Positions 1 to 64,000 of a stretch of DNA of 64,000 nucleotides are shown here, piece by piece. Under the pieces are notes generated by a model that did no database searches, was not told the DNA's origin, and saw only the letters and a program-made list of their open reading frames with translations. The DNA comes from Thermus arciformis (GTDB lineage Bacteria > Deinococcota > Deinococci > Deinococcales > Thermaceae): positions 1 through 64,000 of the forward strand of contig NZ_FNBC01000002.1 of assembly GCF_900102145.1 (NCBI RefSeq), written 5' to 3'. The translations under genes and the position numbers were made by a program. Every line of letters starts with the position of its first letter. Position 1 is the first letter of the stretch.

Positions 1-387
1 CTTCAGAGGCTTACCCGAGAGGTGTCTGCGCTTGAGCTGTTGGAAGAGCTTTCTCCCCCCGAAGACCACCTTCCGGGGGTTCTCTCCTCTCTCCCTGGCG
101 GAGTCCAGGACAGCCTGGGCCTTCAGGATCGCGTCGTCGGCGTAGCGGGTGTTGAGGCGGAAGGAGGTGCAGAGGAAACCGTCTGCCCGTTTGAGCTCCT
201 CCCTGGTTTGACCTTCCAGGAGGCGGTTGTAGGCGTAGCGCACGGCGGCGGAGAAGCGGCGCATGAGGTCCAGGGTGGCCTTGCGGTCTTCTTCGGAAGG
301 GAAGACGAGAAGCGCTTGGACTCCGGTGAAGGCCTTCGCCCTCTCCTTTGAGGTGCGCTCCCGCGTGGCTTTAGGCTTGGCCTTCAC
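1..387 (-). CDS. TnpB-like protein (IS200/IS605 OrfB family), N-terminal part
   Basis: The reverse strand is open from a GTG at 387 to the window edge, giving 129 residues with the 3' end outside the window. An AGGAGG lies six bases before the GTG. The peptide has a basic N-terminus, then the segments FSAAVRYAYNRLL and LNTRYADDAILKAQAVLDSA, followed by NPRKVVFGGRKLFQQL. These resemble the N-terminal part of OrfB/TnpB proteins of IS200/IS605-type elements, now known as RNA-guided nucleases. No stop or frameshift is seen in the visible part. The catalytic RuvC-like and zinc-finger regions would lie beyond the left edge, so activity cannot be judged. No tnpA is visible. Whether this belongs to a complete element is unknown. 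Confidence 0.7.
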   Translation of the reverse strand, partial: MKAKPKATRERTSKERAKAFTGVQALLVFPSEEDRKATLDLMRRFSAAVRYAYNRLLEGQTREELKRADGFLCTSFRLNTRYADDAILKAQAVLDSARERGENPRKVVFGGRKLFQQLKRRHLSGKPLK

Positions 388-629
388 CTGGGGCCTCCTG
401 TAAGGGAGTATACCCGTCTGTGGGCTTTACATTGGGGGAGTTCGCTAGGGTGAGGTGCCGCAAAGCGGGAGCGTTTGAGCGTTAGGGTGAAGTAGGGTGC
501 GTTATTTTTCAACTGTTTGCACCTCCTTCTCCTCCTCGCCCTGCTTTCCGCCTGGCCGAGGGGCAAGCCCCAGGGGGCCTAAGCGCCCGGGCGTTGGCTT
601 TAGCGCAAGTGCCCCTCGGCCTTGGACCC

Positions 630-2165
630 TCAGAAGCCGTAAAGGCTCCCGTACTTCCGCTCCAGGTAGCCCAAGAAGGGCAGGGCGCTCGGGGGCGCGC
701 CCGTGACCCGCTCCACCAGGGCCCGGGGGCGGAAGCGGCTTCCCTCGGCGTGGATCCTCGCCCGGGACCAGTCCAGGAAGGTCCGGAAGTCCCCCCGGGC
801 GAACCTGGGCTCCAGGGGGCCGAGCTCGGCCTCCGCCTTCTGGAAGAACTGGGCGGCGTAGAGGTTGCCCAGGGTGTAGGTGGGGAAGTAGCCGAACATG
901 CCCCCGGACCAGTGCACGTCCTGCATGACCCCATCTTTGTAGTCCTTGGGGGCCACCCCAAGGTAGGCCCGGTACTTCTCCTCCCAGGCCCCGGGGAGGT
1001 CCTCCAGGGGAAGCTCCCCGCGGAAGAGGGCGAGCTCCAGCTCCAGGCGCACCAGGATGTGGAGGTTGTAGGTGACCTCGTCCGCCTCCACCCGGATGAG
1101 GGAGGGCTCCACGGCGTTGATGGCGAAGTGGAAGTCCTGGAGCTTCACGTCCCCTAGGCTCGCGAAGACCTCCTGGGCCCGGGGGAAGAAGCGCTCCCAG
1201 AAGCCCAAGGAGCGGCCCACCAGGTTCTCCCAGGTGCGGCTTTGCGACTCGTGGACGCCGAGGGAGACGGCCTCCCCCCTCGGGGTGCCCCAGTGCTCTC
1301 TGGGCAGGCCCTGCTCGTAGAGGGCGTGGCCCATCTCGTGGAGGGTGCCGAAGATGCCGGCGTTGAAGAAGTCCTCGTAGTAGCGGGTGGTGATGCGCAC
1401 GTCCCCGGGGCCGATGGAGATCTCAAAGGGGTGGGCGGTGGGGTCCAGGCGGCCCGCCTCGAGGTCATACCCGCAGGCCAAAAGGAGCTCCAGGGCGAAG
1501 GTCCGTTGGGCCTCCACGGGGAAGGGGCGGTGGAGGATGGAGGTGTCAGGCCGCTTCCCGCTCCCCAGGATGCGGTCCAGAAGCCCCTGAAGCCCCTGGC
1601 GCAGCTGGGCGAAGAGGAGCTCGAGGTCCTTGGCCCTCGCCCCCGGCTCATACCCGTCCAGGAGGGCATCGTAAAGCTCCCCGAAGGGGGGGTCCAGGGG
1701 GTCTGGGCCCACCTCCTTGAGGATCTCCGCCTCCTCCTTGACCAAGGCGAAGAGGCGCTTGAGGTAGGGCAGGAAGCCCTTCCAGTCGTCCTGGGGGCGG
1801 AGGGCCTCCCAGGCGGTCTCCCCCTCGCTTCTGGCCTGGGCCAGCTCCACGGCGAGCCTTTCGGGGATGGCCCGGGCCCGCTGGTAGGCGAGCCTCCAGG
1901 CCCGGACGTTGACCGCCGGGTCCGAGAGGGGGTCGGCCACCAGGGGGCTCCCCTCCACCCGCTCAAGCCACGCCTCGAGGCGGGGGTCGGTGGCCCGGGC
2001 GTGGAGGAGGCGGGCCAGGGCGGCCATCTGCCGGGCGCGGTGCTCGTGCCCCTTCTTGGGGATCATGGTGCGCTGGTCCCAGGCGGCGAGGGCGCCCAAG
2101 GAGGCCAGGTAGGCGGTTTCCCTCTGGAACTCCAAAAGGTTCTGGTAAGCGGTTTCCGGCGTCAC
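630..2165 (-). CDS. M32-family metallocarboxypeptidase (carboxypeptidase Taq type)
   Basis: This 511-residue protein fits the M32 family of zinc or cobalt carboxypeptidases, which remove C-terminal amino acids in the cytoplasm. The HEXXH metal motif is HEMGH at residues 276-280. The family motifs HPF (245-247) and HESQSR (305-310) are present, as is a later segment [12 protein letters not shown]. Length matches the family (about 500). There is no signal peptide. An 11-bp perfect inverted repeat (554-564 and 611-621) lies just downstream of the stop and might shape the transcript end. The next gene rightward, pilD, is divergent from 2232. Confidence 0.93.
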
Positions 2166-2231
2166 GGGGCCATCCTACACCCAAACCCTTAAAAGCGCCG
2201 TGAAAGCCGGGCCACCCCGTAAAATGCCCTC

Positions 2232-3296
2232 ATGTGGCCCCTTCTCGCCCTGGTCCTCGGCCTTGTGGTGGGCTCCTTTCTGAACGTGGTCCTCCACCGC
2301 CTGCCCCGGGGGGAGTCCATCGTCTACCCCCCTTCCCGCTGCCCCCACTGCGGCCACCGCCTGGGGCCTTCCGACCTGGTGCCCGTCCTCTCCTACCTCG
2401 CCCTAAAGGGGCGGTGCCGCTACTGCGCCCGTCCCATCTCCCCCCGCTACCCCCTGGTGGAGGCCCTCACGGGGGGGCTCTTCCTTCTGGCGGGCCTCTT
2501 CTACCCCCCTGGGGTGGAGGCCCTCTTGGTCTTCCTCTTCCTCGCCTTCCTCGTGGCCCTCGCCTTCATTGACCTGGACACCTTTGAGCTTCCCGACCCC
2601 CTCACCTATGGCCTCCTCTTCCTGGGGCTTTTGGCCTCCTGGGCGCTGGCCTTTCCCCTCCCCTTTAGGGAGAGCCTGGACGGGGCCCTCCTCGCCGCCG
2701 GGGGGCTTGGCCTGGTGGCGGGGTACGGGAACTTTTTCCTGAGGCGCTTTAGGGAGGGCAGGCCCGAGGTCCCCGTGGGCCCCCACCAGGTGCACATGGC
2801 GGCCCTCTTCGGGGCGCTTTTGGGGCCAGGGGTGGGCATGGCCCTCGCCTTCCTCGCCTGGGCCCTCTCCGCCCGCACGGGCCGCCCCGTGGTCCTCCCC
2901 GACCGGCTCACCCTGCCCCTTTTGCCCCTCGCCCTCCTCCTCGCCCCCGCCCTGGGCCTGGACCTCCTGGAAAGCCTAAAGGGAAGCCTCCTCGCCGCCG
3001 GGGGGCTCGCCCTCGCCGGGGGGCTTTACTGGGCCTTCCGGCCCCTTCCCGAGGAAGACGAGGAGCCCGTGGCCATGGGCTACGGGGACGTGAAGCTTTT
3101 AGGGGCCCTTGGCGCCTGGCTTGGCCCTTACGCCTTCCTCGCCCTCTTCCTGGGGGTCTTCGCCGGGGCCCTCCTCGGCCTTCTCCTCCGCCAAAGAAAG
3201 CTTCCCTTTGGGCCTTACCTGGCCCTTGGGGGGGTGGTGGCCTTCTTCTTCGGGGAGGCCATTTGGGGGGCGTACCTGCGCCTCCTCGGTCTCTAG
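2232..3296 (+). CDS. pilD: Prepilin peptidase (type IV pilin leader peptidase)
   Basis: Membrane aspartic protease that cleaves and methylates prepilins. In Thermus it serves type IV pili and natural transformation. It has N-terminal hydrophobic segments, the cytoplasmic tetracysteine motif CPHC (37-40) and CRYC (62-65), the first catalytic aspartate region FIDLD (112-116) and the second, GYGDVK (283-288). At 354 residues it is longer than most relatives. The extra length looks like an internal duplication: the segment around 148-215 repeats the pattern of 248-320, but the first copy has GPHQVHMAAL where the second has the catalytic GYGDVKLL. TAAAAT sits six bases before the ATG, suggesting a leaderless transcript. 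Confidence 0.9.
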   Translation: MWPLLALVLGLVVGSFLNVVLHRLPRGESIVYPPSRCPHCGHRLGPSDLVPVLSYLALKGRCRYCARPISPRYPLVEALTGGLFLLAGLFYPPGVEALLVFLFLAFLVALAFIDLDTFELPDPLTYGLLFLGLLASWALAFPLPFRESLDGALLAAGGLGLVAGYGNFFLRRFREGRPEVPVGPHQVHMAALFGALLGPGVGMALAFLAWALSARTGRPVVLPDRLTLPLLPLALLLAPALGLDLLESLKGSLLAAGGLALAGGLYWAFRPLPEEDEEPVAMGYGDVKLLGALGAWLGPYAFLALFLGVFAGALLGLLLRQRKLPFGPYLALGGVVAFFFGEAIWGAYLRLLGL

Positions 3297-3320
3297 AGGG
3301 GACCTGCTAGGATAAAGGGG

Positions 3321-3704
3321 ATGCGCCTCGAGGCCGAGCGCCTCCTGCTCCAGGCCAGGGAAGACCTGATCACGGCCACCGTCCTCCTGGAGCGGGATCG
3401 GTACTATGCGGCGGCCTTTTTCGCGCATCCGGTTGCCGAAAAGGCGTTAAAGGCTCTCCATATCCAGCAGCTCCGTATCCTTCCCCGCTCCCACGACCTC
3501 CTTTCCTTAGCCGAACACCTTCAGGCTCCCGAGCATGTGCAGGAAGGGGCCAGGCTCCTTACCCCTGACTACACCTTGAGCCGGTATCCCGATGTGGCCG
3601 GAACGGTGCCCGCAAAGCTCTACGCGAAGCCTCAGGGGACCGCACGCGTGGAGGCGGCAAAGGCCATCCTGGCATGGGTGGAAGAGGCGATCTCCAAGAG
3701 CTGA
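3321..3704 (+). CDS. HEPN-domain protein, probable toxin of a HEPN/MNT pair
   Basis: A 127-residue helical protein of the HEPN superfamily. It has a long N-terminal helix (AREDLITATVLLERDRYYAA), the EKALKALH region, and RILPRSHDLL, which carries an RX5H arrangement like the HEPN ribonuclease motif. HEPN proteins next to minimal nucleotidyltransferases form toxin-antitoxin pairs in which the HEPN partner acts on RNA. The next gene is such a nucleotidyltransferase and overlaps this one by 31 bases. TAGGAT lies seven bases before the ATG, consistent with a leaderless start. Activity is inferred, not shown. Confidence 0.8.
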   Translation: MRLEAERLLLQAREDLITATVLLERDRYYAAAFFAHPVAEKALKALHIQQLRILPRSHDLLSLAEHLQAPEHVQEGARLLTPDYTLSRYPDVAGTVPAKLYAKPQGTARVEAAKAILAWVEEAISKS

Positions 3705-4003
3705 GAGCGCTCCTGGCGGAGGCTCCCCTTCCCCTCACCCGCGTCCTCCTCTTCGGGTCCCGGGCGAGGGGGGAGGCCTTGGAAGAAAGCGACTGGGACC
3801 TCCTCGTGGTTTCCCCCGCCTTCCGGGGCATGGACTACCTGAGTCGAGTCCAACTCTTACAGGGGTGCTTGCCTTTGAGAAACGTGGACTACGTGGCCCT
3901 CACCCCCGAGGAATGGGAGGTCCGCAAGGGAGAAATCGGCCTCGTGGGGGAGGCCGCCCGTGAAGGCCTTGTCCTCCTAGACAAGGGGATGCCCGCAGGT
4001 TGA
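3674..4003 (+). CDS. MNT-type minimal nucleotidyltransferase, probable antitoxin
   Basis: A 109-residue protein of the pol-beta nucleotidyltransferase fold. The signature GSRARGEALEESDWDLLVV contains the GSRARG motif and the DWDLL acidic pair that binds metal. A third acidic residue is probably in NVDYVAL. Minimal proteins of this kind pair with HEPN toxins and can neutralise them by AMPylation. The start lies inside the HEPN gene, which supports coupled translation. No alternative in-frame start with a better ribosome site was found. Confidence 0.8.
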   Translation: MGGRGDLQELRALLAEAPLPLTRVLLFGSRARGEALEESDWDLLVVSPAFRGMDYLSRVQLLQGCLPLRNVDYVALTPEEWEVRKGEIGLVGEAAREGLVLLDKGMPAG

Positions 4004-4031
4004 CCGGGGACCGATCCGAGGCTTTATCCTG
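4000..4031 (+). promoter_or_regulatory. Probable promoter of the nitroreductase gene
   Basis: TTGACC at 4000-4005 is followed 18-20 bases later by TTTATCCT. TATCCT ends six bases before the ATG at 4037, a spacing that would give a leaderless mRNA. It overlaps the end of the MNT gene. This is inferred from sequence only. Confidence 0.45.
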
Positions 4032-4036
4032 CCCCC

Positions 4037-4957
4037 ATGGACCTTTCACCCATCCTCGCCAAAAGGCGAAGCGTGCGGCGCTTCAAGCCCTCGCCCATCC
4101 CGGAGGAGGACCTGGAGAAGCTCCTCTTCGCCCTGCAACGGGCCCCCACGGACGCGAGCGCCCAGCTCTACTCGGCGGTCCGCATACGGGACCCAAGGCT
4201 TCGGGACGAGGTGGCCCGGCTCTCCGGGGACCAGGAGCACATCAGGCAGGCCGCGGAGTTCTTCGTCTTCCTGGCGGACGTCCACCGCCTGGAGCGCCTC
4301 CTCGCCCACCGGGGGCAGAGGATGGCCTTCTGGCCCAGGACCGCCCTCCACTTCGCCATCCTGGACGCGGGGATCGCCGCCTCGTACCTCGCCCTCACCG
4401 CCGAGGCCCTGGGGTATGGGGTCTGCTTCGTCGGCGGGGTGCTGAACGGGGTGGAGGCCCTGGTGGACCTCCTCGGGCTTCCCCCTGGGGTCCTCCCGGT
4501 GGTGGGGCTTGCCGTGGGGGTGCCGGACGAGGAGGGCCCCCCAAGGCCCAGGCTTCCCCGAAGGCTCGTGGTCCACGAGGACCGCTACCGCCCCTACACG
4601 GAGGAGGACCTCGAGGAGGCCTACCGGGCCATGGCCCCCTACAGCCGGGTGGGGGACTGGAACCGGGTCCTGAGGCGCTACTTCGCCGAGGGGGGCACCA
4701 TGGAGGCCCGGGAGAAGCCTTACGGGAAGGTCCTTTCCCGGCAGGGGTTTGACCCGGACCTGCCCCAAGGGACCCCCTTCTACTCCCTGGGGGCCCTCCT
4801 GGAGGAGGCCTTGGCCGAGGCCCGGGGGGTGCTCTTCCGCAAGGGGGAGGCCTGGCTGGAGGAGGAGGCCCGGGCCTTCCGGGGGGAGGGGAGGCCGGGG
4901 GAAGCCCTCCTCACCGCCCTGCGGAAGGCCCGGGGAGAGGTGCCGGACTGGCCATGA
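4037..4957 (+). CDS. Nitroreductase-family flavoprotein
   Basis: A 306-residue protein of the FMN-dependent nitroreductase family, close to the NfsA-like or FMN reductase branch. The N-terminus has the family pattern ILAKRRSVRRFKPSPIPEEDL, where the arginines bind the FMN phosphate. AGIAASYLALTAEALGYGVCFVGG is the central dimer and flavin-contact helix. The C-terminal 80 residues, with DWNRVLRRYF, extend beyond short nitroreductases. The natural substrate cannot be told from sequence. The 3' end overlaps the convergent LysM/NlpC gene by 47 bases. Confidence 0.85.
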   Translation: MDLSPILAKRRSVRRFKPSPIPEEDLEKLLFALQRAPTDASAQLYSAVRIRDPRLRDEVARLSGDQEHIRQAAEFFVFLADVHRLERLLAHRGQRMAFWPRTALHFAILDAGIAASYLALTAEALGYGVCFVGGVLNGVEALVDLLGLPPGVLPVVGLAVGVPDEEGPPRPRLPRRLVVHEDRYRPYTEEDLEEAYRAMAPYSRVGDWNRVLRRYFAEGGTMEAREKPYGKVLSRQGFDPDLPQGTPFYSLGALLEEALAEARGVLFRKGEAWLEEEARAFRGEGRPGEALLTALRKARGEVPDWP

Positions 4958-5729
4958 CCCGCCTCGCCCCCCGGTAGGCCTTCCGGTAGAAGGGGGCCTC
5001 GAGGCTCTCTATGACCACCCGGCTCCCGTAGCTAGAGGCGTGGGCGAAGACCCCCCGGCCCAGGTAGATCCCCACGTGGTCCACCTCCTTACCCCCGAAG
5101 CTGAAGAAGACCAGGTCCCCCGGGCGCAGGGCCTCCGCAGGGGGGAAGGCCTGGTACTGCTCCTTGCTGGTCCGGGGGAGGGCCACCCCCAGCTCGGCGT
5201 AGACCTGGGCCACGAAGGCCGAGCAGTCCAGGGAAAGCGGGGAGTTCGCCCCGTACTTGTAGGGCACCCCCAGGTAGCGGAGGACGGCCCGGAGGAGGGG
5301 GCTTTCCGGGTCGTAGTCCTCGGGAGGAGGGGAAGGCGAGGGGGCTTCGGGGGTAGGGCCTGGGGGGGTGCTCCCACCCTCGGCCTGAGCCCCGGGGAGG
5401 AGGAGCCTCTGGCCCACCTTGAGGTCCGCCGAGGCGAGGCCGTTTAGGCGCATGAGCTCCTCCACCGTGGTGCCGTAGCGCTGGGCCAAGGAAAAGAGGG
5501 TATCCCCCGGGGCCACCACGTGCACCCGGGAAGCGGGGGCTTTCTCAGGGAGCCTGAGCACCTGGCCGGGCTGGAGGAGAAAGCTCTCCAGGCCGTTTAA
5601 GCGCATGAGCTCCTCCACCGTGGTGCCGTGGCGCCGGGCGATGGAATAAAGGGTCTCCCCGGGGGCCACGGTGTGGGTGGGCTGGGCCAGGGCGAGGCCC
5701 AGGGCCAGGGCAAAGGCCGCCCTTCGCAT
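4911..5729 (-). CDS. Secreted cell-wall hydrolase with two LysM repeats and an NlpC/P60 domain
   Basis: A 272-residue exported protein with a signal peptide (about residues 1-16), two LysM peptidoglycan-binding repeats (18-61 and 69-112), a proline/serine-rich linker (about 118-140) and a C-terminal NlpC/P60 peptidase domain. The catalytic set is Cys169 in LDCSAF, His218 in VDHVGIYLG and a third polar residue near His230. Such enzymes cut stem peptides of peptidoglycan, and the LysM repeats anchor them to the wall. The two LysM copies share the run GTTVEELMRLNGL, suggesting recent duplication or gene conversion. The C-terminal coding region overlaps the facing nitroreductase gene. Confidence 0.92.
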   Translation of the reverse strand: MRRAAFALALGLALAQPTHTVAPGETLYSIARRHGTTVEELMRLNGLESFLLQPGQVLRLPEKAPASRVHVVAPGDTLFSLAQRYGTTVEELMRLNGLASADLKVGQRLLLPGAQAEGGSTPPGPTPEAPSPSPPPEDYDPESPLLRAVLRYLGVPYKYGANSPLSLDCSAFVAQVYAELGVALPRTSKEQYQAFPPAEALRPGDLVFFSFGGKEVDHVGIYLGRGVFAHASSYGSRVVIESLEAPFYRKAYRGARRVMASPAPLPGPSAGR

Positions 5730-5760
5730 GGGTCCATTCTAAGGGGTCCATAACGGGGGC

Positions 5761-5953
5761 ATGAAGGTCCTGGACGAGCGCCTGAAACCCCTTCCCCCCC
5801 TGGCCCCTCTTCTCATGACCCTCCACCCTGCGCCTGCGCCGGGGAAGGCTCCTCCTGGAGGGGGTGAGCCACCCCCTAGGAGTGCAGGCCCAGCGGCTGA
5901 AGGCGGCCCTTTTGGGGCGGGGGCGCTACACCCCCTTTTACCTCTGGCGATAG
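5761..5953 (+). pseudogene. Possible small gene interrupted by one frameshift
   Basis: From ATG 5761 the frame reads MKVLDERLKPLPPLAPLLMTLH, after which it turns proline- and glycine-rich and looks non-coding. Moving to the next frame between about 5818 and 5840 gives LRLRRGRLLLEGVSHPLGVQ and then QRLKAALLGRGRYTPFYLWR, ending at TAG 5951-5953. Both halves look Thermus-like. Together they would make a protein of about 64 residues. CATAAC stands six bases before the ATG, like other leaderless starts here. I do not recognise the product. A decayed gene, a sequencing error or chance are all possible. Confidence 0.35.
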
Positions 5954-6318
5954 AGCGGGCCTTGGCTATACTTGTCAGCAAAATTACGATGCAACTGGCT
6001 TTCTTTGAACTTTGAAAAACAAAGCTCAGTGTAGGAGCCCTTTCTTCACCGAAATTTTGACCTGGCCCAACGTTGCGGTGTGTGCTATACTCCCCCTAAC
6101 CCGGACCTCCGGGTGGGGACCTTGAAAGCCAGTTTTCCTCTTGCCGAAGGCGAATATGCGCTTTCCCCTTCTCATCGCCCCTTCCTCCTGTGGCTTGCCA
6201 TCGGCCCAAACCCCCGAAAAACCCCGTTATTCGCCGTGTGCATATTCCAAGCTTCATCTTTCTCACAAACCCCCCCCTCTAGCGGTGCCGTCCAGGACGG
6301 GGTTCTGAGGGGGGTAGA

Positions 6319-6354
6319 GTTGCAAGAGCTTGAGCCCCGTAAGGGGATTGATAC
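6319..6354 (+). CRISPR. Orphan single CRISPR-type repeat (36 nt)
   Basis: This 36-base unit begins GTTGCAAG, has the central palindrome AGCCCCGTAAGGGG and ends GATTGATAC. From memory, it matches one 36-nt T. thermophilus CRISPR repeat class closely, differing at a few bases after GTTGCAAG and at the 3' end (GATTGCGAC there). I find no second repeat within several hundred bases on either side, so there is no array. The AT-richer stretch just upstream could be a leader, which would make this a collapsed array or an array seed. No cas gene lies in the window. Confidence 0.6.
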
Positions 6355-6594
6355 TGTCTTGCCCGTCAAGCCACCCCTTGGGCTGGCTGACCGGCGTAGG
6401 GGGCGGCCTCTCCGTGCCCGCCCGGGGGCGGCGGAGCTCGGGTCCTCCCGCAGGTGGGGAAGGAAGCGGACGGTCTCCCTCCGCCCCCGCTCCCAGGACG
6501 GCCCTTTCCTGGTAGAGGGCCTGGGCCCCTCAAGTCCGCCCAGAACTCCTCCAGGCGCTCACCGGCGCCATCAGGAAGCTCGCGCCCAGGACCC

Positions 6595-6623
6595 TTGGCC
6601 CCCGGGCCCAGGTGTGCTACAAT
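6595..6623 (+). promoter_or_regulatory. Promoter of tRNA-Trp
   Basis: TTGGCC (6595-6600), a 17-base spacer and TACAAT (6618-6623) precede the tRNA-Trp 5' end by 12 bases, a standard sigma-A type arrangement. Confidence 0.7.
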
Positions 6624-6635
6624 CCCTCATGGCGG

Positions 6636-6711
6636 GGGCCGTTAGCTCAACTGGCAGAGCACCGGTCTCCAAAACCGGGGGTTGGAGGTTCGAGTCCTTC
6701 ACGGCCCGCCA
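6636..6711 (+). tRNA. tRNA-Trp (anticodon CCA)
   Basis: A 76-base cloverleaf. The acceptor arms are GGGCCGT (6636-6642) and ACGGCCC (6701-6707), and the anticodon stem CCGGT/ACCGG encloses a loop with CCA at 6669-6671. The T arm contains GGTTCGAGTCC, and a G discriminator is followed by encoded CCA. It has its own promoter and a strong downstream hairpin. Confidence 0.97.
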
Positions 6712-6717
6712 GGCTTT

Positions 6718-6754
6718 CCCCCTGGGCCCTTGGGACCCAGGGGGTTAGGCTTTT
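6718..6754 (+). terminator. Rho-independent terminator after tRNA-Trp
   Basis: A perfect 9-bp stem, CCCCCTGGG (6718-6726) with CCCAGGGGG (6736-6744), is followed by TTAGGCTTTT. It separates the tRNA from the gene starting at 6760. Confidence 0.8.
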
Positions 6755-6759
6755 AGCGT

Positions 6760-7458
6760 ATGACGGCGTACCCAGTCCTCATCGTGGGCGCGGGGTTTTC
6801 CGGGGCCGAGGCCGCCTTTTGGCTCGCGCAAAGGGGGGTGCGGGTGGGCCTCCTCACCCAGAGCCTGGACGCGGTGATGATGCCCTTCCTGCCCCCCAAA
6901 CCCCCCTTTCCCCCGGGAAGCCTCCTGGAACGGGCCTACGACCCCGAGGACCCAAGGGTCTGGGCCTTCCACGCCCGGGCCAAGTACCTCCTGGAAGGCC
7001 TCAAACCCCTCCACCTCTTCCAGGCCACGGCCACGGGGCTTCTCCTGGAGGGCAACCGGGTGGTGGGGGTCAGGACCTGGGAGGGCCCCCCGGCCCGGGC
7101 GGAAAGGGTGGTGCTCGCGGTGGGGAGCTTCCTCGGGGCGAGGCTTTTCCTGGGCGGGGTGGTGGAGGAGGCGGGCCGGCTTTCCGAGGCGAGCTACCCC
7201 GACCTCCACGAGGACCTCGAGGCCCTGGGCTTCCGCTTCGTGGAGCGGGAGGGGGAGGTGCCGGAAACCCCCTCCACCCCCGGCTACCGGGTGCGCTACC
7301 TGGCCTTCCACCCCGAGGAGTGGGAGGAAAAGACCTTCCGCCTCAAGCGCCTGGAGGGGCTTTACGCCGTGGGCCTATGCGTCCGGGAGGGGGACTACGC
7401 CCACATGAGCGAGGAGGGGAAGCGCCTGGCGGAGCACCTTCTCCATGAGCTTGGGTAG
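6760..7458 (+). CDS. GidA (MnmG)-related short flavoprotein
   Basis: A 232-residue protein with the N-terminal dinucleotide-binding motif VLIVGAGFSGAEAAFWLAQRG and homology to the FAD-binding part of MnmG/GidA and TrmFO, including AERVVLAVGSFLGARLFLGG. It lacks the long tRNA-binding and C-terminal domains of full MnmG (about 600 residues). To my knowledge a T. thermophilus protein of this size, called GidA-related, has been crystallised; its substrate is unknown to me. The last 84 bases overlap the end of the facing mutY gene. The start follows directly after the tRNA-Trp terminator. Confidence 0.88.
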   Translation: MTAYPVLIVGAGFSGAEAAFWLAQRGVRVGLLTQSLDAVMMPFLPPKPPFPPGSLLERAYDPEDPRVWAFHARAKYLLEGLKPLHLFQATATGLLLEGNRVVGVRTWEGPPARAERVVLAVGSFLGARLFLGGVVEEAGRLSEASYPDLHEDLEALGFRFVEREGEVPETPSTPGYRVRYLAFHPEEWEEKTFRLKRLEGLYAVGLCVREGDYAHMSEEGKRLAEHLLHELG

Positions 7459-8352
7459 GGGCCTTTTCCAGGGGTCCTCCCCCTCTCCCTCCCAAAGGGC
7501 CCCCCGCACCTCCACGAGAAGCCTCCGGTGGGTGAGGGCGTGGCGCACCTCGCCCAGGGGAAAGGAGCGCACCCCGAAGGCCGCCTCCCGCCGGGAAAGC
7601 TCCTCAGGGGGGAAGAGGGGGACGCCGTAGAGGCCTCGGAAGCGCCCCTCAAGCCTCTCCAGGTGCACCCCCCTCCGCCCGAGGAGGACGAGGGCGGTAA
7701 GGCGCTCCTCCTTCGCCCGGCGCTTTCTGGGCGCGGGGTAGCGCCCGGGGGCCTCCTTCCCCCGGCAGAAGGCCCCCAAGGGGCAGGCCTCGCAGCGGGG
7801 CCTTTTCGGCAGGCAGACCGTGGCCCCGAGCTCCATGAGGGCCTGGTTCCACGCCCCCGGGTCCACGCCCTCGGGGAGGAGGCCCTGGGCGAGGGCGAAA
7901 AGCTCCTTCTCCTTGGGGCTTTCCCAGGCGAAGAGGCGGGAGAGGACCCTCCGGACGTTCCCGTCCACCGCCGCTACCCGTTCCCCGAAGGCGATGGAGG
8001 CCACCGCCCCTGCGGTGTAGGACCCGAGGCCGGGGAGCTTCCGAAGCTCGGCGAAGCTCGGGGGAAGCGCCTCCACGCTTCGGGCCAGGCGGTGGAGGTG
8101 TTCCGCCCGCCGGTAGTAGCCTGCCCCCTGCCAGACCCTAAGGACCTCTTCCAGGGGGGCTTCCCCCAGGGCCTTCAGGGTGGGAAAGCGCTCCAGAAAG
8201 CGGCGGTAGTAGGGAATGGCCTGCTCCACCCGGGTCTGCTGCAGGAGGACCTCGGAGACCAGGACGCGGTAAGGGTCCTTCTCCCCCCGCCAGGGGAGGG
8301 GGCGGGCGTTCTCCCGGTACCAGGCGAGGAGGGCTTTCTGCCAGGCCTCCAC
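7375..8352 (-). CDS. mutY: Adenine DNA glycosylase
   Basis: Base-excision repair enzyme that removes adenine opposite 8-oxoguanine. The 325-residue protein shows the catalytic glutamate in SEVLLQQT (Glu34), the helix-hairpin-helix LPGLGSYTAGAV (106-117), catalytic Asp130 in AAVDGNVRR, and a 4Fe-4S loop with Cys180, 187, 190 and 196 (C-X6-C-X2-C-X5-C). The C-terminal Nudix-like recognition domain follows. It overlaps the convergent GidA-like gene by 84 bases. The CoA-binding gene upstream ends two bases after this gene's start side (8355), so a shared transcript is likely. Confidence 0.96.
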   Translation of the reverse strand: MEAWQKALLAWYRENARPLPWRGEKDPYRVLVSEVLLQQTRVEQAIPYYRRFLERFPTLKALGEAPLEEVLRVWQGAGYYRRAEHLHRLARSVEALPPSFAELRKLPGLGSYTAGAVASIAFGERVAAVDGNVRRVLSRLFAWESPKEKELFALAQGLLPEGVDPGAWNQALMELGATVCLPKRPRCEACPLGAFCRGKEAPGRYPAPRKRRAKEERLTALVLLGRRGVHLERLEGRFRGLYGVPLFPPEELSRREAAFGVRSFPLGEVRHALTHRRLLVEVRGALWEGEGEDPWKRPLPKLMEKVLRQALPLLAHVGVVPLPDA

Positions 8353-8354
8353 GG

Positions 8355-8777
8355 CTAGAGGGGAAGGGGCCCCCGGAAGAGGCGCTTGTGCTCCACCATG
8401 AGGCAGCGGTCGGCCACCACGGGGATGCCCGCCTCCTCCAGGGCCTTTTCAAACCCCGGGTGGCGGATCCCGAGCTGGAGCCAGACCAGGCCGGGCCCGA
8501 GGGCGAGGACCTCCGGAAGGTGGTCCATGAGGGCGGAAGAGGGGCGGAAGACGTCCAGGATGTCCACGGGGCTCTGAAGCTCTCGGAGGCTTCCCACCAC
8601 CCTTTCCCCGAAAAGCTCCTCTCCCGCGAAGCGGGGGTTCACGGGGAGGACGCGGTAGCCCTGCTCCCAAAGGTATCTGGACACGTAGTGGGCGGGGCGG
8701 GAAGGGTCCCTGTGGGCCCCGAGGACGGCGATGGTCTTGGCCTGCTGCAAGAGGCGCTTGAGCTCCAGGTCCTCCAT
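8355..8777 (-). CDS. CoA-binding domain protein (YccU-like)
   Basis: A 140-residue single-domain protein with a Rossmann-type CoA-binding fold. It shows TIAVLGAHRDPSRPAHYVSRYL near the N-terminus, then YRVLPVNPRF and VDILDVFRPS, and VADRCLMVEHKRL near the end. The cysteine in DRCLMVEH is typical of this family. The start is the ATG at 8777, which overlaps the NERD gene stop as TGATG, so the two are translationally coupled. The cellular role of these stand-alone CoA-binding proteins is unclear. Confidence 0.9.
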   Translation of the reverse strand: MEDLELKRLLQQAKTIAVLGAHRDPSRPAHYVSRYLWEQGYRVLPVNPRFAGEELFGERVVGSLRELQSPVDILDVFRPSSALMDHLPEVLALGPGLVWLQLGIRHPGFEKALEEAGIPVVADRCLMVEHKRLFRGPLPL

Positions 8778-9427
8778 CAGCGCACCCTCCCTTCCAAGAG
8801 CTTGGACACCCGCTGGGCCTCGGTAAAGCTCAGGCGCAGGGGGAGGCCCCTGAGGTAGGGCCCCACCTCCTCCGGTGGCAGGACGGGAAGCCGCCCCACC
8901 CGGCGCCCCTCCAGGCGCCCGCCCACGAAGACCAAAAGGGGCTCCACCTCCACTCCCAAAAGCTCCCGAAGCTTGTGGGCCTGGCGCCAGGCCTGGCGCA
9001 CCAGGTCGTCCCGGCGCTCCCCCCGGACCCAAAGCCCCTGGGGCGTGGCCCGGATGGGGCCCGTGTAGTTTTTCACCTCCACGTTGAAGACGCCGGCGGG
9101 ACCCACCACCACGTGGTCGGCGTTCTCCCCGCCCAAGTCCACGTCGTGGAAGACCCGCCAAGGGGAGGGGAGCGCCTCGAGGACCCGGCCCACCCGGGCC
9201 TCCCCCAAGTAGCCCCGCGCCTTCGCCACCACCTCGCGCTCCACCTCCTTGTCCTGAAGCAGGCGCACCACGGCCAAGAAGGCCAGGGGAAGGGCCAGGG
9301 CCCCCATCCAGGGGGCGAGGAGCTTGACGAGGAGCCAGATGGCGAAGCCGAAACCCAAGAGCACCAGGGCGATCCGTCCCAGCCTTCGGGCGAGGGTCTT
9401 CCCCGCGCTTCCCACCTTGCGCGCCAT
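8777..9427 (-). CDS. Membrane-anchored NERD-domain (nuclease-related) protein
   Basis: A 216-residue protein with one or two hydrophobic segments at about 18-56 and then a NERD domain. Recognisable NERD features are GEARVGRVLEAL, DVDLGGENADHVVVGPAGVF and VEVKNYTG, where the Asp and Glu-X-Lys correspond to the restriction-endonuclease-like active site. It may act on nucleic acid at the inner face of the membrane, but this is inferred. It sits between nadE (upstream) and the CoA-binding gene on one strand. Confidence 0.83.
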   Translation of the reverse strand: MARKVGSAGKTLARRLGRIALVLLGFGFAIWLLVKLLAPWMGALALPLAFLAVVRLLQDKEVEREVVAKARGYLGEARVGRVLEALPSPWRVFHDVDLGGENADHVVVGPAGVFNVEVKNYTGPIRATPQGLWVRGERRDDLVRQAWRQAHKLRELLGVEVEPLLVFVGGRLEGRRVGRLPVLPPEEVGPYLRGLPLRLSFTEAQRVSKLLEGRVR

Positions 9428-9436
9428 AAGGGCCTC

Positions 9437-10282
9437 CTAAGGGCGGTAGTCCAAGGGCCTCAGGTAGAACTCCCCTATGCCAGTGGAGGAAAGGAGGGCC
9501 ACCGTGGGCAAGGCCCTTTTCCAGTGGGTGCGGTTCACCCGTTCCTTCACCCGCCTAAGCTCCTCCTCGGTGAAGCCCAGGCCCAGGATGTATTGGTCGG
9601 GGTAGCCCTTCAGGTAGTGCTCCAGGATCACGTCGGCCCGGAGGTAGCGCACCCCCAAATCGGCCTCGTCCGTCTGGCCGGGGATGAGGTCGGCGGTGGG
9701 AGGCTTCCTCACCACCGCCTCCGGCACCCCGAGGTACTCGGCGAGCCGCCAGACCTGGGTCTTGTAGAGGTCCCCCAGGGGGTTCACGGGGGGCGTGTCG
9801 TCCCCGTGCCAGGTGTAGTAGCCGAAAAGCCTTTCCGTCTTGTTCCCCGTGCCCAGGGGGAGGGCCTTGTAGGCCTCGGACTTGTCAAAGAGGACGATCA
9901 TCCGCGCCCGGGCCATGACGTTTCCCTTGCGGTGGGGGGTGAGGTCCGGGGTGAGGGCGGCGTAGCCCTCCACCATGGGGGTGATGTCCACCTCCTCCAG
10001 GGCCACGCCGAAGGTTTTGGCCACCAGCTGGGCGTGCTCCCGGGAGGTGGGGCTACTCTCCCGGTAGGGCAGGAAGAGGGCGTGGACCCTTTCCGCCCCC
10101 AGGGCCCGCACCGCCAGGGCCAGGGTGGTGGCCGAGTCCACCCCGCCGGAGACGGCCACGATGGCCTTCTCGTACCCCCGCCAGGCGAGCTCCTCCCGGA
10201 TAAAACGGGTGAGGAAGTCCGCCACCAGAAGCCAGTTGAGCTCCAGGACCTCCTGGGCTTTGGGCGCCTCAAGTATCCGCAT
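9437..10282 (-). CDS. nadE: NAD+ synthase (synthetase domain)
   Basis: Final step of NAD synthesis: amidation of nicotinic acid adenine dinucleotide. The 281-residue protein has the ATP-PPi loop SGGVDS (45-50), GTGNKTERLFGYYTWHGDD and NPLGDLYKTQV. It is a stand-alone synthetase without the glutaminase domain found in long NadE proteins. The preceding gene encodes a nitrilase-fold amidase and overlaps it by 14 bases, so the two probably form a split glutamine-dependent NAD synthase. Confidence 0.95.
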   Translation of the reverse strand: MRILEAPKAQEVLELNWLLVADFLTRFIREELAWRGYEKAIVAVSGGVDSATTLALAVRALGAERVHALFLPYRESSPTSREHAQLVAKTFGVALEEVDITPMVEGYAALTPDLTPHRKGNVMARARMIVLFDKSEAYKALPLGTGNKTERLFGYYTWHGDDTPPVNPLGDLYKTQVWRLAEYLGVPEAVVRKPPTADLIPGQTDEADLGVRYLRADVILEHYLKGYPDQYILGLGFTEEELRRVKERVNRTHWKRALPTVALLSSTGIGEFYLRPLDYRP

Positions 10283-11150
10283 CCCGCCTCCCTAAGACCC
10301 TTTGCAGGTCGGGCAGAAGCAGGGGCAGGCCCGCCTCGAGGTCGGAGAGAAGAGGGCTCTCGTAGCGCACCGGGGCGATGCGCCCCCGGTCCAGGGCGAA
10401 GAGGAGGGCCGCCTCCTCAAAAAGGGGGGCCTCGGCCAGGACCCTCCCGTCCGGCCCCACCGCCAGGCTTCCCCCGCTCATCCCCTTCCCCCCCTCAAAC
10501 CCCACCAGGCTCGCCACCACCACATATAGCCCGTGCTCCGCCGCCACCGCCTGGGCGAGGGTGCGCCAGCGGGCCACGTTCTCGGGATACCCCCCCTGGA
10601 AGCCCCGGGCCGGGCTCGCCGCGGGCACGTAGATCACCTCGGCCCCGTCCAGGGCGGCGAGGGTGGCGGTGATGGAGTGCCAGAAGTCCTCGCAGATGAG
10701 GAGGGCCGCCTTCCCGAACCGGGTCCTAAAGGCCTCCACCCGCCTTCCCCGGGCCAGGTAGCGCTCCTCGTCAAAGACCCCGTAGGTGGGGAGGAAGACC
10801 TTGCGGTGGACGTGGACCACGCGGTGGGGAAGCTCCAGGTAGGCGGCGCTGTTGTAGTAGGCCCCTTCGTCCCGCTCGTAGAAGCCCACCACCACGTCCA
10901 AAACCCCTTCCCACCCCACCTCCTCGTAAACGCCCACCAGGAGCTCCAAAAGCTCGTGGCGGGTGAGGGCGAGCTCCCTTACCCCTCCCTGGAGGAAGTA
11001 GCCGGTGAGGGCGGCCTCGGGCAGGACCACCACCTGGGGGGCGTGGGGGCGGAGGGCCTCGAGGTGGGCCCTAAGCCGGGCCAGGCTCTCCCCAATCCGG
11101 CTCTTCTCGGGGCGGAACTGGAGGACGGCGTGGCGCACCTCTTCCATCAA
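10269..11150 (-). CDS. Nitrilase-fold amidohydrolase, probable glutaminase partner of NadE
   Basis: A 293-residue carbon-nitrogen hydrolase with the expected triad: Glu45 in [11 protein letters not shown], Lys117 in [10 protein letters not shown] and Cys153 in [10 protein letters not shown]. The LPTYGVFDE segment matches the amidase half of glutamine-dependent NAD synthetases, which pass ammonia to the synthetase. Direct overlap with nadE supports that role. The stop overlaps the start region of the GH57 gene's 3' end (11147-11150), so all are in one transcription unit. Confidence 0.88.
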
Positions 11151-12709
11151 GCCCCCTCTTGAAGGTAGAGGCGGGGATTGGCCTCGGGGAAGGGGTTGTC
11201 CCGCTCCTCCAAGGCCCTAAGCTCCTCGGGGGAGACCCCCTTAAGGAGGTGGAAGAAGGCCCGGGCGTGCTCCTCGTACCGCTCCCGCGCGTAGGCCTCC
11301 GCCTGCCCCGTGTCTATGAGGAAGGGCCAGTCGGAGGCCTCGAGGAGCAGGAGCTCGCGCATGGCCTGGCGCAACGCCCCCTCGGGGAGGACCCCCCGGC
11401 GCACCGCCTCCCGCATGGCCCCCTCCGCCCGGTAAACCTTTTCCCAGTAGTCCAGGGTCTTCTCGTTGAGCCAGACCCGGTGGTCCCCACCCCGGCCCCA
11501 GGAGCCCTCGGGGAGGGCGGTCCGCACCGCGGGCCCCTGCACCGCCTCCCGCGCGGTCACGGGCCGGACCTTGGGGCTTTGGGCGAGAAGCCTCAGGACG
11601 GCCTCGAGCCAGGCCACCCCCTCGTACCACCAGTGGCCGAAGAGCTCGGCGTCGTAAGGGGAGAGGATGACCCCCTCGGGGCGCCCCTCGGCGAGGCGCT
11701 CCAGGAGGGCCACGAAGTGGCGGGCGTGCTCTTCCGCCTTGGCGAAGGCCGCCTCCGGGTCGTAGGGGGCCTTCTCCGCGAGGTCGGCCTTGCGGTGGGT
11801 CACCCGCCAGTGGTGGAGGCCGGAAATGGGGTCCTTGCGGTGGAACTCCCGGTAAAGCCCCTCCCCCGGGTAGCCGTAATCCGCGCTCCAGACCTGGAGG
11901 GCGGTCTCCGGGTTGCGGGCGAGGACCCTAAGGCCCGACTCCAGCTCGTGGACGTGGTAGGTGGCCTCCCTGCTCTCCACGGGGCCCAAGGCGGCCTCCC
12001 CGTAAGGGGAGAGGGGCTCACCCCCCTGGACCAGGTGGGCGTCCACGAAGGTGTAGCGGATCCCGGCGCGCATCAAAAGCTCGTCCACCCCGGGCCTCAC
12101 CCCTTCCGGGGGGCCTTCCACGGGGGGCTTCCAGGGCCCTTTGGGCCGGTAGGCCATCTCCGGGAGCCAGAAGCCCGTGGGGTCCTTGGCGAAGTGGCGG
12201 CGGTAGGTGTTGACCCCGGTCTTGATCTGGGCCCAGAGGGCCTCGTCGTAGCCCAGAAGGGGGGAGTAGCCGTGGGTGGCATTGGAGGTGACGAGCTCCA
12301 CCTGGCCCCGGTCCTGGGCCCGGCGGAAGGCCGCCAGAAGGTCGCCCCCAAGCTGGTGGAAGTGGTCCAGGGTGAGCTCCCAGAAGGCCACCTGGTGGCG
12401 GGCGCTCCCCGCGAGCTCCGTGCCCCTATAGCGCAGGTAGTCCCCCTGGGCCCTCTCCAGGCGGTCCTTAGCGTAGGCCCAGAACCCCTCCTTGATCCGG
12501 GAGTCGGCGAGCTGCTCCGCCAGGATCGGGGTGATCCCCAGGGTGAAGGGGGCCTCCACCCCCTCGGCGCGAAGCCGCTCCAGGACCCGGATGAGGGGGA
12601 GGTAGGTCTCGGCCACAGCCTCGTAGAGGGTCTCCTCCCCGAAGGGCCACATCCCGTGGGCCCGCACGTAGGGGAGGTGGGCGTGGAGGACCAGGGCGAA
12701 GCGCGCCAT
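11147..12709 (-). CDS. GH57 1,4-alpha-glucan branching enzyme
   Basis: This 520-residue GH57 enzyme introduces alpha-1,6 branches into alpha-glucan. The N-terminal [13 protein letters not shown] is the first family motif. The nucleophile is Glu184 in WLPEMAY and the acid/base Asp353 in [12 protein letters not shown]; both positions equal those known for the T. thermophilus enzyme. It has no signal peptide, so it acts on glycogen in the cytoplasm. It lies upstream of the NAD synthase genes on the same strand, a metabolically unrelated pairing. Confidence 0.95.
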
Positions 12710-12713
12710 GGCC

Positions 12714-13523
12714 CTAGCGTACCACGGTGCCTTCCCCGGAAAGGGCCCGCCTTATGGGGTTTTCCACCCGGGCGTCGGCGAAGACCACCCGCTTGACCCC
12801 GCCCTTCACCGCCTCCACCGCCCCCATGACCTTCCGCTTCATCCTGCCTTGGGCGAGGGCCAGGTACTCCGGGTCCTCCACCCGGTCCACGGGGATCTCC
12901 CGCACCAAGGAGGCCTCGTCGGGGTAGCGGGCGAGGAGGCCCGGGACGTTGGAGAGGTAGACCAGGGCCTCGGCCCCGTAGAGGGTGGCGAGGAGGGCGG
13001 CGATGCTATCCCCGTCGGTGTTGATGGCCTCGTTCTCATAGCTTAGGGCGGGCGGGGTGAGGACGGGGAGGTAGCCCGCCCCAAGGAGGAGGTCCAAAAG
13101 GGCCTTGTTCACCTCCTCCACCGTGCCCGTGTAGTCCCCGCGGTGGATCTTGACCTTTCCGTCCTCCACGTACTTGACCGCGGTCTTCCTGCGGCCCACG
13201 AAAAGCCTCCCGTCCAGGCCGGAAAGGCCGATGGCGTTCGCTCCCTCCTTCTGCAAAAGCTCCACCAGGCGCTTGTTCACCAGGCCGCAGTAAACCATCT
13301 CAAAGATCTCCAGGGTCCTCCGGTCGGTGAGGCGGCTCACCTGCCCCCCGGGGTGGGTGAGGAAGCGGGGCGGGTGGCCCAAGGCCTCCGCCACCTTGTT
13401 GGTCTCGCTGCTCCCCCCGTGGACGAGAAGGAGCTTTACTCCCTCCTTCCACAAGGAGGCCGCATCCTTGGCCACGGCCTCGTAGTTGATCCCCTCGGCG
13501 CCTCCCACCTTGACCACGATCAC
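12714..13523 (-). CDS. lysZ: [LysW]-aminoadipate 6-kinase
   Basis: Amino-acid kinase that phosphorylates alpha-aminoadipate while it is bound to the carrier LysW. The 269-residue protein has [22 protein letters not shown], the substrate-loop [20 protein letters not shown], and [15 protein letters not shown] near the ATP site. It is an ArgB paralogue; a true argB is also present near 51.6 kb. It is the last gene of the lysine operon visible here, 18 bases after lysY. Confidence 0.95.
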
Positions 13524-13540
13524 AAGCCCACCTCCCTGCC

Positions 13541-15413
<1,873 letters not shown>

Positions 15414-15442
15414 CTCGCCTCCCGAAGAGGCCCCACGCCGGC

Positions 15443-15547
15443 CTAAGTGGCTGCACGTTGATTTCGCAACACGGGTCGCCCGAAATAAGGCTTGGGAAGG
15501 TCCTTTTGGGGCCCCCACCGCGGCGAGAGCCGCGGTGGGGTACTTAG
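15443..15547 (-). repeat. Palindromic element, copy G (between lysW and lysX)
   Basis: Read on the reverse strand this 105-base unit has CTAAGT ends, the hairpin CCCCACCGCGG/CCGCGGTGGGG with loop CTCTCG, then GGGGGCCCCAAAAGG and the GTTGCGAAATCAA region, aligning along its length with copies A-D. Its ends extend into a perfect 17-bp inverted repeat (15432-15448 and 15542-15558), longer than in other copies. It sits inside the lysine operon and will be part of the mRNA. Confidence 0.85.
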
Positions 15548-15565
15548 GCCGGCGTGGGCGCGGGA

Positions 15566-15730
15566 TCACTCGCCCCAGTCCTCCGCCTCCTCGGGGGCGG
15601 GCTCGAGCCTCAAGGGGTCAAGCCCCACCACCTCAAGCTCCGCGCCGCAGTCCTCGCAGACCACGAGCTCGCCAAGCTCCGGGTTCTCCAGCCGCAGTTC
15701 CGCACCGCACTCAGGGCAGGTCGCTACCAT
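15566..15730 (-). CDS. lysW: Amino-group carrier protein LysW
   Basis: A 54-residue acidic zinc-ribbon protein that carries aminoadipate and later intermediates on its C-terminal glutamate. Cysteines are CPEC near residue 5 and CEDC near 26. The C-terminus is EDWGE, the signature required for ligation by LysX. The start is ATG 15730, which overlaps the previous gene by seven bases. A longer frame upstream starts at 15790 but would add a non-family N-terminus. Confidence 0.95.
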
Positions 15731-16038
15731 TCCTCGTCCTCCTCTACCTCGCTCCAGTCGGGGAGGAAGCGGAAGCCGCACTCGGGGCACTCCGCCTCCT
15801 GGCCCTGGTCCTCCTCGGAAACCTCAAAGGTGTAGCCGCAACGGGGGCAGTCCACGAAGAAACCTTCCAGGCCCTCCTCCGTCACCTCCACCTCCAGGGG
15901 GTCCAGGGAGACCACCTCCAGGAAGGCCCCGCAGGCCTCGCACTCCAGCACGTCCCCGACCTCGAGGTCCTCAAGGTCCTCCGCCAGCACCAGGCTGGCC
16001 TCGCCGCACACCGGACAGACGATCTCTAGGTCCTCCAT
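15724..16038 (-). CDS. Tandem zinc-ribbon protein related to LysW
   Basis: A 104-residue acidic protein with two zinc ribbons, CPVC...CEAC and CPRC...CPEC. The first half aligns with Lys[20 protein letters not shown] compared with [19 protein letters not shown]. The protein ends EVEEDEEW, so it lacks the EDWGE tail that LysX uses, and it probably is not a carrier in the same way. It is tightly packed between lysU and lysW. It may be a scaffold or regulator of the LysW pathway, but this is inference; I do not know an assigned function. Confidence 0.85.
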
Positions 16039-16047
16039 GACTAGAGT

Positions 16048-16539
16048 CTACTCCCCCGGGAAGCGCCCGTGCTTCTTGTAGTAGTCCAGGAGGGACCCCT
16101 CCTTGAGCGCCTCCAGGAGGAAGGGGGGCGGGGGGCGGAGGGCAAAGCGCTCCTCCCCTCGGACAAGCACCCCGCTTTCCAGGTCCAGCTCCACCTCGTC
16201 GCCGTCTTTTAGCGCATCCACCACCTCCTCCGACTCAAAGGGGACGATCCCCAGGTTCACCAGGTTGCGGAAGAAGATGCGGGCGTAGCTTTTGGCGATG
16301 ACGGCCCGGACGCCGAGGCGCTTTAGGGCCTCGGGGGCGTACTCGCGGCTAGAGCCGAGCCCCGCGTTCCGCCCGAAGACGAGGATGTCCCCGGGGCGCA
16401 CCTCCTTGGCGAACTCGGGCCGAAGGTGGGCGAAGGCGTAGAGGTGAAACCGGTCCTCCCCCACCATGAAGGGGGCGTACTTTCCGGGAAGGATGTCGTC
16501 CGTGTTCACCTGGTCGCCGAACTTCCAGACCCTAGGCAT
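16048..16539 (-). CDS. lysU: Homoaconitase small subunit
   Basis: Swivel-domain subunit (163 residues) of the homoaconitase that converts homocitrate to homoisocitrate in lysine synthesis. It has [16 protein letters not shown] at the N-terminus, FAHLRPEFA in the substrate-selecting loop and [18 protein letters not shown]. Its start overlaps the end of lysT by eight bases. Confidence 0.94.
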
Positions 16540-17782
16540 GGACCTCCTCCAGTTCCTCCGGGGTGGTGAGGTAGCCCGCCACGGCGCTCGCCGCCGCCAC
16601 GCGGGGGCTTGCCAGGTAGATCTCGGCGTCCGGGGCTCCCATGCGTCCCCGGAAGTTGCGGTTGGAGGTGGAGACGCACACCTCCCCCGGGGCCAAAACC
16701 CCCATGTGCCGCCCCATGCAGGGGCCGCACCCCGGGGTGCCGATGGTGGCCCCGGCCTCGAGGAGGGTGAGGAGGGTGCCGTCCCTGGCCGCCTCCTCCA
16801 GGACCTGGGAGCTCGCCGGGACCACCAAAAGCCGCACCCAAGGGGCCACCTTCCTCCCCCTTAGCACCTCCGCCGCCGCCCTGAGGTCCTCAATGCGCCC
16901 GTTGGTGCAGGTGCCGATGAAGACCTGGTCCACCCGCTTGCCCTTGACCTCGGCCACCTCGTGGACGTTGTCCACGTAGAAGGGCACGGAGACCCTGGGG
17001 GTGAGGGCGGAAAGGTCTATCTCCACCTCCTTGGCGTACCGGGCCTCGGGGTCGGGGTAGAGCCAGTCGGGCACCCGGTACATCTCCAGGATCTCCCCAC
17101 TCGGCACCACGAGCCCCGCCTTGGCCCCCGCCTCCACGGTGAGGTTGGCGAGGGTCATGCGCTCGCCCCGCGTGAGGGCCTCCGCCCCGTCCAGGAGGTG
17201 GATCTCCACCGCCATGTAGGTGGCCCCTTCGGCGGTGAGGAGGCGGACCATCTCCAGGGCGGCGTCCTTGGCCGTGACCCCCTTGGGAAGCCTCCCCCGG
17301 AAGACCACCTTGACGCTCTCGGGCACCCGAAGCCAGGTGCGCCCGCTCGCCGCCGCCAAGGCGATGTCCGTGGCCCCCATCCCCGTGCCGAAGGCCCCCA
17401 CCGCCCCGTAGGTGGTGGAGTGGCTGTCCGAGCCCACCACCACCCAGCCCGGCTGGGCCAGGCCCTCCTCTATGAGGACCTGGTGGCACACCCCCCTCCC
17501 CACGTCAAAGACCCGGATGCCGTGCCGCTTGCCCCACTCCCTTATCTCCTTCTGGGCCTTGGCCACCTCCAGGTTCGCCGCCGGGGCCACGTGGTCTATC
17601 ACGATGGAGACCCTTTCCGGGTAGCGGGGGGTGGCCTCCAGGTACTCCAGGCGCTTGAAGAAGCTCCCGGCGATGGAGTCCACCACCATCACCTGGTCCA
17701 CCTCCACCACCACGAGCTCCCCCGCCCCCACGGGCCTTCCCGCCTTGTGGGAGAGGATCTTTTCCGCTAGCGTCTGTCCCAC
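16532..17782 (-). CDS. lysT: Homoaconitase large subunit
   Basis: The 4Fe-4S aconitase-type subunit, with cysteines in FIGTCTNGRIED and TPGCGPCMGRHMG and the DSHSTTYGAVGAFGTG active-site region. Two in-frame GTG codons are possible. AGGAGG lies five bases before GTG 17782 but touches GTG 17788, so I prefer 17782 (416 residues, starting MGQTLAEKIL). The gene follows hcs after a 445-base gap that holds hicBA on the other strand. Confidence 0.93.
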   Translation of the reverse strand: MGQTLAEKILSHKAGRPVGAGELVVVEVDQVMVVDSIAGSFFKRLEYLEATPRYPERVSIVIDHVAPAANLEVAKAQKEIREWGKRHGIRVFDVGRGVCHQVLIEEGLAQPGWVVVGSDSHSTTYGAVGAFGTGMGATDIALAAASGRTWLRVPESVKVVFRGRLPKGVTAKDAALEMVRLLTAEGATYMAVEIHLLDGAEALTRGERMTLANLTVEAGAKAGLVVPSGEILEMYRVPDWLYPDPEARYAKEVEIDLSALTPRVSVPFYVDNVHEVAEVKGKRVDQVFIGTCTNGRIEDLRAAAEVLRGRKVAPWVRLLVVPASSQVLEEAARDGTLLTLLEAGATIGTPGCGPCMGRHMGVLAPGEVCVSTSNRNFRGRMGAPDAEIYLASPRVAAASAVAGYLTTPEELEEVHA

Positions 17783-17804
17783 ACGCACCTCCTATACTGA
17801 GGGT

Positions 17805-18029
17805 ATGCCCAAGTACACCGCCCTCCTCTACCCGGACCCGGAGACCCCAGGGGTCTGGATCGCCGAGTTTCCCGCGGTGCCCCAAGCCCACTCCTTCGGC
17901 CAAAGCCCCGAGGAAGCCTTGGCGCGGGCCAAAGAAGCCTTGGAACTCGTCCTGGCCTACTTGAAAACCGAAGGGTGCCCCCTTCCCCAGGACGTGCAAG
18001 CGGTAGAGGTGGGCGTGGATGCCGCCTAG
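17805..18029 (+). CDS. hicB: HicB-family antitoxin
   Basis: A 74-residue protein beginning [20 protein letters not shown], with [20 protein letters not shown] and [12 protein letters not shown], the partial RNase-H-like HicB fold. It has no C-terminal DNA-binding extension. TATACT ends six bases before the ATG, suggesting a leaderless start. It overlaps hicA by 11 bases. The order is antitoxin first, and the pair faces against the lysine operon. Confidence 0.87.
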
Positions 18030-18225
18030 GCCGGAAGAGGTGGCCAGGAAGCTCCGCCGCCTCGGGTTCGTGGAGCGCATGGCCAAGGGTGGGCATAGGC
18101 TTTACGCGCACCCCGACGGCCGCATCGTGGTGGTGCCCTTCCACAGCGGGGAGCTTCCCAAGGGCACCTTCAAGCGCATCCTGCGCGATGCCGGCCTCAC
18201 CGAGGAGGAGTTCCATAACCTCTAG
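18019..18225 (+). CDS. hicA: HicA-family mRNA interferase toxin
   Basis: A 68-residue double-stranded-RNA-binding-like protein with [31 protein letters not shown] (the catalytic histidine is in GGHR) and [20 protein letters not shown]. This is the full HicA pattern and appears intact. It ends three bases before the facing hcs stop codon. HicA toxins cut mRNA when HicB is lost. Confidence 0.88.
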
Positions 18226-18227
18226 CC

Positions 18228-19421
<1,194 letters not shown>

Positions 19422-19466
19422 CTATCCTACCCCCCGGCGGCCGAGTTTTTTGGCACGGGCCAGCAT
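19422..19466 (-). CDS. Lysine operon leader peptide (14 aa)
   Basis: The short frame reads MLARAKKLGRRGVG. Its tandem lysine codons let the ribosome sense charged tRNA-Lys. The start lies about 10 bases after the predicted -10, so the mRNA is nearly leaderless. The terminator hairpin follows 23 bases after the stop codon. The reading frame was found by inspection. Confidence 0.8.
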   Translation of the reverse strand: MLARAKKLGRRGVG

Positions 19467-19476
19467 CTTGTCCGTA

Positions 19477-19505
19477 AGGGTATACGAAAGGGCGCATCTT
19501 GTCAA
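19477..19505 (-). promoter_or_regulatory. Promoter of the lysine operon
   Basis: On the reverse strand TTGACA (19505-19500), a 17-base spacer and TACCCT (19482-19477). The -35 hexamer contains the TGA stop codon of uppS, so the two genes are packed together with no spare sequence. Confidence 0.7.
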
Positions 19506-20293
19506 CGCCCAAAGCGGCGCTCCCTCGCCTGGTAGCTCCTTAAGGCCCTGAGGAAGTCAATCTTCCTGAACTCGGGCCAAAGGACATCGGCGAAGTAAAA
19601 CTCGGAGTAGGCGGACTGCCAGAGCAAAAAGCCGGAAAGCCGAACCTCCCCCGAGGTGCGGACGATGAAGTCGGGGTCGGGAAGCCCGGCGGTGTAGAGG
19701 TGGCGGGCGATGTCCTCGGGGGCGAGGGCCTCGGCCACCTCCTTGGGGGAAAGCCCCTTGGCCTCGGCCTCCAGAAGGAGCCGCCTCACCGCGTCCACGA
19801 TCTCCTCCCGCCCCCCGTAGCCCATGGCGATGTTGAGGACCATGCCCCGGTGGTGCCGGGTGCTTTCCTCCAGGCGCTCCAAGGCCCTCAGCACCTCCTC
19901 GGAAAACCCTTCCCGCCGCCCGATGACCCGCACCTGCACCTGGTTTTCCAGAATCCGGTGGTCCTCGGCCATGCGCTCGGCCTCCTGGACGAAGAGGCGC
20001 ATGAGGGTCTCCACCTCCTCGGGGGAGCGCTTGAAGTTGTCGGTGGAGAAGACCCAGACGGTGACGGTCTTGATGCCCATCTCCAGGCACCACTCCAGCA
20101 CCTCGTAGGCCTTCTGCACCCCGAACTCGTGCCCCTTGGTGGGGGAAAGGCCCAAAGCGCGGGCGTAGCGGCGGTTCCCGTCCAGGATGAGGCCCAGGTG
20201 CTTGGGCATGGGGCCCCCCTTGACCTCCCTCAGGAGGCGCCTTTCGTAGAGCCAGTAGAGGGGACGGGAGAGGGCGAGGAGGCGGCGGAGCAT
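19502..20293 (-). CDS. uppS: Isoprenyl (undecaprenyl) diphosphate synthase
   Basis: cis-Prenyltransferase that makes the lipid carrier for cell-wall precursors. The 263-residue protein has the catalytic Asp38 in HLGLILDGNRRYAR, VWVFSTDNFKRS and the C-terminal RTSGEVRLSGFLLWQSAYSE with the substrate-phosphate arginine and metal glutamate region. It carries about 28 extra residues before the conserved core, but no good internal start was found. The gene ends inside the lysine operon promoter. Confidence 0.94.
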   Translation of the reverse strand: MLRRLLALSRPLYWLYERRLLREVKGGPMPKHLGLILDGNRRYARALGLSPTKGHEFGVQKAYEVLEWCLEMGIKTVTVWVFSTDNFKRSPEEVETLMRLFVQEAERMAEDHRILENQVQVRVIGRREGFSEEVLRALERLEESTRHHRGMVLNIAMGYGGREEIVDAVRRLLLEAEAKGLSPKEVAEALAPEDIARHLYTAGLPDPDFIVRTSGEVRLSGFLLWQSAYSEFYFADVLWPEFRKIDFLRALRSYQARERRFGR

Positions 20294-20340
20294 ACCCTAC
20301 CCACCCTAAGCCGGGGGGATGAGAAAGGGAAGGGGTCTTC

Positions 20341-21468
20341 CTAGCGGTAGAGCTCCCGGGCGATGACGAGGCGCTGGATCTCCGAGGTGCCCTCGTAGAT
20401 CTCCGTCACCTTGGCGTCCCGGTAGTACCGCTCCACCCGGTAGTCCCGGTGGTAGCCGTACCCCCCCAGGACCTGGACCGCCTCCCGGGTCACCTCCACC
20501 GCCACTTGGCTGGCGAAGAGCTTGGCGGCGCTGGCCTCGAGGGTGAACCTTTCCCCCAGGTCCTTCTTCCTCGCCGCCTCGAGGACGAGGGCCCTTGCGG
20601 CGGCGATCTTCACGTGCATGTCGGCGATCTTGAAGGCGATGGCCTGGTGCTCCTTTAGCTTCTTCCCAAACTGCTCCCTCTCCTCGGCGTAGGCCTTGGC
20701 GATCTCAAAGGCCCCCCGGGCGATGCCCACCGCCTGGGCCGCCACCCCCACGCGCCCCGAGTCCAGGCCCGCGAGGGCGTAGGCCAGACCCCGCCCCTCT
20801 TCTCCCAGGAGGTTCTCCTCGGGGACGAAGACCTCCTCGAGGCGCACCTCGGCGGTGTGGGCCGCGTGGAGGCCCATCTTCTCCTCGGGGCGGCCGAAGG
20901 AAAGCCCCGGGGTGTCCTTCTCCACCAAAAAGGCGCTGATCCCCTTCTCCGTGCGGGCCATGACCACGTAGAGCTGGGCCTGCCCCGCGGAGGTGATCCA
21001 GCTCTTGACCCCGTTCAGCACGAACCCGCCCTTGACCCGCCGCGCCTCGGCGCGGAGGCTCTTGGCGTCGGAGCCCGCATGGGGCTCGGTGAGGCAGAAG
21101 GCCCCGATCCACTCCCCCCGGGCCAGGGGCACGAGGTAGCGCCGCTTCTGCGCCTCGCTCCCGAAGCGGAGGAGCATGTACTGGGGAAGGCCACCCGTCA
21201 CGGAGACGATGACGGCCACGCTGGGGTCGGCGGCGGCGAGCTCCTCCAGGACCAAGGCCCAGGTCACGGAGTCCAGGCCCACCCCGCCCCACGCCTCCGG
21301 GGTGGTCATGCCGAGGAGGCCGAGCTCGGCCAGGGCCTTGAGCTGGGGCCAGGGGTACTCGGCCTTCCGGTCGTACTCGGGGGCGAGGGGGTAGAGGACC
21401 TCCCGGGCCACCCGGCGCACCGCGTCCAGAACCAGCTTCTGCTCCTGGGTGAGGGTCATCCTCCCCAT
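20341..21468 (-). CDS. Acyl-CoA dehydrogenase
   Basis: FAD-dependent enzyme of fatty-acid or branched-chain acyl-CoA oxidation, 375 residues. It has FCLTEPHAGSDAKSL and GVKSWITSAGQA of the flavin pocket, the REQFGKKLKEHQAI motif, and the catalytic base Glu359 in IYEGTSEIQRLVIARELYR. The position of the base matches short- and medium-chain family members. GGGGAGG directly abuts the ATG at 21459, so I keep the ATG at 21468. Confidence 0.93.
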   Translation of the reverse strand: MGRMTLTQEQKLVLDAVRRVAREVLYPLAPEYDRKAEYPWPQLKALAELGLLGMTTPEAWGGVGLDSVTWALVLEELAAADPSVAVIVSVTGGLPQYMLLRFGSEAQKRRYLVPLARGEWIGAFCLTEPHAGSDAKSLRAEARRVKGGFVLNGVKSWITSAGQAQLYVVMARTEKGISAFLVEKDTPGLSFGRPEEKMGLHAAHTAEVRLEEVFVPEENLLGEEGRGLAYALAGLDSGRVGVAAQAVGIARGAFEIAKAYAEEREQFGKKLKEHQAIAFKIADMHVKIAAARALVLEAARKKDLGERFTLEASAAKLFASQVAVEVTREAVQVLGGYGYHRDYRVERYYRDAKVTEIYEGTSEIQRLVIARELYR

Positions 21469-21496
21469 CGTAACACCGCAGGTCGGCGAAAAAGCG

Positions 21497-22063
21497 TCAC
21501 GTTTCCCCCCACCGGGGGGCGCGCTTCCCGGGAAGCCCCAGGTGGTCCAGGATGCGCTGGGTGACGAAGCCGAGGAGGTCCCTGATCTCCTTGGGGCGGT
21601 GGTAGAAGCCGGGGCTCGCCGGGAGGATGGTGGCCCCGGCCTCCGCCGCCTGGACCATGGCCCTTAGGGTGGGGAGGGGCAAAGGGGTCTCCCGCGGCAC
21701 CAGGATGAGGGGACGCCTCTCCTTGAGGTGCACGTAGGCCGCCCGGGTGAGGAGGGTGTCCGCGAGGCCCGTGGCCACCTTGGCCAAGGTGGTGGCCGAA
21801 CAGGGCACCACCACCATCCCCCGGGTGGGGAAGGAGCCCGAGGCGATGGGGGCGCCCAGGTCCTGGTCCTTGTAGACCCGGTGGGCCAGGGCGTGGAGGT
21901 CCTTGGGGCTTAGGCCCATCTCCTCCCAGAGCACCCGCTTGGCCCCCTGGGAGAGGACGAGGTGCACCTCCGCCACCTCCTTAAGGGCCTCCAGGAGGTC
22001 CAGGGCGTAGGGCATGCCGCTCGCCCCGGAAAGCCCCACCACCACCCGCGCAAGCTCCGCCAC
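21497..22063 (-). CDS. ubiX: Flavin prenyltransferase UbiX
   Basis: This enzyme makes the prenylated FMN used by UbiD decarboxylases. The 188-residue protein has VVVGLSGASGMPYALDLLEA, VVVPCSATTLAKVATGLADT and LVPRETPLPLPTLRAMVQAA, all diagnostic. The start is GTG 22063. TAGGAT ends six bases before it, and this hexamer is partly formed by the end of repeat copy H. No ubiD gene is in the window. Confidence 0.94.
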   Translation of the reverse strand: MAELARVVVGLSGASGMPYALDLLEALKEVAEVHLVLSQGAKRVLWEEMGLSPKDLHALAHRVYKDQDLGAPIASGSFPTRGMVVVPCSATTLAKVATGLADTLLTRAAYVHLKERRPLILVPRETPLPLPTLRAMVQAAEAGATILPASPGFYHRPKEIRDLLGFVTQRILDHLGLPGKRAPRWGET

Positions 22064-22072
22064 GCCCCCATC

Positions 22073-22167
22073 CTAAGCGCCCGCGCATGGATCTTGCCAT
22101 AAGCGACCCCTGGTTTTGGCCCATGGGCGGGCCCTTTTGGGACCCAAGCCGGAGCGGGGCACTTAAG
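22073..22167 (-). repeat. Palindromic element, copy H (degenerate)
   Basis: Read on the reverse strand it starts CTTAAGTGCCCCGCTCCGG, then lacks the right arm of the family hairpin, continues GGTCCCAAAAGGGCCC and ends ATGGCAAGATCC...GGGCGCTTAG. The order of blocks matches copies A-D over about 95 bases. It lies between tRNA-Lys and ubiX, and its TAG end forms part of a -10-like TAGGAT for ubiX. Confidence 0.65.
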
Positions 22168-22172
22168 CGCCC

Positions 22173-22195
22173 GCCCCCTCCCGACGGGAGGGGGC
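22173..22195 (-). terminator. Hairpin after tRNA-Lys
   Basis: A perfect 10-bp stem, GCCCCCTCCC with GGGAGGGGGC and a 3-base loop, begins five bases after the tRNA 3' end. There is no T tract, so termination or processing is likely but not certain. Confidence 0.45.
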
Positions 22196-22200
22196 AGCCT

Positions 22201-22276
22201 TGGTGGGCCGTGCAGGATTCGAACCTGCGACCTACCGATTAAAAGTCGGTTGCTCTGCCAGCTGAGCTAACGGCCC
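22201..22276 (-). tRNA. tRNA-Lys (anticodon TTT)
   Basis: A 76-base cloverleaf on the reverse strand. The acceptor is GGGCCGT/ACGGCCC, the anticodon loop is CTTTTAA between ACCGA and TCGGT, the T arm has GGTTCGAATCC, and CCA is encoded. The acceptor stem is identical to that of tRNA-Trp in this window. Confidence 0.97.
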
Positions 22277-22288
22277 AAAGCCTTCCCG

Positions 22289-22317
22289 ATTATAGGGGGC
22301 TAAGAGGGCCTGCGCAA
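22289..22317 (-). promoter_or_regulatory. Promoter of tRNA-Lys
   Basis: On the reverse strand TTGCGC, a 17-base spacer and a perfect TATAAT end 12 bases before the tRNA. The promoter overlaps the 3' end of the gene at 22300-23013. Confidence 0.75.
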
Positions 22318-23013
22318 GCGCTCCATGATGGAAAGCCCCAAGGCCTCCTCCCTGGCCCGCCCCCTTAAGGCCTCCAGGTCAAAGGCCCGAGGGGCGAGGG
22401 CCTCGAGGGCCACCTTGGGCAGGGGCGCCCCCTGCAAAAAGGCGAAGAAGCCGGGGTCGGCCCAGGGAGGGACCCAGGCCCCGCTCCGGCAGAGGAAGAC
22501 GCGGTGGAACACCCCTTCCACCCTCCCCCCGGGGTCCACCTCCCGGGCCACGGGCACCCTTGGCTCGGGCTCCAAGGAAGGGTCCCGCCAGGGGGGGTAG
22601 TAGACCCGAAGCCTCGCCCCCAGGCGGTGGTAGAAGACCATCCAGTCGTCGCAGGCGGGCTCCCCCCCCAAGGGGCGGTAGCCCGCGTCGTGGTGGGCGT
22701 CAAAGAGGACCACCTCCTCCACGCCCCGGCGCACCTCGGGGTGGAAGGCGAGGGCGTTGCTTTCGGCGTAGTAGAGCACCGCTTCCTCCGCGAAGGCGAA
22801 GCGCCCCCAAAACCCCTCCCACCCCCGGGCCTCGGGCAGGGGGAGCCCCCGGAGGAGGAAGGCCAGGGCCCGCTCCTCCCAGGCCTCGAGGAGGTAGTAG
22901 GGGGTCTCAAAGTGGGCCCAGGCGAAGAGGGGGGCCAAGGGGTCCTTGGGGCCCTGGGGCACGGGGAAGAAGTAGTCAAAGTCCACCACCAAAAGCCGCA
23001 TCTCCTCTTTCAT
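22300..23013 (-). CDS. Hypothetical protein with arginase/deacetylase-like aspartate-histidine motifs
   Basis: A 237-residue soluble protein. The N-terminus MRLLVVDFDYFFPVP and the segment EEVVLFDAHHDAGY resemble metal-binding strands of arginase/histone-deacetylase-fold proteins and of UPF0489-type proteins. CDDWMVFYHRLGARLRVYYP follows. I do not recognise a specific function. Two starts are possible, ATG 23013 and ATG 23001; neither has a well-spaced ribosome site. The start is placed immediately after the cox operon hairpin, so expression may depend on read-through. Confidence 0.65.
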   Translation of the reverse strand: MKEEMRLLVVDFDYFFPVPQGPKDPLAPLFAWAHFETPYYLLEAWEERALAFLLRGLPLPEARGWEGFWGRFAFAEEAVLYYAESNALAFHPEVRRGVEEVVLFDAHHDAGYRPLGGEPACDDWMVFYHRLGARLRVYYPPWRDPSLEPEPRVPVAREVDPGGRVEGVFHRVFLCRSGAWVPPWADPGFFAFLQGAPLPKVALEALAPRAFDLEALRGRAREEALGLSIMERLRRPS

Positions 23014-23015
23014 AG

Positions 23016-23041
23016 CAAAGCCCCCGCCTTCGGGCGGGGGC
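23016..23041 (-). terminator. Terminator-like hairpin after the caa3 oxidase operon
   Basis: A 9-bp stem, GCCCCCGCC with GGCGGGGGC and a 4-base loop, follows the caaA stop by 15 bases. The following TTTGCT is a weak T tract. Confidence 0.55.
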
Positions 23042-23056
23042 CTTAGGCCAGAGGGG

Positions 23057-25435
<2,379 letters not shown>

Positions 25436-25443
25436 CTAACCTC

Positions 25444-26457
25444 CTAGAACTTGGGGAGGGCCTTGAAGTCCACGCCCTCCACCTTCAGGCCCTCGAGGTA
25501 GCGCACCAGGGCGTCCAGATCGCCCTCGGAAAGCTGCGGAAAGCCCGGCATCTTCGCCCCCGGCTTCAAGGCGGTGGGGTCCTTGATCCAAGCCTTGAGG
25601 TTTTCCGGGGTGTTCTCCACAATCCCTGCGGCCAAGCTCGTGCGGTTTCCGGCAAAGCCCAGCTCCGGTCCGATCACCGCCGGGGGCATCTTGCCCTGCA
25701 CGGCGTGGCAGGCCGCGCAGTTTTGCTGGAAGACCTGCTGCCCCTGGGCGTCGGCCACCGGAGGGGTGTAGGCCTTGGCCGCCTCCACGAAGCGGTCAAA
25801 CTCCTCCTTGGGCACCACCAGGACCCGGAAGAGCATGCGGGAGTGGCTCGCCCCGCAGAGCTCGGCGCAGAAGCCGTAGTAGTTGCCAGGCTCCTTCGGG
25901 GTAAAGCGCAGAAGGGTCTTTTGTCCTGGAATGGCGTCCCGCTTCCCGGAAAGCCCCGGCACCCAGAAGGAGTGGATCACGTCCTTGGAGGTGATCTCCA
26001 GCTCCACGGGCACCCCAGCGGGGAGGATGAGCTCGTTGGAGTTGCGCAGGCCGAGCTCGGGGTAGTGGAAGTCCCACCAGAACTGGTAGCCGGTGACCTC
26101 CACCTTCATGGCCCCAGGGATGGGCCGGTTCACCTGGATGAGGGCCTTGGCCGTGAGCCCGAAGAGGATAAAGACGATGGCCAAGGGGATGAGGGTCCAG
26201 ATGACCTCCAGGCGGTCGTTCCCGTGGATCTGGGGGGGTTCCCCCTCCTGGCCCGGCTTCGCCCGAAACTTCAGGACCACGTAGGCTAGGGCCCCGGCCA
26301 CCACCAGGAAGACCAGGAAGGAGAAGAAGTACACCCACGGAAAGAGGAAGGCCACCTCCTGGTTGTAGGAGCCCCCGGGGTGGGTGATGGCCACCCGGTG
26401 GACCTCCTGGGCCAGGGCCAGACCCCAAAGACTGAGCGCCATAAGAACTCTTTTCAT
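25444..26457 (-). CDS. caaB: Cytochrome caa3 oxidase subunit II fused to cytochrome c
   Basis: A 337-residue protein with a signal peptide, two membrane helices (about 35-65 and 85-105), a CuA cupredoxin domain and a C-terminal cytochrome c domain. CuA ligands appear in FCAELCGASHSRM (Cys197, Cys201, His205, Met208, with His162 in VIHSFWVPG). The haem c site is CAACH (247-251), and a methionine ligand is likely in AKMPGFP. GGGAGGGAG precedes the ATG. The domain fusion is the known T. thermophilus IIc subunit and hands electrons directly to caaA. Confidence 0.96.
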   Translation of the reverse strand: MKRVLMALSLWGLALAQEVHRVAITHPGGSYNQEVAFLFPWVYFFSFLVFLVVAGALAYVVLKFRAKPGQEGEPPQIHGNDRLEVIWTLIPLAIVFILFGLTAKALIQVNRPIPGAMKVEVTGYQFWWDFHYPELGLRNSNELILPAGVPVELEITSKDVIHSFWVPGLSGKRDAIPGQKTLLRFTPKEPGNYYGFCAELCGASHSRMLFRVLVVPKEEFDRFVEAAKAYTPPVADAQGQQVFQQNCAACHAVQGKMPPAVIGPELGFAGNRTSLAAGIVENTPENLKAWIKDPTALKPGAKMPGFPQLSEGDLDALVRYLEGLKVEGVDFKALPKF

Positions 26458-26468
26458 CCACTCCCTCC

Positions 26469-28304
26469 CTACACCACCCGATCCACCGCCATGGCCACGA
26501 AGAGGAGGGCCAGGTAGAGCATGGAGTATTTATACAGCGAAACCGCCGTCCTCCGCTCGGGCTGGCGGTAGAGGGCAAGGCTCTTAAGGATAAGCAAGCC
26601 GTTAAGGAAGAGGCTCGCCACCAGGTACAAAAGGCCAAGCTCCCCCATGGCGAAGGGCATGAGGGAGATGAGGGCCGTGAGGAGGGCGTAGAGGGCGATC
26701 TGCACCACCGTGACCCGCTCCCCCAGGACCACGGGGAGCATGGGCACCCCCACGGCCCGGTAGTCCTCCTGGATCATGAGGGCCAAGGCCCAGAAGTGCA
26801 CCGGGGTCCAGAAGAAGATGAGGGCGAAGAGGTACCAGGCGAAGAGGTGGAGGTCCCCGGTCACGGCGGCCCAGCCCACGAGGGGCGGGAAGGCCCCCGC
26901 GGCCCCGCCGATGACGATGTTCTGCCAAGTGCGCCGCTTGAGGTAAAGGGTGTAGACCAGCACGTACCAGATGAGGCCCATGAGGGCCAGGGTGGCGGCG
27001 AGGAGGTTCGCCCCCCACCAGAGGAGGAGGAAGGCCAAGACGGCAAGGGTAAAGGCGAAGAGGAGGGCGTCCCGGCTGGAGACCCGCTGGGTCACGGTGG
27101 GGCGCTTGGCGGTGCGCTTCATGCGGGCGTCTATGTCCCGGTCCACCACCATGTTGATGGCGTTGGCCGCCCCGGCCATCATGTACCCTCCCAGGGCCAC
27201 CACCAGGAAAAGCTTCAGGCCCGGCCAGCCCCGGGCGGCGATGAACATGGCGAAAAGCGAGGTGAAGAGGAGGAGGCTGATGACCCGGGGCTTGGTGAGG
27301 GCCAGGTAGTCCCGCCAGGTGGCCCCGCCCGTGCCCCGGTGGACCTCCGCCCCGCCCTCCCCAAGCTCCACCCGCCTGGCCCCTCGCTCCAAGGCGGAGG
27401 CGGCGAGGAGGACGAAGAGGAGCCAGACGGCGTAGGCCAGGAAGAGGTGGAGGATTTGCATCCAGACCGGGGCCTTCAGGGCCACGTTCCAAAGCCCCGC
27501 CAGAAGCTGAGCCCCGTAGAGGTAGGCCAAGCCCTGGGCCAGCCGCCGGCTAAGGGGAGAGGGGCGCAGGTGGGCCACCAAGAAGGCGGCGAAGACCACG
27601 TAAAGCCCCACGCTCACGGCGATCAGGGGGTGGAGGACGCGGAGGCGCACCAGGAAGTGCTCCCCCGGGGTCAAGGAGCGCTCCAGGGCCTCGAGGGTGT
27701 TCCGCACCGGGAAAAGGAGGTCCCCCAAGGCGGTGACCGCCCCGCTCATCCCCAGGAAGAGGAGGGCGAGAAGCCCGAGGAGGAGGGCAAGCCCCACGGC
27801 CCCCTGCCCCCGAAGGCGCAAGGGGCCTCCCCCGGAGGCCCACCAGGCGGTGAGGGCCAAGGCGGCGAGGAGGAAGTAGGTGTTGGCCAGGTGGACCATC
27901 TGGACCACGGCCCTCTCAGGGCTTACGTTGTCCGCTGTCCAGCCGAAGAGGACCAACGAAGCCCCCACCAGGCTCTCGGTGAGCATGAAGAGGAGGGCGA
28001 GCCCGGCGCCGAAGCGGGCGGGGTGCCCCTTGGGGAAGGCGCGAAGGGCCAGGAGGAAAAGGGCCAGGACGGAGAGGAAGGCCAGCCCCGAGGTGGCCCG
28101 GTGGGTGAACTCTATGAGGGTCTCCACCTGCGGGCTCCTCGGGAGGATCTCCCCGTTGCAGGTGGGCCAGTGGGAGCCGCACCCGGCCCCCGAGCCCGTG
28201 GCCCGCACGTAGGCGCCCCACAGGGCCACCAGGACGTTCCAGAGAAGCACCCCCCAGGCGTAGCGGCGAAGCGAGGTCTGGCTCATAGGAAACCCGTCCC
28301 CCAT
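26469..28304 (-). CDS. Haem A synthase fused to haem O synthase (CtaA-CtaB)
   Basis: A single 611-residue membrane protein joins CtaA (about 1-300) and CtaB (about 310-611), which convert haem B to haem O and then haem A for the caa3 oxidase. CtaA features are [31 protein letters not shown] and a second histidine set in [16 protein letters not shown]. The CtaB part has [22 protein letters not shown], the UbiA-type prenyltransferase motif. The frame is open to 28427 but that extension looks unlike protein. ATG 28304 and ATG 28286 ([12 protein letters not shown]) are the best starts; I cannot choose firmly. It ends 11 bases before caaB. Confidence 0.92.
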
Positions 28305-28452
28305 ACGGTAACGCCTACCATTCTGCCAGAGGGGCCCGAAGGAAGGCCAAGTACATTTGTCCCTTCCCACTCCATCAGCTAGGAGCCTAATACCCCTGGC
28401 CCCTATTGACAAGGGCCCGGCCGGCAAAACCCCGCCCGGCCAGCGACGCCCG

Positions 28453-30042
28453 CTACCCTACCCTGGGCCCCGCCCGGCGCACGGCCTCCGGCACCCCGTC
28501 GGCGTATTTCTGGAAATTTTCCTGGAAAAGTTGGGCGAGCTTCCGGGCCTGCCGGTCGTAGGCCTCCTTGTCCGCCCAGGTCTCCCGGGGGTCCAGAAGC
28601 TCCCGGGGAACCCCAGGGGCCTCGAGGGGCACCTCAAAGCCGAAGACGGGGTCTTTCCGGTAGGCCACCCCCTCCAGCGCCCCGCTGAGGGCCGCCTTCA
28701 GGAGGGCCCGGGTCACGGGCAAGGGGAAGCGCCGCCCCACCCCGTAAGGCCCCCCGGTCCAGCCGGTGTTCACCAGGTAGACCCGGGGGGCGTGCTCCTT
28801 GATCTTCTCCCCCAGCATCCTGGCGTAGACCCCGGGGTGCATGGGGAGGAAGGGCGCCCCGAAGCAGGCGGAGAATGTGGCCTTGGGCTCCGTGACTCCC
28901 CGCTCCGTCCCCGCCACCCGGGCGGTGTAGCCCGAGAGGAAGTAGTACATGGCCTCTTCCGGGGAAAGCCGGGCGATGGGGGGAAGCACCCCGTAGGCGT
29001 CGGCGGAGAGGAAGAAGATGGCTTTAGGATGCCCCGCCCTCCCCGACTCCACCACGTTCTCCAGGTGGGCGATGGGGTAGGAGGAGCGGGTGTTTTCCGT
29101 CTTGGAGTCGTCGTCCCACTCCACCCGGCGGGTTTCCGGGTTCACCACCACGTTCTCCAGGATGGCCTCAAACTGGTTGGAGGCCTTGTAGATCAGGGGT
29201 TCGTGCTCCGGGGAGAGGCGGATCACCTTGGCGTAGCATCCGCCCTCAAAGTTGAAAACCCCCTCTTCGCTCCAGCCGTGCTCGTCGTCGCCGATCAAGG
29301 GGCGCTCCGGATCGGTGGAGAGGGTGGTCTTGCCCGTGCCGGAGAGCCCGAAGAAGACCGCCACGTCCCCCTCCTTCCCCACGTTGGCCGAGGCGTGCAT
29401 GGGGAAGACCCCCCGCTTGGGCATGAGGTAGTTCATCACGGTGAAGACGCTTTTCTTGATCTCCCCGGCGTATTTGGTGCCCACGATGAGAATGAGCCTC
29501 CTCTGAAAGCTGATCCCCACGAAGACCTCGCTCCGGGTGCCGTCCCGCTCGGGGTCCGCCTGGAAGTAGGGGGCGTGGACCACGGTGAAGCCCGGGCGGA
29601 AGGCCTCCACCTCGTCGTCCTCGGGGAAGTGACGGGGCAGGAGGAACATGTTGCGGGCGAAGAGGGCGTGCCAGGGGCTTTCCGTCACCACCCGCACCCC
29701 CAGGCGGTGGCGCCGATCGGCCCCGGCGTAGAGGTCCTGGACGTAGAGGTCCCGCTCGGAGAGGTAGGCGGCCACCCTTTCGTAGAGGGCCTGGAAGGCC
29801 TCAGGGGAGAAGGGCTGGTTCACCTCGCCCCACCAGATCTCCCCTTCCACCTCGGGCTCCCGCACCACGAACTTGTCCTTGGGGCTTCTCCCGGTGTAGG
29901 GGGTGGTGTCCACCACCAAGGGCCCCTTGTGGGCCAAAAGGCCTTCCCCCCGGGCCAGGGTGTGCTCCACCAGAACGGGGGAAACCGTGTTCCAAAAAAC
30001 CTGTTTCTTGGGTTGGATGCCAATATAGCTCAGGCGGTCCAT
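28453..30042 (-). CDS. pckA: Phosphoenolpyruvate carboxykinase (ATP)
   Basis: Gluconeogenic enzyme that converts oxaloacetate and ATP to phosphoenolpyruvate. The 529-residue protein has [12 protein letters not shown] for oxaloacetate binding, [16 protein letters not shown], the kinase-1a loop [13 protein letters not shown] and the metal-binding [26 protein letters not shown] lies five bases before the ATG. It follows pgi on the same strand after a 61-base gap that is AT-rich and may hold its own promoter. Confidence 0.97.
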
Positions 30043-30103
30043 ACGGGCCTCCTAAAGTAAAGGATATCACAAACTTATTTCCACGCTTCCACCGCGCCTT
30101 CCC

Positions 30104-31357
30104 CTACCCCTCCTGCCGGAGAAGGGCGAGGGTGAGCCGTTTGCCAAGCTCCACCCCGGGCTGGTCAAAGGCGTTCACCCCCCAAAGCTCCCCCAGGAAG
30201 GCGGTCTGCCACATGAGGTGCTGCATGAGCCAGCCCACGGCGTAGGGGGAAACCTGGGAGAGGTAAAGGGCGTAGACCCTCTGCCCCCCCTCGGCCAGGG
30301 CCTGGTAGGTGGCCTCGGCCTCGGCCTTCAGGAGCTGGAAGAAGCTCTTGCCGAAGAGGAAGGAGGCGGCCTCGAGGCCCTCCACCTCTGGGATCTCCAG
30401 GTCCTCCAGGGGGGTCTCGGGGATGACCAGGGCGAGGAGCTTGTCCAGAGGGCCTTCCCGGAAGAGCTGGACCTGGGCGTGCTGGTCCTGGGGCCCAAGG
30501 GCGGGGACCGCGGTGGTGCCCACCCTTTGGCCTTGGCGGTCCGCCTTCCCCAAGGACTCGTCGTGGAGCTGAACGAACCAGCTGGGGAGGTGGCGTAGCC
30601 TCTCCGAGTAGACCATGAAGACGTGGACCGGGAGGTGGCGGTGGAGGTGGAGGAGGAGGGCGGTCTTCAGGGGGAGGCTTGCTTCCAGGGGGGCCAAGGC
30701 GGTCTCGTTGGCCTTGCGGGCCCCCATGAGGAGGCCGTCCAGGTCGGTGCCGGCGAAGGCCAGGGGGAGAAGCCCCACGGGGGAGAGGACGGAAAAGCGC
30801 CCCCCAACCTCCTTGGGAATGGCGAAGGCCTTGAGGCCTTCCCGCTCGGCGAAGGCGCGCAAAGGGCCCTCCTTGGGATCGGTGGTCACCACGAGGTGCC
30901 GCCGCCAGGCCTCCCCCAGGTGCGCCTTAAGCCACTTCAGGAAGACGGCGAGGCCCGCCAGGGTCTCCGCCGTGGACCCCGACTTGGAGACGGCGTTCAC
31001 CAGGGTCCTCCTGGGGTCCAGGGTCTGGAGGAGCCTGAGGGTGGGCTCGGGCTCCACGTGGTCCAGGTAGTGGAAGCGCACCCCGCTCTCGTTGAAGGCG
31101 GCCTCGAGGGCCTTAGGCCCCAGGGCGCTTCCCCCGATGCCGATGAGGACGAAGTCCTCCACCCAGGGGTTCGCCTCCCGGTAGCGGCGGACCTCCCTCA
31201 GGGTCTCCGTGTCCTCGGGAAGGTCCATCCAGCCGAGCATGCTCCCCGGTTCCCCCCGCTTGGCGAGGAGACGCCTGCGGGCCTCTTCCAGAAGGGGGGC
31301 GTGCCGGCTTAGGGCCTCGGGGAAGCCCGGGAGGAAGCGGGTGTCCAGCCGGAGCAT
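30104..31357 (-). CDS. pgi: Glucose-6-phosphate isomerase
   Basis: Interconverts glucose-6-phosphate and fructose-6-phosphate. The 417-residue protein is of the shorter bacterial type, with VLIGIGGSALGPKALEAAF, VNAVSKSGSTAETLAGL, GPQDQHAQVQLFREGP (catalytic glutamine/histidine region) and AFDQPGVELGKRL. Its position upstream of pckA on the same strand groups two gluconeogenic genes. Confidence 0.96.
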   Translation of the reverse strand: MLRLDTRFLPGFPEALSRHAPLLEEARRRLLAKRGEPGSMLGWMDLPEDTETLREVRRYREANPWVEDFVLIGIGGSALGPKALEAAFNESGVRFHYLDHVEPEPTLRLLQTLDPRRTLVNAVSKSGSTAETLAGLAVFLKWLKAHLGEAWRRHLVVTTDPKEGPLRAFAEREGLKAFAIPKEVGGRFSVLSPVGLLPLAFAGTDLDGLLMGARKANETALAPLEASLPLKTALLLHLHRHLPVHVFMVYSERLRHLPSWFVQLHDESLGKADRQGQRVGTTAVPALGPQDQHAQVQLFREGPLDKLLALVIPETPLEDLEIPEVEGLEAASFLFGKSFFQLLKAEAEATYQALAEGGQRVYALYLSQVSPYAVGWLMQHLMWQTAFLGELWGVNAFDQPGVELGKRLTLALLRQEG

Positions 31358-31508
31358 GGAGTGCAGTTTACACCCTTGCGGCGCTTCCTCTACCGGAGGA
31401 AACTGGGCCCTAGCCCACGCCCCCCCGGGCGCTCAGAGGGAAGGGAGGGCACCCTCTTCCTGGCCTGCGATGGGGGCCCCGGCAAGGGGTTGGTGGGCCG
31501 AAAGGGGT

Positions 31509-32771
31509 ATGAGGCACCCTCTGGTCGGCTTTCTCTTGGCCTGGGCCCTTTTCCTCCTGGCCCTGGGCGCCGGGCCTCCCAGCCTTCTCGGCCCTCCCCT
31601 CCTCCTCCTCGGGCGGAGGTTTTACCCGGAGGGCTTCCTTTGGCTCGCCTTCCTCCCGGGCTTCCTCCACGCCCCCCAGGCGGGCTGGCCCCTTCTTTGG
31701 GCCAAGACCTCCTTGGCCCTCTTCCTCTTCGGCCTCTACCTAAGCCGGGAGAAGGGCCTCTGGGCGGCCCTTTGGCTCCTCCCCCTGGCCCTTTACCTGG
31801 AGCCTTGGGGCTTGGGCCTCTTAGGCCTCCTCCACGGGTTCCACCTCCTCGCCCGGGTGGAGGGGGTGGGCTCCTTGGGGCCCCTCCTTCCCCTTCTCCT
31901 CGCCGCCTTGGGGTTTGGGCTCGGCCACCTTTCCCTGCCGGGCCTTCCGGCGCTTTCCCTTTCCGCCCCCGCCCCCACCTTCCGGGCAAGCCCCGGGGAG
32001 GCCGGGGGGCCCGGGGGGGGTGTGGCCTACCTGCCCCCGGAGGGGGGCTTTCCCCTCTGGGTAGGGGTGGTGGACCGCCTCCTGGCCCACGCCCTCCCCC
32101 TCGCCCTGGCCCTCCTCCTGGCCCTGGGCCTTCTCCTTTTGGGTAGGAGAAGGGGCCTCCCCCTCTTCCGCGGCCTCCACCTCCTCCCCCTCCTCCTCGC
32201 CCTACCCCTTCTCCTCGGCCTCTTCTTCCTGCTGGGAAGCCTGGGGGGCGGGGAGGGGGCCGGAGGCCAGGGGGTGGGCCCTCCGCCCTCTTCGCCCCCT
32301 TCCCAGGGCCCCGTGGAGTGGGTACCCGGACCCAGGGCCCTGGGGGAGGTGGGGATCGCCCTGGCCGGGCTTTCCGCCCTCTTTACCCTGGCCCTCCTCC
32401 TCGCCCTCTTGGCCTGGGCCTGGCGGGGGCGGGGAGGCGAGGGCGGGGAGGGCGAGGGGGCGGCCTTCCCCTTCCCCAGGGCTTTCCAGAGGTCCCTCCC
32501 CGCAAGCCGGGTGCGCCGGGCCTACCTGAAGGCCCTCGAGGCCCTCAAGGGGGCCGGGCTCCCTAGGCGCCTTGCCGAAGGCCCCGTGGAGTACGGGAAG
32601 CGGGTGGGGGCGGCCTTCCCCGAGGCCCATCCCCTCCTCGCCCGCCTCACCGCCCTCTACCTCCCCGTGCGCTACGGGGGGAGGGCCGAGGGGGAGGAAG
32701 CGGAGGAGGCGGAGGCCCTCGCCCTGCGTATCCTGGAGCTATGCTCTACGAAAGGGTCCAAAGCGCCCTAA
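31509..32771 (+). CDS. Multi-pass membrane protein with C-terminal DUF4129-like domain
   Basis: A 420-residue protein rich in leucine. It has about eight hydrophobic segments, a proline/glycine-rich loop near 150-185, another near 255-275, and a soluble tail containing AYLKALEALKGAGLPRRLAE and HPLLARLTALYLPVRYGG. This tail resembles the DUF4129 region found in TgpA-type transglutaminase-like membrane proteins. No transglutaminase Cys-His-Asp core is visible, so it is probably the short DUF4129-only version. The gene overlaps moxR by 31 bases. The ATG at 31470 would add 13 residues; I prefer 31509. Confidence 0.75.
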   Translation: MRHPLVGFLLAWALFLLALGAGPPSLLGPPLLLLGRRFYPEGFLWLAFLPGFLHAPQAGWPLLWAKTSLALFLFGLYLSREKGLWAALWLLPLALYLEPWGLGLLGLLHGFHLLARVEGVGSLGPLLPLLLAALGFGLGHLSLPGLPALSLSAPAPTFRASPGEAGGPGGGVAYLPPEGGFPLWVGVVDRLLAHALPLALALLLALGLLLLGRRRGLPLFRGLHLLPLLLALPLLLGLFFLLGSLGGGEGAGGQGVGPPPSSPPSQGPVEWVPGPRALGEVGIALAGLSALFTLALLLALLAWAWRGRGGEGGEGEGAAFPFPRAFQRSLPASRVRRAYLKALEALKGAGLPRRLAEGPVEYGKRVGAAFPEAHPLLARLTALYLPVRYGGRAEGEEAEEAEALALRILELCSTKGSKAP

Positions 32772-33655
32772 GGGGCCGGGTCCTCCTCCGGGAGGAGACC
32801 TTAAGGCTCGCCCTCGCCGCCCTCCTCTCCGGGGGGCACCTCCTCCTGGAGGACGTGCCGGGCACAGGGAAGACCACCTTCGCCAAGGCCCTGGCCCGGG
32901 TCCTGGGCCTCTCCTTCGGCCGGATCCAGATGACCCCGGACCTCCTCCCCCAGGACCTCACCGGGGTCTACCTCTACCGGGAGGGGAGCCTGGTCTGGGA
33001 GCGTGGCCCCATTTTCGCCCAGGTCCTCCTGGTGGACGAGCTGAACCGGGCCACCCCCCGCACCCAGTCGGCCCTCCTGGAGGCCATGGGGGAGGGCCAG
33101 GTGACCCTGGAGGGGAAGACCCACCCCCTCCCCGAGCCCTTCTTCGTCCTGGCCACGCAAAACCCCGTGGAGGAGGAGGGCACCTTTCCCCTCCCCGTGG
33201 CCCAGCGGGACCGCTTCGCCGCGCGGCTCGCCCTGGGCTACCCCGACGAGAAGGCCCTCCTAAAGGCCCTGAGGGGCCAAGACCCCCTGGAGGGCCTGGC
33301 CCCGGTCACGGACGCCGAGGAGGTCCTGGCCCTGAGGCGGGAGGTGCGGCGGGTCCGGGTGGAGGAGGAGCTCACGGACTACCTCCTCGCCCTGGCCCGC
33401 TTCCTCCGAGGGCGGGAGGGGGTGCGGCTTGGCCCCTCGCCCCGGGCGCTCCTCCAGGTGGAGCGCCTGGCCCAGGCCCTGGCCCTCCTGGAGGGACGGG
33501 GCTTCGCCTTACCTGAGGACCTGAAGGCCGCCTTCCGGGCCGCCATCCCCCACCGGCTTTTGCTCGCCCTCGAGGCCGAGCTTTCCGGCCTCACCCCCGA
33601 GGGCCTGGTGGAGGAGGCCCTGGAGGCGGTGCCGGCCCCGGTGGAGGCGGGGTAG
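32741..33655 (+). CDS. MoxR-family AAA+ ATPase
   Basis: A 304-residue chaperone-like ATPase. Walker A is EDVPGTGKTT (about 38-47), Walker B is VLLVDELNRA, and the sensor region LATQNPVEEEGTFPLPVAQRDRF is diagnostic for MoxR. MoxR proteins help assemble or activate protein complexes and travel with DUF58 and DUF4129 genes, as here. The stop is followed immediately by the DUF58 start. Confidence 0.93.
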   Translation: MLYERVQSALRGRVLLREETLRLALAALLSGGHLLLEDVPGTGKTTFAKALARVLGLSFGRIQMTPDLLPQDLTGVYLYREGSLVWERGPIFAQVLLVDELNRATPRTQSALLEAMGEGQVTLEGKTHPLPEPFFVLATQNPVEEEGTFPLPVAQRDRFAARLALGYPDEKALLKALRGQDPLEGLAPVTDAEEVLALRREVRRVRVEEELTDYLLALARFLRGREGVRLGPSPRALLQVERLAQALALLEGRGFALPEDLKAAFRAAIPHRLLLALEAELSGLTPEGLVEEALEAVPAPVEAG

Positions 33656-34726
33656 ATGGGCGCCCTCGCCCTCCTCCTTCTCCTCGCCCTGGTCTTGGCC
33701 CCCCGCTGGCTTCGGGCGAAGGCCAAGGCCCACGGGTTCCCCCCGGGCTTTCCCGGGAGCGTGGGGGAGGGCCGGGTGGAGGTGGAGGTCCAGGCCCCCC
33801 TCCCCGTCCTCCTCCAGGTGGAGGTGGGGGGTTCGGCGGCCCTGGGCCTCGCCCCCAGGAAGGCCCTGGCCCTCGCCTGGGGGAGGGCGAGGCTTCGCCT
33901 TCCCCTCCCCTACCGCTACCGCCGCCGGGGGGCGCACGCCCTGCCCGCCCTCCAGCTCCGGGCGCGGGGGGTCCTCGGCCTCGGGGAGAGGCGGCTCGCC
34001 CTTCCTTTGGGGGAGGCCCTGGTCTACCCCGCCCTAAGGCCCCTTCTCCCCCTCCTCCCCGCCCCCGCCTTCTTCCTGGAGGGGAGGCGGGCCCCCTGGG
34101 GGCTCCAAGACCCCCTGGAGGCGGTGGGCCTCCGTCCCTACCGCCCCGGGGACCCCTTGAGGCGCCTCGCCCGCAAGGCGAGCCTCCGCCTGGGGCGCCC
34201 CGTGGTGCGGGAGGTGGAAAGGAGGCTGGAAGGCGGCCTCTTCCTCCACGTGGACGCGCAAAGCCTCCACCCGAGCTACCTGGACCACGCGGCAAGCCTC
34301 GCCCTAGGGCTCCTCCTCGAGGCGGAAAGGCGGGGGGAGCGGTACGGGCTTTCCGCCGGGGCGGTCCTGCCCCTGGGCCGGGGGAAGGCCCACCTGAGGC
34401 GGGCCTTAGAGCTTCTCGCCCGCCTCGCTCCAAACCCTGCGCCCCTCCTCCCGCCCCCGGCCCCCTGGGGGAGCACCTACGTGCTCCTGACCCAGGCGGC
34501 GGAGGAGGCCTTCCTAGAGGCGGCGCTTAGGGGAGCGCGCCGCGCCCGGGAGGGGCTTTTGGTCCTCCTCCCCGAGGGCTACTTCCTCTTCCCCGGGGAG
34601 AAGGGTAGGCCCGTCCACGGCAAGCCCCCCGGCCTGGAAAGGGCCCTCCGCTACCGGGCCCTCCTTTTGGCCCACGGGGTCCGGCTCCTGGTGGTACGGG
34701 GGCACGAGCCCTTTAGGGGAAAATAG
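33656..34726 (+). CDS. DUF58-domain protein
   Basis: A 356-residue protein with an N-terminal hydrophobic segment and the DUF58 signature YRPGDPLRRLARKASLRLGR near 160-180, followed by a von-Willebrand-A-like region. DUF58 proteins are usual partners of MoxR ATPases. Together with the upstream genes this forms a three-gene unit with no gaps. The role in the envelope is inferred. Confidence 0.88.
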   Translation: MGALALLLLLALVLAPRWLRAKAKAHGFPPGFPGSVGEGRVEVEVQAPLPVLLQVEVGGSAALGLAPRKALALAWGRARLRLPLPYRYRRRGAHALPALQLRARGVLGLGERRLALPLGEALVYPALRPLLPLLPAPAFFLEGRRAPWGLQDPLEAVGLRPYRPGDPLRRLARKASLRLGRPVVREVERRLEGGLFLHVDAQSLHPSYLDHAASLALGLLLEAERRGERYGLSAGAVLPLGRGKAHLRRALELLARLAPNPAPLLPPPAPWGSTYVLLTQAAEEAFLEAALRGARRAREGLLVLLPEGYFLFPGEKGRPVHGKPPGLERALRYRALLLAHGVRLLVVRGHEPFRGK

Positions 34727-34730
34727 GGGC

Positions 34731-36977
34731 ATGGGCTACGTCCCGCCCCCCACCCCCCAGCACGGCCTCGAGGAGGGCCCCGTCCTCCTCAAGGACGGGC
34801 GCACCGCCCTCCTCCGCAGGGCCTCCAAAAAGGACCTTCCCCTTTTCGTAGAGTTCCTGAGGCGCCTTTCCCCCACCTCCTTGCGCCTGCGCTTCTTCTC
34901 CCCCATCTCCCCGGAGAAGGCCGCCGAGCTCCTCCTCTCGGCCAAGCCCGAGGAGGAGAAGGTGACCCTGGTGGTCCTCCTGGGGGAGCCCCCCAGGATC
35001 GTGGCCACGGGGGAGTACGTCCGGGTCAAGGGGGAGGACACCGCGGAGGTGGCCTTCCTGGTGGACGACGCCTTCCAGGGGAAGGGGCTCGGCACCCTCC
35101 TTCTGGAAAGGCTCGCCCTCATCGCCGCCAAGCGCGGGGTGCGCCGCTTCCAGGCCTTCGTCCTGGCGGAGAATAAGCAGATGCTCAGCGTCTTCCAGGA
35201 AAGCGGCTTCCGGGTGCGGGCCCACCGGGAGGGCGGGGAGGTGGAGGTGGAGTTTGAGATCCTCATGGAGGAGGAGGCCGCTCGGCGGTTTGAGTGGCGG
35301 GAGAAGGTCTCCACCCTGGCAAGCCTCCACCCCTTCTTCTTCCCCCGGGGGGTGGCGGTGGTGGGGGCGAGCCGCGACCCGGAGAGCATCGGCTACCGCG
35401 TCCTGGAAAACCTCATCTTCGGCCGCTTCCAGGGGCCCGTGTACCCGGTGAACGAGGCCATCGGGAAGGAGGGGAAGACCGTGGGGCCCCTCCTCGCCTA
35501 CCCCAGCCTGGAGAGCATCCCGGGGCCGGTGGACCTGGCGGTGATCGCCGTGCCCAAGGGGCGGGTCCCGGAGGCCCTGGAGGCCGCGGGGCGCCGGGGG
35601 GTGCGGGGGGCCATCGTCCTCACCACGGGCTTCTCCCCGGAGGAGGCCCAGGCCCTGGCGGACAAGGCCAGGCGCCTGGGGATGCGCCTTCTGGGCCCGG
35701 GCTCCTTGGGCCTCGTCCACACCCACCCGGAGGTGCGCCTGGCGGCGGGCCTCGCCCCCCTGCCCAAGGGGGGCCCTCTCGCCATCTCCAGCCAGTCGGG
35801 CACCCTGGGCCGGGCGGTGATGGCCTACGCGGAGAGCATGGGGCTTGGGGTCTCCGCCTTCGCCTCCTTGGGGGCCAAGGCCGACCTCTCCTCCAACGAC
35901 CTCCTGCAGTTCTGGGAGGAGGACGAGCGCACGGGGGTCATCCTCCTCTACCTGGAAAGCTTCGGCAACCCAAGGCGCTTCTCCCGCCTGGCCCGGAGGG
36001 TGGGCAAGCGGAAGCCCATCCTGGCCGTCCACCCCTCCCGCGACCCCCTGGTGCGGGCCCTCTTCGCCCAGGCGGGGGTGGTGCGGGCCAACAGCCTCGA
36101 GGAGGCCTTTGACGTGGCGGCCCTCCTCGCCCTGGGCCGCCTTCCCGAAAACGGGCGGGTGCGCCTCGTCTCCAACGCCTCGGGCCCCTCCAACCTGGCC
36201 CTGGAGGCCCTGAGGGAAGGGGGGCTGGAGGTGGAGCACGTGGACCTGGGCTCGGAGGCCCGGGAAGAGGACTTCCAGAAGGCCCTGGAGGAGGCCCTTC
36301 ACTCGGAAGCGGGAAGCGTCTTCCTCCTCTTCGTGCCCATGGGCTTCGCCCGGGAGGAGGCGCTTAGGCGCCTTGTGGAAGAGGCCAGGACGGAAAAGCT
36401 CCTCCTGGCCTGCTTCATGGGCCAAGAAGGCCCCAGGGCCAGGGTCCTCGGCCAGGCGGTCCTCTACCGCTTCCCCGAGTCGGCGGCCATCGCCTTGGGC
36501 CGGGCCTGGGGCTACAAGAGGTGGCGGGAAGAGCCCCTCTTCTTCCCCGACTTCCCCGACCTCAGGCTGGAGGAGGCGAGGAGGCTTTTGGAGGGGAAAA
36601 AGGCCCTGGAGCCCGAAGAGGCCGAGGCCCTCCTCCGGGCCTTCGGCCTCTCCTTGGGAGGGGAAGGGGGCCTCCACCTCAAGCTCCACGCCGCCCCCCA
36701 CCCCCTCTTCGGCCCCGTCCTCTCCCTCCTCCTCCCCACCCCTTTGGGGGACCAGCCCCTGGGCCTCCGCCTCACCCCCTTGACCGAGGGGGACGCCCGG
36801 GAGCTCCTTAAGCCTTTGGAGGGGCACGGGGACCTCGAGGCCTACAAGGAGCTCGTCCTCCGGGTCTCCCGGCTTTTGGAGGAGTTCCCCCAGGTGGAAG
36901 CCCTGGAGCTTGAGCTCATGGGTCCGAGGATCGCCCGCCACCGGGTGGTCCTGGCGGAGGGGGCATGGAGATCCTGA
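34731..36977 (+). CDS. GNAT acetyltransferase fused to acyl-CoA synthetase (NDP-forming)-like domains
   Basis: A 748-residue protein. Residues about 20-185 form a GNAT domain with VDDAFQGKGLGTLLLERL as the acetyl-CoA loop. Residues about 200-490 are CoA-binding and ligase-CoA domains (FFPRGVAVVGASRDPESIGY, YPVNEAI, AISSQSGTLGRAVMAYAE). The C-terminal 170 residues keep only part of an ATP-grasp domain. The fusion resembles Pat-type protein acetyltransferases that acetylate acyl-CoA synthetases, but in Salmonella Pat the GNAT domain is C-terminal. The position expected for the phospho-histidine is not obvious. It is followed by and overlaps the methyltransferase gene by 13 bases. Confidence 0.85.
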   Translation: MGYVPPPTPQHGLEEGPVLLKDGRTALLRRASKKDLPLFVEFLRRLSPTSLRLRFFSPISPEKAAELLLSAKPEEEKVTLVVLLGEPPRIVATGEYVRVKGEDTAEVAFLVDDAFQGKGLGTLLLERLALIAAKRGVRRFQAFVLAENKQMLSVFQESGFRVRAHREGGEVEVEFEILMEEEAARRFEWREKVSTLASLHPFFFPRGVAVVGASRDPESIGYRVLENLIFGRFQGPVYPVNEAIGKEGKTVGPLLAYPSLESIPGPVDLAVIAVPKGRVPEALEAAGRRGVRGAIVLTTGFSPEEAQALADKARRLGMRLLGPGSLGLVHTHPEVRLAAGLAPLPKGGPLAISSQSGTLGRAVMAYAESMGLGVSAFASLGAKADLSSNDLLQFWEEDERTGVILLYLESFGNPRRFSRLARRVGKRKPILAVHPSRDPLVRALFAQAGVVRANSLEEAFDVAALLALGRLPENGRVRLVSNASGPSNLALEALREGGLEVEHVDLGSEAREEDFQKALEEALHSEAGSVFLLFVPMGFAREEALRRLVEEARTEKLLLACFMGQEGPRARVLGQAVLYRFPESAAIALGRAWGYKRWREEPLFFPDFPDLRLEEARRLLEGKKALEPEEAEALLRAFGLSLGGEGGLHLKLHAAPHPLFGPVLSLLLPTPLGDQPLGLRLTPLTEGDARELLKPLEGHGDLEAYKELVLRVSRLLEEFPQVEALELELMGPRIARHRVVLAEGAWRS

Positions 36978-37729
36978 GCCCCAAGAACCCCCGGGTGAAG
37001 GCCTGGGCGGCCCTGAAGGAGCGCAAGGAGCGGGAACGGACGGGCCTTTTCCTGGTGGAGGGAAGGCGGGAGGTGGAAAGGGCCCTAGGGGCCGGGCTTG
37101 AGCCCGTGGCCCTCCTCCTCGGGCCCAAGGCGGGCCCAGAGGTGCCCCCGGCGAAGGCCGAGGTGGTGCGCCTGGGGGAGGCGGCCTTGGCGCGGGTCTC
37201 CTCCCGGGAGCACCCGGCCCAGGTCCTGGGGGTCTTCCGCATCCCCAAAAGGGACCTCTCCCAGGTGAGGCTTCCCCCCCATCCCCTGGTCCTCGTCCTC
37301 CTGGGGGTGGAAAAGCCCGGGAACCTGGGGGCCGTCCTGCGGGCGGCGGACGGGGCCGGGGCGGACCTCGTCCTGGTGGCCGAGGGGGTGGACCTCTATA
37401 GCCCCCAGGTCATCCGCAACTCCACGGGGGCCCTCTTCTCCCTTCCCGTCTACCCCGTCTCCCAGGAGGAGGCGGCCCGCTTCCTGGAGGAAAGGGGCCT
37501 TTTCCTGGTGGCCGCCACCCCGGAAGGGGAACGGGTCTACTGGGAAGAGGACTACCGGAAGGGGGTGGCCTTCCTCCTGGGGACGGAGGACGAGGGGCTT
37601 CCCGAGGCCTGGAAGCGCCGGGCCCAGGCGCGGGTGCGGATCCCCATGCGGGGAGTGGCGGACAGCCTCAACGTGGCGGTGAGCGCCGCCCTCCTCCTCT
37701 ACGAGGCCCTGCGCCAGCGGTCCTTATAA
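36965..37729 (+). CDS. SpoU/TrmH-family RNA 2'-O-ribose methyltransferase
   Basis: A 254-residue SPOUT methyltransferase. It has an N-terminal substrate-binding domain (residues 1-95, with [13 protein letters not shown]) and a knotted catalytic domain with [18 protein letters not shown] (motif 1), [11 protein letters not shown] and [10 protein letters not shown] (motif 2) and [20 protein letters not shown] (motif 3). The layout resembles TsnR/RlmB-like enzymes acting on rRNA. The precise target is not predictable. Its translation is probably coupled to the upstream gene. Confidence 0.9.
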
Positions 37730-37746
37730 GGGTCCCCTCAACCCCC

Positions 37747-37775
37747 TTGACAGAAGCCCGGCGGGGCCAGATAAT
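37747..37775 (+). promoter_or_regulatory. Promoter of groES-groEL
   Basis: A perfect TTGACA (37747-37752), a 17-base spacer and GATAAT (37770-37775) form a strong housekeeping-type promoter 52 bases before groES. Confidence 0.8.
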
Positions 37776-37784
37776 AAGCCTCGG

Positions 37785-37813
37785 TTTGACACTCTCGCCC
37801 TTTGAGCGTCAAA
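37785..37813 (+). promoter_or_regulatory. CIRCE-like inverted repeat upstream of groES
   Basis: TTTGACACTC, nine bases, then GAGCGTCAAA: 10-base arms with one mismatch. The 9-base gap and the CACTC/GAG core match the layout of CIRCE, the HrcA operator (TTAGCACTC-N9-GAGTGCTAA), but the outer bases differ. It lies at the expected transcription start and suggests heat-shock repression. Confidence 0.6.
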
Positions 37814-37826
37814 GGAGGGAGTGGCT

Positions 37827-38132
37827 ATGGCTGCGGAGGTGAAGACGGTGATCAAGCCCCTAGGCGACCGGGTCGTGGTGAAGCGGATTGAGGAGGAGCC
37901 CAAGACCAAAGGCGGCATCGTGCTCCCCGACACCGCCAAGGAGAAGCCCCAGAAGGGCAAGGTGATCGCGGTGGGCACGGGCCGCGTCTTGGAGAACGGC
38001 CAGAAGGTGCCCCTCGAGGTCAAGGAGGGGGACATCGTGGTCTTCGCCAAGTACGGCGGCACCGAGATTGAGATTGACGGCGAGGAGTACGTGATCCTCT
38101 CCGAGCGCGACCTGCTCGCAGTCCTGCAGTAA
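37827..38132 (+). CDS. groES: Co-chaperonin GroES
   Basis: The 101-residue lid of the GroEL chaperonin. It begins [19 protein letters not shown], includes the mobile loop region [20 protein letters not shown] and ends [15 protein letters not shown] lies eight bases before ATG 37827. A GTG six bases upstream is in frame but less likely. It is followed by groEL after 12 bases. Confidence 0.97.
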
Positions 38133-39776
<1,644 letters not shown>

Positions 39777-39790
39777 CCTAAGGTGGCCTT

Positions 39791-39820
39791 GGGGGCAGGG
39801 CCTTTAGCCCTGCCCCCTTT
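39791..39820 (+). terminator. Rho-independent terminator of groESL
   Basis: A perfect 11-bp stem, GGGGGCAGGGC with GCCCTGCCCCC and loop CTTTA, followed by TTTCCTT. It stops groESL transcription before the facing dnaE end. Confidence 0.88.
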
Positions 39821-39845
39821 CCTTAGCCCCCAGCCTGGGGTGGCG

Positions 39846-42800
39846 TTAAAAGGGCACCGCCTCCTCCTTGCTCCCGTTCCCCCCGTTCGCCTGCAGGAAG
39901 ACCTCCCGGTCGGGCACCAAGTAGGCCCGGAAGCCCTCGGCCTCGAGGGCCCCCAAGGCCTCCTCCCCCACCCGGGCCTCCCGCAGGGAGAAGAGGGCCT
40001 CCCCAAAGGGCCCCTGGACCCGGACGTAGAGGGGAAGGGGCCCAGGGTGCTCGTCCAGGAGGCTCTTGAGGAGGGCCACCCCCTTCTCGTCCAAAAGGGC
40101 GTGGTCCACCTCCACCTCCAGGGCCTTGGCGGCCTCCGCCACCTCCTCGTGGGTCCAGGCCGCCTGGGCGATGACCCTAAGCCCCCCCTCCTCCCGCTCC
40201 ACCTCCGCCAGGACCAGAAGGGGGGTGTCCTCCTTGAGCTTGGGGGAAACCCCCTCGTAGGCCCGGCCGAAGACCACCACCTCCAAAGCCCCGGTCTCGT
40301 CGGAGAGGGTGAAGCGGGCCATCATGCCCCCGGAGCGGGTGGGCTTGCGCACCACGTCCTCCACCATGCCCGCGAGGAGCACCCTGGACCTCGGAGGAAG
40401 GCCCCGGACGAACTCGGGAAGCTCCTCCAGGGTGCAGCTCGCCGCCTCCCTGAGGCCCGGGTAGCGGAGCACGGGGTGGCCGGAGACGTAGATCCCCAGG
40501 GCCTCCTTCTCGTAGCGGAGCCGGGTGATCTCGTCCAGGGGAGGCGCCTCCTGGAGGGGCGGCTCCTCCACCTCGGCGAAAAGCCCCCACATCCCCGAGC
40601 GCTCCCGCTCCCTAACCCCCGCGGCCCAGCGGAGGAGGGGGTCTAAGGAGGCGAGGAGGCGGGCCCGGTCCCCGAAGGCGTCCATGGCCCCCGCCTTGAT
40701 GAGGGACTCCAGGGTGCGCTTGTTCACCACCTTCTCGTCCAGGCGCTTGAGGAAGTCCCCCAGGCTCTTGAAGGGCCCGCCCCGCTCCCTTTCCTTCAGG
40801 ATGGCCTCCGCCGCGGCCTCCCCCACGTTTTTCACCGCCGAGAGCCCAAAGAGGATCTCCTCCCCCACCACCTTGAAGTCAAAGCCCGAGCGGTTGATGT
40901 CCGGGGGAAGGACCTCTATGCCCATGGCCCGGGCGTCGCGGATGTACTCGGCCACCTTGTCGGAGTCGTGCCGCTCCACGGAGAGGAGGGCGGCCATGAA
41001 CTCCACGGGGTAGTGGGCCTTCACGTAGGCGGTCTGGTAGGAGAGGAGGCTGTAGGCGGCGGCGTGGGAGTTGTGGACGATGACGTCCTCGGCCACGAAG
41101 GTGTGGGTGCCCTCCACCGTGAGGTCAAAGACCTCCTCCTCCCCCAAGGGCTCCACCGCCTCCACCCGGTCCCAATACACCTCGGCCTCGGCCAGGCGGA
41201 GAAGGGCTAAGTACCCCGCTCTGGCTTGCGCCAGAGCGGGGGCCCCAAAAGAGCCTTCGCAAAGCCCTACCCCGGGCGTCCCATGTGGCGAAATCAAGGT
41301 GCGGGCACTTAGGCTCCCCGTGAGGGCGGCAAGCCGCCCCACCGTGGCCCGGGAAAGCCCCCGCCGCCCCCTGCCGGGGCGCAAGCCCGCTTCCCGGAGA
41401 AGGGCCGCCGCCTGCCCTTGGGCCACCGCCTCCCTCACCTCCTCCAGGAAGGCGAGGGGGAGGACATCTTTGGTACTCTGGCCCGCCTCTCCCCAGGAGG
41501 CGAGGAGGGCCTCGAGGTCTTGCCGCCGCTTGCCCACAAGGTAGGGGCCCACGGTTTCGGCGAAGCGGCGGGCCGCCTCCAGCCCCCCCAGGAGGTACAC
41601 CGCATACCCCTTGTACCCACCGGAAAAGCGCTTTTCCACCAGGCGGGACTGGAGCCCCAGGCGCAGGAGGAGGTGCTGCACCCCTGAGGCGAGCTCCTTG
41701 GAGGCGGTGGCGTAGTGGATGAGCCTCCCCTTCGGGTCCACCCCGCCATCCCCGGTCCAAAGCCGCCCCAAAAAGCGGGCCACCTCCTCGGGAGGTAGGC
41801 CGAAGACCGCCTCGGGAAGGCGCTTCGTCTTCGCGTCAAGCCCGAGAAGCCCCATCCGCCTCAGGAAGGCCACCGCGCCCGCCTCTTGCCTCCGGTCCAT
41901 GCGGCCCACGTAAACGTGGGCCACCCCCCGGCGCCAGACCACCCGGGTGCGGGTGTTGGGGAAGGCCCGCAAAGCCTCCTCCATGGCGGCGAGCTCCTCC
42001 TCCGAGGAGGTGTAGAGGTAGAAGCCGGAGGGGTGGCGGAGGTTCCCCTCGGCCAGGGCGAAGCCCAAAAGGTCCAGCTCGTGGGCCTCGAGGTGGGCCG
42101 AAGGCCGGTAGGGCAGGTGGCGGGGCAGGGCCACGTAGTCCCCCGGGGCCAAGGCCCCCAGGGGCCGCCACCCTCGAGGGGTGTAGACCGGGTGGTTGGC
42201 CGTGGCCTCCAAGACCCTACCCGTGGCGGTGCGGAGGGCGTAGACCTGGGCCTTTCCGCTTGGAAAGGCCGCCACCACGGGCCGCGGCACCAGGCGGAGG
42301 CGGGCCTCGTCCAGGGAAACCACCCAGACCTCCTCCACCTCGCCCCGGACGATCTCCCCCACGCGCACCACCCTCCCGGTGCGCCAGTCCACCACCCGGG
42401 CCCGGGCGGGGAGGCACTTGTTGAAGCCATAGTTGGCGAAGGCCTCCAGCATGTCAAAGAGGCGGTTCGCCTCCTCCTCGGGCACGCCCCTTTCCTTGGC
42501 CCCCCGGACGAAGCGCTCCCGGTGTTTCTGCATTTCTTCCACCCGCTTCTTCCCCATGGCCCGCCTGAGCAGGTCCGCCTCGCCCAGGGAGTACCCCGCC
42601 ACCTGGGAGGCAATCTGCATGATCTGCTCCTGGTAGACGGGGATGCCGTAGGTCTCGTCCAGGATGGGCTTTAGGTACTTCTCGGCGTGGGGAAACTCGC
42701 TGTAGCTCACGGGCTCCTGCCCGTGGTGGCGGCGGATGTAGGTGGGGATGTGCTCCATGGGCCCGGGGCGGTAGAGGGAGACCAGGGCGATGATGTCCTC

Positions 42801-44861
42801 AATGCGCCGCGGCTTAAGCCCCCGCACCGTGGCCGTCATCCCCCCGGACTCCAGCTGGAAGACCCCCTTGGTCTCCCCCCGGGAGAGGAGCTCAAAGGTC
42901 TTGGCGTCGTCCAGGGGGAGGCGGTCGTAGTCCAGCTCCACCCCCCGGGACTCCCTGACGATGCGCCTGGCCTCGTCCAGGAAGGTGAGGGTGCGCAGGC
43001 CCAAAAAGTCCATCTTCAAAAGGCCCAAGGCCTCCACCGCCCCCATGTCGTACTGGGTCACGGGCCGCCCCTCCTGGTCGCGCATGAGGGGGACGAGGTC
43101 CGTGAGGGGCTCGGCGGCGATCACCACCCCGGCGGCGTGGACGGAGGCGTGGCGGTTCAGGCCCTCCAGGCGCATGGCCACCTCGAGGACCTCCCGCACC
43201 TTGGGGTCCTTCTCCATCTCCGCCTTGAGCTCCGGCACCACCTGGATGGCCTCAGCGAGGGGCTTCGGCTTGCCGAACTGCACCGGGATGAGCTTGGCGA
43301 GCTCCTCCGCCCGCTTGTGGGGGATGCCGTAGACCCGGGCCACGTCCTTGAGGGCGGCCTTGGAGGCGAGGCTTCCCAGGGTGCCGATCTGGGCCACCTT
43401 GTCCTCCCCGTAGCGCTCCCGCACGTACTGGATCACCCGGTCCCGCTCCCGGTCGGAGAAGTCGGTGTCAATGTCCGGCATGGAGACCCTCTCGGGGTTC
43501 AGGAAGCGCTCAAAGAGGAGGCCGAAGCGTAAGGGGTCAATGTTGGTGATCCCCACGGCGTAGGCCACCAGGCTCCCAGCGGCGCTTCCCCGGCCGGGCC
43601 CCACGGAGATGCCGTGGCTCCTGGCCCAGTTGATGTAGTCCTGCACGATGAGGAAGTAGCCGGGAAACCCCATGCGCTCCATCACGGAAAGCTCGTAGAG
43701 GGCCCGGTGGAGGATGGCCTCCGCCGTCCACTCCCGCACCCCCTCCAAGGGGGGAAGGGCCTTCATGAGCCTCTCCCAGGCCTCCTCCTCCACCCCGGCC
43801 AGGGCCTCGGCCAAGGCCTCCCCGTCCCCGTGGGGGGGAAGCTTGCCCAGAAGGCGGAAGACCTCCCGGTAAAAGCCCTCGGTGATGCGGTCCGGATAGC
43901 GGCGGAGAAGCCCTTTAAAGGTGAGCTCCCGGAGGTACTGGGCCTCCGTGCGCCCCTCGGGGAGGGGGAAGCGGGGAATGCGGTAGACCATCTTGTCCCC
44001 GATGGGGAGGTCCACGTCGCACATGCGGGCGATCTCCACCGTGTTGTCAAAGGGCTCGTCCCCCCACTCCTCCTCGGGGAGCATGGCCCGCATCTCCTCG
44101 GGGGTCTTCACGTAGAACTCGTCGCAGGGGAAGCGCCAGCGCTCGGGGTCGTCCAGGGTGCTCTTGGACTGGATGGCGAGGAGAACCTCGTGGGCCCGGG
44201 CGTCCTCCTTGCGCACGTAGTGGCCGTCGTTGGTGGCCACCATCCCCAGGCCGTACTTGCGGGCGAACTCCTTCAGGACCTCGTTCACCTTCCTCTGCTC
44301 GGGGAGGCCGTGGTTCTGGATCTCAATGAAGAAGCGGTCGCCGAAGATGGAGAGGTACTCGTTGAGGCGGGCCTCGGCCAGGTCCAGGCGGTCCTGGAGG
44401 ATGAACTGGGGGATCTCCGCCCCCAGGCACCCCGAGAGGGCGATGAGGCCCTCGGCGTGCTCCCGCAGGATCTCCCGGTCAATCCGGGGCTTTTCGTAAA
44501 ATCCCTCCAGGTAAGCCCGGCTCGCCAGGCGCACCAGGTTCTGGTAGCCCCGGAAGTCCTTGGCGAGGAGGGTGAGGTGGAAGTAGCCCCCGTCCAAGCC
44601 CTTGCCCCGCTTGCGGTCAAAGCGGCTTTCCGCCGCCACGTAGGCCTCGTAGCCCAGGATGGGCTTGATGCCCATGGCCGTGGCCTTCTTGTAGAACTCC
44701 ACCGCCCCGAAGAGGTTGCCGTGGTCGGTGATGGCCAAGGCGGGGTCCTCGGGGGTGGTCTCCTTGACCCACTTGAGGAGGTCGGAAAGCTTCGCCGCCC
44801 CGTCCAGGAGGGAGAACTGGGTGTGCTGGTGGAGGTGGGCGAAGCGGAGTTTGCGGCCCAT
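39846..44861 (-). CDS. dnaE: DNA polymerase III alpha subunit with an intein
   Basis: Catalytic subunit of the replicative polymerase. The precursor is 1671 residues: N-extein 815, intein 449, C-extein 407, leaving a 1222-residue spliced protein. The extein has the PHP domain (LRFAHLHQHTQFSLLDGA, ALAITDHGNLFG) and the polymerase palm motif MPDIDTDFSDRERDRVI with its catalytic aspartates. GPGRGSAAGSLVAYAVG is also present, and an OB-fold lies near the C-terminus. The start MGRKLRFAHLHQHTQ at 44861 is set by homology; an open frame to 45182 is non-coding. The intein sits between ANYGFNK and SHAAAYS, in the conserved fingers region. Confidence 0.97.
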   Translation of the reverse strand: MGRKLRFAHLHQHTQFSLLDGAAKLSDLLKWVKETTPEDPALAITDHGNLFGAVEFYKKATAMGIKPILGYEAYVAAESRFDRKRGKGLDGGYFHLTLLAKDFRGYQNLVRLASRAYLEGFYEKPRIDREILREHAEGLIALSGCLGAEIPQFILQDRLDLAEARLNEYLSIFGDRFFIEIQNHGLPEQRKVNEVLKEFARKYGLGMVATNDGHYVRKEDARAHEVLLAIQSKSTLDDPERWRFPCDEFYVKTPEEMRAMLPEEEWGDEPFDNTVEIARMCDVDLPIGDKMVYRIPRFPLPEGRTEAQYLRELTFKGLLRRYPDRITEGFYREVFRLLGKLPPHGDGEALAEALAGVEEEAWERLMKALPPLEGVREWTAEAILHRALYELSVMERMGFPGYFLIVQDYINWARSHGISVGPGRGSAAGSLVAYAVGITNIDPLRFGLLFERFLNPERVSMPDIDTDFSDRERDRVIQYVRERYGEDKVAQIGTLGSLASKAALKDVARVYGIPHKRAEELAKLIPVQFGKPKPLAEAIQVVPELKAEMEKDPKVREVLEVAMRLEGLNRHASVHAAGVVIAAEPLTDLVPLMRDQEGRPVTQYDMGAVEALGLLKMDFLGLRTLTFLDEARRIVRESRGVELDYDRLPLDDAKTFELLSRGETKGVFQLESGGMTATVRGLKPRRIEDIIALVSLYRPGPMEHIPTYIRRHHGQEPVSYSEFPHAEKYLKPILDETYGIPVYQEQIMQIASQVAGYSLGEADLLRRAMGKKRVEEMQKHRERFVRGAKERGVPEEEANRLFDMLEAFANYGFNKCLPARARVVDWRTGRVVRVGEIVRGEVEEVWVVSLDEARLRLVPRPVVAAFPSGKAQVYALRTATGRVLEATANHPVYTPRGWRPLGALAPGDYVALPRHLPYRPSAHLEAHELDLLGFALAEGNLRHPSGFYLYTSSEEELAAMEEALRAFPNTRTRVVWRRGVAHVYVGRMDRRQEAGAVAFLRRMGLLGLDAKTKRLPEAVFGLPPEEVARFLGRLWTGDGGVDPKGRLIHYATASKELASGVQHLLLRLGLQSRLVEKRFSGGYKGYAVYLLGGLEAARRFAETVGPYLVGKRRQDLEALLASWGEAGQSTKDVLPLAFLEEVREAVAQGQAAALLREAGLRPGRGRRGLSRATVGRLAALTGSLSARTLISPHGTPGVGLCEGSFGAPALAQARAGYLALLRLAEAEVYWDRVEAVEPLGEEEVFDLTVEGTHTFVAEDVIVHNSHAAAYSLLSYQTAYVKAHYPVEFMAALLSVERHDSDKVAEYIRDARAMGIEVLPPDINRSGFDFKVVGEEILFGLSAVKNVGEAAAEAILKERERGGPFKSLGDFLKRLDEKVVNKRTLESLIKAGAMDAFGDRARLLASLDPLLRWAAGVRERERSGMWGLFAEVEEPPLQEAPPLDEITRLRYEKEALGIYVSGHPVLRYPGLREAASCTLEELPEFVRGLPPRSRVLLAGMVEDVVRKPTRSGGMMARFTLSDETGALEVVVFGRAYEGVSPKLKEDTPLLVLAEVEREEGGLRVIAQAAWTHEEVAEAAKALEVEVDHALLDEKGVALLKSLLDEHPGPLPLYVRVQGPFGEALFSLREARVGEEALGALEAEGFRAYLVPDREVFLQANGGNGSKEEAVPF
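41070..42416 (-). mobile_element. DnaE intein with LAGLIDADG homing endonuclease
   Basis: A 449-residue intein. It begins with Cys1 (CLPARARVVDW), has block B ATANHPVYTP, two LAGLIDADG-type motifs (DLLGFALAEG at 115-124, RFLGRLWTGDGG at 214-225), block F EVFDLTVEGTHTFVAEDV and ends VIVHN before Ser+1. All splicing residues look intact, and the endonuclease motifs keep an acidic residue each. Residues 369-403 (35 codons) are encoded by palindromic element copy A. Without it the intein would be 414 residues. Confidence 0.95.
41207..41312 (+). repeat. Palindromic element, copy A, in frame inside the dnaE intein
   Basis: A 106-base unit, CTAAGTACCCCG to GTGCGGGCACTTAG, with hairpin CCCCGCTCTGG/CCAGAGCGGGG (loop CTTGCG) followed by GGGGCCCCAAAAGAGCC. 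It is almost identical to the intergenic copy D. On the dnaE strand, bases 41312-41208 are exactly 35 sense codons (LSARTLISPHG to AQARAGYL) between LAALTGS and ALLRLAEAEV. It lies after the endonuclease region and before intein block F, probably in a surface linker. Confidence 0.93.
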
Positions 44862-44875
44862 GCCCTTAAGTTTAT

Positions 44876-44904
44876 TGCGGGAGGGGGCCGGGGCGGGTAG
44901 GCTG
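44876..44904 (+). promoter_or_regulatory. Probable promoter of the phd/5-FCL operon
   Basis: TTGCGG (44876-44881), a 17-base spacer and TAGGCT (44899-44904) end nine bases before the phd ATG. The region is shared with the start of dnaE on the other strand. Confidence 0.5.
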
Positions 44905-44913
44905 AAACGGGGA

Positions 44914-45051
44914 ATGAGGCATCGCAAGCGCGTCTTCAGCGCCACCAAGGCCCGGGTCCACTTCGGCGAGGTGCTGAGGCGGGTGGAGGAAGGGGAGGTG
45001 ATCGTGGTGGAGGGGCGGGGCAGGCCGCAGGCGGTCATCCGGGAAACATGA
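44914..45051 (+). CDS. Short Phd/YefM-type antitoxin-like protein
   Basis: A 45-residue protein reading FSATKARVHFGEVLRRVEEG and then VIVVEGRGRPQAVI, the DNA-binding and dimerisation core of Phd/YefM antitoxins (SATKAR...F..VL..V..GE.VVV...GRP.AVI). Full antitoxins are about 80 residues, so the toxin-binding tail is missing. No Doc, YoeB or PIN toxin is adjacent. Its stop overlaps the next gene's ATG (ATGA). It may be a stand-alone autoregulator or a remnant. Confidence 0.75.
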   Translation: MRHRKRVFSATKARVHFGEVLRRVEEGEVIVVEGRGRPQAVIRET

Positions 45052-45611
45052 CCCTGGGTGAGCTCCGGGAAGAGGTCTGGAACGCCCTGGCCCGCTTTGG
45101 CCTCGCCCTCCACCCCACGCCCCCCCACGGCCACCACCCCAACTTCCTGGGGGCCAAAAGGGCGGCGGAGAGGCTCATCCATACCCCCGAGTTCCAGGGG
45201 GCAAGGCGCATCCTCGCGGGGATGGACGCCGTCTTAAAGCCCCTCAGGGAGGAGGCCTTGCGCCAGGGGAAGGAGCTCGTCCTCCCCCACCCCGACCGCC
45301 CGGGGGAGTTCCTCCTCCTGAAGGACCTGGACCCGAGGAGGCTCAAGCGGGTGCGGGAGGCCTACCGCCTGGGGACGCGGGTGGACCTGGCGGGCCTTCC
45401 CGTGGACCTGGTCCTCATCGGGGCGGTGGCCGTGGACGAGGAGGGGGGGTGGGTGGGGAAGGGGTACGGCTTTCCCCAAAGCTGGCTCAAGGTGGAGGCC
45501 CCCTTCGCCACCCTGGCCCACCCGGTGATGGTCTACCCCCGCCTCCCCGTGCCCCCCGAGCGCCGGGTGGACCTCCTCGCCACCCCCCAGAGGCTCCTTC
45601 GGTTCTCCTAG
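45048..45611 (+). CDS. 5-formyltetrahydrofolate cyclo-ligase-like protein
   Basis: A 187-residue protein resembling the archaeal/COG0212-type 5-FCL-like family (MTHFS-domain fold). It has [20 protein letters not shown] near the N-terminus, then [20 protein letters not shown] and the nucleotide-binding [19 protein letters not shown]. Members act in folate salvage or related thiamine metabolism; the exact reaction is uncertain. It is translationally coupled to the Phd-like gene. Its stop overlaps the facing korB stop by four bases. Confidence 0.82.
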
Positions 45612-46522
45612 AGGGCGAACTCCTGGAGGAGGCCCTCGAGGTCCAAGGCCTCCCGTTGCCCCAAGGCGGGGTAGACCTCGGGGTAGCGGGGGAGGTAGGC
45701 CTTAAGCCGCTCCTCAAAGGTGGGCACCTCCGCCTTCCAGAACACCCCCACGGGGATCCGCTCCCCCCACTCCAGGGCTTTTTCCTGGAAATGCGCCATT
45801 TTCTTGTCCAGCTCCTCCGGGGTAAGCCCGGGGGGAACGTGGGGGTCGTAGCCCTCGTCCTGGAGCTTGTAGAGGCGGGGGGCGAACCACTCCTTGGTGT
45901 GCAGGTCGTTGTAAGTGGGGCAGGGCTGGAGGACGTGGAGGAAGGCGAGGCCCCGGTGCCCGATCCCCTCCTTGATGAGCTCCTTCAGACCCTTCACATC
46001 GTAGGCGTAGCCCCGGGCGATCCAGGTGTAGCCCGCGGAGAAGGCCAGGAGGAGGGGGTTGAGGCGGCCCTGGGGGTTGGGCTTGGGGAGGCTTTTGGTC
46101 TTCTCCCCCAGGCCCAGGGTGGGCCCGGCCTGGCCCTTGGTGAGGCCGTAGACCTCGTTGTCGTAGAGGATGTAGAGGAGGTCCACGTTCCTCCGCCCCG
46201 CGGCCACGAAGTGGCCGGCCCCGATGCCCAGGCCGTCCCCGTCCCCGCCCACCGCCACCACCGTGAGGTGGGGGTTGGCGAGCTTGGCCCCTTGGGCGGT
46301 GGGGAGCACCCGGCCGTGGAGGGTGTGGACCCCGTAGACGTTCAGGTAGTGGGGGGTCTTGGCCGAGCAGCCGATGCCCGAGAAGACCACGGTCTGGCTG
46401 GGGTCCCGCTTCAGCTCAAAGAGGGCCATCTGGAGCGCGGAGAGGATGCCGTAGTCCCCGCACCCCGGGCACCAGTCGGGCTGCTTTTCCGCCTTGTAGT
46501 CCGCAAGCTTGAGCTCCACCAT
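45608..46522 (-). CDS. korB: 2-oxoacid:ferredoxin oxidoreductase beta subunit
   Basis: A thiamine-diphosphate-binding subunit, 304 residues. It has the cluster-binding CPGCGDYGI near residue 18, [17 protein letters not shown], the TPP/Mg motif [14 protein letters not shown]...[15 protein letters not shown] and a third cysteine region PCPTYND. It oxidatively decarboxylates a 2-oxoacid (2-oxoglutarate or pyruvate class) to an acyl-CoA with reduction of ferredoxin. It follows korA by one base on the same strand. Confidence 0.92.
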
Positions 46523-46523
46523 C

Positions 46524-48377
46524 CTAGACCCCTTTCCTGAGGACGAGCCTCTCCGGCGCCCGGCCCGCCTTCACCGCCTTCAGGGCCTCCACGGCCTCGT
46601 CCAGGGTGATGGGGCGGCCGTTGTACTTCACCACCCGGTGGTGGACCCGCTTCAGGGTCTCCTGCTGGACGAGGTCGGCGAGCTGCCCCGAGTAGTTGTG
46701 CTCCACGGTCACCAGGGTCTTCCCCTCCAGGAGGGGGGCGATCTCGGGGAAGGGCCAGAGGAGGCGGAGGTGGAGGTAGCCCACCCCTTCCAGGTGGTCC
46801 AGGGCCTCGAGGAGGGTGCCCTTCACCGTCCCAAAGCCCAGAACCAGGACCTCCCCGTCCCGATAGAGGGTGTACTGGTCGGCAAGGGGGATCTCCTCCC
46901 GGGCGGTCTGGAGCTTTCGCATGCGCTTTTCCATCTCCACCTCCCGGAGGACGGGGTCCTCGGTGATGTGGCCCACGGGGTCGTGCTCGTCCGAGGTCAT
47001 CCAATAAACGCCCCCGGGGGTGCCGAGGGGGACGAAGGGGGAGAGGCCGTCCTCGGAAGGGGCGTAGCGCTCGTAGGGTGCAAAGCCCTCGCCCCGGGGC
47101 AGGGCCCGCTTCTCCCCGTCCAGCCGGAGCACCTCCAGGGCCTCCTTGGGGAGGCTTTGGGCCATGGAGGCCAGGAACTTGTCCAGGAGGTGGACCACCA
47201 CCGTCTGGTAGCGCCAGGCCCAGGCCAAGGCCTTCTGGGCATCCAAAAAGGCGTCCTGGATGTCCCCCGAGGCCAGGACGAGCCTCGGGTACTCCCCGTG
47301 CCCGCCCCGGATGGCGAACATCAGGTCCCCCTGCTCCGTGCGGGTGGGAAGCCCGGTGCTGGGCCCGCCCCGCTGGTAGAGGGTCACCACCAGGGGCGCC
47401 TCAATCATCCCGGCGAAGCCCAGGCCCTCGGTCATGAGGCTGAAGCCGGGGCCGCTGGTGGCGGTGGCGGCCCTGGCCCCCGTGAGGGCGGCCCCTATGG
47501 CCATGGTCACCGCGGCGATCTCGTCCTCCGTCTGGACCACGGCCACGTCCGCCCCCTGGAAGGCGGTGTGGGCCTCGAGGTAGACGCTTTCGTCCGTGGC
47601 CGGGCTGATGGGGTAGTAGGTCTGGAAGCGGAGGCCCCCGGCAAGCTTCCCCAAGGCGGCGGCCTGGGCCCCGGTGAGGTAGACCCGGCCGGGCTCGTAC
47701 CCGTTCAGCCTGAGCTGGAAGGAAAGGCGGGGCACCTCCTCCTTGTAGACGGCCTCGGCCACCTCCCGGTTCAGCTCCAAGACCTTCCCCTTAAACTGCA
47801 GGGCCAAGGCCTCCAGAAGGGGCTCCAGGGGGTAGCCCAGGAGGTGAAGGCTTGCGGCCACGGCGATGGTGTTCAGGGTGCGCCGGGCCTGAAGGGAGGG
47901 CACGCCGAGCTCGGCCCCGATGCGGTCCGCCACCTCCTCAAAGGGGTATGGGAGGGGCTGGACCCCCGCCTCCACGTAGGCTTGGAGGAGGTCCTTAAGC
48001 CCGGGGTCCGCCTTGCCGAAGCGCCGGGAGAGGTCCTCCGCCACCCGATGGTCCAGCATGGGGAGCTTGTGGACCGTGAGGTCCAAGACCTTGGGGTCGT
48101 AGAGGAGCACCCCCCCTTCCCGCACCTCCCCCAGGTGGCGGGCCAGGGTCTCCCCGTCCAGGGCCACCAGGAAGTCCACCTTCTCCCGGAAGGCCTGCAC
48201 CGGTTTTCGCCCGAGGCGCACGTCCAGGTAGGAGTGCCGCCCCATGATGTTGGAGTGGTACTCCCGCTTGGTGGCCACCCACCACCCCCCCTTGCCCACG
48301 GCCCGGGCGAAGAGGGTGGCCGCGGTCTCTATCCCGCCCCCTTGAGGGCCGCCCACGCGCCAGGTGAAGTCGTCCAT
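46524..48377 (-). CDS. korA: 2-oxoacid:ferredoxin oxidoreductase alpha subunit (gamma-alpha fusion)
   Basis: A 617-residue subunit with the gamma domain fused at the N-terminus ([19 protein letters not shown], about 1-190) and the alpha domain after it, with [20 protein letters not shown] and [18 protein letters not shown]. The YPISPATD motif is typical of the 2-oxoglutarate:ferredoxin class. AAGGAGGG lies three bases before the ATG. Upstream is a repeat-filled 310-base gap. Confidence 0.93.
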
Positions 48378-48512
48378 AAGCCCTCCTTGTTCTCCGAATA
48401 CCCTACTCCTTATGGGGCGGGGTTGACTAGGGGCATTTACCCCCTCTCCTTGGGGATACGGCCCGGAACCCCGTCCGGGCTCACACCCTTTCTCCCTGTT
48501 TCCTTCGCCCGG

Positions 48513-48618
48513 CTAAGTACCCCGCTCTGGCTTGCGCCAGAGCGGGGGCCCCAAAAGAGCCTTCGCAAAGCCCCACTTCCGGCGTCCCATGTGGCGAAAT
48601 CAAGGCGCGGGCACTTAA
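48513..48618 (+). repeat. Palindromic element, copy B
   Basis: A 106-base unit with CTAAGTACCCCG start, the same CCCCGCTCTGG/CCAGAGCGGGG hairpin as copy A, GGGGCCCCAAAAGAGCC and GCGCGGGCACTTAA end. It differs from A at a handful of bases in the middle. It abuts copy F through a shared GGGCACTTAAGTGCCC palindrome. Confidence 0.92.
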
Positions 48619-48684
48619 GTGCCCGAGGAAGCCCCTTGAGAACCTTTTGCCGGGGCCCCCATGCTGCGCAAGCCAGCATGGGGT
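48613..48684 (-). repeat. Palindromic element, copy F (truncated)
   Basis: On the reverse strand CCACCCCATGCTGGCTTGCG, then CAGCATGGGGGCCCC, and ending GGGCACTTAA. The hairpin is the CATGCTGG variant shared with copy E. The CTAAGT start and several interior bases are missing. It faces copy B and shares its end. Confidence 0.8.
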
Positions 48685-48687
48685 GGT

Positions 48688-49155
48688 TCACTCCTCCCGG
48701 TCGGCTTGGTGGAGCCGCCTCCCCCAGGGGCTTCGGGGAGCGTGGTGCTCCAGAACCAGGGCCCGCACCTTTGGGTCTTGGATCCGCTCCGCCCCATAGA
48801 GGGGATGGTGGCGGCGCACCTGAAAGGCCCCGAAAAGCCCCCGGCGCAAGGGGTAAGGGGGCACGGGCGGGGCGAAAAGCCCCGTGAGGACCCTTTCCAG
48901 GGGGCGGTAGGGCCTTAGGGCCTTTCCCGCGTCGTGAAGCAAGGCAGCCCGCACGGCGAAGGCGGGGGCCTCGGGGTGGGCCTTAAGGAGCCTCTTCGCC
49001 ACCCGCACCGCGTGGGCCCGGTCCCGGGGGTCCATGGCCAGGTAAAGGGCCCGTTCCTCCTCGGCCAGAACCCCGAGGGCGAAGGCGTCGTCGGGAGCCT
49101 CGCGGGCGAAGAGGGCCCTAAGAAGCCGCCCAAGCCGCCGGAGGAGGCGAGGCAT
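48688..49155 (-). CDS. HD-domain hydrolase-like protein
   Basis: A 155-residue protein with the HD motif RAALLHDAGKAL and later histidines HHPLYGAERI and LEHHAP, typical of HD/HDIG phosphohydrolases that bind divalent metals and cut nucleotides. DPRDRAHAVRVAKRLL precedes. The substrate is unknown. It ends right at the boundary of repeat copy F and starts three bases after the CsoR-family gene, so they may be co-transcribed. Confidence 0.83.
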   Translation of the reverse strand: MPRLLRRLGRLLRALFAREAPDDAFALGVLAEEERALYLAMDPRDRAHAVRVAKRLLKAHPEAPAFAVRAALLHDAGKALRPYRPLERVLTGLFAPPVPPYPLRRGLFGAFQVRRHHPLYGAERIQDPKVRALVLEHHAPRSPWGRRLHQADREE

Positions 49156-49158
49156 GGG

Positions 49159-49440
49159 CTAGATGAACTTCTTCAGCATGGTGGCGATCTCCTCGGGCTT
49201 CTTGGGGTCCACCTTGCCCTCGGAGACCTCGGCAGCGCATACGTTTAAGAACTCGTGCAGGATCAGGGTGGCCGCCGCCTCCATGGCCTTTTTGGTGGCG
49301 GTCATCTGGGTGAGGACCTCGTCGCAGGGGCGGCCCTCCGCCACCATCTTCTGCAGGCCCCGCACCTGGCCCTCTATGCGCCGAAGCCGCTTGAGGATGT
49401 TCTCCACGGTCTCGCTTCCCAGCTCGGTGGTCCGGGTCAT
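49159..49440 (-). CDS. CsoR/CstR-family transcriptional repressor
   Basis: A 93-residue all-helical repressor (DUF156). It has LKRLRRIEGQVRGLQKMV and GRPCDEVLTQ, with Cys39 and Cys68 spaced 29 residues as in CsoR and CstR. The histidine that follows the CsoR pattern four residues before the second Cys is replaced by Phe64 here (HEFLNVC), so copper sensing as in classical CsoR is doubtful. A two-cysteine persulfide sensor like CstR is possible. No copper or sulfur gene is adjacent except the distant PCuAC/Sco pair. TATAAT ends six bases before the ATG. Confidence 0.85.
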   Translation of the reverse strand: MTRTTELGSETVENILKRLRRIEGQVRGLQKMVAEGRPCDEVLTQMTATKKAMEAAATLILHEFLNVCAAEVSEGKVDPKKPEEIATMLKKFI

Positions 49441-49446
49441 AGGAGC

Positions 49447-49466
49447 ATTATATACCAGTACCCCCT
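49447..49466 (-). promoter_or_regulatory. Promoter and possible operator of the CsoR-family gene
   Basis: On the reverse strand AGGGGGTACTGGTATATAAT spans the -10 (TATAAT at 49452-49447) and a G-tract flanked by A/T, the kind of site CsoR-family repressors bind. The -35 is poor. It overlaps the end of dnaX. Confidence 0.4.
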
Positions 49467-51052
49467 ATGTTCTCTTCACTCAGCGGTTCCCCGGGCTCGG
49501 AGGCCTCCTTAGGCCCGCGCACCCAAAGGAGCCTGCCTCCTAGGAGGCGGGAGAGGCGGGCGAGGGCCGCCTTGGGGTCCTCGGTGGGGGGAGGGGGGGC
49601 CTCCGAGGGGTCCGGGGGTATCCCGTCGGGGGAGGAGGGCGGGGGGTTAGGCGCCCCGCCCTGGCCCTCGCGGGCGCGAGGGGCTTCGGGGGGTTTTCCC
49701 GCACTAACCTCTAGGGTTTTTTTTTCCAGGAGGAAGGCCAGGTCCTCCACCCCGAAGTGGGCCTTCGCCAGGGGCAGGAGGACCCCTTTTTGCTCCTCGG
49801 CCTTTTTGTGGTGGAAGGCCTTGTTCTCGGGGAAGCGGAGGAGGAGGGTCTTGCCCTGAAGCTCCGGCCTCGCCTCCCGCACGAAGGCCCTGAGGGTGGG
49901 CTTCAAAGCCTCCAGGAAGGCCCGCCACCGCCCGGCAGGGTCCGCCGGGGCCTCCTCTTTGGGCTCAGGAGGCGGGGCGGGGACCAGGGGGTCGGGCGGG
50001 GCCTCCTGGGGCCGGGGCGGGGAGGAAGGGGGAAAGGCCTGGAGGAGGGCGGCCTCGAGGCCAAGGAGATCGGAGCGCTTGGCGAGGCGCTCGGAGGCCT
50101 CGTCCAAGGCGGTGAGGGCCTGGAGGAGGGCCAGAGGGGAAGCGGGCAAGGACGCCCCCCCGAGGCCGTAGGCGGCGTAAAGCCCCTCCCGCAAGACCTC
50201 CATGAGCCCCAGGACCAGGCTCCTCGGGGCGAAGCCCTGGCCGTAGAGGCGCCTGGCCTCCCCAAGCGCCTCCCCCACCCGGCCCTCGGCCAGGGCCCGG
50301 GCCAGGCGGGAAAGGGCCTCCTTGGGGGGAAGGCCTAAGGCCTCCTCTACCTTGGCCCGGGTGAGGGGGCCCTCCAGGAGGAGGAGGCGGTCCAGGAGGC
50401 TTTCCGCGTCCCGCATGGCCCCGTCCGCCAGGCGGGCCACGAGGAGAAGGGCCTCCTCCTCGGCCTCCCGGCCCTCCCCTTCTACCTCCTCCAGGATGCG
50501 CCTGAGCTTGGCGGCGATCTCCTCCTCCCGGAGGCGGCGGAAGCGGAAGTGCTGGGTGCGGGAGAGGATGGTGGGGGGCATCCTCTCGGGCTCGGTGGTG
50601 GCGAAGACGAAGAGGACGTGGGGCGGGGGCTCCTCCAGGGTCTTGAGGAGGGCGTTGAAGGCGCTTTTGGAGAGCATGTGGGCCTCGTCCAGGATGAAGA
50701 CCTTCCTGGGGGCGGAAAGGGGGGCGAGGAGGATCCTCTCCTTTAGCTCCCGCACGTCCTCCACGGAGTTGTTGCTGGCGGCGTCAATCTCCACCACGTC
50801 GGGGTGGGCCCCCTTCTGCACCGCCTGGCAGTGGGCGCAGACCCCGCAGGGGCGCTCCTCGGCCTCGCACCCCACGGCCATGGCGAGGAGCCTCGCCGTG
50901 GTGGTCTTGCCCACCCCCCTGGGCCCGGAGAAGAGGTAGGCCTGGGCGAGCCTCCCCTCCCGGATGGCCCTTTGCAGGGGTTCCTTCACGTGCTCCTGCC
51001 CCACCACCTCCTGGAAGGTGAGGGGGCGGAAGCGGCGGTAGAGGGCGCCCAC
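49448..51052 (-). CDS. dnaX: DNA polymerase III subunits tau and gamma
   Basis: Clamp-loader ATPase. The 534-residue tau form has FSGPRGVGKTTTARLL (Walker A), a zinc module with CEAEERPCGVCAHC, VFILDEAHMLSKSAFNALLK (Walker B) and the sensor FATTEPERMPPTILSRTQHF. The start is GTG 51052; TATACT ends seven bases before it, fitting a leaderless mRNA. A run of nine A residues near codon 443 causes transcriptional slippage that yields the shorter gamma form, a published property of T. thermophilus dnaX. The proline-rich C-terminal part is tau-specific. Confidence 0.97.
   Translation of the reverse strand: MGALYRRFRPLTFQEVVGQEHVKEPLQRAIREGRLAQAYLFSGPRGVGKTTTARLLAMAVGCEAEERPCGVCAHCQAVQKGAHPDVVEIDAASNNSVEDVRELKERILLAPLSAPRKVFILDEAHMLSKSAFNALLKTLEEPPPHVLFVFATTEPERMPPTILSRTQHFRFRRLREEEIAAKLRRILEEVEGEGREAEEEALLLVARLADGAMRDAESLLDRLLLLEGPLTRAKVEEALGLPPKEALSRLARALAEGRVGEALGEARRLYGQGFAPRSLVLGLMEVLREGLYAAYGLGGASLPASPLALLQALTALDEASERLAKRSDLLGLEAALLQAFPPSSPPRPQEAPPDPLVPAPPPEPKEEAPADPAGRWRAFLEALKPTLRAFVREARPELQGKTLLLRFPENKAFHHKKAEEQKGVLLPLAKAHFGVEDLAFLLEKKTLEVSAGKPPEAPRAREGQGGAPNPPPSSPDGIPPDPSEAPPPPTEDPKAALARLSRLLGGRLLWVRGPKEASEPGEPLSEENIGGTGI
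49717..49725 (-). other. A9 slippage site in dnaX
   Basis: Nine A residues on the coding strand (CTGG-A9-CCCTAG). With one extra A the frame stops at TAG after about five codons; with one fewer it stops at the next TAG. Both give a gamma-length product of about 445-450 residues. RNA polymerase slippage here is established for T. thermophilus. Confidence 0.9.
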
Positions 51053-51072
51053 AAAGGCTAGTATAGGGGGTG

Positions 51073-51561
51073 GTGCGGAGCCTTCTCTCCTTCCACGTGG
51101 AGGCCCCCCTGGAAGCGGTGGCGGCCTGGGCGAAGGGGCGCACGGGAGGGGCCGGGGTCTACCTGGTGCCCGACCCTCCCTGGACGAGCCTCTACCACGA
51201 GGCCCTCGAGGCCGGGGAAGACCCCGCGGCCATCCGGGCCTTCCTAGGGGAGCTTTCCCACCTGGGCCGGGCCCTGACCTTCATGGTCCTGAACGAGGAG
51301 GACCTCCTCTTCCTCCTGGCGGAAGGGGGCGGGGAAAAGGCGGTGCTCCAGAAGGGCCCGGAGCTCGGGGAAGCCCTCCAGGCCCCCCCGGATCTCCTTC
51401 CCCTTCTCAAAAGGGCCTCCGCCATGCCCCCCCTAAGCGCGGCCCAGGCCCTGGCGGCCCACTTCGGCCTCCACCCCGACCACGCCCTCCTCGGCTTTCT
51501 GGACCTCTTGGAGGCGGAAGAGGAGGAGGGCCTCCCCGAGGAGGTGGTCTACCTTGAGTGA
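51073..51561 (+). CDS. Hypothetical protein
   Basis: A 162-residue soluble protein starting VRSLLSFHVEAPLEAVAAWA, with no family that I recognise. The start is GTG 51073, five bases after TATAGG; a GTG three bases earlier is also in frame. It is divergent from dnaX, with only 20 bases between the start codons, so the promoters overlap. It overlaps argB by eight bases and is likely co-expressed with it. Confidence 0.7.
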   Translation: MRSLLSFHVEAPLEAVAAWAKGRTGGAGVYLVPDPPWTSLYHEALEAGEDPAAIRAFLGELSHLGRALTFMVLNEEDLLFLLAEGGGEKAVLQKGPELGEALQAPPDLLPLLKRASAMPPLSAAQALAAHFGLHPDHALLGFLDLLEAEEEEGLPEEVVYLE

Positions 51562-52300
51562 GCCCCTTTTGGTGAAGGTGGGGGGAAGCCTTAAGGGGGC
51601 GGAAGCCCTACTTTCCGAGCTTGCCGCCTACCCCGGCCCCCTGGTCCTCGTCCACGGGGGCGGGCCCGAGATCGGGGCCTGGCTAGAGCGCCTGGGGTAC
51701 AAAAGCCGCTTCGTGGGGGGGCTTCGGGTGACGCCCCCGGAGCAGCTCGAGGTGGTGGAGATGGCCCTTTACCTCACGGGAAAGCGCCTGGCCGAGGGGC
51801 TTTCCCGAAGGGGGCGGAAGGCTTTGGCCCTCTCGGGGCGGGACGCCCTCTGCCTGAAGGGGAGGGCCCTTCCCGGCCTCGGCCGGGTGGGGGAGGTGGT
51901 GGGGGTGGAGGTGGGGCTCCTTGAGGACCTTTTGGCGAAGGGCTACACCCCCCTCCTCGCCCCCATCGCCCTGGACGGGGAAGGTCCCCTCAACGTCAAC
52001 GCCGACACCGCCGCGGGGGCCGTGGCCGGGGCCTTGGGGTGGCCCGCGGTCTTCCTCACCGACGTGGAGGGGGTCTACCGGGACCCCAAGGACCCCCAAA
52101 GCCGCCTCCTCCACCTCACCCCGGAGGAGGTGGAGGCCCTGAAGGAGGCGGGCGTGATCCAGGGGGGGATGATCCCCAAGGTGGAGGCGGCCCTCTCCGC
52201 CCTCCGGGCCGGGGCCCCCTGGGCGGCCATCGCCAAGGGGGAGAGGGGGGTTTTGGCCCGGGTGCTCGCCGGGGAGGCGGGGACCCGCTTCACCCTCTGA
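51554..52300 (+). CDS. argB: Acetylglutamate kinase-like amino-acid kinase
   Basis: A 248-residue amino-acid kinase with LLVKVGGSLKGAEALLSELA, LVLVHGGGPEIGAWLERLGY and the NVNADTAAGAVAGAL substrate region, as in arginine-pathway ArgB. The lysine-pathway paralogue LysZ is at 12.7 kb. The best start is TTG 51554 (reading MSEPLLVKVGG), weakly supported. The C-terminal QGGMIPKVEAALSALRAGAP is also typical. Confidence 0.87.
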   Translation: MSEPLLVKVGGSLKGAEALLSELAAYPGPLVLVHGGGPEIGAWLERLGYKSRFVGGLRVTPPEQLEVVEMALYLTGKRLAEGLSRRGRKALALSGRDALCLKGRALPGLGRVGEVVGVEVGLLEDLLAKGYTPLLAPIALDGEGPLNVNADTAAGAVAGALGWPAVFLTDVEGVYRDPKDPQSRLLHLTPEEVEALKEAGVIQGGMIPKVEAALSALRAGAPWAAIAKGERGVLARVLAGEAGTRFTL

Positions 52301-52599
52301 AGAGGCCCAAAAAAGGCCCGCATGAAGGCCGGGAGGTCCTTGGGCGGTGACCAGGTTGCCGTCCACCCCCTTTCCCGGTAAAGCCCATGGCCCCCACGGG
52401 CTTCCCCTCCCGCGCCAGGGCGAGGACCTCGAGGCTTCGCCGCAAGGCCCCAGGAAGCGAAGCCCGACTTGGCCCGGTACTCCCGGGCCTCGAGGCCGAG
52501 GACCGTGGGGGCGTACCCCGCTTCCCGCACCCGGTAATAGGGGTAGAGGAACCCCCGCTCGTCAAAGAGGTCCGCGAGGAGGACCCCGGTGCGCTTCAC
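52297..52599 (-). pseudogene. Decayed DJ-1/PfpI-family protein gene
   Basis: The reverse strand reads KRTGVLLADLFDERGFLYPY then GYAPTVLGLEAREYRAKSGF, the N-terminal part of a PfpI-type protein. The match then continues in another frame as LEVLALAREGKPVGAMGF, in another as DGNLVTA and finally KDLPAFMRAFFGPLQ. The segment that would hold the catalytic cysteine is missing. At least three frame changes and a deletion make this a pseudogene. The 5' end (GTG 52599 with GGAGG) overlaps the Nudix gene end by 38 bases. Confidence 0.75.
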
Positions 52600-53152
52600 G
52601 CCACACCTCCAGGAACTCCTTGAGGATGTTCCCCGTCACCCCCCAGATGTCCACCCCCCGCCAGGGAAAGTGCCAGACGGTGCGGTTTAGGCGCACCTCG
52701 CTCCAGGGCTCCACCGCCAATAGCTCCCCCAGGGGAGCGAGGAGGACCTCCGCCACCTCCTCGGGGTTGGGCCTAAGGAGGGGCAGGTCCTCCCGGAAGA
52801 CCACCACGGGCTGGACCAGAAAGCCCTGGGGAGAAAGGGTGGGGGGGAGGAAGCCCAAAGGCTCCACCCCCCTTAGCCCCACCTCCTCCTCGGCCTCCCT
52901 CAGGGCGGCCTCCACCACGCCCTCCCCCGGCTCCACCACCCCCCCGGGGAAGCTCACCTGGCCGGCGTGGGTGGGGAGGTGGGGGCTTCTTAGGGTGAAG
53001 AGGAGGTGCTCCCCCAGAAGGGGCACGGCCACCGCCGCCAGGCGGAAGCCGGGCGGGGGCTCTAGCCCTCCCGGCAGGCCCTGAGGGAGCGCCGCCTTAA
53101 GGCGCTCTCGGGGTCCATCCCCTTCTTGGCGAAAAGCCCCACCAGGTGCCAA
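52562..53152 (-). CDS. Nudix hydrolase, CoA pyrophosphatase type
   Basis: A 196-residue protein with LLFTLRSPHLPTHAGQVSFP, the NudL/PCD1-specific sequence, and the Nudix box GGVVEPGEGVVEAALREAEE. Such enzymes split CoA or related pyrophosphates. The only clear in-frame ATG is 53152, which overlaps mazG by 91 bases; no better start was found, so the true N-terminus is uncertain. It likely lies in one transcript with mazG. Confidence 0.87.
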   Translation of the reverse strand: MAPGGAFRQEGDGPRERLKAALPQGLPGGLEPPPGFRLAAVAVPLLGEHLLFTLRSPHLPTHAGQVSFPGGVVEPGEGVVEAALREAEEEVGLRGVEPLGFLPPTLSPQGFLVQPVVVFREDLPLLRPNPEEVAEVLLAPLGELLAVEPWSEVRLNRTVWHFPWRGVDIWGVTGNILKEFLEVWREAHRGPPRGPL

Positions 53153-53679
53153 AGCGCTTCCTCCAGGTCGCCCTCTTCCAGGGCCTTCCTCAGGCCTTCT
53201 TCGCTCCCCGGGTCCATCCCCTTCCGCTGGAGCTCGTAGGCCCGGAGCAGGGTGGGAAGTCCCTTGGGCAGGCCGCAGGGGTCCTCCTTCTTGCCCTCTT
53301 GGGCCTTCAGGTCCTCCCAGCGGGCCTTCACCTCCTCCGGGGTCTTGGCGGTGGCCTCCCCAGTCACGCCCGAGCGTACGTTGAAGACGTGGGGGTGGCG
53401 GCGGATGAGCTTCTCCACGATGGCCCGCTCCACGTCCCCGTAGGTGAAGCGCCCCTCCTCCTCGGCGATGACGCTGTGGAAGGCCACCTGCAGGAGGACG
53501 TCCCCGAGCTCCTCGGCCATCTCCTGGGGGTCGCCCTTAAGGAGGGCGTCCGCCGCCTCGCTCGCCTCCTCCAGGAGGTAGGGGACGAGGCTTTCGTGGG
53601 TCTGGGCCCGGTCCCAGGGGCACCCCCCGGGCCCCCGCAGGCGGCGCATCACCTCAAGAAGCCGCTCCATGCCCTCCAT
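53062..53679 (-). CDS. mazG: Nucleoside triphosphate pyrophosphohydrolase MazG
   Basis: A 205-residue house-cleaning NTPase with one MazG domain. It shows GGCPWDRAQTHESLVPYLLE, EEASEAADALLKGD and MAEELGDVLLQVAFHS, carrying the EEXXE and EXXD metal ligands. Full-length MazG has two such domains; here the second part (RRHPHVFN region onward) is only partly present. Its start overlaps the upstream membrane-protein gene by 26 bases. Confidence 0.92.
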   Translation of the reverse strand: MEGMERLLEVMRRLRGPGGCPWDRAQTHESLVPYLLEEASEAADALLKGDPQEMAEELGDVLLQVAFHSVIAEEEGRFTYGDVERAIVEKLIRRHPHVFNVRSGVTGEATAKTPEEVKARWEDLKAQEGKKEDPCGLPKGLPTLLRAYELQRKGMDPGSEEGLRKALEEGDLEEALWHLVGLFAKKGMDPESALRRRSLRACREG

Positions 53680-54100
53680 TCTCCCTTAGAAGAAGCCCCC
53701 CCGCCAGGGAGAGGCCCACGAGGAGGAGGGAGAGGGGGTCCAGGGGGGCGGGCTCCAGGGTCCAGCCCCCGGGGCCCGGCGTGGGGAGGCCCGTGGTGCG
53801 GGTGAGGAGGAAGAGGAGAAGGAGCGTTCCCACCAGGTAGCGCCCCGCCCTCACCCACCCTTTTCCCGGGCGCACCTCCAAAAGGGGAAGGAGGAGGAGG
53901 GAGAGGCCGTAGCCCAGCTCCAAGGCCAGGAGGACCATGAAGAGGAGGCCGTACCAGAAGCCCGGGGTCTTCAGGGCGAGGGCGGGGTCTTGCGCCCGGA
54001 AGACCTCCCCGCAAAGCCCCCCGCCCAAGGGGGTGTCCCCCAGGCCCAAAAGCTGGAGGAAGAAGGGGAGGATGAAGAAGGGGGCGGCGCGGCGCATCAC
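53654..54100 (-). CDS. Hypothetical integral membrane protein
   Basis: A 148-residue protein with about four hydrophobic segments (near 5-20, 48-75, 88-102 and 118-138) and a loop with GLCGEVFRAQDPALAL. No family recognised. It lies between the UPF0145 gene and mazG and overlaps both slightly, suggesting one transcript. Confidence 0.7.
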   Translation of the reverse strand: MMRRAAPFFILPFFLQLLGLGDTPLGGGLCGEVFRAQDPALALKTPGFWYGLLFMVLLALELGYGLSLLLLPLLEVRPGKGWVRAGRYLVGTLLLLFLLTRTTGLPTPGPGGWTLEPAPLDPLSLLLVGLSLAGGLLLRENGGHGAAS

Positions 54101-54432
54101 CGCTCCCGGGCGGGCTCCAGCCGGACCGCCGTCCCGTAGTCCGGGACCTCCGCCGCCCCTTGCATGACGCTCGCGGCGGCGTAGCGCACGCCGAGGACGG
54201 CGTGGGCCCCAAGCCTCCTCGCCTCCTCCGGCATCCGGGCCTCGGCCACCTCCCGGGCCTCCTGGAGCATCTCCGTGTACTCGGGGAGCTCCCCGCCCAC
54301 CAGGGTGCGGAGGCCCGCCAGGAGGTCCTTGCCCAGGTGCTTGGAGCGCACCGTGCTCCCCTTCACCCCGCCCAGGACCTGGGCGATCCGGTACCCGGGG
54401 ACGGCCTCGAGGGTGGACACCAGGATCTCCAT
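54097..54432 (-). CDS. UPF0145 (YbjQ-like) protein
   Basis: A 111-residue protein of the YbjQ/UPF0145 family, with LVSTLEAVPGYRIAQVLGGV, VKGSTVRSKHLGKDLLAGLR and GAHAVLGVRYA. Members form pentameric rings with unknown function. An ATG at 54441 gives three more residues. I prefer ATG 54432, because TAGGAT ends six bases before it and the family starts at MEILVST. Confidence 0.85.
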   Translation of the reverse strand: MEILVSTLEAVPGYRIAQVLGGVKGSTVRSKHLGKDLLAGLRTLVGGELPEYTEMLQEAREVAEARMPEEARRLGAHAVLGVRYAAASVMQGAAEVPDYGTAVRLEPARER

Positions 54433-54499
54433 AACCCCCATCCTACTTGCACTCCCCGGGAAGTACGTTTGTCCCGGGGGCCTTCCCTATAGTGGGGGC

Positions 54500-54910
54500 A
54501 TGAGGCGCTGGATTGGACTCCTCTTCCTGCTGGCCTTGGCCTCGGCCCAGGTGGTCCGGGAGGGCTGGGTCCGCTTCTCCCCTGGCCCCAACGCCGCGGC
54601 GTACCTCACCCTGGAGAACCCCGGGGACCTCCCCCTCCGCCTCGTGGGGGCGAGGACGCCCGTGGCCGAGCGGGTGGAGCTCCACGAGACCTATGTCCGA
54701 GAGGTGGAGGGGAAGAAGGTGATGGGGATGCGCCCCGTGGCCTTCCTCGAGGTCCCGCCCAAGGGCCGGGTGGAGCTCAAACCCGGGGGGTACCACTTCA
54801 TGCTCCTCGGCCTGAAGCGGCCCCTAAAGGCAGGGGAGAAGGTGGAGCTTGACCTCCTCTTCGCCGACGGGAAGGTCCTTAAGGTGGTCCTTCCCGTGGA
54901 GGCGCGATGA
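54500..54910 (+). CDS. PCu(A)C copper chaperone
   Basis: A 136-residue periplasmic protein with a signal peptide (about 1-16). The copper site is H-X14-M-X21-H-X-M: His62 in LHETYV, Met77 in VMGMRP, His99 and Met101 in YHFMLLG. PCuAC proteins deliver Cu(I) to the CuA site of oxidase subunit II, and here the partner gene is Sco. TATAGT ends six bases before the ATG. The ATG is coupled to the following gene as ATGA. Confidence 0.92.
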   Translation: MRRWIGLLFLLALASAQVVREGWVRFSPGPNAAAYLTLENPGDLPLRLVGARTPVAERVELHETYVREVEGKKVMGMRPVAFLEVPPKGRVELKPGGYHFMLLGLKRPLKAGEKVELDLLFADGKVLKVVLPVEAR

Positions 54911-55491
54911 AGAGGTTCCTGCCCGCCTTCCTTTCGGTCCTCGCCCTCTTGGCCCTGGCCTACCTCCTCCTTCCCCGGGGGCACACCTTCTACGGCACGA
55001 GGCTTCTTAACCCCAAGCCCGTGGACTTCGCCCTGGAAGGCCCCCAAGGCCCCGTGCGCCTCTCCCGGTTCCAGGACAAGCTGGTCCTCCTCTTCTTCGG
55101 CTACACCCACTGCCCCGACGTCTGCCCCACCACCCTCATCGCCCTCAAGCGGGCTTACGAAAAGCTTCCCCCGAAGGCCCAGGAAGGGGTCCAGGTGATC
55201 TTCGTGAGCGTGGACCCCGAGCGGGACCCCCCGGAGGTCGCCGACCGCTACGCCAAGGGCTTCCACCCAAGCTTCCTCGGGCTTTCGGGAAGCCCGGAGG
55301 CGGTGCGGGAGGCGGCCCAGACCTTCGGGGTCTTTTACCAGAAGAGCCAGTACCGGGGCCCAGGGGAGTACCTGGTGGACCACACCGCCACCACCTTCGT
55401 GGTGCGCGAGGGGAAGCTCGTGCTCCTCTTTAGCCCAGACAAGGTGGAGGCCACGGAAAAGGTGGTGGCGGACCTTTTGGCCTTGTTGTAA
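54907..55491 (+). CDS. Sco1/SenC-family copper chaperone
   Basis: A 194-residue thioredoxin-fold protein with an N-terminal membrane anchor or signal. The copper ligands are Cys69 and Cys73 in HCPDVCP and the histidine in LVDHTATTF (near residue 158). FVSVDPERDPPEVADRYAKG is family-typical. Together with PCuAC it is expected to mature the CuA centre of the haem-copper oxidase encoded at 23-26 kb. Confidence 0.93.
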   Translation: MKRFLPAFLSVLALLALAYLLLPRGHTFYGTRLLNPKPVDFALEGPQGPVRLSRFQDKLVLLFFGYTHCPDVCPTTLIALKRAYEKLPPKAQEGVQVIFVSVDPERDPPEVADRYAKGFHPSFLGLSGSPEAVREAAQTFGVFYQKSQYRGPGEYLVDHTATTFVVREGKLVLLFSPDKVEATEKVVADLLALL

Positions 55492-55499
55492 CCTGGGGC

Positions 55500-55829
55500 A
55501 TGGACTTCAAAGACCTTCTGGAAAGGACCAAGGAACTCGCCCGCTCCGCGGCGAAAGAGGTGGAAGGCAAGCTCCGGGAGCTCAAGGAAAAACTGGACCA
55601 GGACAAGGACGGCCGGCCCGACGTCCTGGAAAAGGCCCTGAAAGAAGCGGAAAAGGCCCTGGAGGAGGCCAAGGCCAAGCTGGCCCAGCTGGACCAGGAC
55701 AAAGACGGCCTCCCCGACACGCTAAAAGGGCTCTCCGAGGCGGCCAAGAAGGCGGCGGAAACCGCCAAGGCCAAGGCCGAGGAGGCCGCCCGCCTCCTGC
55801 AGGAGCGCCTAGGGAAGAAGGAGGGTTAG
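55500..55829 (+). CDS. Coiled-coil protein with two DxDxDG loops
   Basis: A 109-residue protein of lysine/glutamate/alanine-rich helix. It contains two nearly identical loops LDQDKDGRPD (32-41) and LDQDKDGLPD (64-73), each a DxDxDG calcium-binding type pattern as in EF-hand loops, dockerins or thrombospondin type 3 repeats. It has no signal peptide. The helices flanking each loop carry the same KEAEKALEEA-like sequence, so the gene grew by internal duplication. I do not know the function. It follows sco by eight bases. Confidence 0.8.
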   Translation: MDFKDLLERTKELARSAAKEVEGKLRELKEKLDQDKDGRPDVLEKALKEAEKALEEAKAKLAQLDQDKDGLPDTLKGLSEAAKKAAETAKAKAEEAARLLQERLGKKEG

Positions 55830-55848
55830 GGCCCTCCCCCGTAGACCC

Positions 55849-56643
55849 CTAGCCCAAGGCCACGTCCAGGGCCATCATCAGGGCGAAACCCACCATGACG
55901 CCGAAGGTGGAGAGGTCCCCGTTCCCCTCCGCCTGGCTTTCGGGGATCACCTCCTCCACGATGACGAAGACCATGGCCCCCGCGGCCAAGGCCATGAGGT
56001 AGGGCAGGAGGACGAGCATCTCCCCCACCAGAAGGGCCCCGAGCACCGCGCCCACGGGCTCCACGATGGCGGAAAGCTGGCCGTAAAACCAGGCGAGGCC
56101 CGCCCCGATCCCCGCCCGGCGCAAGGGCCAGGCCACGGCCAGGCCCTCGGGCAGGTTCTGGAGCCCGATGCCCACGGCGAGGGCGATGGCCCCGCCCAAG
56201 GTGGCCGCCCCCGTGGGGTCTAGCCCCGCGGCCCCGAAGGCCACCCCCACCGCCAGCCCTTCCGGAAAGTTGTGCAGGGTGATGGCCAGGATGAGGAGCG
56301 TGGTGCGCCGCCAGGAGGTGTGGAGGCCCTCTTCCCTGGCCCCGGGGTCCAGGTGGACGTGGGGCAGGAGGCGGTCTATCAGGCGCAAGAGGCCCCCGCC
56401 CAAGAGAAACCCCACCACGGCGGGCACCCAAGGGACCATGCCCTGGGCCTTGGCCATCTCCATGCCCGGGAGGAGGAGGGAGAAGACGCTCGCCGCGAGC
56501 ATCACCCCGGCGGCGAAGCCCAGCAGGGTGTCCAGGAGCTTGCGGCTCGGCTCCCGGGCGAAGAAGACGCTCGCCGCCCCTACTGCGGTGAGCCCCCAGG
56601 TGAAAAGCCCGCCCAGGAGAGCGTAGAGCAGGGGCGCCTCCAT
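55849..56643 (-). CDS. ZIP-family metal transporter
   Basis: A 264-residue, eight-helix transporter with the two ZIP metal-site motifs LHNFPEGLAVG and LQNLPEGLAV, and a histidine-bearing loop LPHVHLDPG. It is likely to carry zinc, iron or manganese into the cell. Among ATGs at 56679, 56652 and 56643 the last is supported by TAAAAT seven bases upstream. Confidence 0.9.
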   Translation of the reverse strand: MEAPLLYALLGGLFTWGLTAVGAASVFFAREPSRKLLDTLLGFAAGVMLAASVFSLLLPGMEMAKAQGMVPWVPAVVGFLLGGGLLRLIDRLLPHVHLDPGAREEGLHTSWRRTTLLILAITLHNFPEGLAVGVAFGAAGLDPTGAATLGGAIALAVGIGLQNLPEGLAVAWPLRRAGIGAGLAWFYGQLSAIVEPVGAVLGALLVGEMLVLLPYLMALAAGAMVFVIVEEVIPESQAEGNGDLSTFGVMVGFALMMALDVALG

Positions 56644-56708
56644 GGCCCCCATTTTAGGGGAGCCTAAACCTGGGGACAAGCCCCCTTTGGGGTATCCTGA
56701 GGTAAGGT

Positions 56709-57773
56709 ATGCTGGATAAGCTCGCGCGCCTCGAGGAAGAGTACCGGGAGCTGGAAGGGCTCCTCGCCGACCCGGAGGTCCTGAAGGACCAGAAGCGCTA
56801 CCAGGCCCTCTCCCGGCGTTACGCCGAGATGGGGGAGATCCTCGCCCTCATCCGGGAGTACCGCAAGGTGCTGGAGGACCTGGAGCAGGCGGAAAGCCTC
56901 CTGGAAGACCCCGAACTTCGCGAGGTGGCCAAGGCGGAGAAGGCGGAGCTGGAGGAGCGAAAAAAGGCCCTGGAAAAGGAGCTGGAGCGCCACCTCCTCC
57001 CCAAGGACCCCATGGACGAAAGGGACGCCATCGTGGAGATCCGCGCGGGCACCGGGGGGGAGGAGGCCGCCCTCTTCGCCCGCGACCTCCTGGAGATGTA
57101 CCTGCGCTTCGCCGAGGAGATGGGCTTGGAAACCGAGGTCCTGGACTCCAACCCCACGGACCTGGGGGGCTTCTCCAAGGTGGTCTTTGAGGTGCGGGGG
57201 CCCGGCGCCTACGGCACCTTCAAGTACGAAAGCGGGGTCCACCGGGTGCAGCGGGTCCCCGCCACCGAGACCCAGGGGCGGATCCACACCTCCACGGCCA
57301 CGGTGGCCGTCTTGCCCAAGGCGGAGGAGTCCGACTTCCAGCTGAACATGGACGAGATCCGCATTGACGTGATGCGGGCCTCGGGGCCCGGGGGGCAGGG
57401 GGTGAACACCACGGACTCGGCGGTGCGGGTGGTCCACCTGCCCACGGGGATCATGGTCACCTGCCAGGACTCCCGCAGCCAGATCAAGAACCGGGAGAAG
57501 GCCCTCATGATCCTAAGGAGCCGCCTCCTGGAGATGAAGCGGGCGGAGGAGGCGGAAAGGCTCCGGAAGACCCGCCTCGCCCAGATCGGCACCGGGGAGC
57601 GCTCGGAAAAGATCCGCACCTACAACTTCCCCCAGTCCCGGGTCACGGACCACCGCATCGGCTTCACCACCCACGACCTCGAGGGCGTCCTCTCGGGGCG
57701 CCTCCAGCCCCTTCTTGAGGCCCTGAAGCGGGCCGACCAGGAGCGCCAGCTGGAGGCCATGACGGAAGCGTGA
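56709..57773 (+). CDS. prfA: Peptide chain release factor 1
   Basis: A 354-residue release factor for UAA and UAG. It has the PxT anticodon-like motif RVPATETQGR, and GASGPGGQGVNTTDSAVRVVH carrying the GGQ tripeptide that triggers hydrolysis. GAGG precedes the ATG by six bases. It is divergent from the ZIP gene and is overlapped at its 3' end by the Nudix gene (TGATG). Confidence 0.97.
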   Translation: MLDKLARLEEEYRELEGLLADPEVLKDQKRYQALSRRYAEMGEILALIREYRKVLEDLEQAESLLEDPELREVAKAEKAELEERKKALEKELERHLLPKDPMDERDAIVEIRAGTGGEEAALFARDLLEMYLRFAEEMGLETEVLDSNPTDLGGFSKVVFEVRGPGAYGTFKYESGVHRVQRVPATETQGRIHTSTATVAVLPKAEESDFQLNMDEIRIDVMRASGPGGQGVNTTDSAVRVVHLPTGIMVTCQDSRSQIKNREKALMILRSRLLEMKRAEEAERLRKTRLAQIGTGERSEKIRTYNFPQSRVTDHRIGFTTHDLEGVLSGRLQPLLEALKRADQERQLEAMTEA

Positions 57774-58240
57774 TGCGCCGGGAGATCCTGGTGGTGGCGG
57801 CCATCCTCCTGGACCGCCAGGGGCGGGTGCTCCTGGTGGGAAACGACTGGGGGCGCCGGGGCCAGGTGCGCTACACCCTCCCCGGGGGCACCGTGGAGCC
57901 GGGGGAAACGGTGCTGGAGGCCCTGGTGCGGGAGGTGCGGGAGGAGACGGGGCTTAGGGTGAAGGCCGTGGAGCACCTGGCCTACGTGATCCAGGTGGAG
58001 GACCGCCGCAAGAACGAGCGCACCCTGGCCATGGCCTTCCGGGCCAGCTACGAGGGGCTTCTGAACCCCCGGGACCCCGATGGGCACATCGTGGAGGCCC
58101 GCTTCTTCACCCCGGAGGAGGTGGCGGCGAGGCTCTCCGGCCACCGCCCCCTCCAGGAGCCCCTTCTGGACTACCTGGCGGGGGAGCGGGGGCGGTTCTA
58201 CGCCTACCCGGGATGGGGCCTCCCGGGGGTGCGGGTCTAA
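57773..58240 (+). CDS. Nudix hydrolase
   Basis: A 155-residue Nudix protein with box GGTVEPGETVLEALVREV then REETGL. The substrate is unknown. The start is ATG 57773, overlapping the prfA stop as TGATG. The stop codon TAA (58238-58240) lies within CTAAGT, the end of repeat copy C, so insertion of the element set the present C-terminus. Relatives may be longer or end differently. Confidence 0.87.
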   Translation: MRREILVVAAILLDRQGRVLLVGNDWGRRGQVRYTLPGGTVEPGETVLEALVREVREETGLRVKAVEHLAYVIQVEDRRKNERTLAMAFRASYEGLLNPRDPDGHIVEARFFTPEEVAARLSGHRPLQEPLLDYLAGERGRFYAYPGWGLPGVRV

Positions 58241-58342
58241 GTACCCCGCTCTGGCTTGCGCCAGAGCGGGGGCCCCAAAAGAGCCTTCGCAAAGCCCTAT
58301 TTCCAGCGTCCTATGTGGCAAAATCAAGGTGTGGGCACTTAA
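58237..58342 (+). repeat. Palindromic element, copy C
   Basis: A 106-base unit with the CCCCGCTCTGG/CCAGAGCGGGG hairpin and GGGGCCCCAAAAGAGCC, ending GTGTGGGCACTTAA. Its left end supplies the Nudix stop codon. It is directly followed, sharing ACTTAA, by copy E in the same orientation. Confidence 0.93.
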
Positions 58343-58434
58343 TACCGCCCCATGCTGGCTTGCGCCAGCATGGGGGCCCCAAAAGAACTTTCCCAATTTC
58401 GGGCAACCCGTGTTGCGAAAGTGCAACCCCTTAG
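58338..58434 (+). repeat. Palindromic element, copy E
   Basis: A 97-base unit starting CTTAATACCGCCCC. The hairpin is CATGCTGG/CCAGCATG with the same CTTGCG loop, then GGGGGCCCCAAAAGAAC, AACCCGTGTTGCGAAA and ending CCCTTAG. The stem sequence differs from copies A-D on both arms but still pairs. Its right end TTA forms the stop codon of the next gene, which is on the other strand. Confidence 0.88.
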
Positions 58435-59096
58435 GGGCCGAGCTTGCGCTTGAGGTAGGCGAGAAGCTCCTCAATGGCCCTGCGAAGGGCCCTTTGCTCC
58501 TCGGCTAGGGCCTCGAGGGGGTCCTTGACGGGCTCCAGGCCGGAGAAGGTCTTGAAAAGCAGGGTGGGGTTGCCGCACCGGGGGCAGACCACCTCCGCGG
58601 GCCGCACCGAGGGGGCGTAGAAGACGCGGGCCCCGCAGCGGGGGCAGAGGAGGTACTTGGCCCCCAAGGCCTCCCCCTTGCGCACCGCCTCCTCCAGGGC
58701 TTTGGCCTCCTCCTGGGGAAAGCCCAGGAAGTAGTCCTCCCCCACCTTGAGGAAGCCCAGGGACTCTTCCGTGCTCCTCAGGTCCCCCCGCTTCCCCTCG
58801 GGAACCTCCCAGGTGAAGCCGTTCCAGCGGAAGTGGCGGAGGTGCTTGCGCCCCTCCCGGTCCTCTATCTCCACGATGAGCTGCAGGTGGGGGTCCTTGG
58901 GGTAGTAGTGGAGGCGCACCGCCTGGACCCCAGAGAGGGCCTGGGCGCGGGGGAGGGTGTAGCTCAAGGGGCCCTCCCCCTTGGCGGGGTAGCCCACCAG
59001 GCGCTCCACGTCGTAGACGGTGAGGCCCGGCCGGTTGGCGTCCCCGAAGAGGAAGCGCTCCACGTACCGGAAGGCGGCCTCGAGGCCCGGGTCCAT
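58431..59096 (-). CDS. Zinc-ribbon protein of unknown function
   Basis: A 221-residue protein starting MDPGLEAAFRYVERFLFG. It has an N-terminal domain with AVRLHYYPKDPHLQLIVEIE, then a zinc ribbon LLCPRCGARV...VVCPRCGNPT, and a lysine-rich C-terminal helix. No family recognised. The stop codon TAA is formed by the end of repeat copy E. ATG 59102 would add two residues. Confidence 0.72.
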   Translation of the reverse strand: MDPGLEAAFRYVERFLFGDANRPGLTVYDVERLVGYPAKGEGPLSYTLPRAQALSGVQAVRLHYYPKDPHLQLIVEIEDREGRKHLRHFRWNGFTWEVPEGKRGDLRSTEESLGFLKVGEDYFLGFPQEEAKALEEAVRKGEALGAKYLLCPRCGARVFYAPSVRPAEVVCPRCGNPTLLFKTFSGLEPVKDPLEALAEEQRALRRAIEELLAYLKRKLGP

Positions 59097-59117
59097 GGCC
59101 AAAGTCTACTAAAACCC

Positions 59118-62048
59118 CTAAGGCCAAAAGGCGCAGTAGGGCCGAAGTACCGCGTGCTTCCCACCCCCGTAGCGGGAGAGCATGGCCTCCTGGACCCCCC
59201 TCTCCGGCCAGAGGTAGTCCACCACGAGGGGGGCGTCCTCGTTCTCCGCCCCGCCCAGGTTCCAGGGCCCCGCCTCCTTGGCCACGGGCCGGAAGTGGTC
59301 GGGGCCGTAGCCGTCCTGGCTGCCCACGAGCACGTAGAAGCAGACCCGCTGCCCCGGGACGGGGTTGAAGTGCTTCTTGTCCAGCTGGACGATCACCTGC
59401 TTGTCCGCGGGGTTGCTCCCCACCGTGATCCCGTCGGCGGTGTCCGTGCCGTCGGGGAAGCCCACCCGTTGCCCGTACTGGGGCCAGCCCGCCACCTTGA
59501 GGAAGAGGTCCCAGGGGTGCTCGGGGTCAAAGGCCACCTTGGCCCCCTTGGCGAAGGGGTCGGTGCGCCCCCCCTCCTTGAAGTCCAGGTAGACGTTGAG
59601 GAGCTGGTGGCTGAAGCCCGCCGGGGCCCCCCAGGGGTTGGTCATCTCCTTGAAGACGAAGACGAAGGTCCAGGTGGCCCCGCTGTCCAGAACCCGCATC
59701 TCCAAGAGGTCAAAGAGGCCCTGGAAGGGGGCGAAGGCGGCTTCCTTGGGGTAAGTGTAGGTGCCGGGGCCGTGCTCGTCCCCCTCGGGGTCGGGGATGG
59801 CCAGGACCTCCTTCCCGGCCAGGCGCTGGGGCAGGGAGAGGGCCAGGGGGCTCGCGTTGGGGGCCGCGTCCACCACCCGGCCTTGCCGCTCCAGGACCAC
59901 GGCGAGGCGCAGGGTGTCCCCTGGCCCCGCCTTCAGGGTGGTGTAGGGAAGGCGCATCTCCACCACCTCGCCCACGTAGGCCCGCCGCCCCTGGAGGTCG
60001 GCGGGGGAGCTCGCCAGGACCCAGGCCCCGTCCCGGTAGGCGTAGCGCACCAACACCGCCTCCCCATCCCGCACCTGGTCCAGGTCCAAGGTGAGCCGCT
60101 GCTGCAGGGGGAAGCCTAGGGAAACCTCGCTCCCTTCGGGAAAGGCCGCCCCGCCCTCCTCCCCCGGCGTGGTGGCGTAGACGTGGAGGCGGAAGCCCTG
60201 GCCCAGGAGGTCCGCCGCCCTCATCCCCTCCCTTAGGTCCACCCTCAGGTAGACGTTCTGCTCGTCAAAGCCCAGGTACACCCCTTTGAGGAGGTCGTCC
60301 TGGGTCTGCATGGTGGTGCCCTCGAGGTCGGGCAGGTAGGCGGCGCCCTTCCACTCCTCGGGAGGGTCCACCCGGCCGTCCAGCTGGGGCCTTATCCGGC
60401 CCGGGGTGCCCTGGGGGGCCACGGGGGGCCGCACGGCGATGAAGAGCTCCTCGGGGGGCTTCTTCCCCAGGGCCTCGTAGACCGCCCGGAGGAGGGCGCG
60501 GAAGCCCTCGTCAAAGGGCGGGTTGTTGGGGAAGCCCGTGTCCTGGCCGTACCACCAGAACCAGTCCGAGGCCTGGGCGGCGTAGACGAGGCCCATGGCC
60601 CGCTCCGCCACCTGGGGGTCCCCGCCCGCTTCCCGGTAGGCCACCACCGCCTGCCGGGCCCGGCTTAGACGGTCCCAGGCCTCGTTCTCCTCCGGCTCCC
60701 CGGCCCACATGGCGAAGTCCCCGGCCCACCCCCCCGTGCCGAGGCGCGGAAGGGCCACCGAGGGGAGGTCCAGCACCTCGGAGAAGCGCACCGTCTTCAG
60801 GGTGCCCTTGGCCTGCTCCTCGGAAAGGCGCTTGTAAAGCAGGCGGCGGAAGGCGTTGCCGTTTTGGGGGTAGTTCTCCCAGGCGTTCTCCCCGTCCAAG
60901 GCGATGGTAAGGACGGCCTCGGGGTTTTCCCGGATCACCTGGCGGCGGATCTCCAGGAGGCTTGCGATGAAGTCCTCCACCGCCTCCTCGGGGGGCATCC
61001 CGCTATAGCGGAAGCCGATCCGGTCCGAGAGGTCCCGGTGCCGGAAGAAGAGGACCAGGCGCCTGCCGTCCTTCTCCACGTGGTAGGGCCGGGTCAGGGT
61101 GAGGGGGTTCACGGGGAAGCCGCTCTTGCCGAGGACGGCCTCGTCCGTCACCAGGAAGCGCACGCCCTCCTCGGCGTAGAGCTCGGCCGCCTTCTGGCTC
61201 ACGGCCCCTTCGGGGGGCCACATGCCTAAGGGTTCCCTCCCGAAGAGCTCCCGGAAGTAGGCCTTCCCGGAGCGCACCTGCCAGCGGGCGTCCTCCGGCC
61301 AGGCGATGGGCTCCTTGGGGAGGGCGAGGGTGGGGTTGGACTCGCGGATGGCCTCCTTGTCCAGGAGGATGGGGAGGATGGGGTGGTAGTAGGGGGTGGT
61401 GAGGAGGTCAATCTGGCCCCGCTCCCAAAGCCTTTGGTGGAGGGGCAGGATGGTGGCCATGAGCTCCAGGTGCTTCTTCAGGACGTAGTCCAGGTCCTCC
61501 TGGGAAAACCCCCGGTCTTTCTTGCGGAGGGCCTCGAGGCGGGGGTCCTTGGCGATGTAGTCCCGGTTGATCCAGAGGAGGTTCCAGAGGACCCGGAGGT
61601 CGGTGAGGTCCTGGTCGGTGAAGGCCTCCCCGCGGCTCCTTTTGGCCTGGAGCTCCTGGTAGCGGGGGCTTTCCGCCACGAAGCGGGGGTTGAGGTCAAA
61701 GAAGCGCTCCACCACGAAAGCCCGCTCCTCCGGGGTGAGGGCGCCCGCGGGCTTTTCCGAGACCCGCCAGTAGGCGTCCTTGGCCTTGCCGGAGAGGTAG
61801 TCGCCGATCTGCTTGAGGAGGGTGGAGGTGTAGTCAAAGCTCACCTTGACCTCGGGAAACTCCAGGAGGACCTCGGCCATCCAGGGGTAGTCGTTCACCC
61901 CGTGCATGCGCACCCAGGGCTCCCCGTACTGCCCCGTGAGGGGGTTCTCGTAAGGGGGCTGGTGCTGGTGCCAGAGGATGGCCACCTTGAGGGGCTGGGC
62001 CAGGCCTGCCGTCAGGAAGAGGGCCGCCGCGAGGAGCCTTCCCTTCAC
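59118..62048 (-). CDS. Secreted GH57 glycoside hydrolase (amylopullulanase-like)
   Basis: A 976-residue exported enzyme with a signal peptide (about 1-17). The N-terminal 500 residues are a GH57 barrel with [38 protein letters not shown] carrying the likely nucleophile Glu, and [16 protein letters not shown] with the likely acid Asp. The C-terminal half has beta-sandwich domains like the glucodextranase-type modules of archaeal amylopullulanases. It probably hydrolyses alpha-glucans outside the cell; the exact bond specificity is not readable. A GH57 branching enzyme lies at 11-12.7 kb, but this one is extracellular. Confidence 0.9.
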
Positions 62049-62131
62049 GGCCTCACCCCCCGCCCGTTCATGGAACCGCCCTTTGGCGCCATGCGCCCAT
62101 TCTACGGCGGGGAGGCGGGGATAATGGTCCC

Positions 62132-63181
62132 ATGGCCCTCCTCTTCACCCCTCTTGTCCTTCGGGACCTCAGGCTCAAAAACCGCCTGGCCATGTCCCCC
62201 ATGTGCCAGTACTCGGCCACGGAAGGGGGAGAGGTCACGGACTGGCACCTCCTCCACTACCCCACCCGGGCCCTGGGCGGGGTGGGGCTCGTCCTCGTGG
62301 AGGCCACGGCGGTCCTCCCCGAAGGCCGGATCAGCCCCTTTGACCTCGGGATCTGGTCCGAGGACCACCTCCCGGGCCTCAAGGAACTCGCCCGGCGCAT
62401 CTGGGAGGCGGGGGCGGTGCCGGGGATCCAGCTCGCCCACGCCGGGCGCAAGGCGGGGACGGCGAGGCCCTGGGAAGGGGGGAAGCCTTTGGGCTGGAAG
62501 GGGGTGGGGCCAAGCCCCATCCCCTTCGCCGAGGGCTACCCCGTCCCCGAGCCTTTGGACGAGGCGGGGATGGCGCGGGTCCTCGAGGCCTTCGTGGAAG
62601 GGGCCAAAAGGGCCCTCCGGGCGGGGTTTTTGGTGGTGGAGCTCCACATGGCCCACGGCTACCTCCTCTCCTCCTTCCTCTCGCCCCTTTCCAACCGGCG
62701 GGAGGACGCCTACGGGGGAAGCCGGGAGAACCGCATGCGCTTTCCCCTGGAGGTGGCCCGAGCGGTGCGGGAAGCCCTGCCCCCCGGGCTTCCCCTCTTC
62801 GTTCGGGTCTCGGCCACGGACTGGGCGGAAGGGGGGTGGGGCCTCGAGGACACCCTGGCCTTCGCCGAACGGCTCAAGGCCCTGGGGGTGGACCTTTTGG
62901 ACCTCTCCTCGGGCGGGGTGGTGCCCGGGGTCAAGGTCCCCGCGGCCCCGGGCTTCCAGGTTCCCTTCGCCGACGCGGTGCGCAAGCGGGTGGGGATGCC
63001 GACGGGGGCGGTGGGCCTCCTCACCACCCCCGAGCAGGCGGAGACCATTCTCCAGGCGGGAAGCGCCGACCTGGTGCTTCTGGGCCGGGTCCTCCTCCGG
63101 GACCCCTACTTCCCCCTGAAGGCGGCCAAGGCCCTGGGGGCCGAGGCCCCCGTGCCCCCGCAGTACCAGAGGGCCTTTTAA
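62132..63181 (+). CDS. Old yellow enzyme family flavoprotein (YqjM-like ene-reductase)
   Basis: A 349-residue FMN-dependent ene-reductase. It starts [20 protein letters not shown] and has [10 protein letters not shown], with the cysteine that tunes the flavin in thermophilic-like OYEs. Further motifs are [28 protein letters not shown] and [26 protein letters not shown] closes the barrel. It reduces activated C=C bonds with NAD(P)H; the natural substrate is unknown. Confidence 0.93.
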
Positions 63182-63226
63182 GGACCCCACCGGGCCTCCC
63201 ACGTTGCGCCGCCGAGGGGCGGATGC

Positions 63227-63332
63227 CTAAGTACCCCGCTCTGGCTTGCGCCAGAGCGGGGGCCCCAAAAGAGCCTTCGCAAAGCCCTACCCCCGGCGTC
63301 CCATGTGGCGAAATCAAGGTGCGGGCACTTAG
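63227..63332 (+). repeat. Palindromic element, copy D
   Basis: A 106-base unit nearly identical to copy A (one visible difference in the middle, ACCCCCGG versus ACCCCGGG). It lies between the convergent ends of the OYE gene and the winged-helix regulator and touches neither stop codon. Confidence 0.93.
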
Positions 63333-63341
63333 CCCGGCCCG

Positions 63342-63632
63342 CTACCGCCCTTGGAGGAGGTCCAGAAGGGTCTTCCGGTAGGCCTCGTAGGCCGCCCGGC
63401 CCTCCGGGGTGAGGGCCACCCAGGTCTTGGGCCTTTTGCCCCGGAAGCCCTTCTCCACCCGCACGTACCCCGCCTCTTCCAGCCTCTGCAGGTGGCTTGA
63501 GAGGTTGCCCTCGGTGAGCCCCAGGGCCTCCTTGAGCCAGGTGAACTCCGCCTTCGCCCCCTCCCCCAGGCCCGCAAGGAGGGCCACGATGCGCAGGCGG
63601 GTCTCCTGGTGGATCACCGGGTCCAGCGCCAA
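63342..63632 (-). CDS. Winged-helix transcriptional regulator
   Basis: A 96-residue HTH protein reading LDPVIHQETRLRIVALLAGL then EFTWLKEALGLTEGNLSSHL and LEEAGYVRVEKGFRGKRPKT, the MarR/ArsR-like family without metal cysteines. The family normally begins near LDPVIH, so I choose TTG 63632. GTG 63617, which overlaps the upstream stop as GTGA, is the other option. It is coupled to the membrane-protein gene before it, a common pairing where the regulator controls its partner. Confidence 0.83.
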   Translation of the reverse strand: MALDPVIHQETRLRIVALLAGLGEGAKAEFTWLKEALGLTEGNLSSHLQRLEEAGYVRVEKGFRGKRPKTWVALTPEGRAAYEAYRKTLLDLLQGR

Positions 63633-64000
63633 AGGAGCACCCCCCCGTAGACCAGGGCACAAAGCCCCACCGCGCCCATCCCCAGGTGGAAGAGGCCGGG
63701 GAAGGCCCGATAGAGAAGGAGGTCTGCGGCGAAGAGCCCTAGCCCCGCCCAGGCCATTCCCGGGATCCGCCACAGGGTGCCCAGGTAGGCGTAGGCGAAG
63801 GCCACCAGGCTGACCAGGAAGCTTTCCCCCCTCAAGTCCGTGGGCGGGAGGAGGAGGAGCCAGTGGAGGAGGGCAAAGAGGGTGAGCAGGGCCCAGAAGT
63901 AGAAGGTCTGGAGCCCCAGGAAGCTCCTCACGCTCACCCCCTGCCGGGCCCCTAGGTAGAAGGAGAGGAGCCCACCCAGGGGGCCCGCCACCGTCCAGAA
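63614..64000 (-). CDS. Integral membrane protein, partial at the right edge
   Basis: A hydrophobic protein with about four helices, reading in from the window edge (FWTVAGPLGGLLSFYLGA) to a stop at 63614. A GTG at 63991 could start it, but the frame is open to the edge and the N-terminus probably lies outside. AYAYLGTLWRIPGMAWAGLG is one helix. It overlaps the regulator start and is likely its partner. Confidence 0.7.
   Translation of the reverse strand, partial: FWTVAGPLGGLLSFYLGARQGVSVRSFLGLQTFYFWALLTLFALLHWLLLLPPTDLRGESFLVSLVAFAYAYLGTLWRIPGMAWAGLGLFAADLLLYRAFPGLFHLGMGAVGLCALVYGGVLLWRWTR

Follow-up and report, generated by a model that had tools for sequence, protein, structure and literature searches.

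The repeats that recur in this 64-kb stretch of Thermus DNA (the window) are very probably non-autonomous IS630-type mini-transposons (MITEs) of about 100 bp, which insert at TA, mostly within CTAG, and whose ends are re-used as insertion sites. Alignment of copies defined an element of ∼100 bp without a transposase gene, with the left tip TA-AGTACCCC and the right tip GGGCACT-TA. Two main subtypes, 1a and 1b, are set apart by their tails and hairpin stems. The repeat at 48513-48684, reported in an initial annotation of the window, is genuine, and its element B measures 100 bp between two TA dinucleotides. The sequence GGGCACTTAAGTGCCC is located at 48609-48624 and GCACTTAATACCG starts at 58335, while GGGCACTTAA occurs four times in the window compared with 0.04 occurrences expected from shuffles. 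Copies A and D had been described as single copies ending in CTTAG, and both do end in ...CACTTA-G. The copies are listed with associated features in Table 1. An Rfam scan of the window returned only tRNA and CRISPR repeat matches, and the elements match no curated RNA family. The CRISPR direct repeat (RF01346) lies at 6319-6354; separately, two 80-base direct repeats at 5437-5669 (89% alike, spaced 153 bases) are probably repeated protein domains.

Table 1. Element copies and associated features in the window.
Feature	Position	Strand	Remarks
Type 1b copy	15444..15546	-	overlooked in the initial annotation
Degenerate copy	22074..22165	-	overlooked in the initial annotation
Element A, type 1a	41208..41311	+	lone copy, CTAG site
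Family-2 host repeat, one part	48483..48515	-	holds the GGC-TA target
Element B, type 1a	48514..48617	+	TA, 100-bp element 48516-48615, TA; tips AGTACCC / GGGCACT
Hairpin at the head of B	48520..48547	+	12 bp, 4-nt loop
Right target TA of B and three extra bases	48616..48620	+	AGT (48618-48620) missing from intact family-2 copies
Family-2 host repeat, other part	48618..48689	-	F of the initial annotation; own ATGCTGG hairpin
Element C, type 1a	58238..58341	+	tail joins E
Element E, chimera	58342..58433	+	family-2 head (ATACC), type-1b-like tail; ends with TA 58432-58433
Element D, type 1a	63228..63331	+	lone copy, CTAG site

The genome from which the window derives (G000; 2.44 Mb in 88 contigs) contains 49 BLAST matches to the B element. 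Matches are present in 21 of 27 Thermus genomes, with 51 in G005 and none in G015. In a pattern scan that took a single genome for each species, the element turned up in Thermus alone, in 11 stretches belonging to T. sp. JCM 17653, T. composti and T. parvatiensis, and further copies reside on T. thermophilus plasmids, one T. aquaticus plasmid and the Thermus phage phiMa. For quantification, 107 profile hits were reduced to 77 copies with both ends present and distinct flanks, some of them orthologous between G000 and strain TMY (G026). A literature search found no earlier description of this Thermus mini-transposon family, and we regard these repeats as a new family of an already known type, RUP-like in its working.

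TA flanks the element on both sides in 71 of the 77 copies. To compare occupied with empty sites, we joined the flanks on one TA and searched related genomes for an ungapped joint. Fourteen loci were queried, six of which were represented among the loci retrieved: empty sites were ungapped in all spanning hits for L026 (2/2) and A (4/4) and in at least one each for L030 and L040, and no clean empty site was present among related genomes for the other two, L031 and L049. At the C/E site, which is empty in eight genomes, the joint with one TA was ungapped in 8/8 spanning hits, and at L034 9 of 14 spanning hits had zero gaps. The clearest cases come from closely related sequences. A copy on plasmid pTF19b is identical to B over 105 bases (100%), and its site is empty in pTMY (97.3%) and in pTT27 of HB27 (90.5%), reading GGGCTA-GGG without gaps in 2/2. 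Phage phiMa is likewise occupied where phage Cumys is empty (ungapped, 1/1); the SNM7-6 site had diverged relatives only, with no clean empty joint among them. The empty sites have the motif C-TA-G in common, and TA is what is duplicated. Thus, the proposal of a TTAA/CTAG-like target was correct as to CTAG, whereas the duplicated unit is the TA within C-TA-G and TTAA is ruled out as the target by the empty sites. TTAA arises only at points where ACT-TA runs into TA-A. After de-duplication and removal of junction copies, the 77 copies gave 60 target sites, which read CTAG in 38 and YTAR in 56, against a background of 45 and 166, respectively, among 973 TA sites of the window outside elements. 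Relative to empty sites, the TA is doubled, and among targets CTAG is preferred; counted differently, from sequence, one TA may belong to the element, in which case there would be no duplication.

Many copies lie at the ends of genes. The left TA is the annotated stop of the upstream gene in four of seven annotated regions (pTF19b first copy, SNM7-6, phiMa and pTMY). Where the pTF19b site is unoccupied, as in pTMY and HB27, the TAG stop of that gene lies on the target. As both tips begin with AGT, insertion converts a TAG stop into TAA, a direct consequence of the sequence. The phiMa copy (L190, 2002-2104) sits at the stop codon of a phage gene and is missing in Cumys. Using a coding-score test, 36 of the 77 copies were at stops of coding-like frames. 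Among CTAG-inserted copies, 17/40 were at stops, near the window background (16/44 CTAG sites), and therefore no special targeting of stop codons is needed. A literature search on CTAG or stop-codon targeting found nothing relevant.

The element carries a hairpin that starts four bases after the left TA. Five of the 12 stem pairs changed on both sides, in 32 such cells, and none of 500 shuffles reached this cell count and covariation score. This set comprised 17 of 26 hairpin types plus the ATGCTGG type; nine types were omitted, three of them badly broken, so that the 97.7% pairing in the selected types is a flattering figure. Across all 77 copies, 12/12 pairs form in 62 (G-U allowed), 11 in 12 and fewer in 3. 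Loops occur both ways round (TTTC/GAAA, TTGC/GCAA), and between two orthologous 1b copies, L025 (G000 C43:68500-76100; 6986-7088) and L179 (TMY), the loop is flipped, reading GAAA versus TTTC. The hairpin therefore seems to invert in place, and such inversion could preserve the pairing of the stem even if the RNA had no function. The maintenance of the stem through compensatory changes, RNA folding better than shuffles (z -3.0) and the 36 copies at stop codons would all fit immobile repeats retained downstream of genes because they function as terminators or RNA elements. However, we consider such fixed elements very improbable: presence is polymorphic with exact empty sites, including on plasmids and a phage, the stop share at CTAG sites is near background, and no T tract follows the hairpin.

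B and F had been described as copies facing each other. This was ruled out, as B split a different repeat, of which F is the second half. When B and one TA are removed, 48483-48515 and 48618-48689 align end to end as a single copy of a second family (family 2), with three extra bases at the joint, and the repeat exists without B in G018. Family 2, with ATACC tips and an ATGCTGG hairpin, is common in the window's own genome, where a 142-base query from the F region gave 37 matches, many of them hairpin-only. At the B locus, B is absent from G018 and G013, whose family-2 copies are deleted or degenerate, and T. parvatiensis (G016) carries no repeat. A comparable GGC-TA site next to family-2-like sequence is occupied by copy L022 (C36). 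The three additional AGT bases next to B match the element tip exactly and are possibly an excision footprint, although the expected second TA is missing. Some family-2 copies among L116-L118, L120 and L134 are followed by GA or CA rather than TA. Chimeras with family-2 heads and type-1 tails (E in the window, L038 and L043) suggest exchange at the shared hairpin.

The nested arrangement of B means that, of two independent end-to-end junctions originally proposed, only C/E joins two copies. There, the tandem pair is a true junction with one common TA (58340-58341). Across G000, eight junctions share a TA: C66:24530, C43:75486, C43:58341 (C/E), C68:20257, C43:69125, C50:15723, C58:11658 and C49:9662. 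Four are head-head, four tail-head and none tail-tail. As junction partners differ in subtype or are chimeric or truncated, the junctions are not local duplications. With 82 ends and the non-coding TTAG/CTAA rate, 0.56 junctions were expected (P 1.4e-7); scaling to all copies raised this to 0.88 (P 4e-6) and the non-coding CTAG rate to 2.6 (P 0.006). These backgrounds were scaled from the one 64-kb window with our own gene calls, and in the junction count partners need not possess both ends. Element ends are over-used as insertion sites, as had been suggested; a shared empty-site motif and an excess of junctions over chance were found, the opposite of what the initial annotation had named as refuting this.

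At the 75486 junction, TMY holds 1b alone and G000 holds 1a and 1b between the same flanks (119/125 identical downstream of the TA), so that the TMY state is a one-copy intermediate. At the C/E site, JCM 17653 carries one element, with a different internal sequence, and the window carries two. Genome G005 has TA-sharing junctions at L229, L244 and L233, and probably a further one at L247. An explanation by target abundance and purifying selection only, in which ends are merely safe YTAR sites, is the alternative to which we give most weight, but we still think it unlikely. The ends do lie in non-coding DNA and belong to an accepted class (CTAA/TTAG), and in TMY the copies form only two junctions that share a TA, L177 and L156, in the latter of which an IS630 tip and an element tail have one TA in common. 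Nonetheless, eight junctions exceed the number predicted from same-class non-coding sites, and even that at the CTAG rate, and G005 adds three or four more. Another mobile-element end, GAGGCTGTCGTAAAA, adjoins the right TA of elements at L239, L250 and L252 (G005) and at L158/L191 and L185 (TMY); other ISs may also insert at element ends. The head takes part in all eight G000 junctions. A rather speculative and improbable extension is that the head hairpin acts as a landing pad: its stem, which can invert and evolves by compensatory changes, would draw insertions to the nearby TA, only a few bases off, such that elements recruit each other.

Candidate partners of the element are IS630 transposons. 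In TMY, these span 1,056 bp between flanking TAs and have tips AGTGCC...TCAA (TA-AGTGCC), and those of G025 and G002 have the same tips. In the window's own genome, the right tip of an IS630 that has lost its left end (L085) is identical to the 1a tail at 19/24 positions and to the 1b tail at 17/24, and the element tail matches other AGTGCC-type IS630 tips at 13-15/24. About 0.3% of the 1,995 window 24-mers that follow TA match the tails equally well, which we take to be the element copies themselves. At the head, only AGTaCC is in common with IS630 tips, the remainder being the hairpin. Family 2 matches an ATACC-tipped IS630 of G018 at 21/24 positions at one end, and at least three contig-end fragments of this kind are found in the window's own genome. 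On C76 of the window's own genome, an IS630 transposase, in an IS whose left end is lost, scored above the NF033545 cut-off, with further fragments at contig ends. An inverted-repeat scan of IS630 loci gave no convincing ends at most other loci. Copies and an IS630 partner are uncoupled in some genomes: G005 has 51 element matches, no PF13358 match, no intact IS630 and one broken IS630, and G015 has no element match and seven PF13358 matches, with no correlation by eye between copy number and IS630 number.

We infer that an IS630 transposase mobilises the element in trans. A strong, conserved 12-bp hairpin near one end with compensatory changes could also point to REP-like or IS200/IS605-type elements, which a Y1 (RAYT) transposase moves in single-stranded form and which leave the target unduplicated. 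We rejected this origin as the least probable of all those considered: the window's own genome has no Y1_Tnp match (PF01797, 0 matches; 5 of 14 control genomes match), inverted AGT/ACT tips stand at both ends with TA on both sides in nearly all copies, and the element tips resemble those of DDE IS630s. In the IS630-type model, a transposase supplied in trans would excise the ∼100-bp element and insert it at a TA, mostly that of CTAG, thereby duplicating the TA. CTAG is rare in GC-rich Thermus DNA and often contains a TAG stop, and insertion there leaves a TAA stop. With each insertion, harmless DNA gains two TA sites, C-TA-A and T-TA-G, one on each side of the element; later copies re-use these more often than comparable non-coding ones, so that copies come to lie end to end with one TA in common. 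The over-use of these sites might come from tethering by a transposase bound to an end already in place, or from the DNA shape around the hairpin end.

The closest known system is the pneumococcal RUP, which is described as a ∼107-bp, non-coding, extragenic element with a TA target and tips like those of the resident IS630-Spn1, with mobilisation in trans proposed and a tendency to insert in or near IS elements (PMC3049150, PMC2229807). Going by these descriptions, the Thermus element resembles RUP in all these respects, mobilisation in trans being likewise a proposal, and differs in its host, its CTAG preference, the asymmetric hairpin at one end, the occurrence of two families that have swapped ends, and insertion right at the ends of elements with a TA in common. 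To our knowledge, a hairpin directly beside one tip is not the layout of Correia/NEMIS, ERIC or other TA-flanked MITEs. These are described as 100-200 bp long with terminal inverted repeats and TA at their ends (PMC2229807), and by that description they are similar to the Thermus element in all three respects. For Thermus IS630s, a table entry gives ISTth6 a direct repeat of 2, that is, a 2-bp duplication (PMC6352166); ISTth6 resembles the element in this trait, and several Thermus IS630s have AGTGCC tips, but these ISs are about 1.05-1.1 kb long and encode a transposase. ISY100 (IS630/Tc1-mariner), for which TA insertion and duplication are reported to have been shown biochemically (PMC2170065), is autonomous and from another host and serves as a mechanistic model.

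Overall, the Thermus family is distinguished by its CTAG target, asymmetric hairpin, exchanged ends of two families and documented end re-use. A model thermophile genus thereby gains a genus-wide mini-transposon family, which accounts for palindromic intergenic repeats otherwise annotated as terminators or REP sequences. Near-identical plasmid and phage loci provide natural before-and-after alleles, from which the mobilising transposase, and whether IS630-type transposases favour DNA beside their own ends, can be tested.
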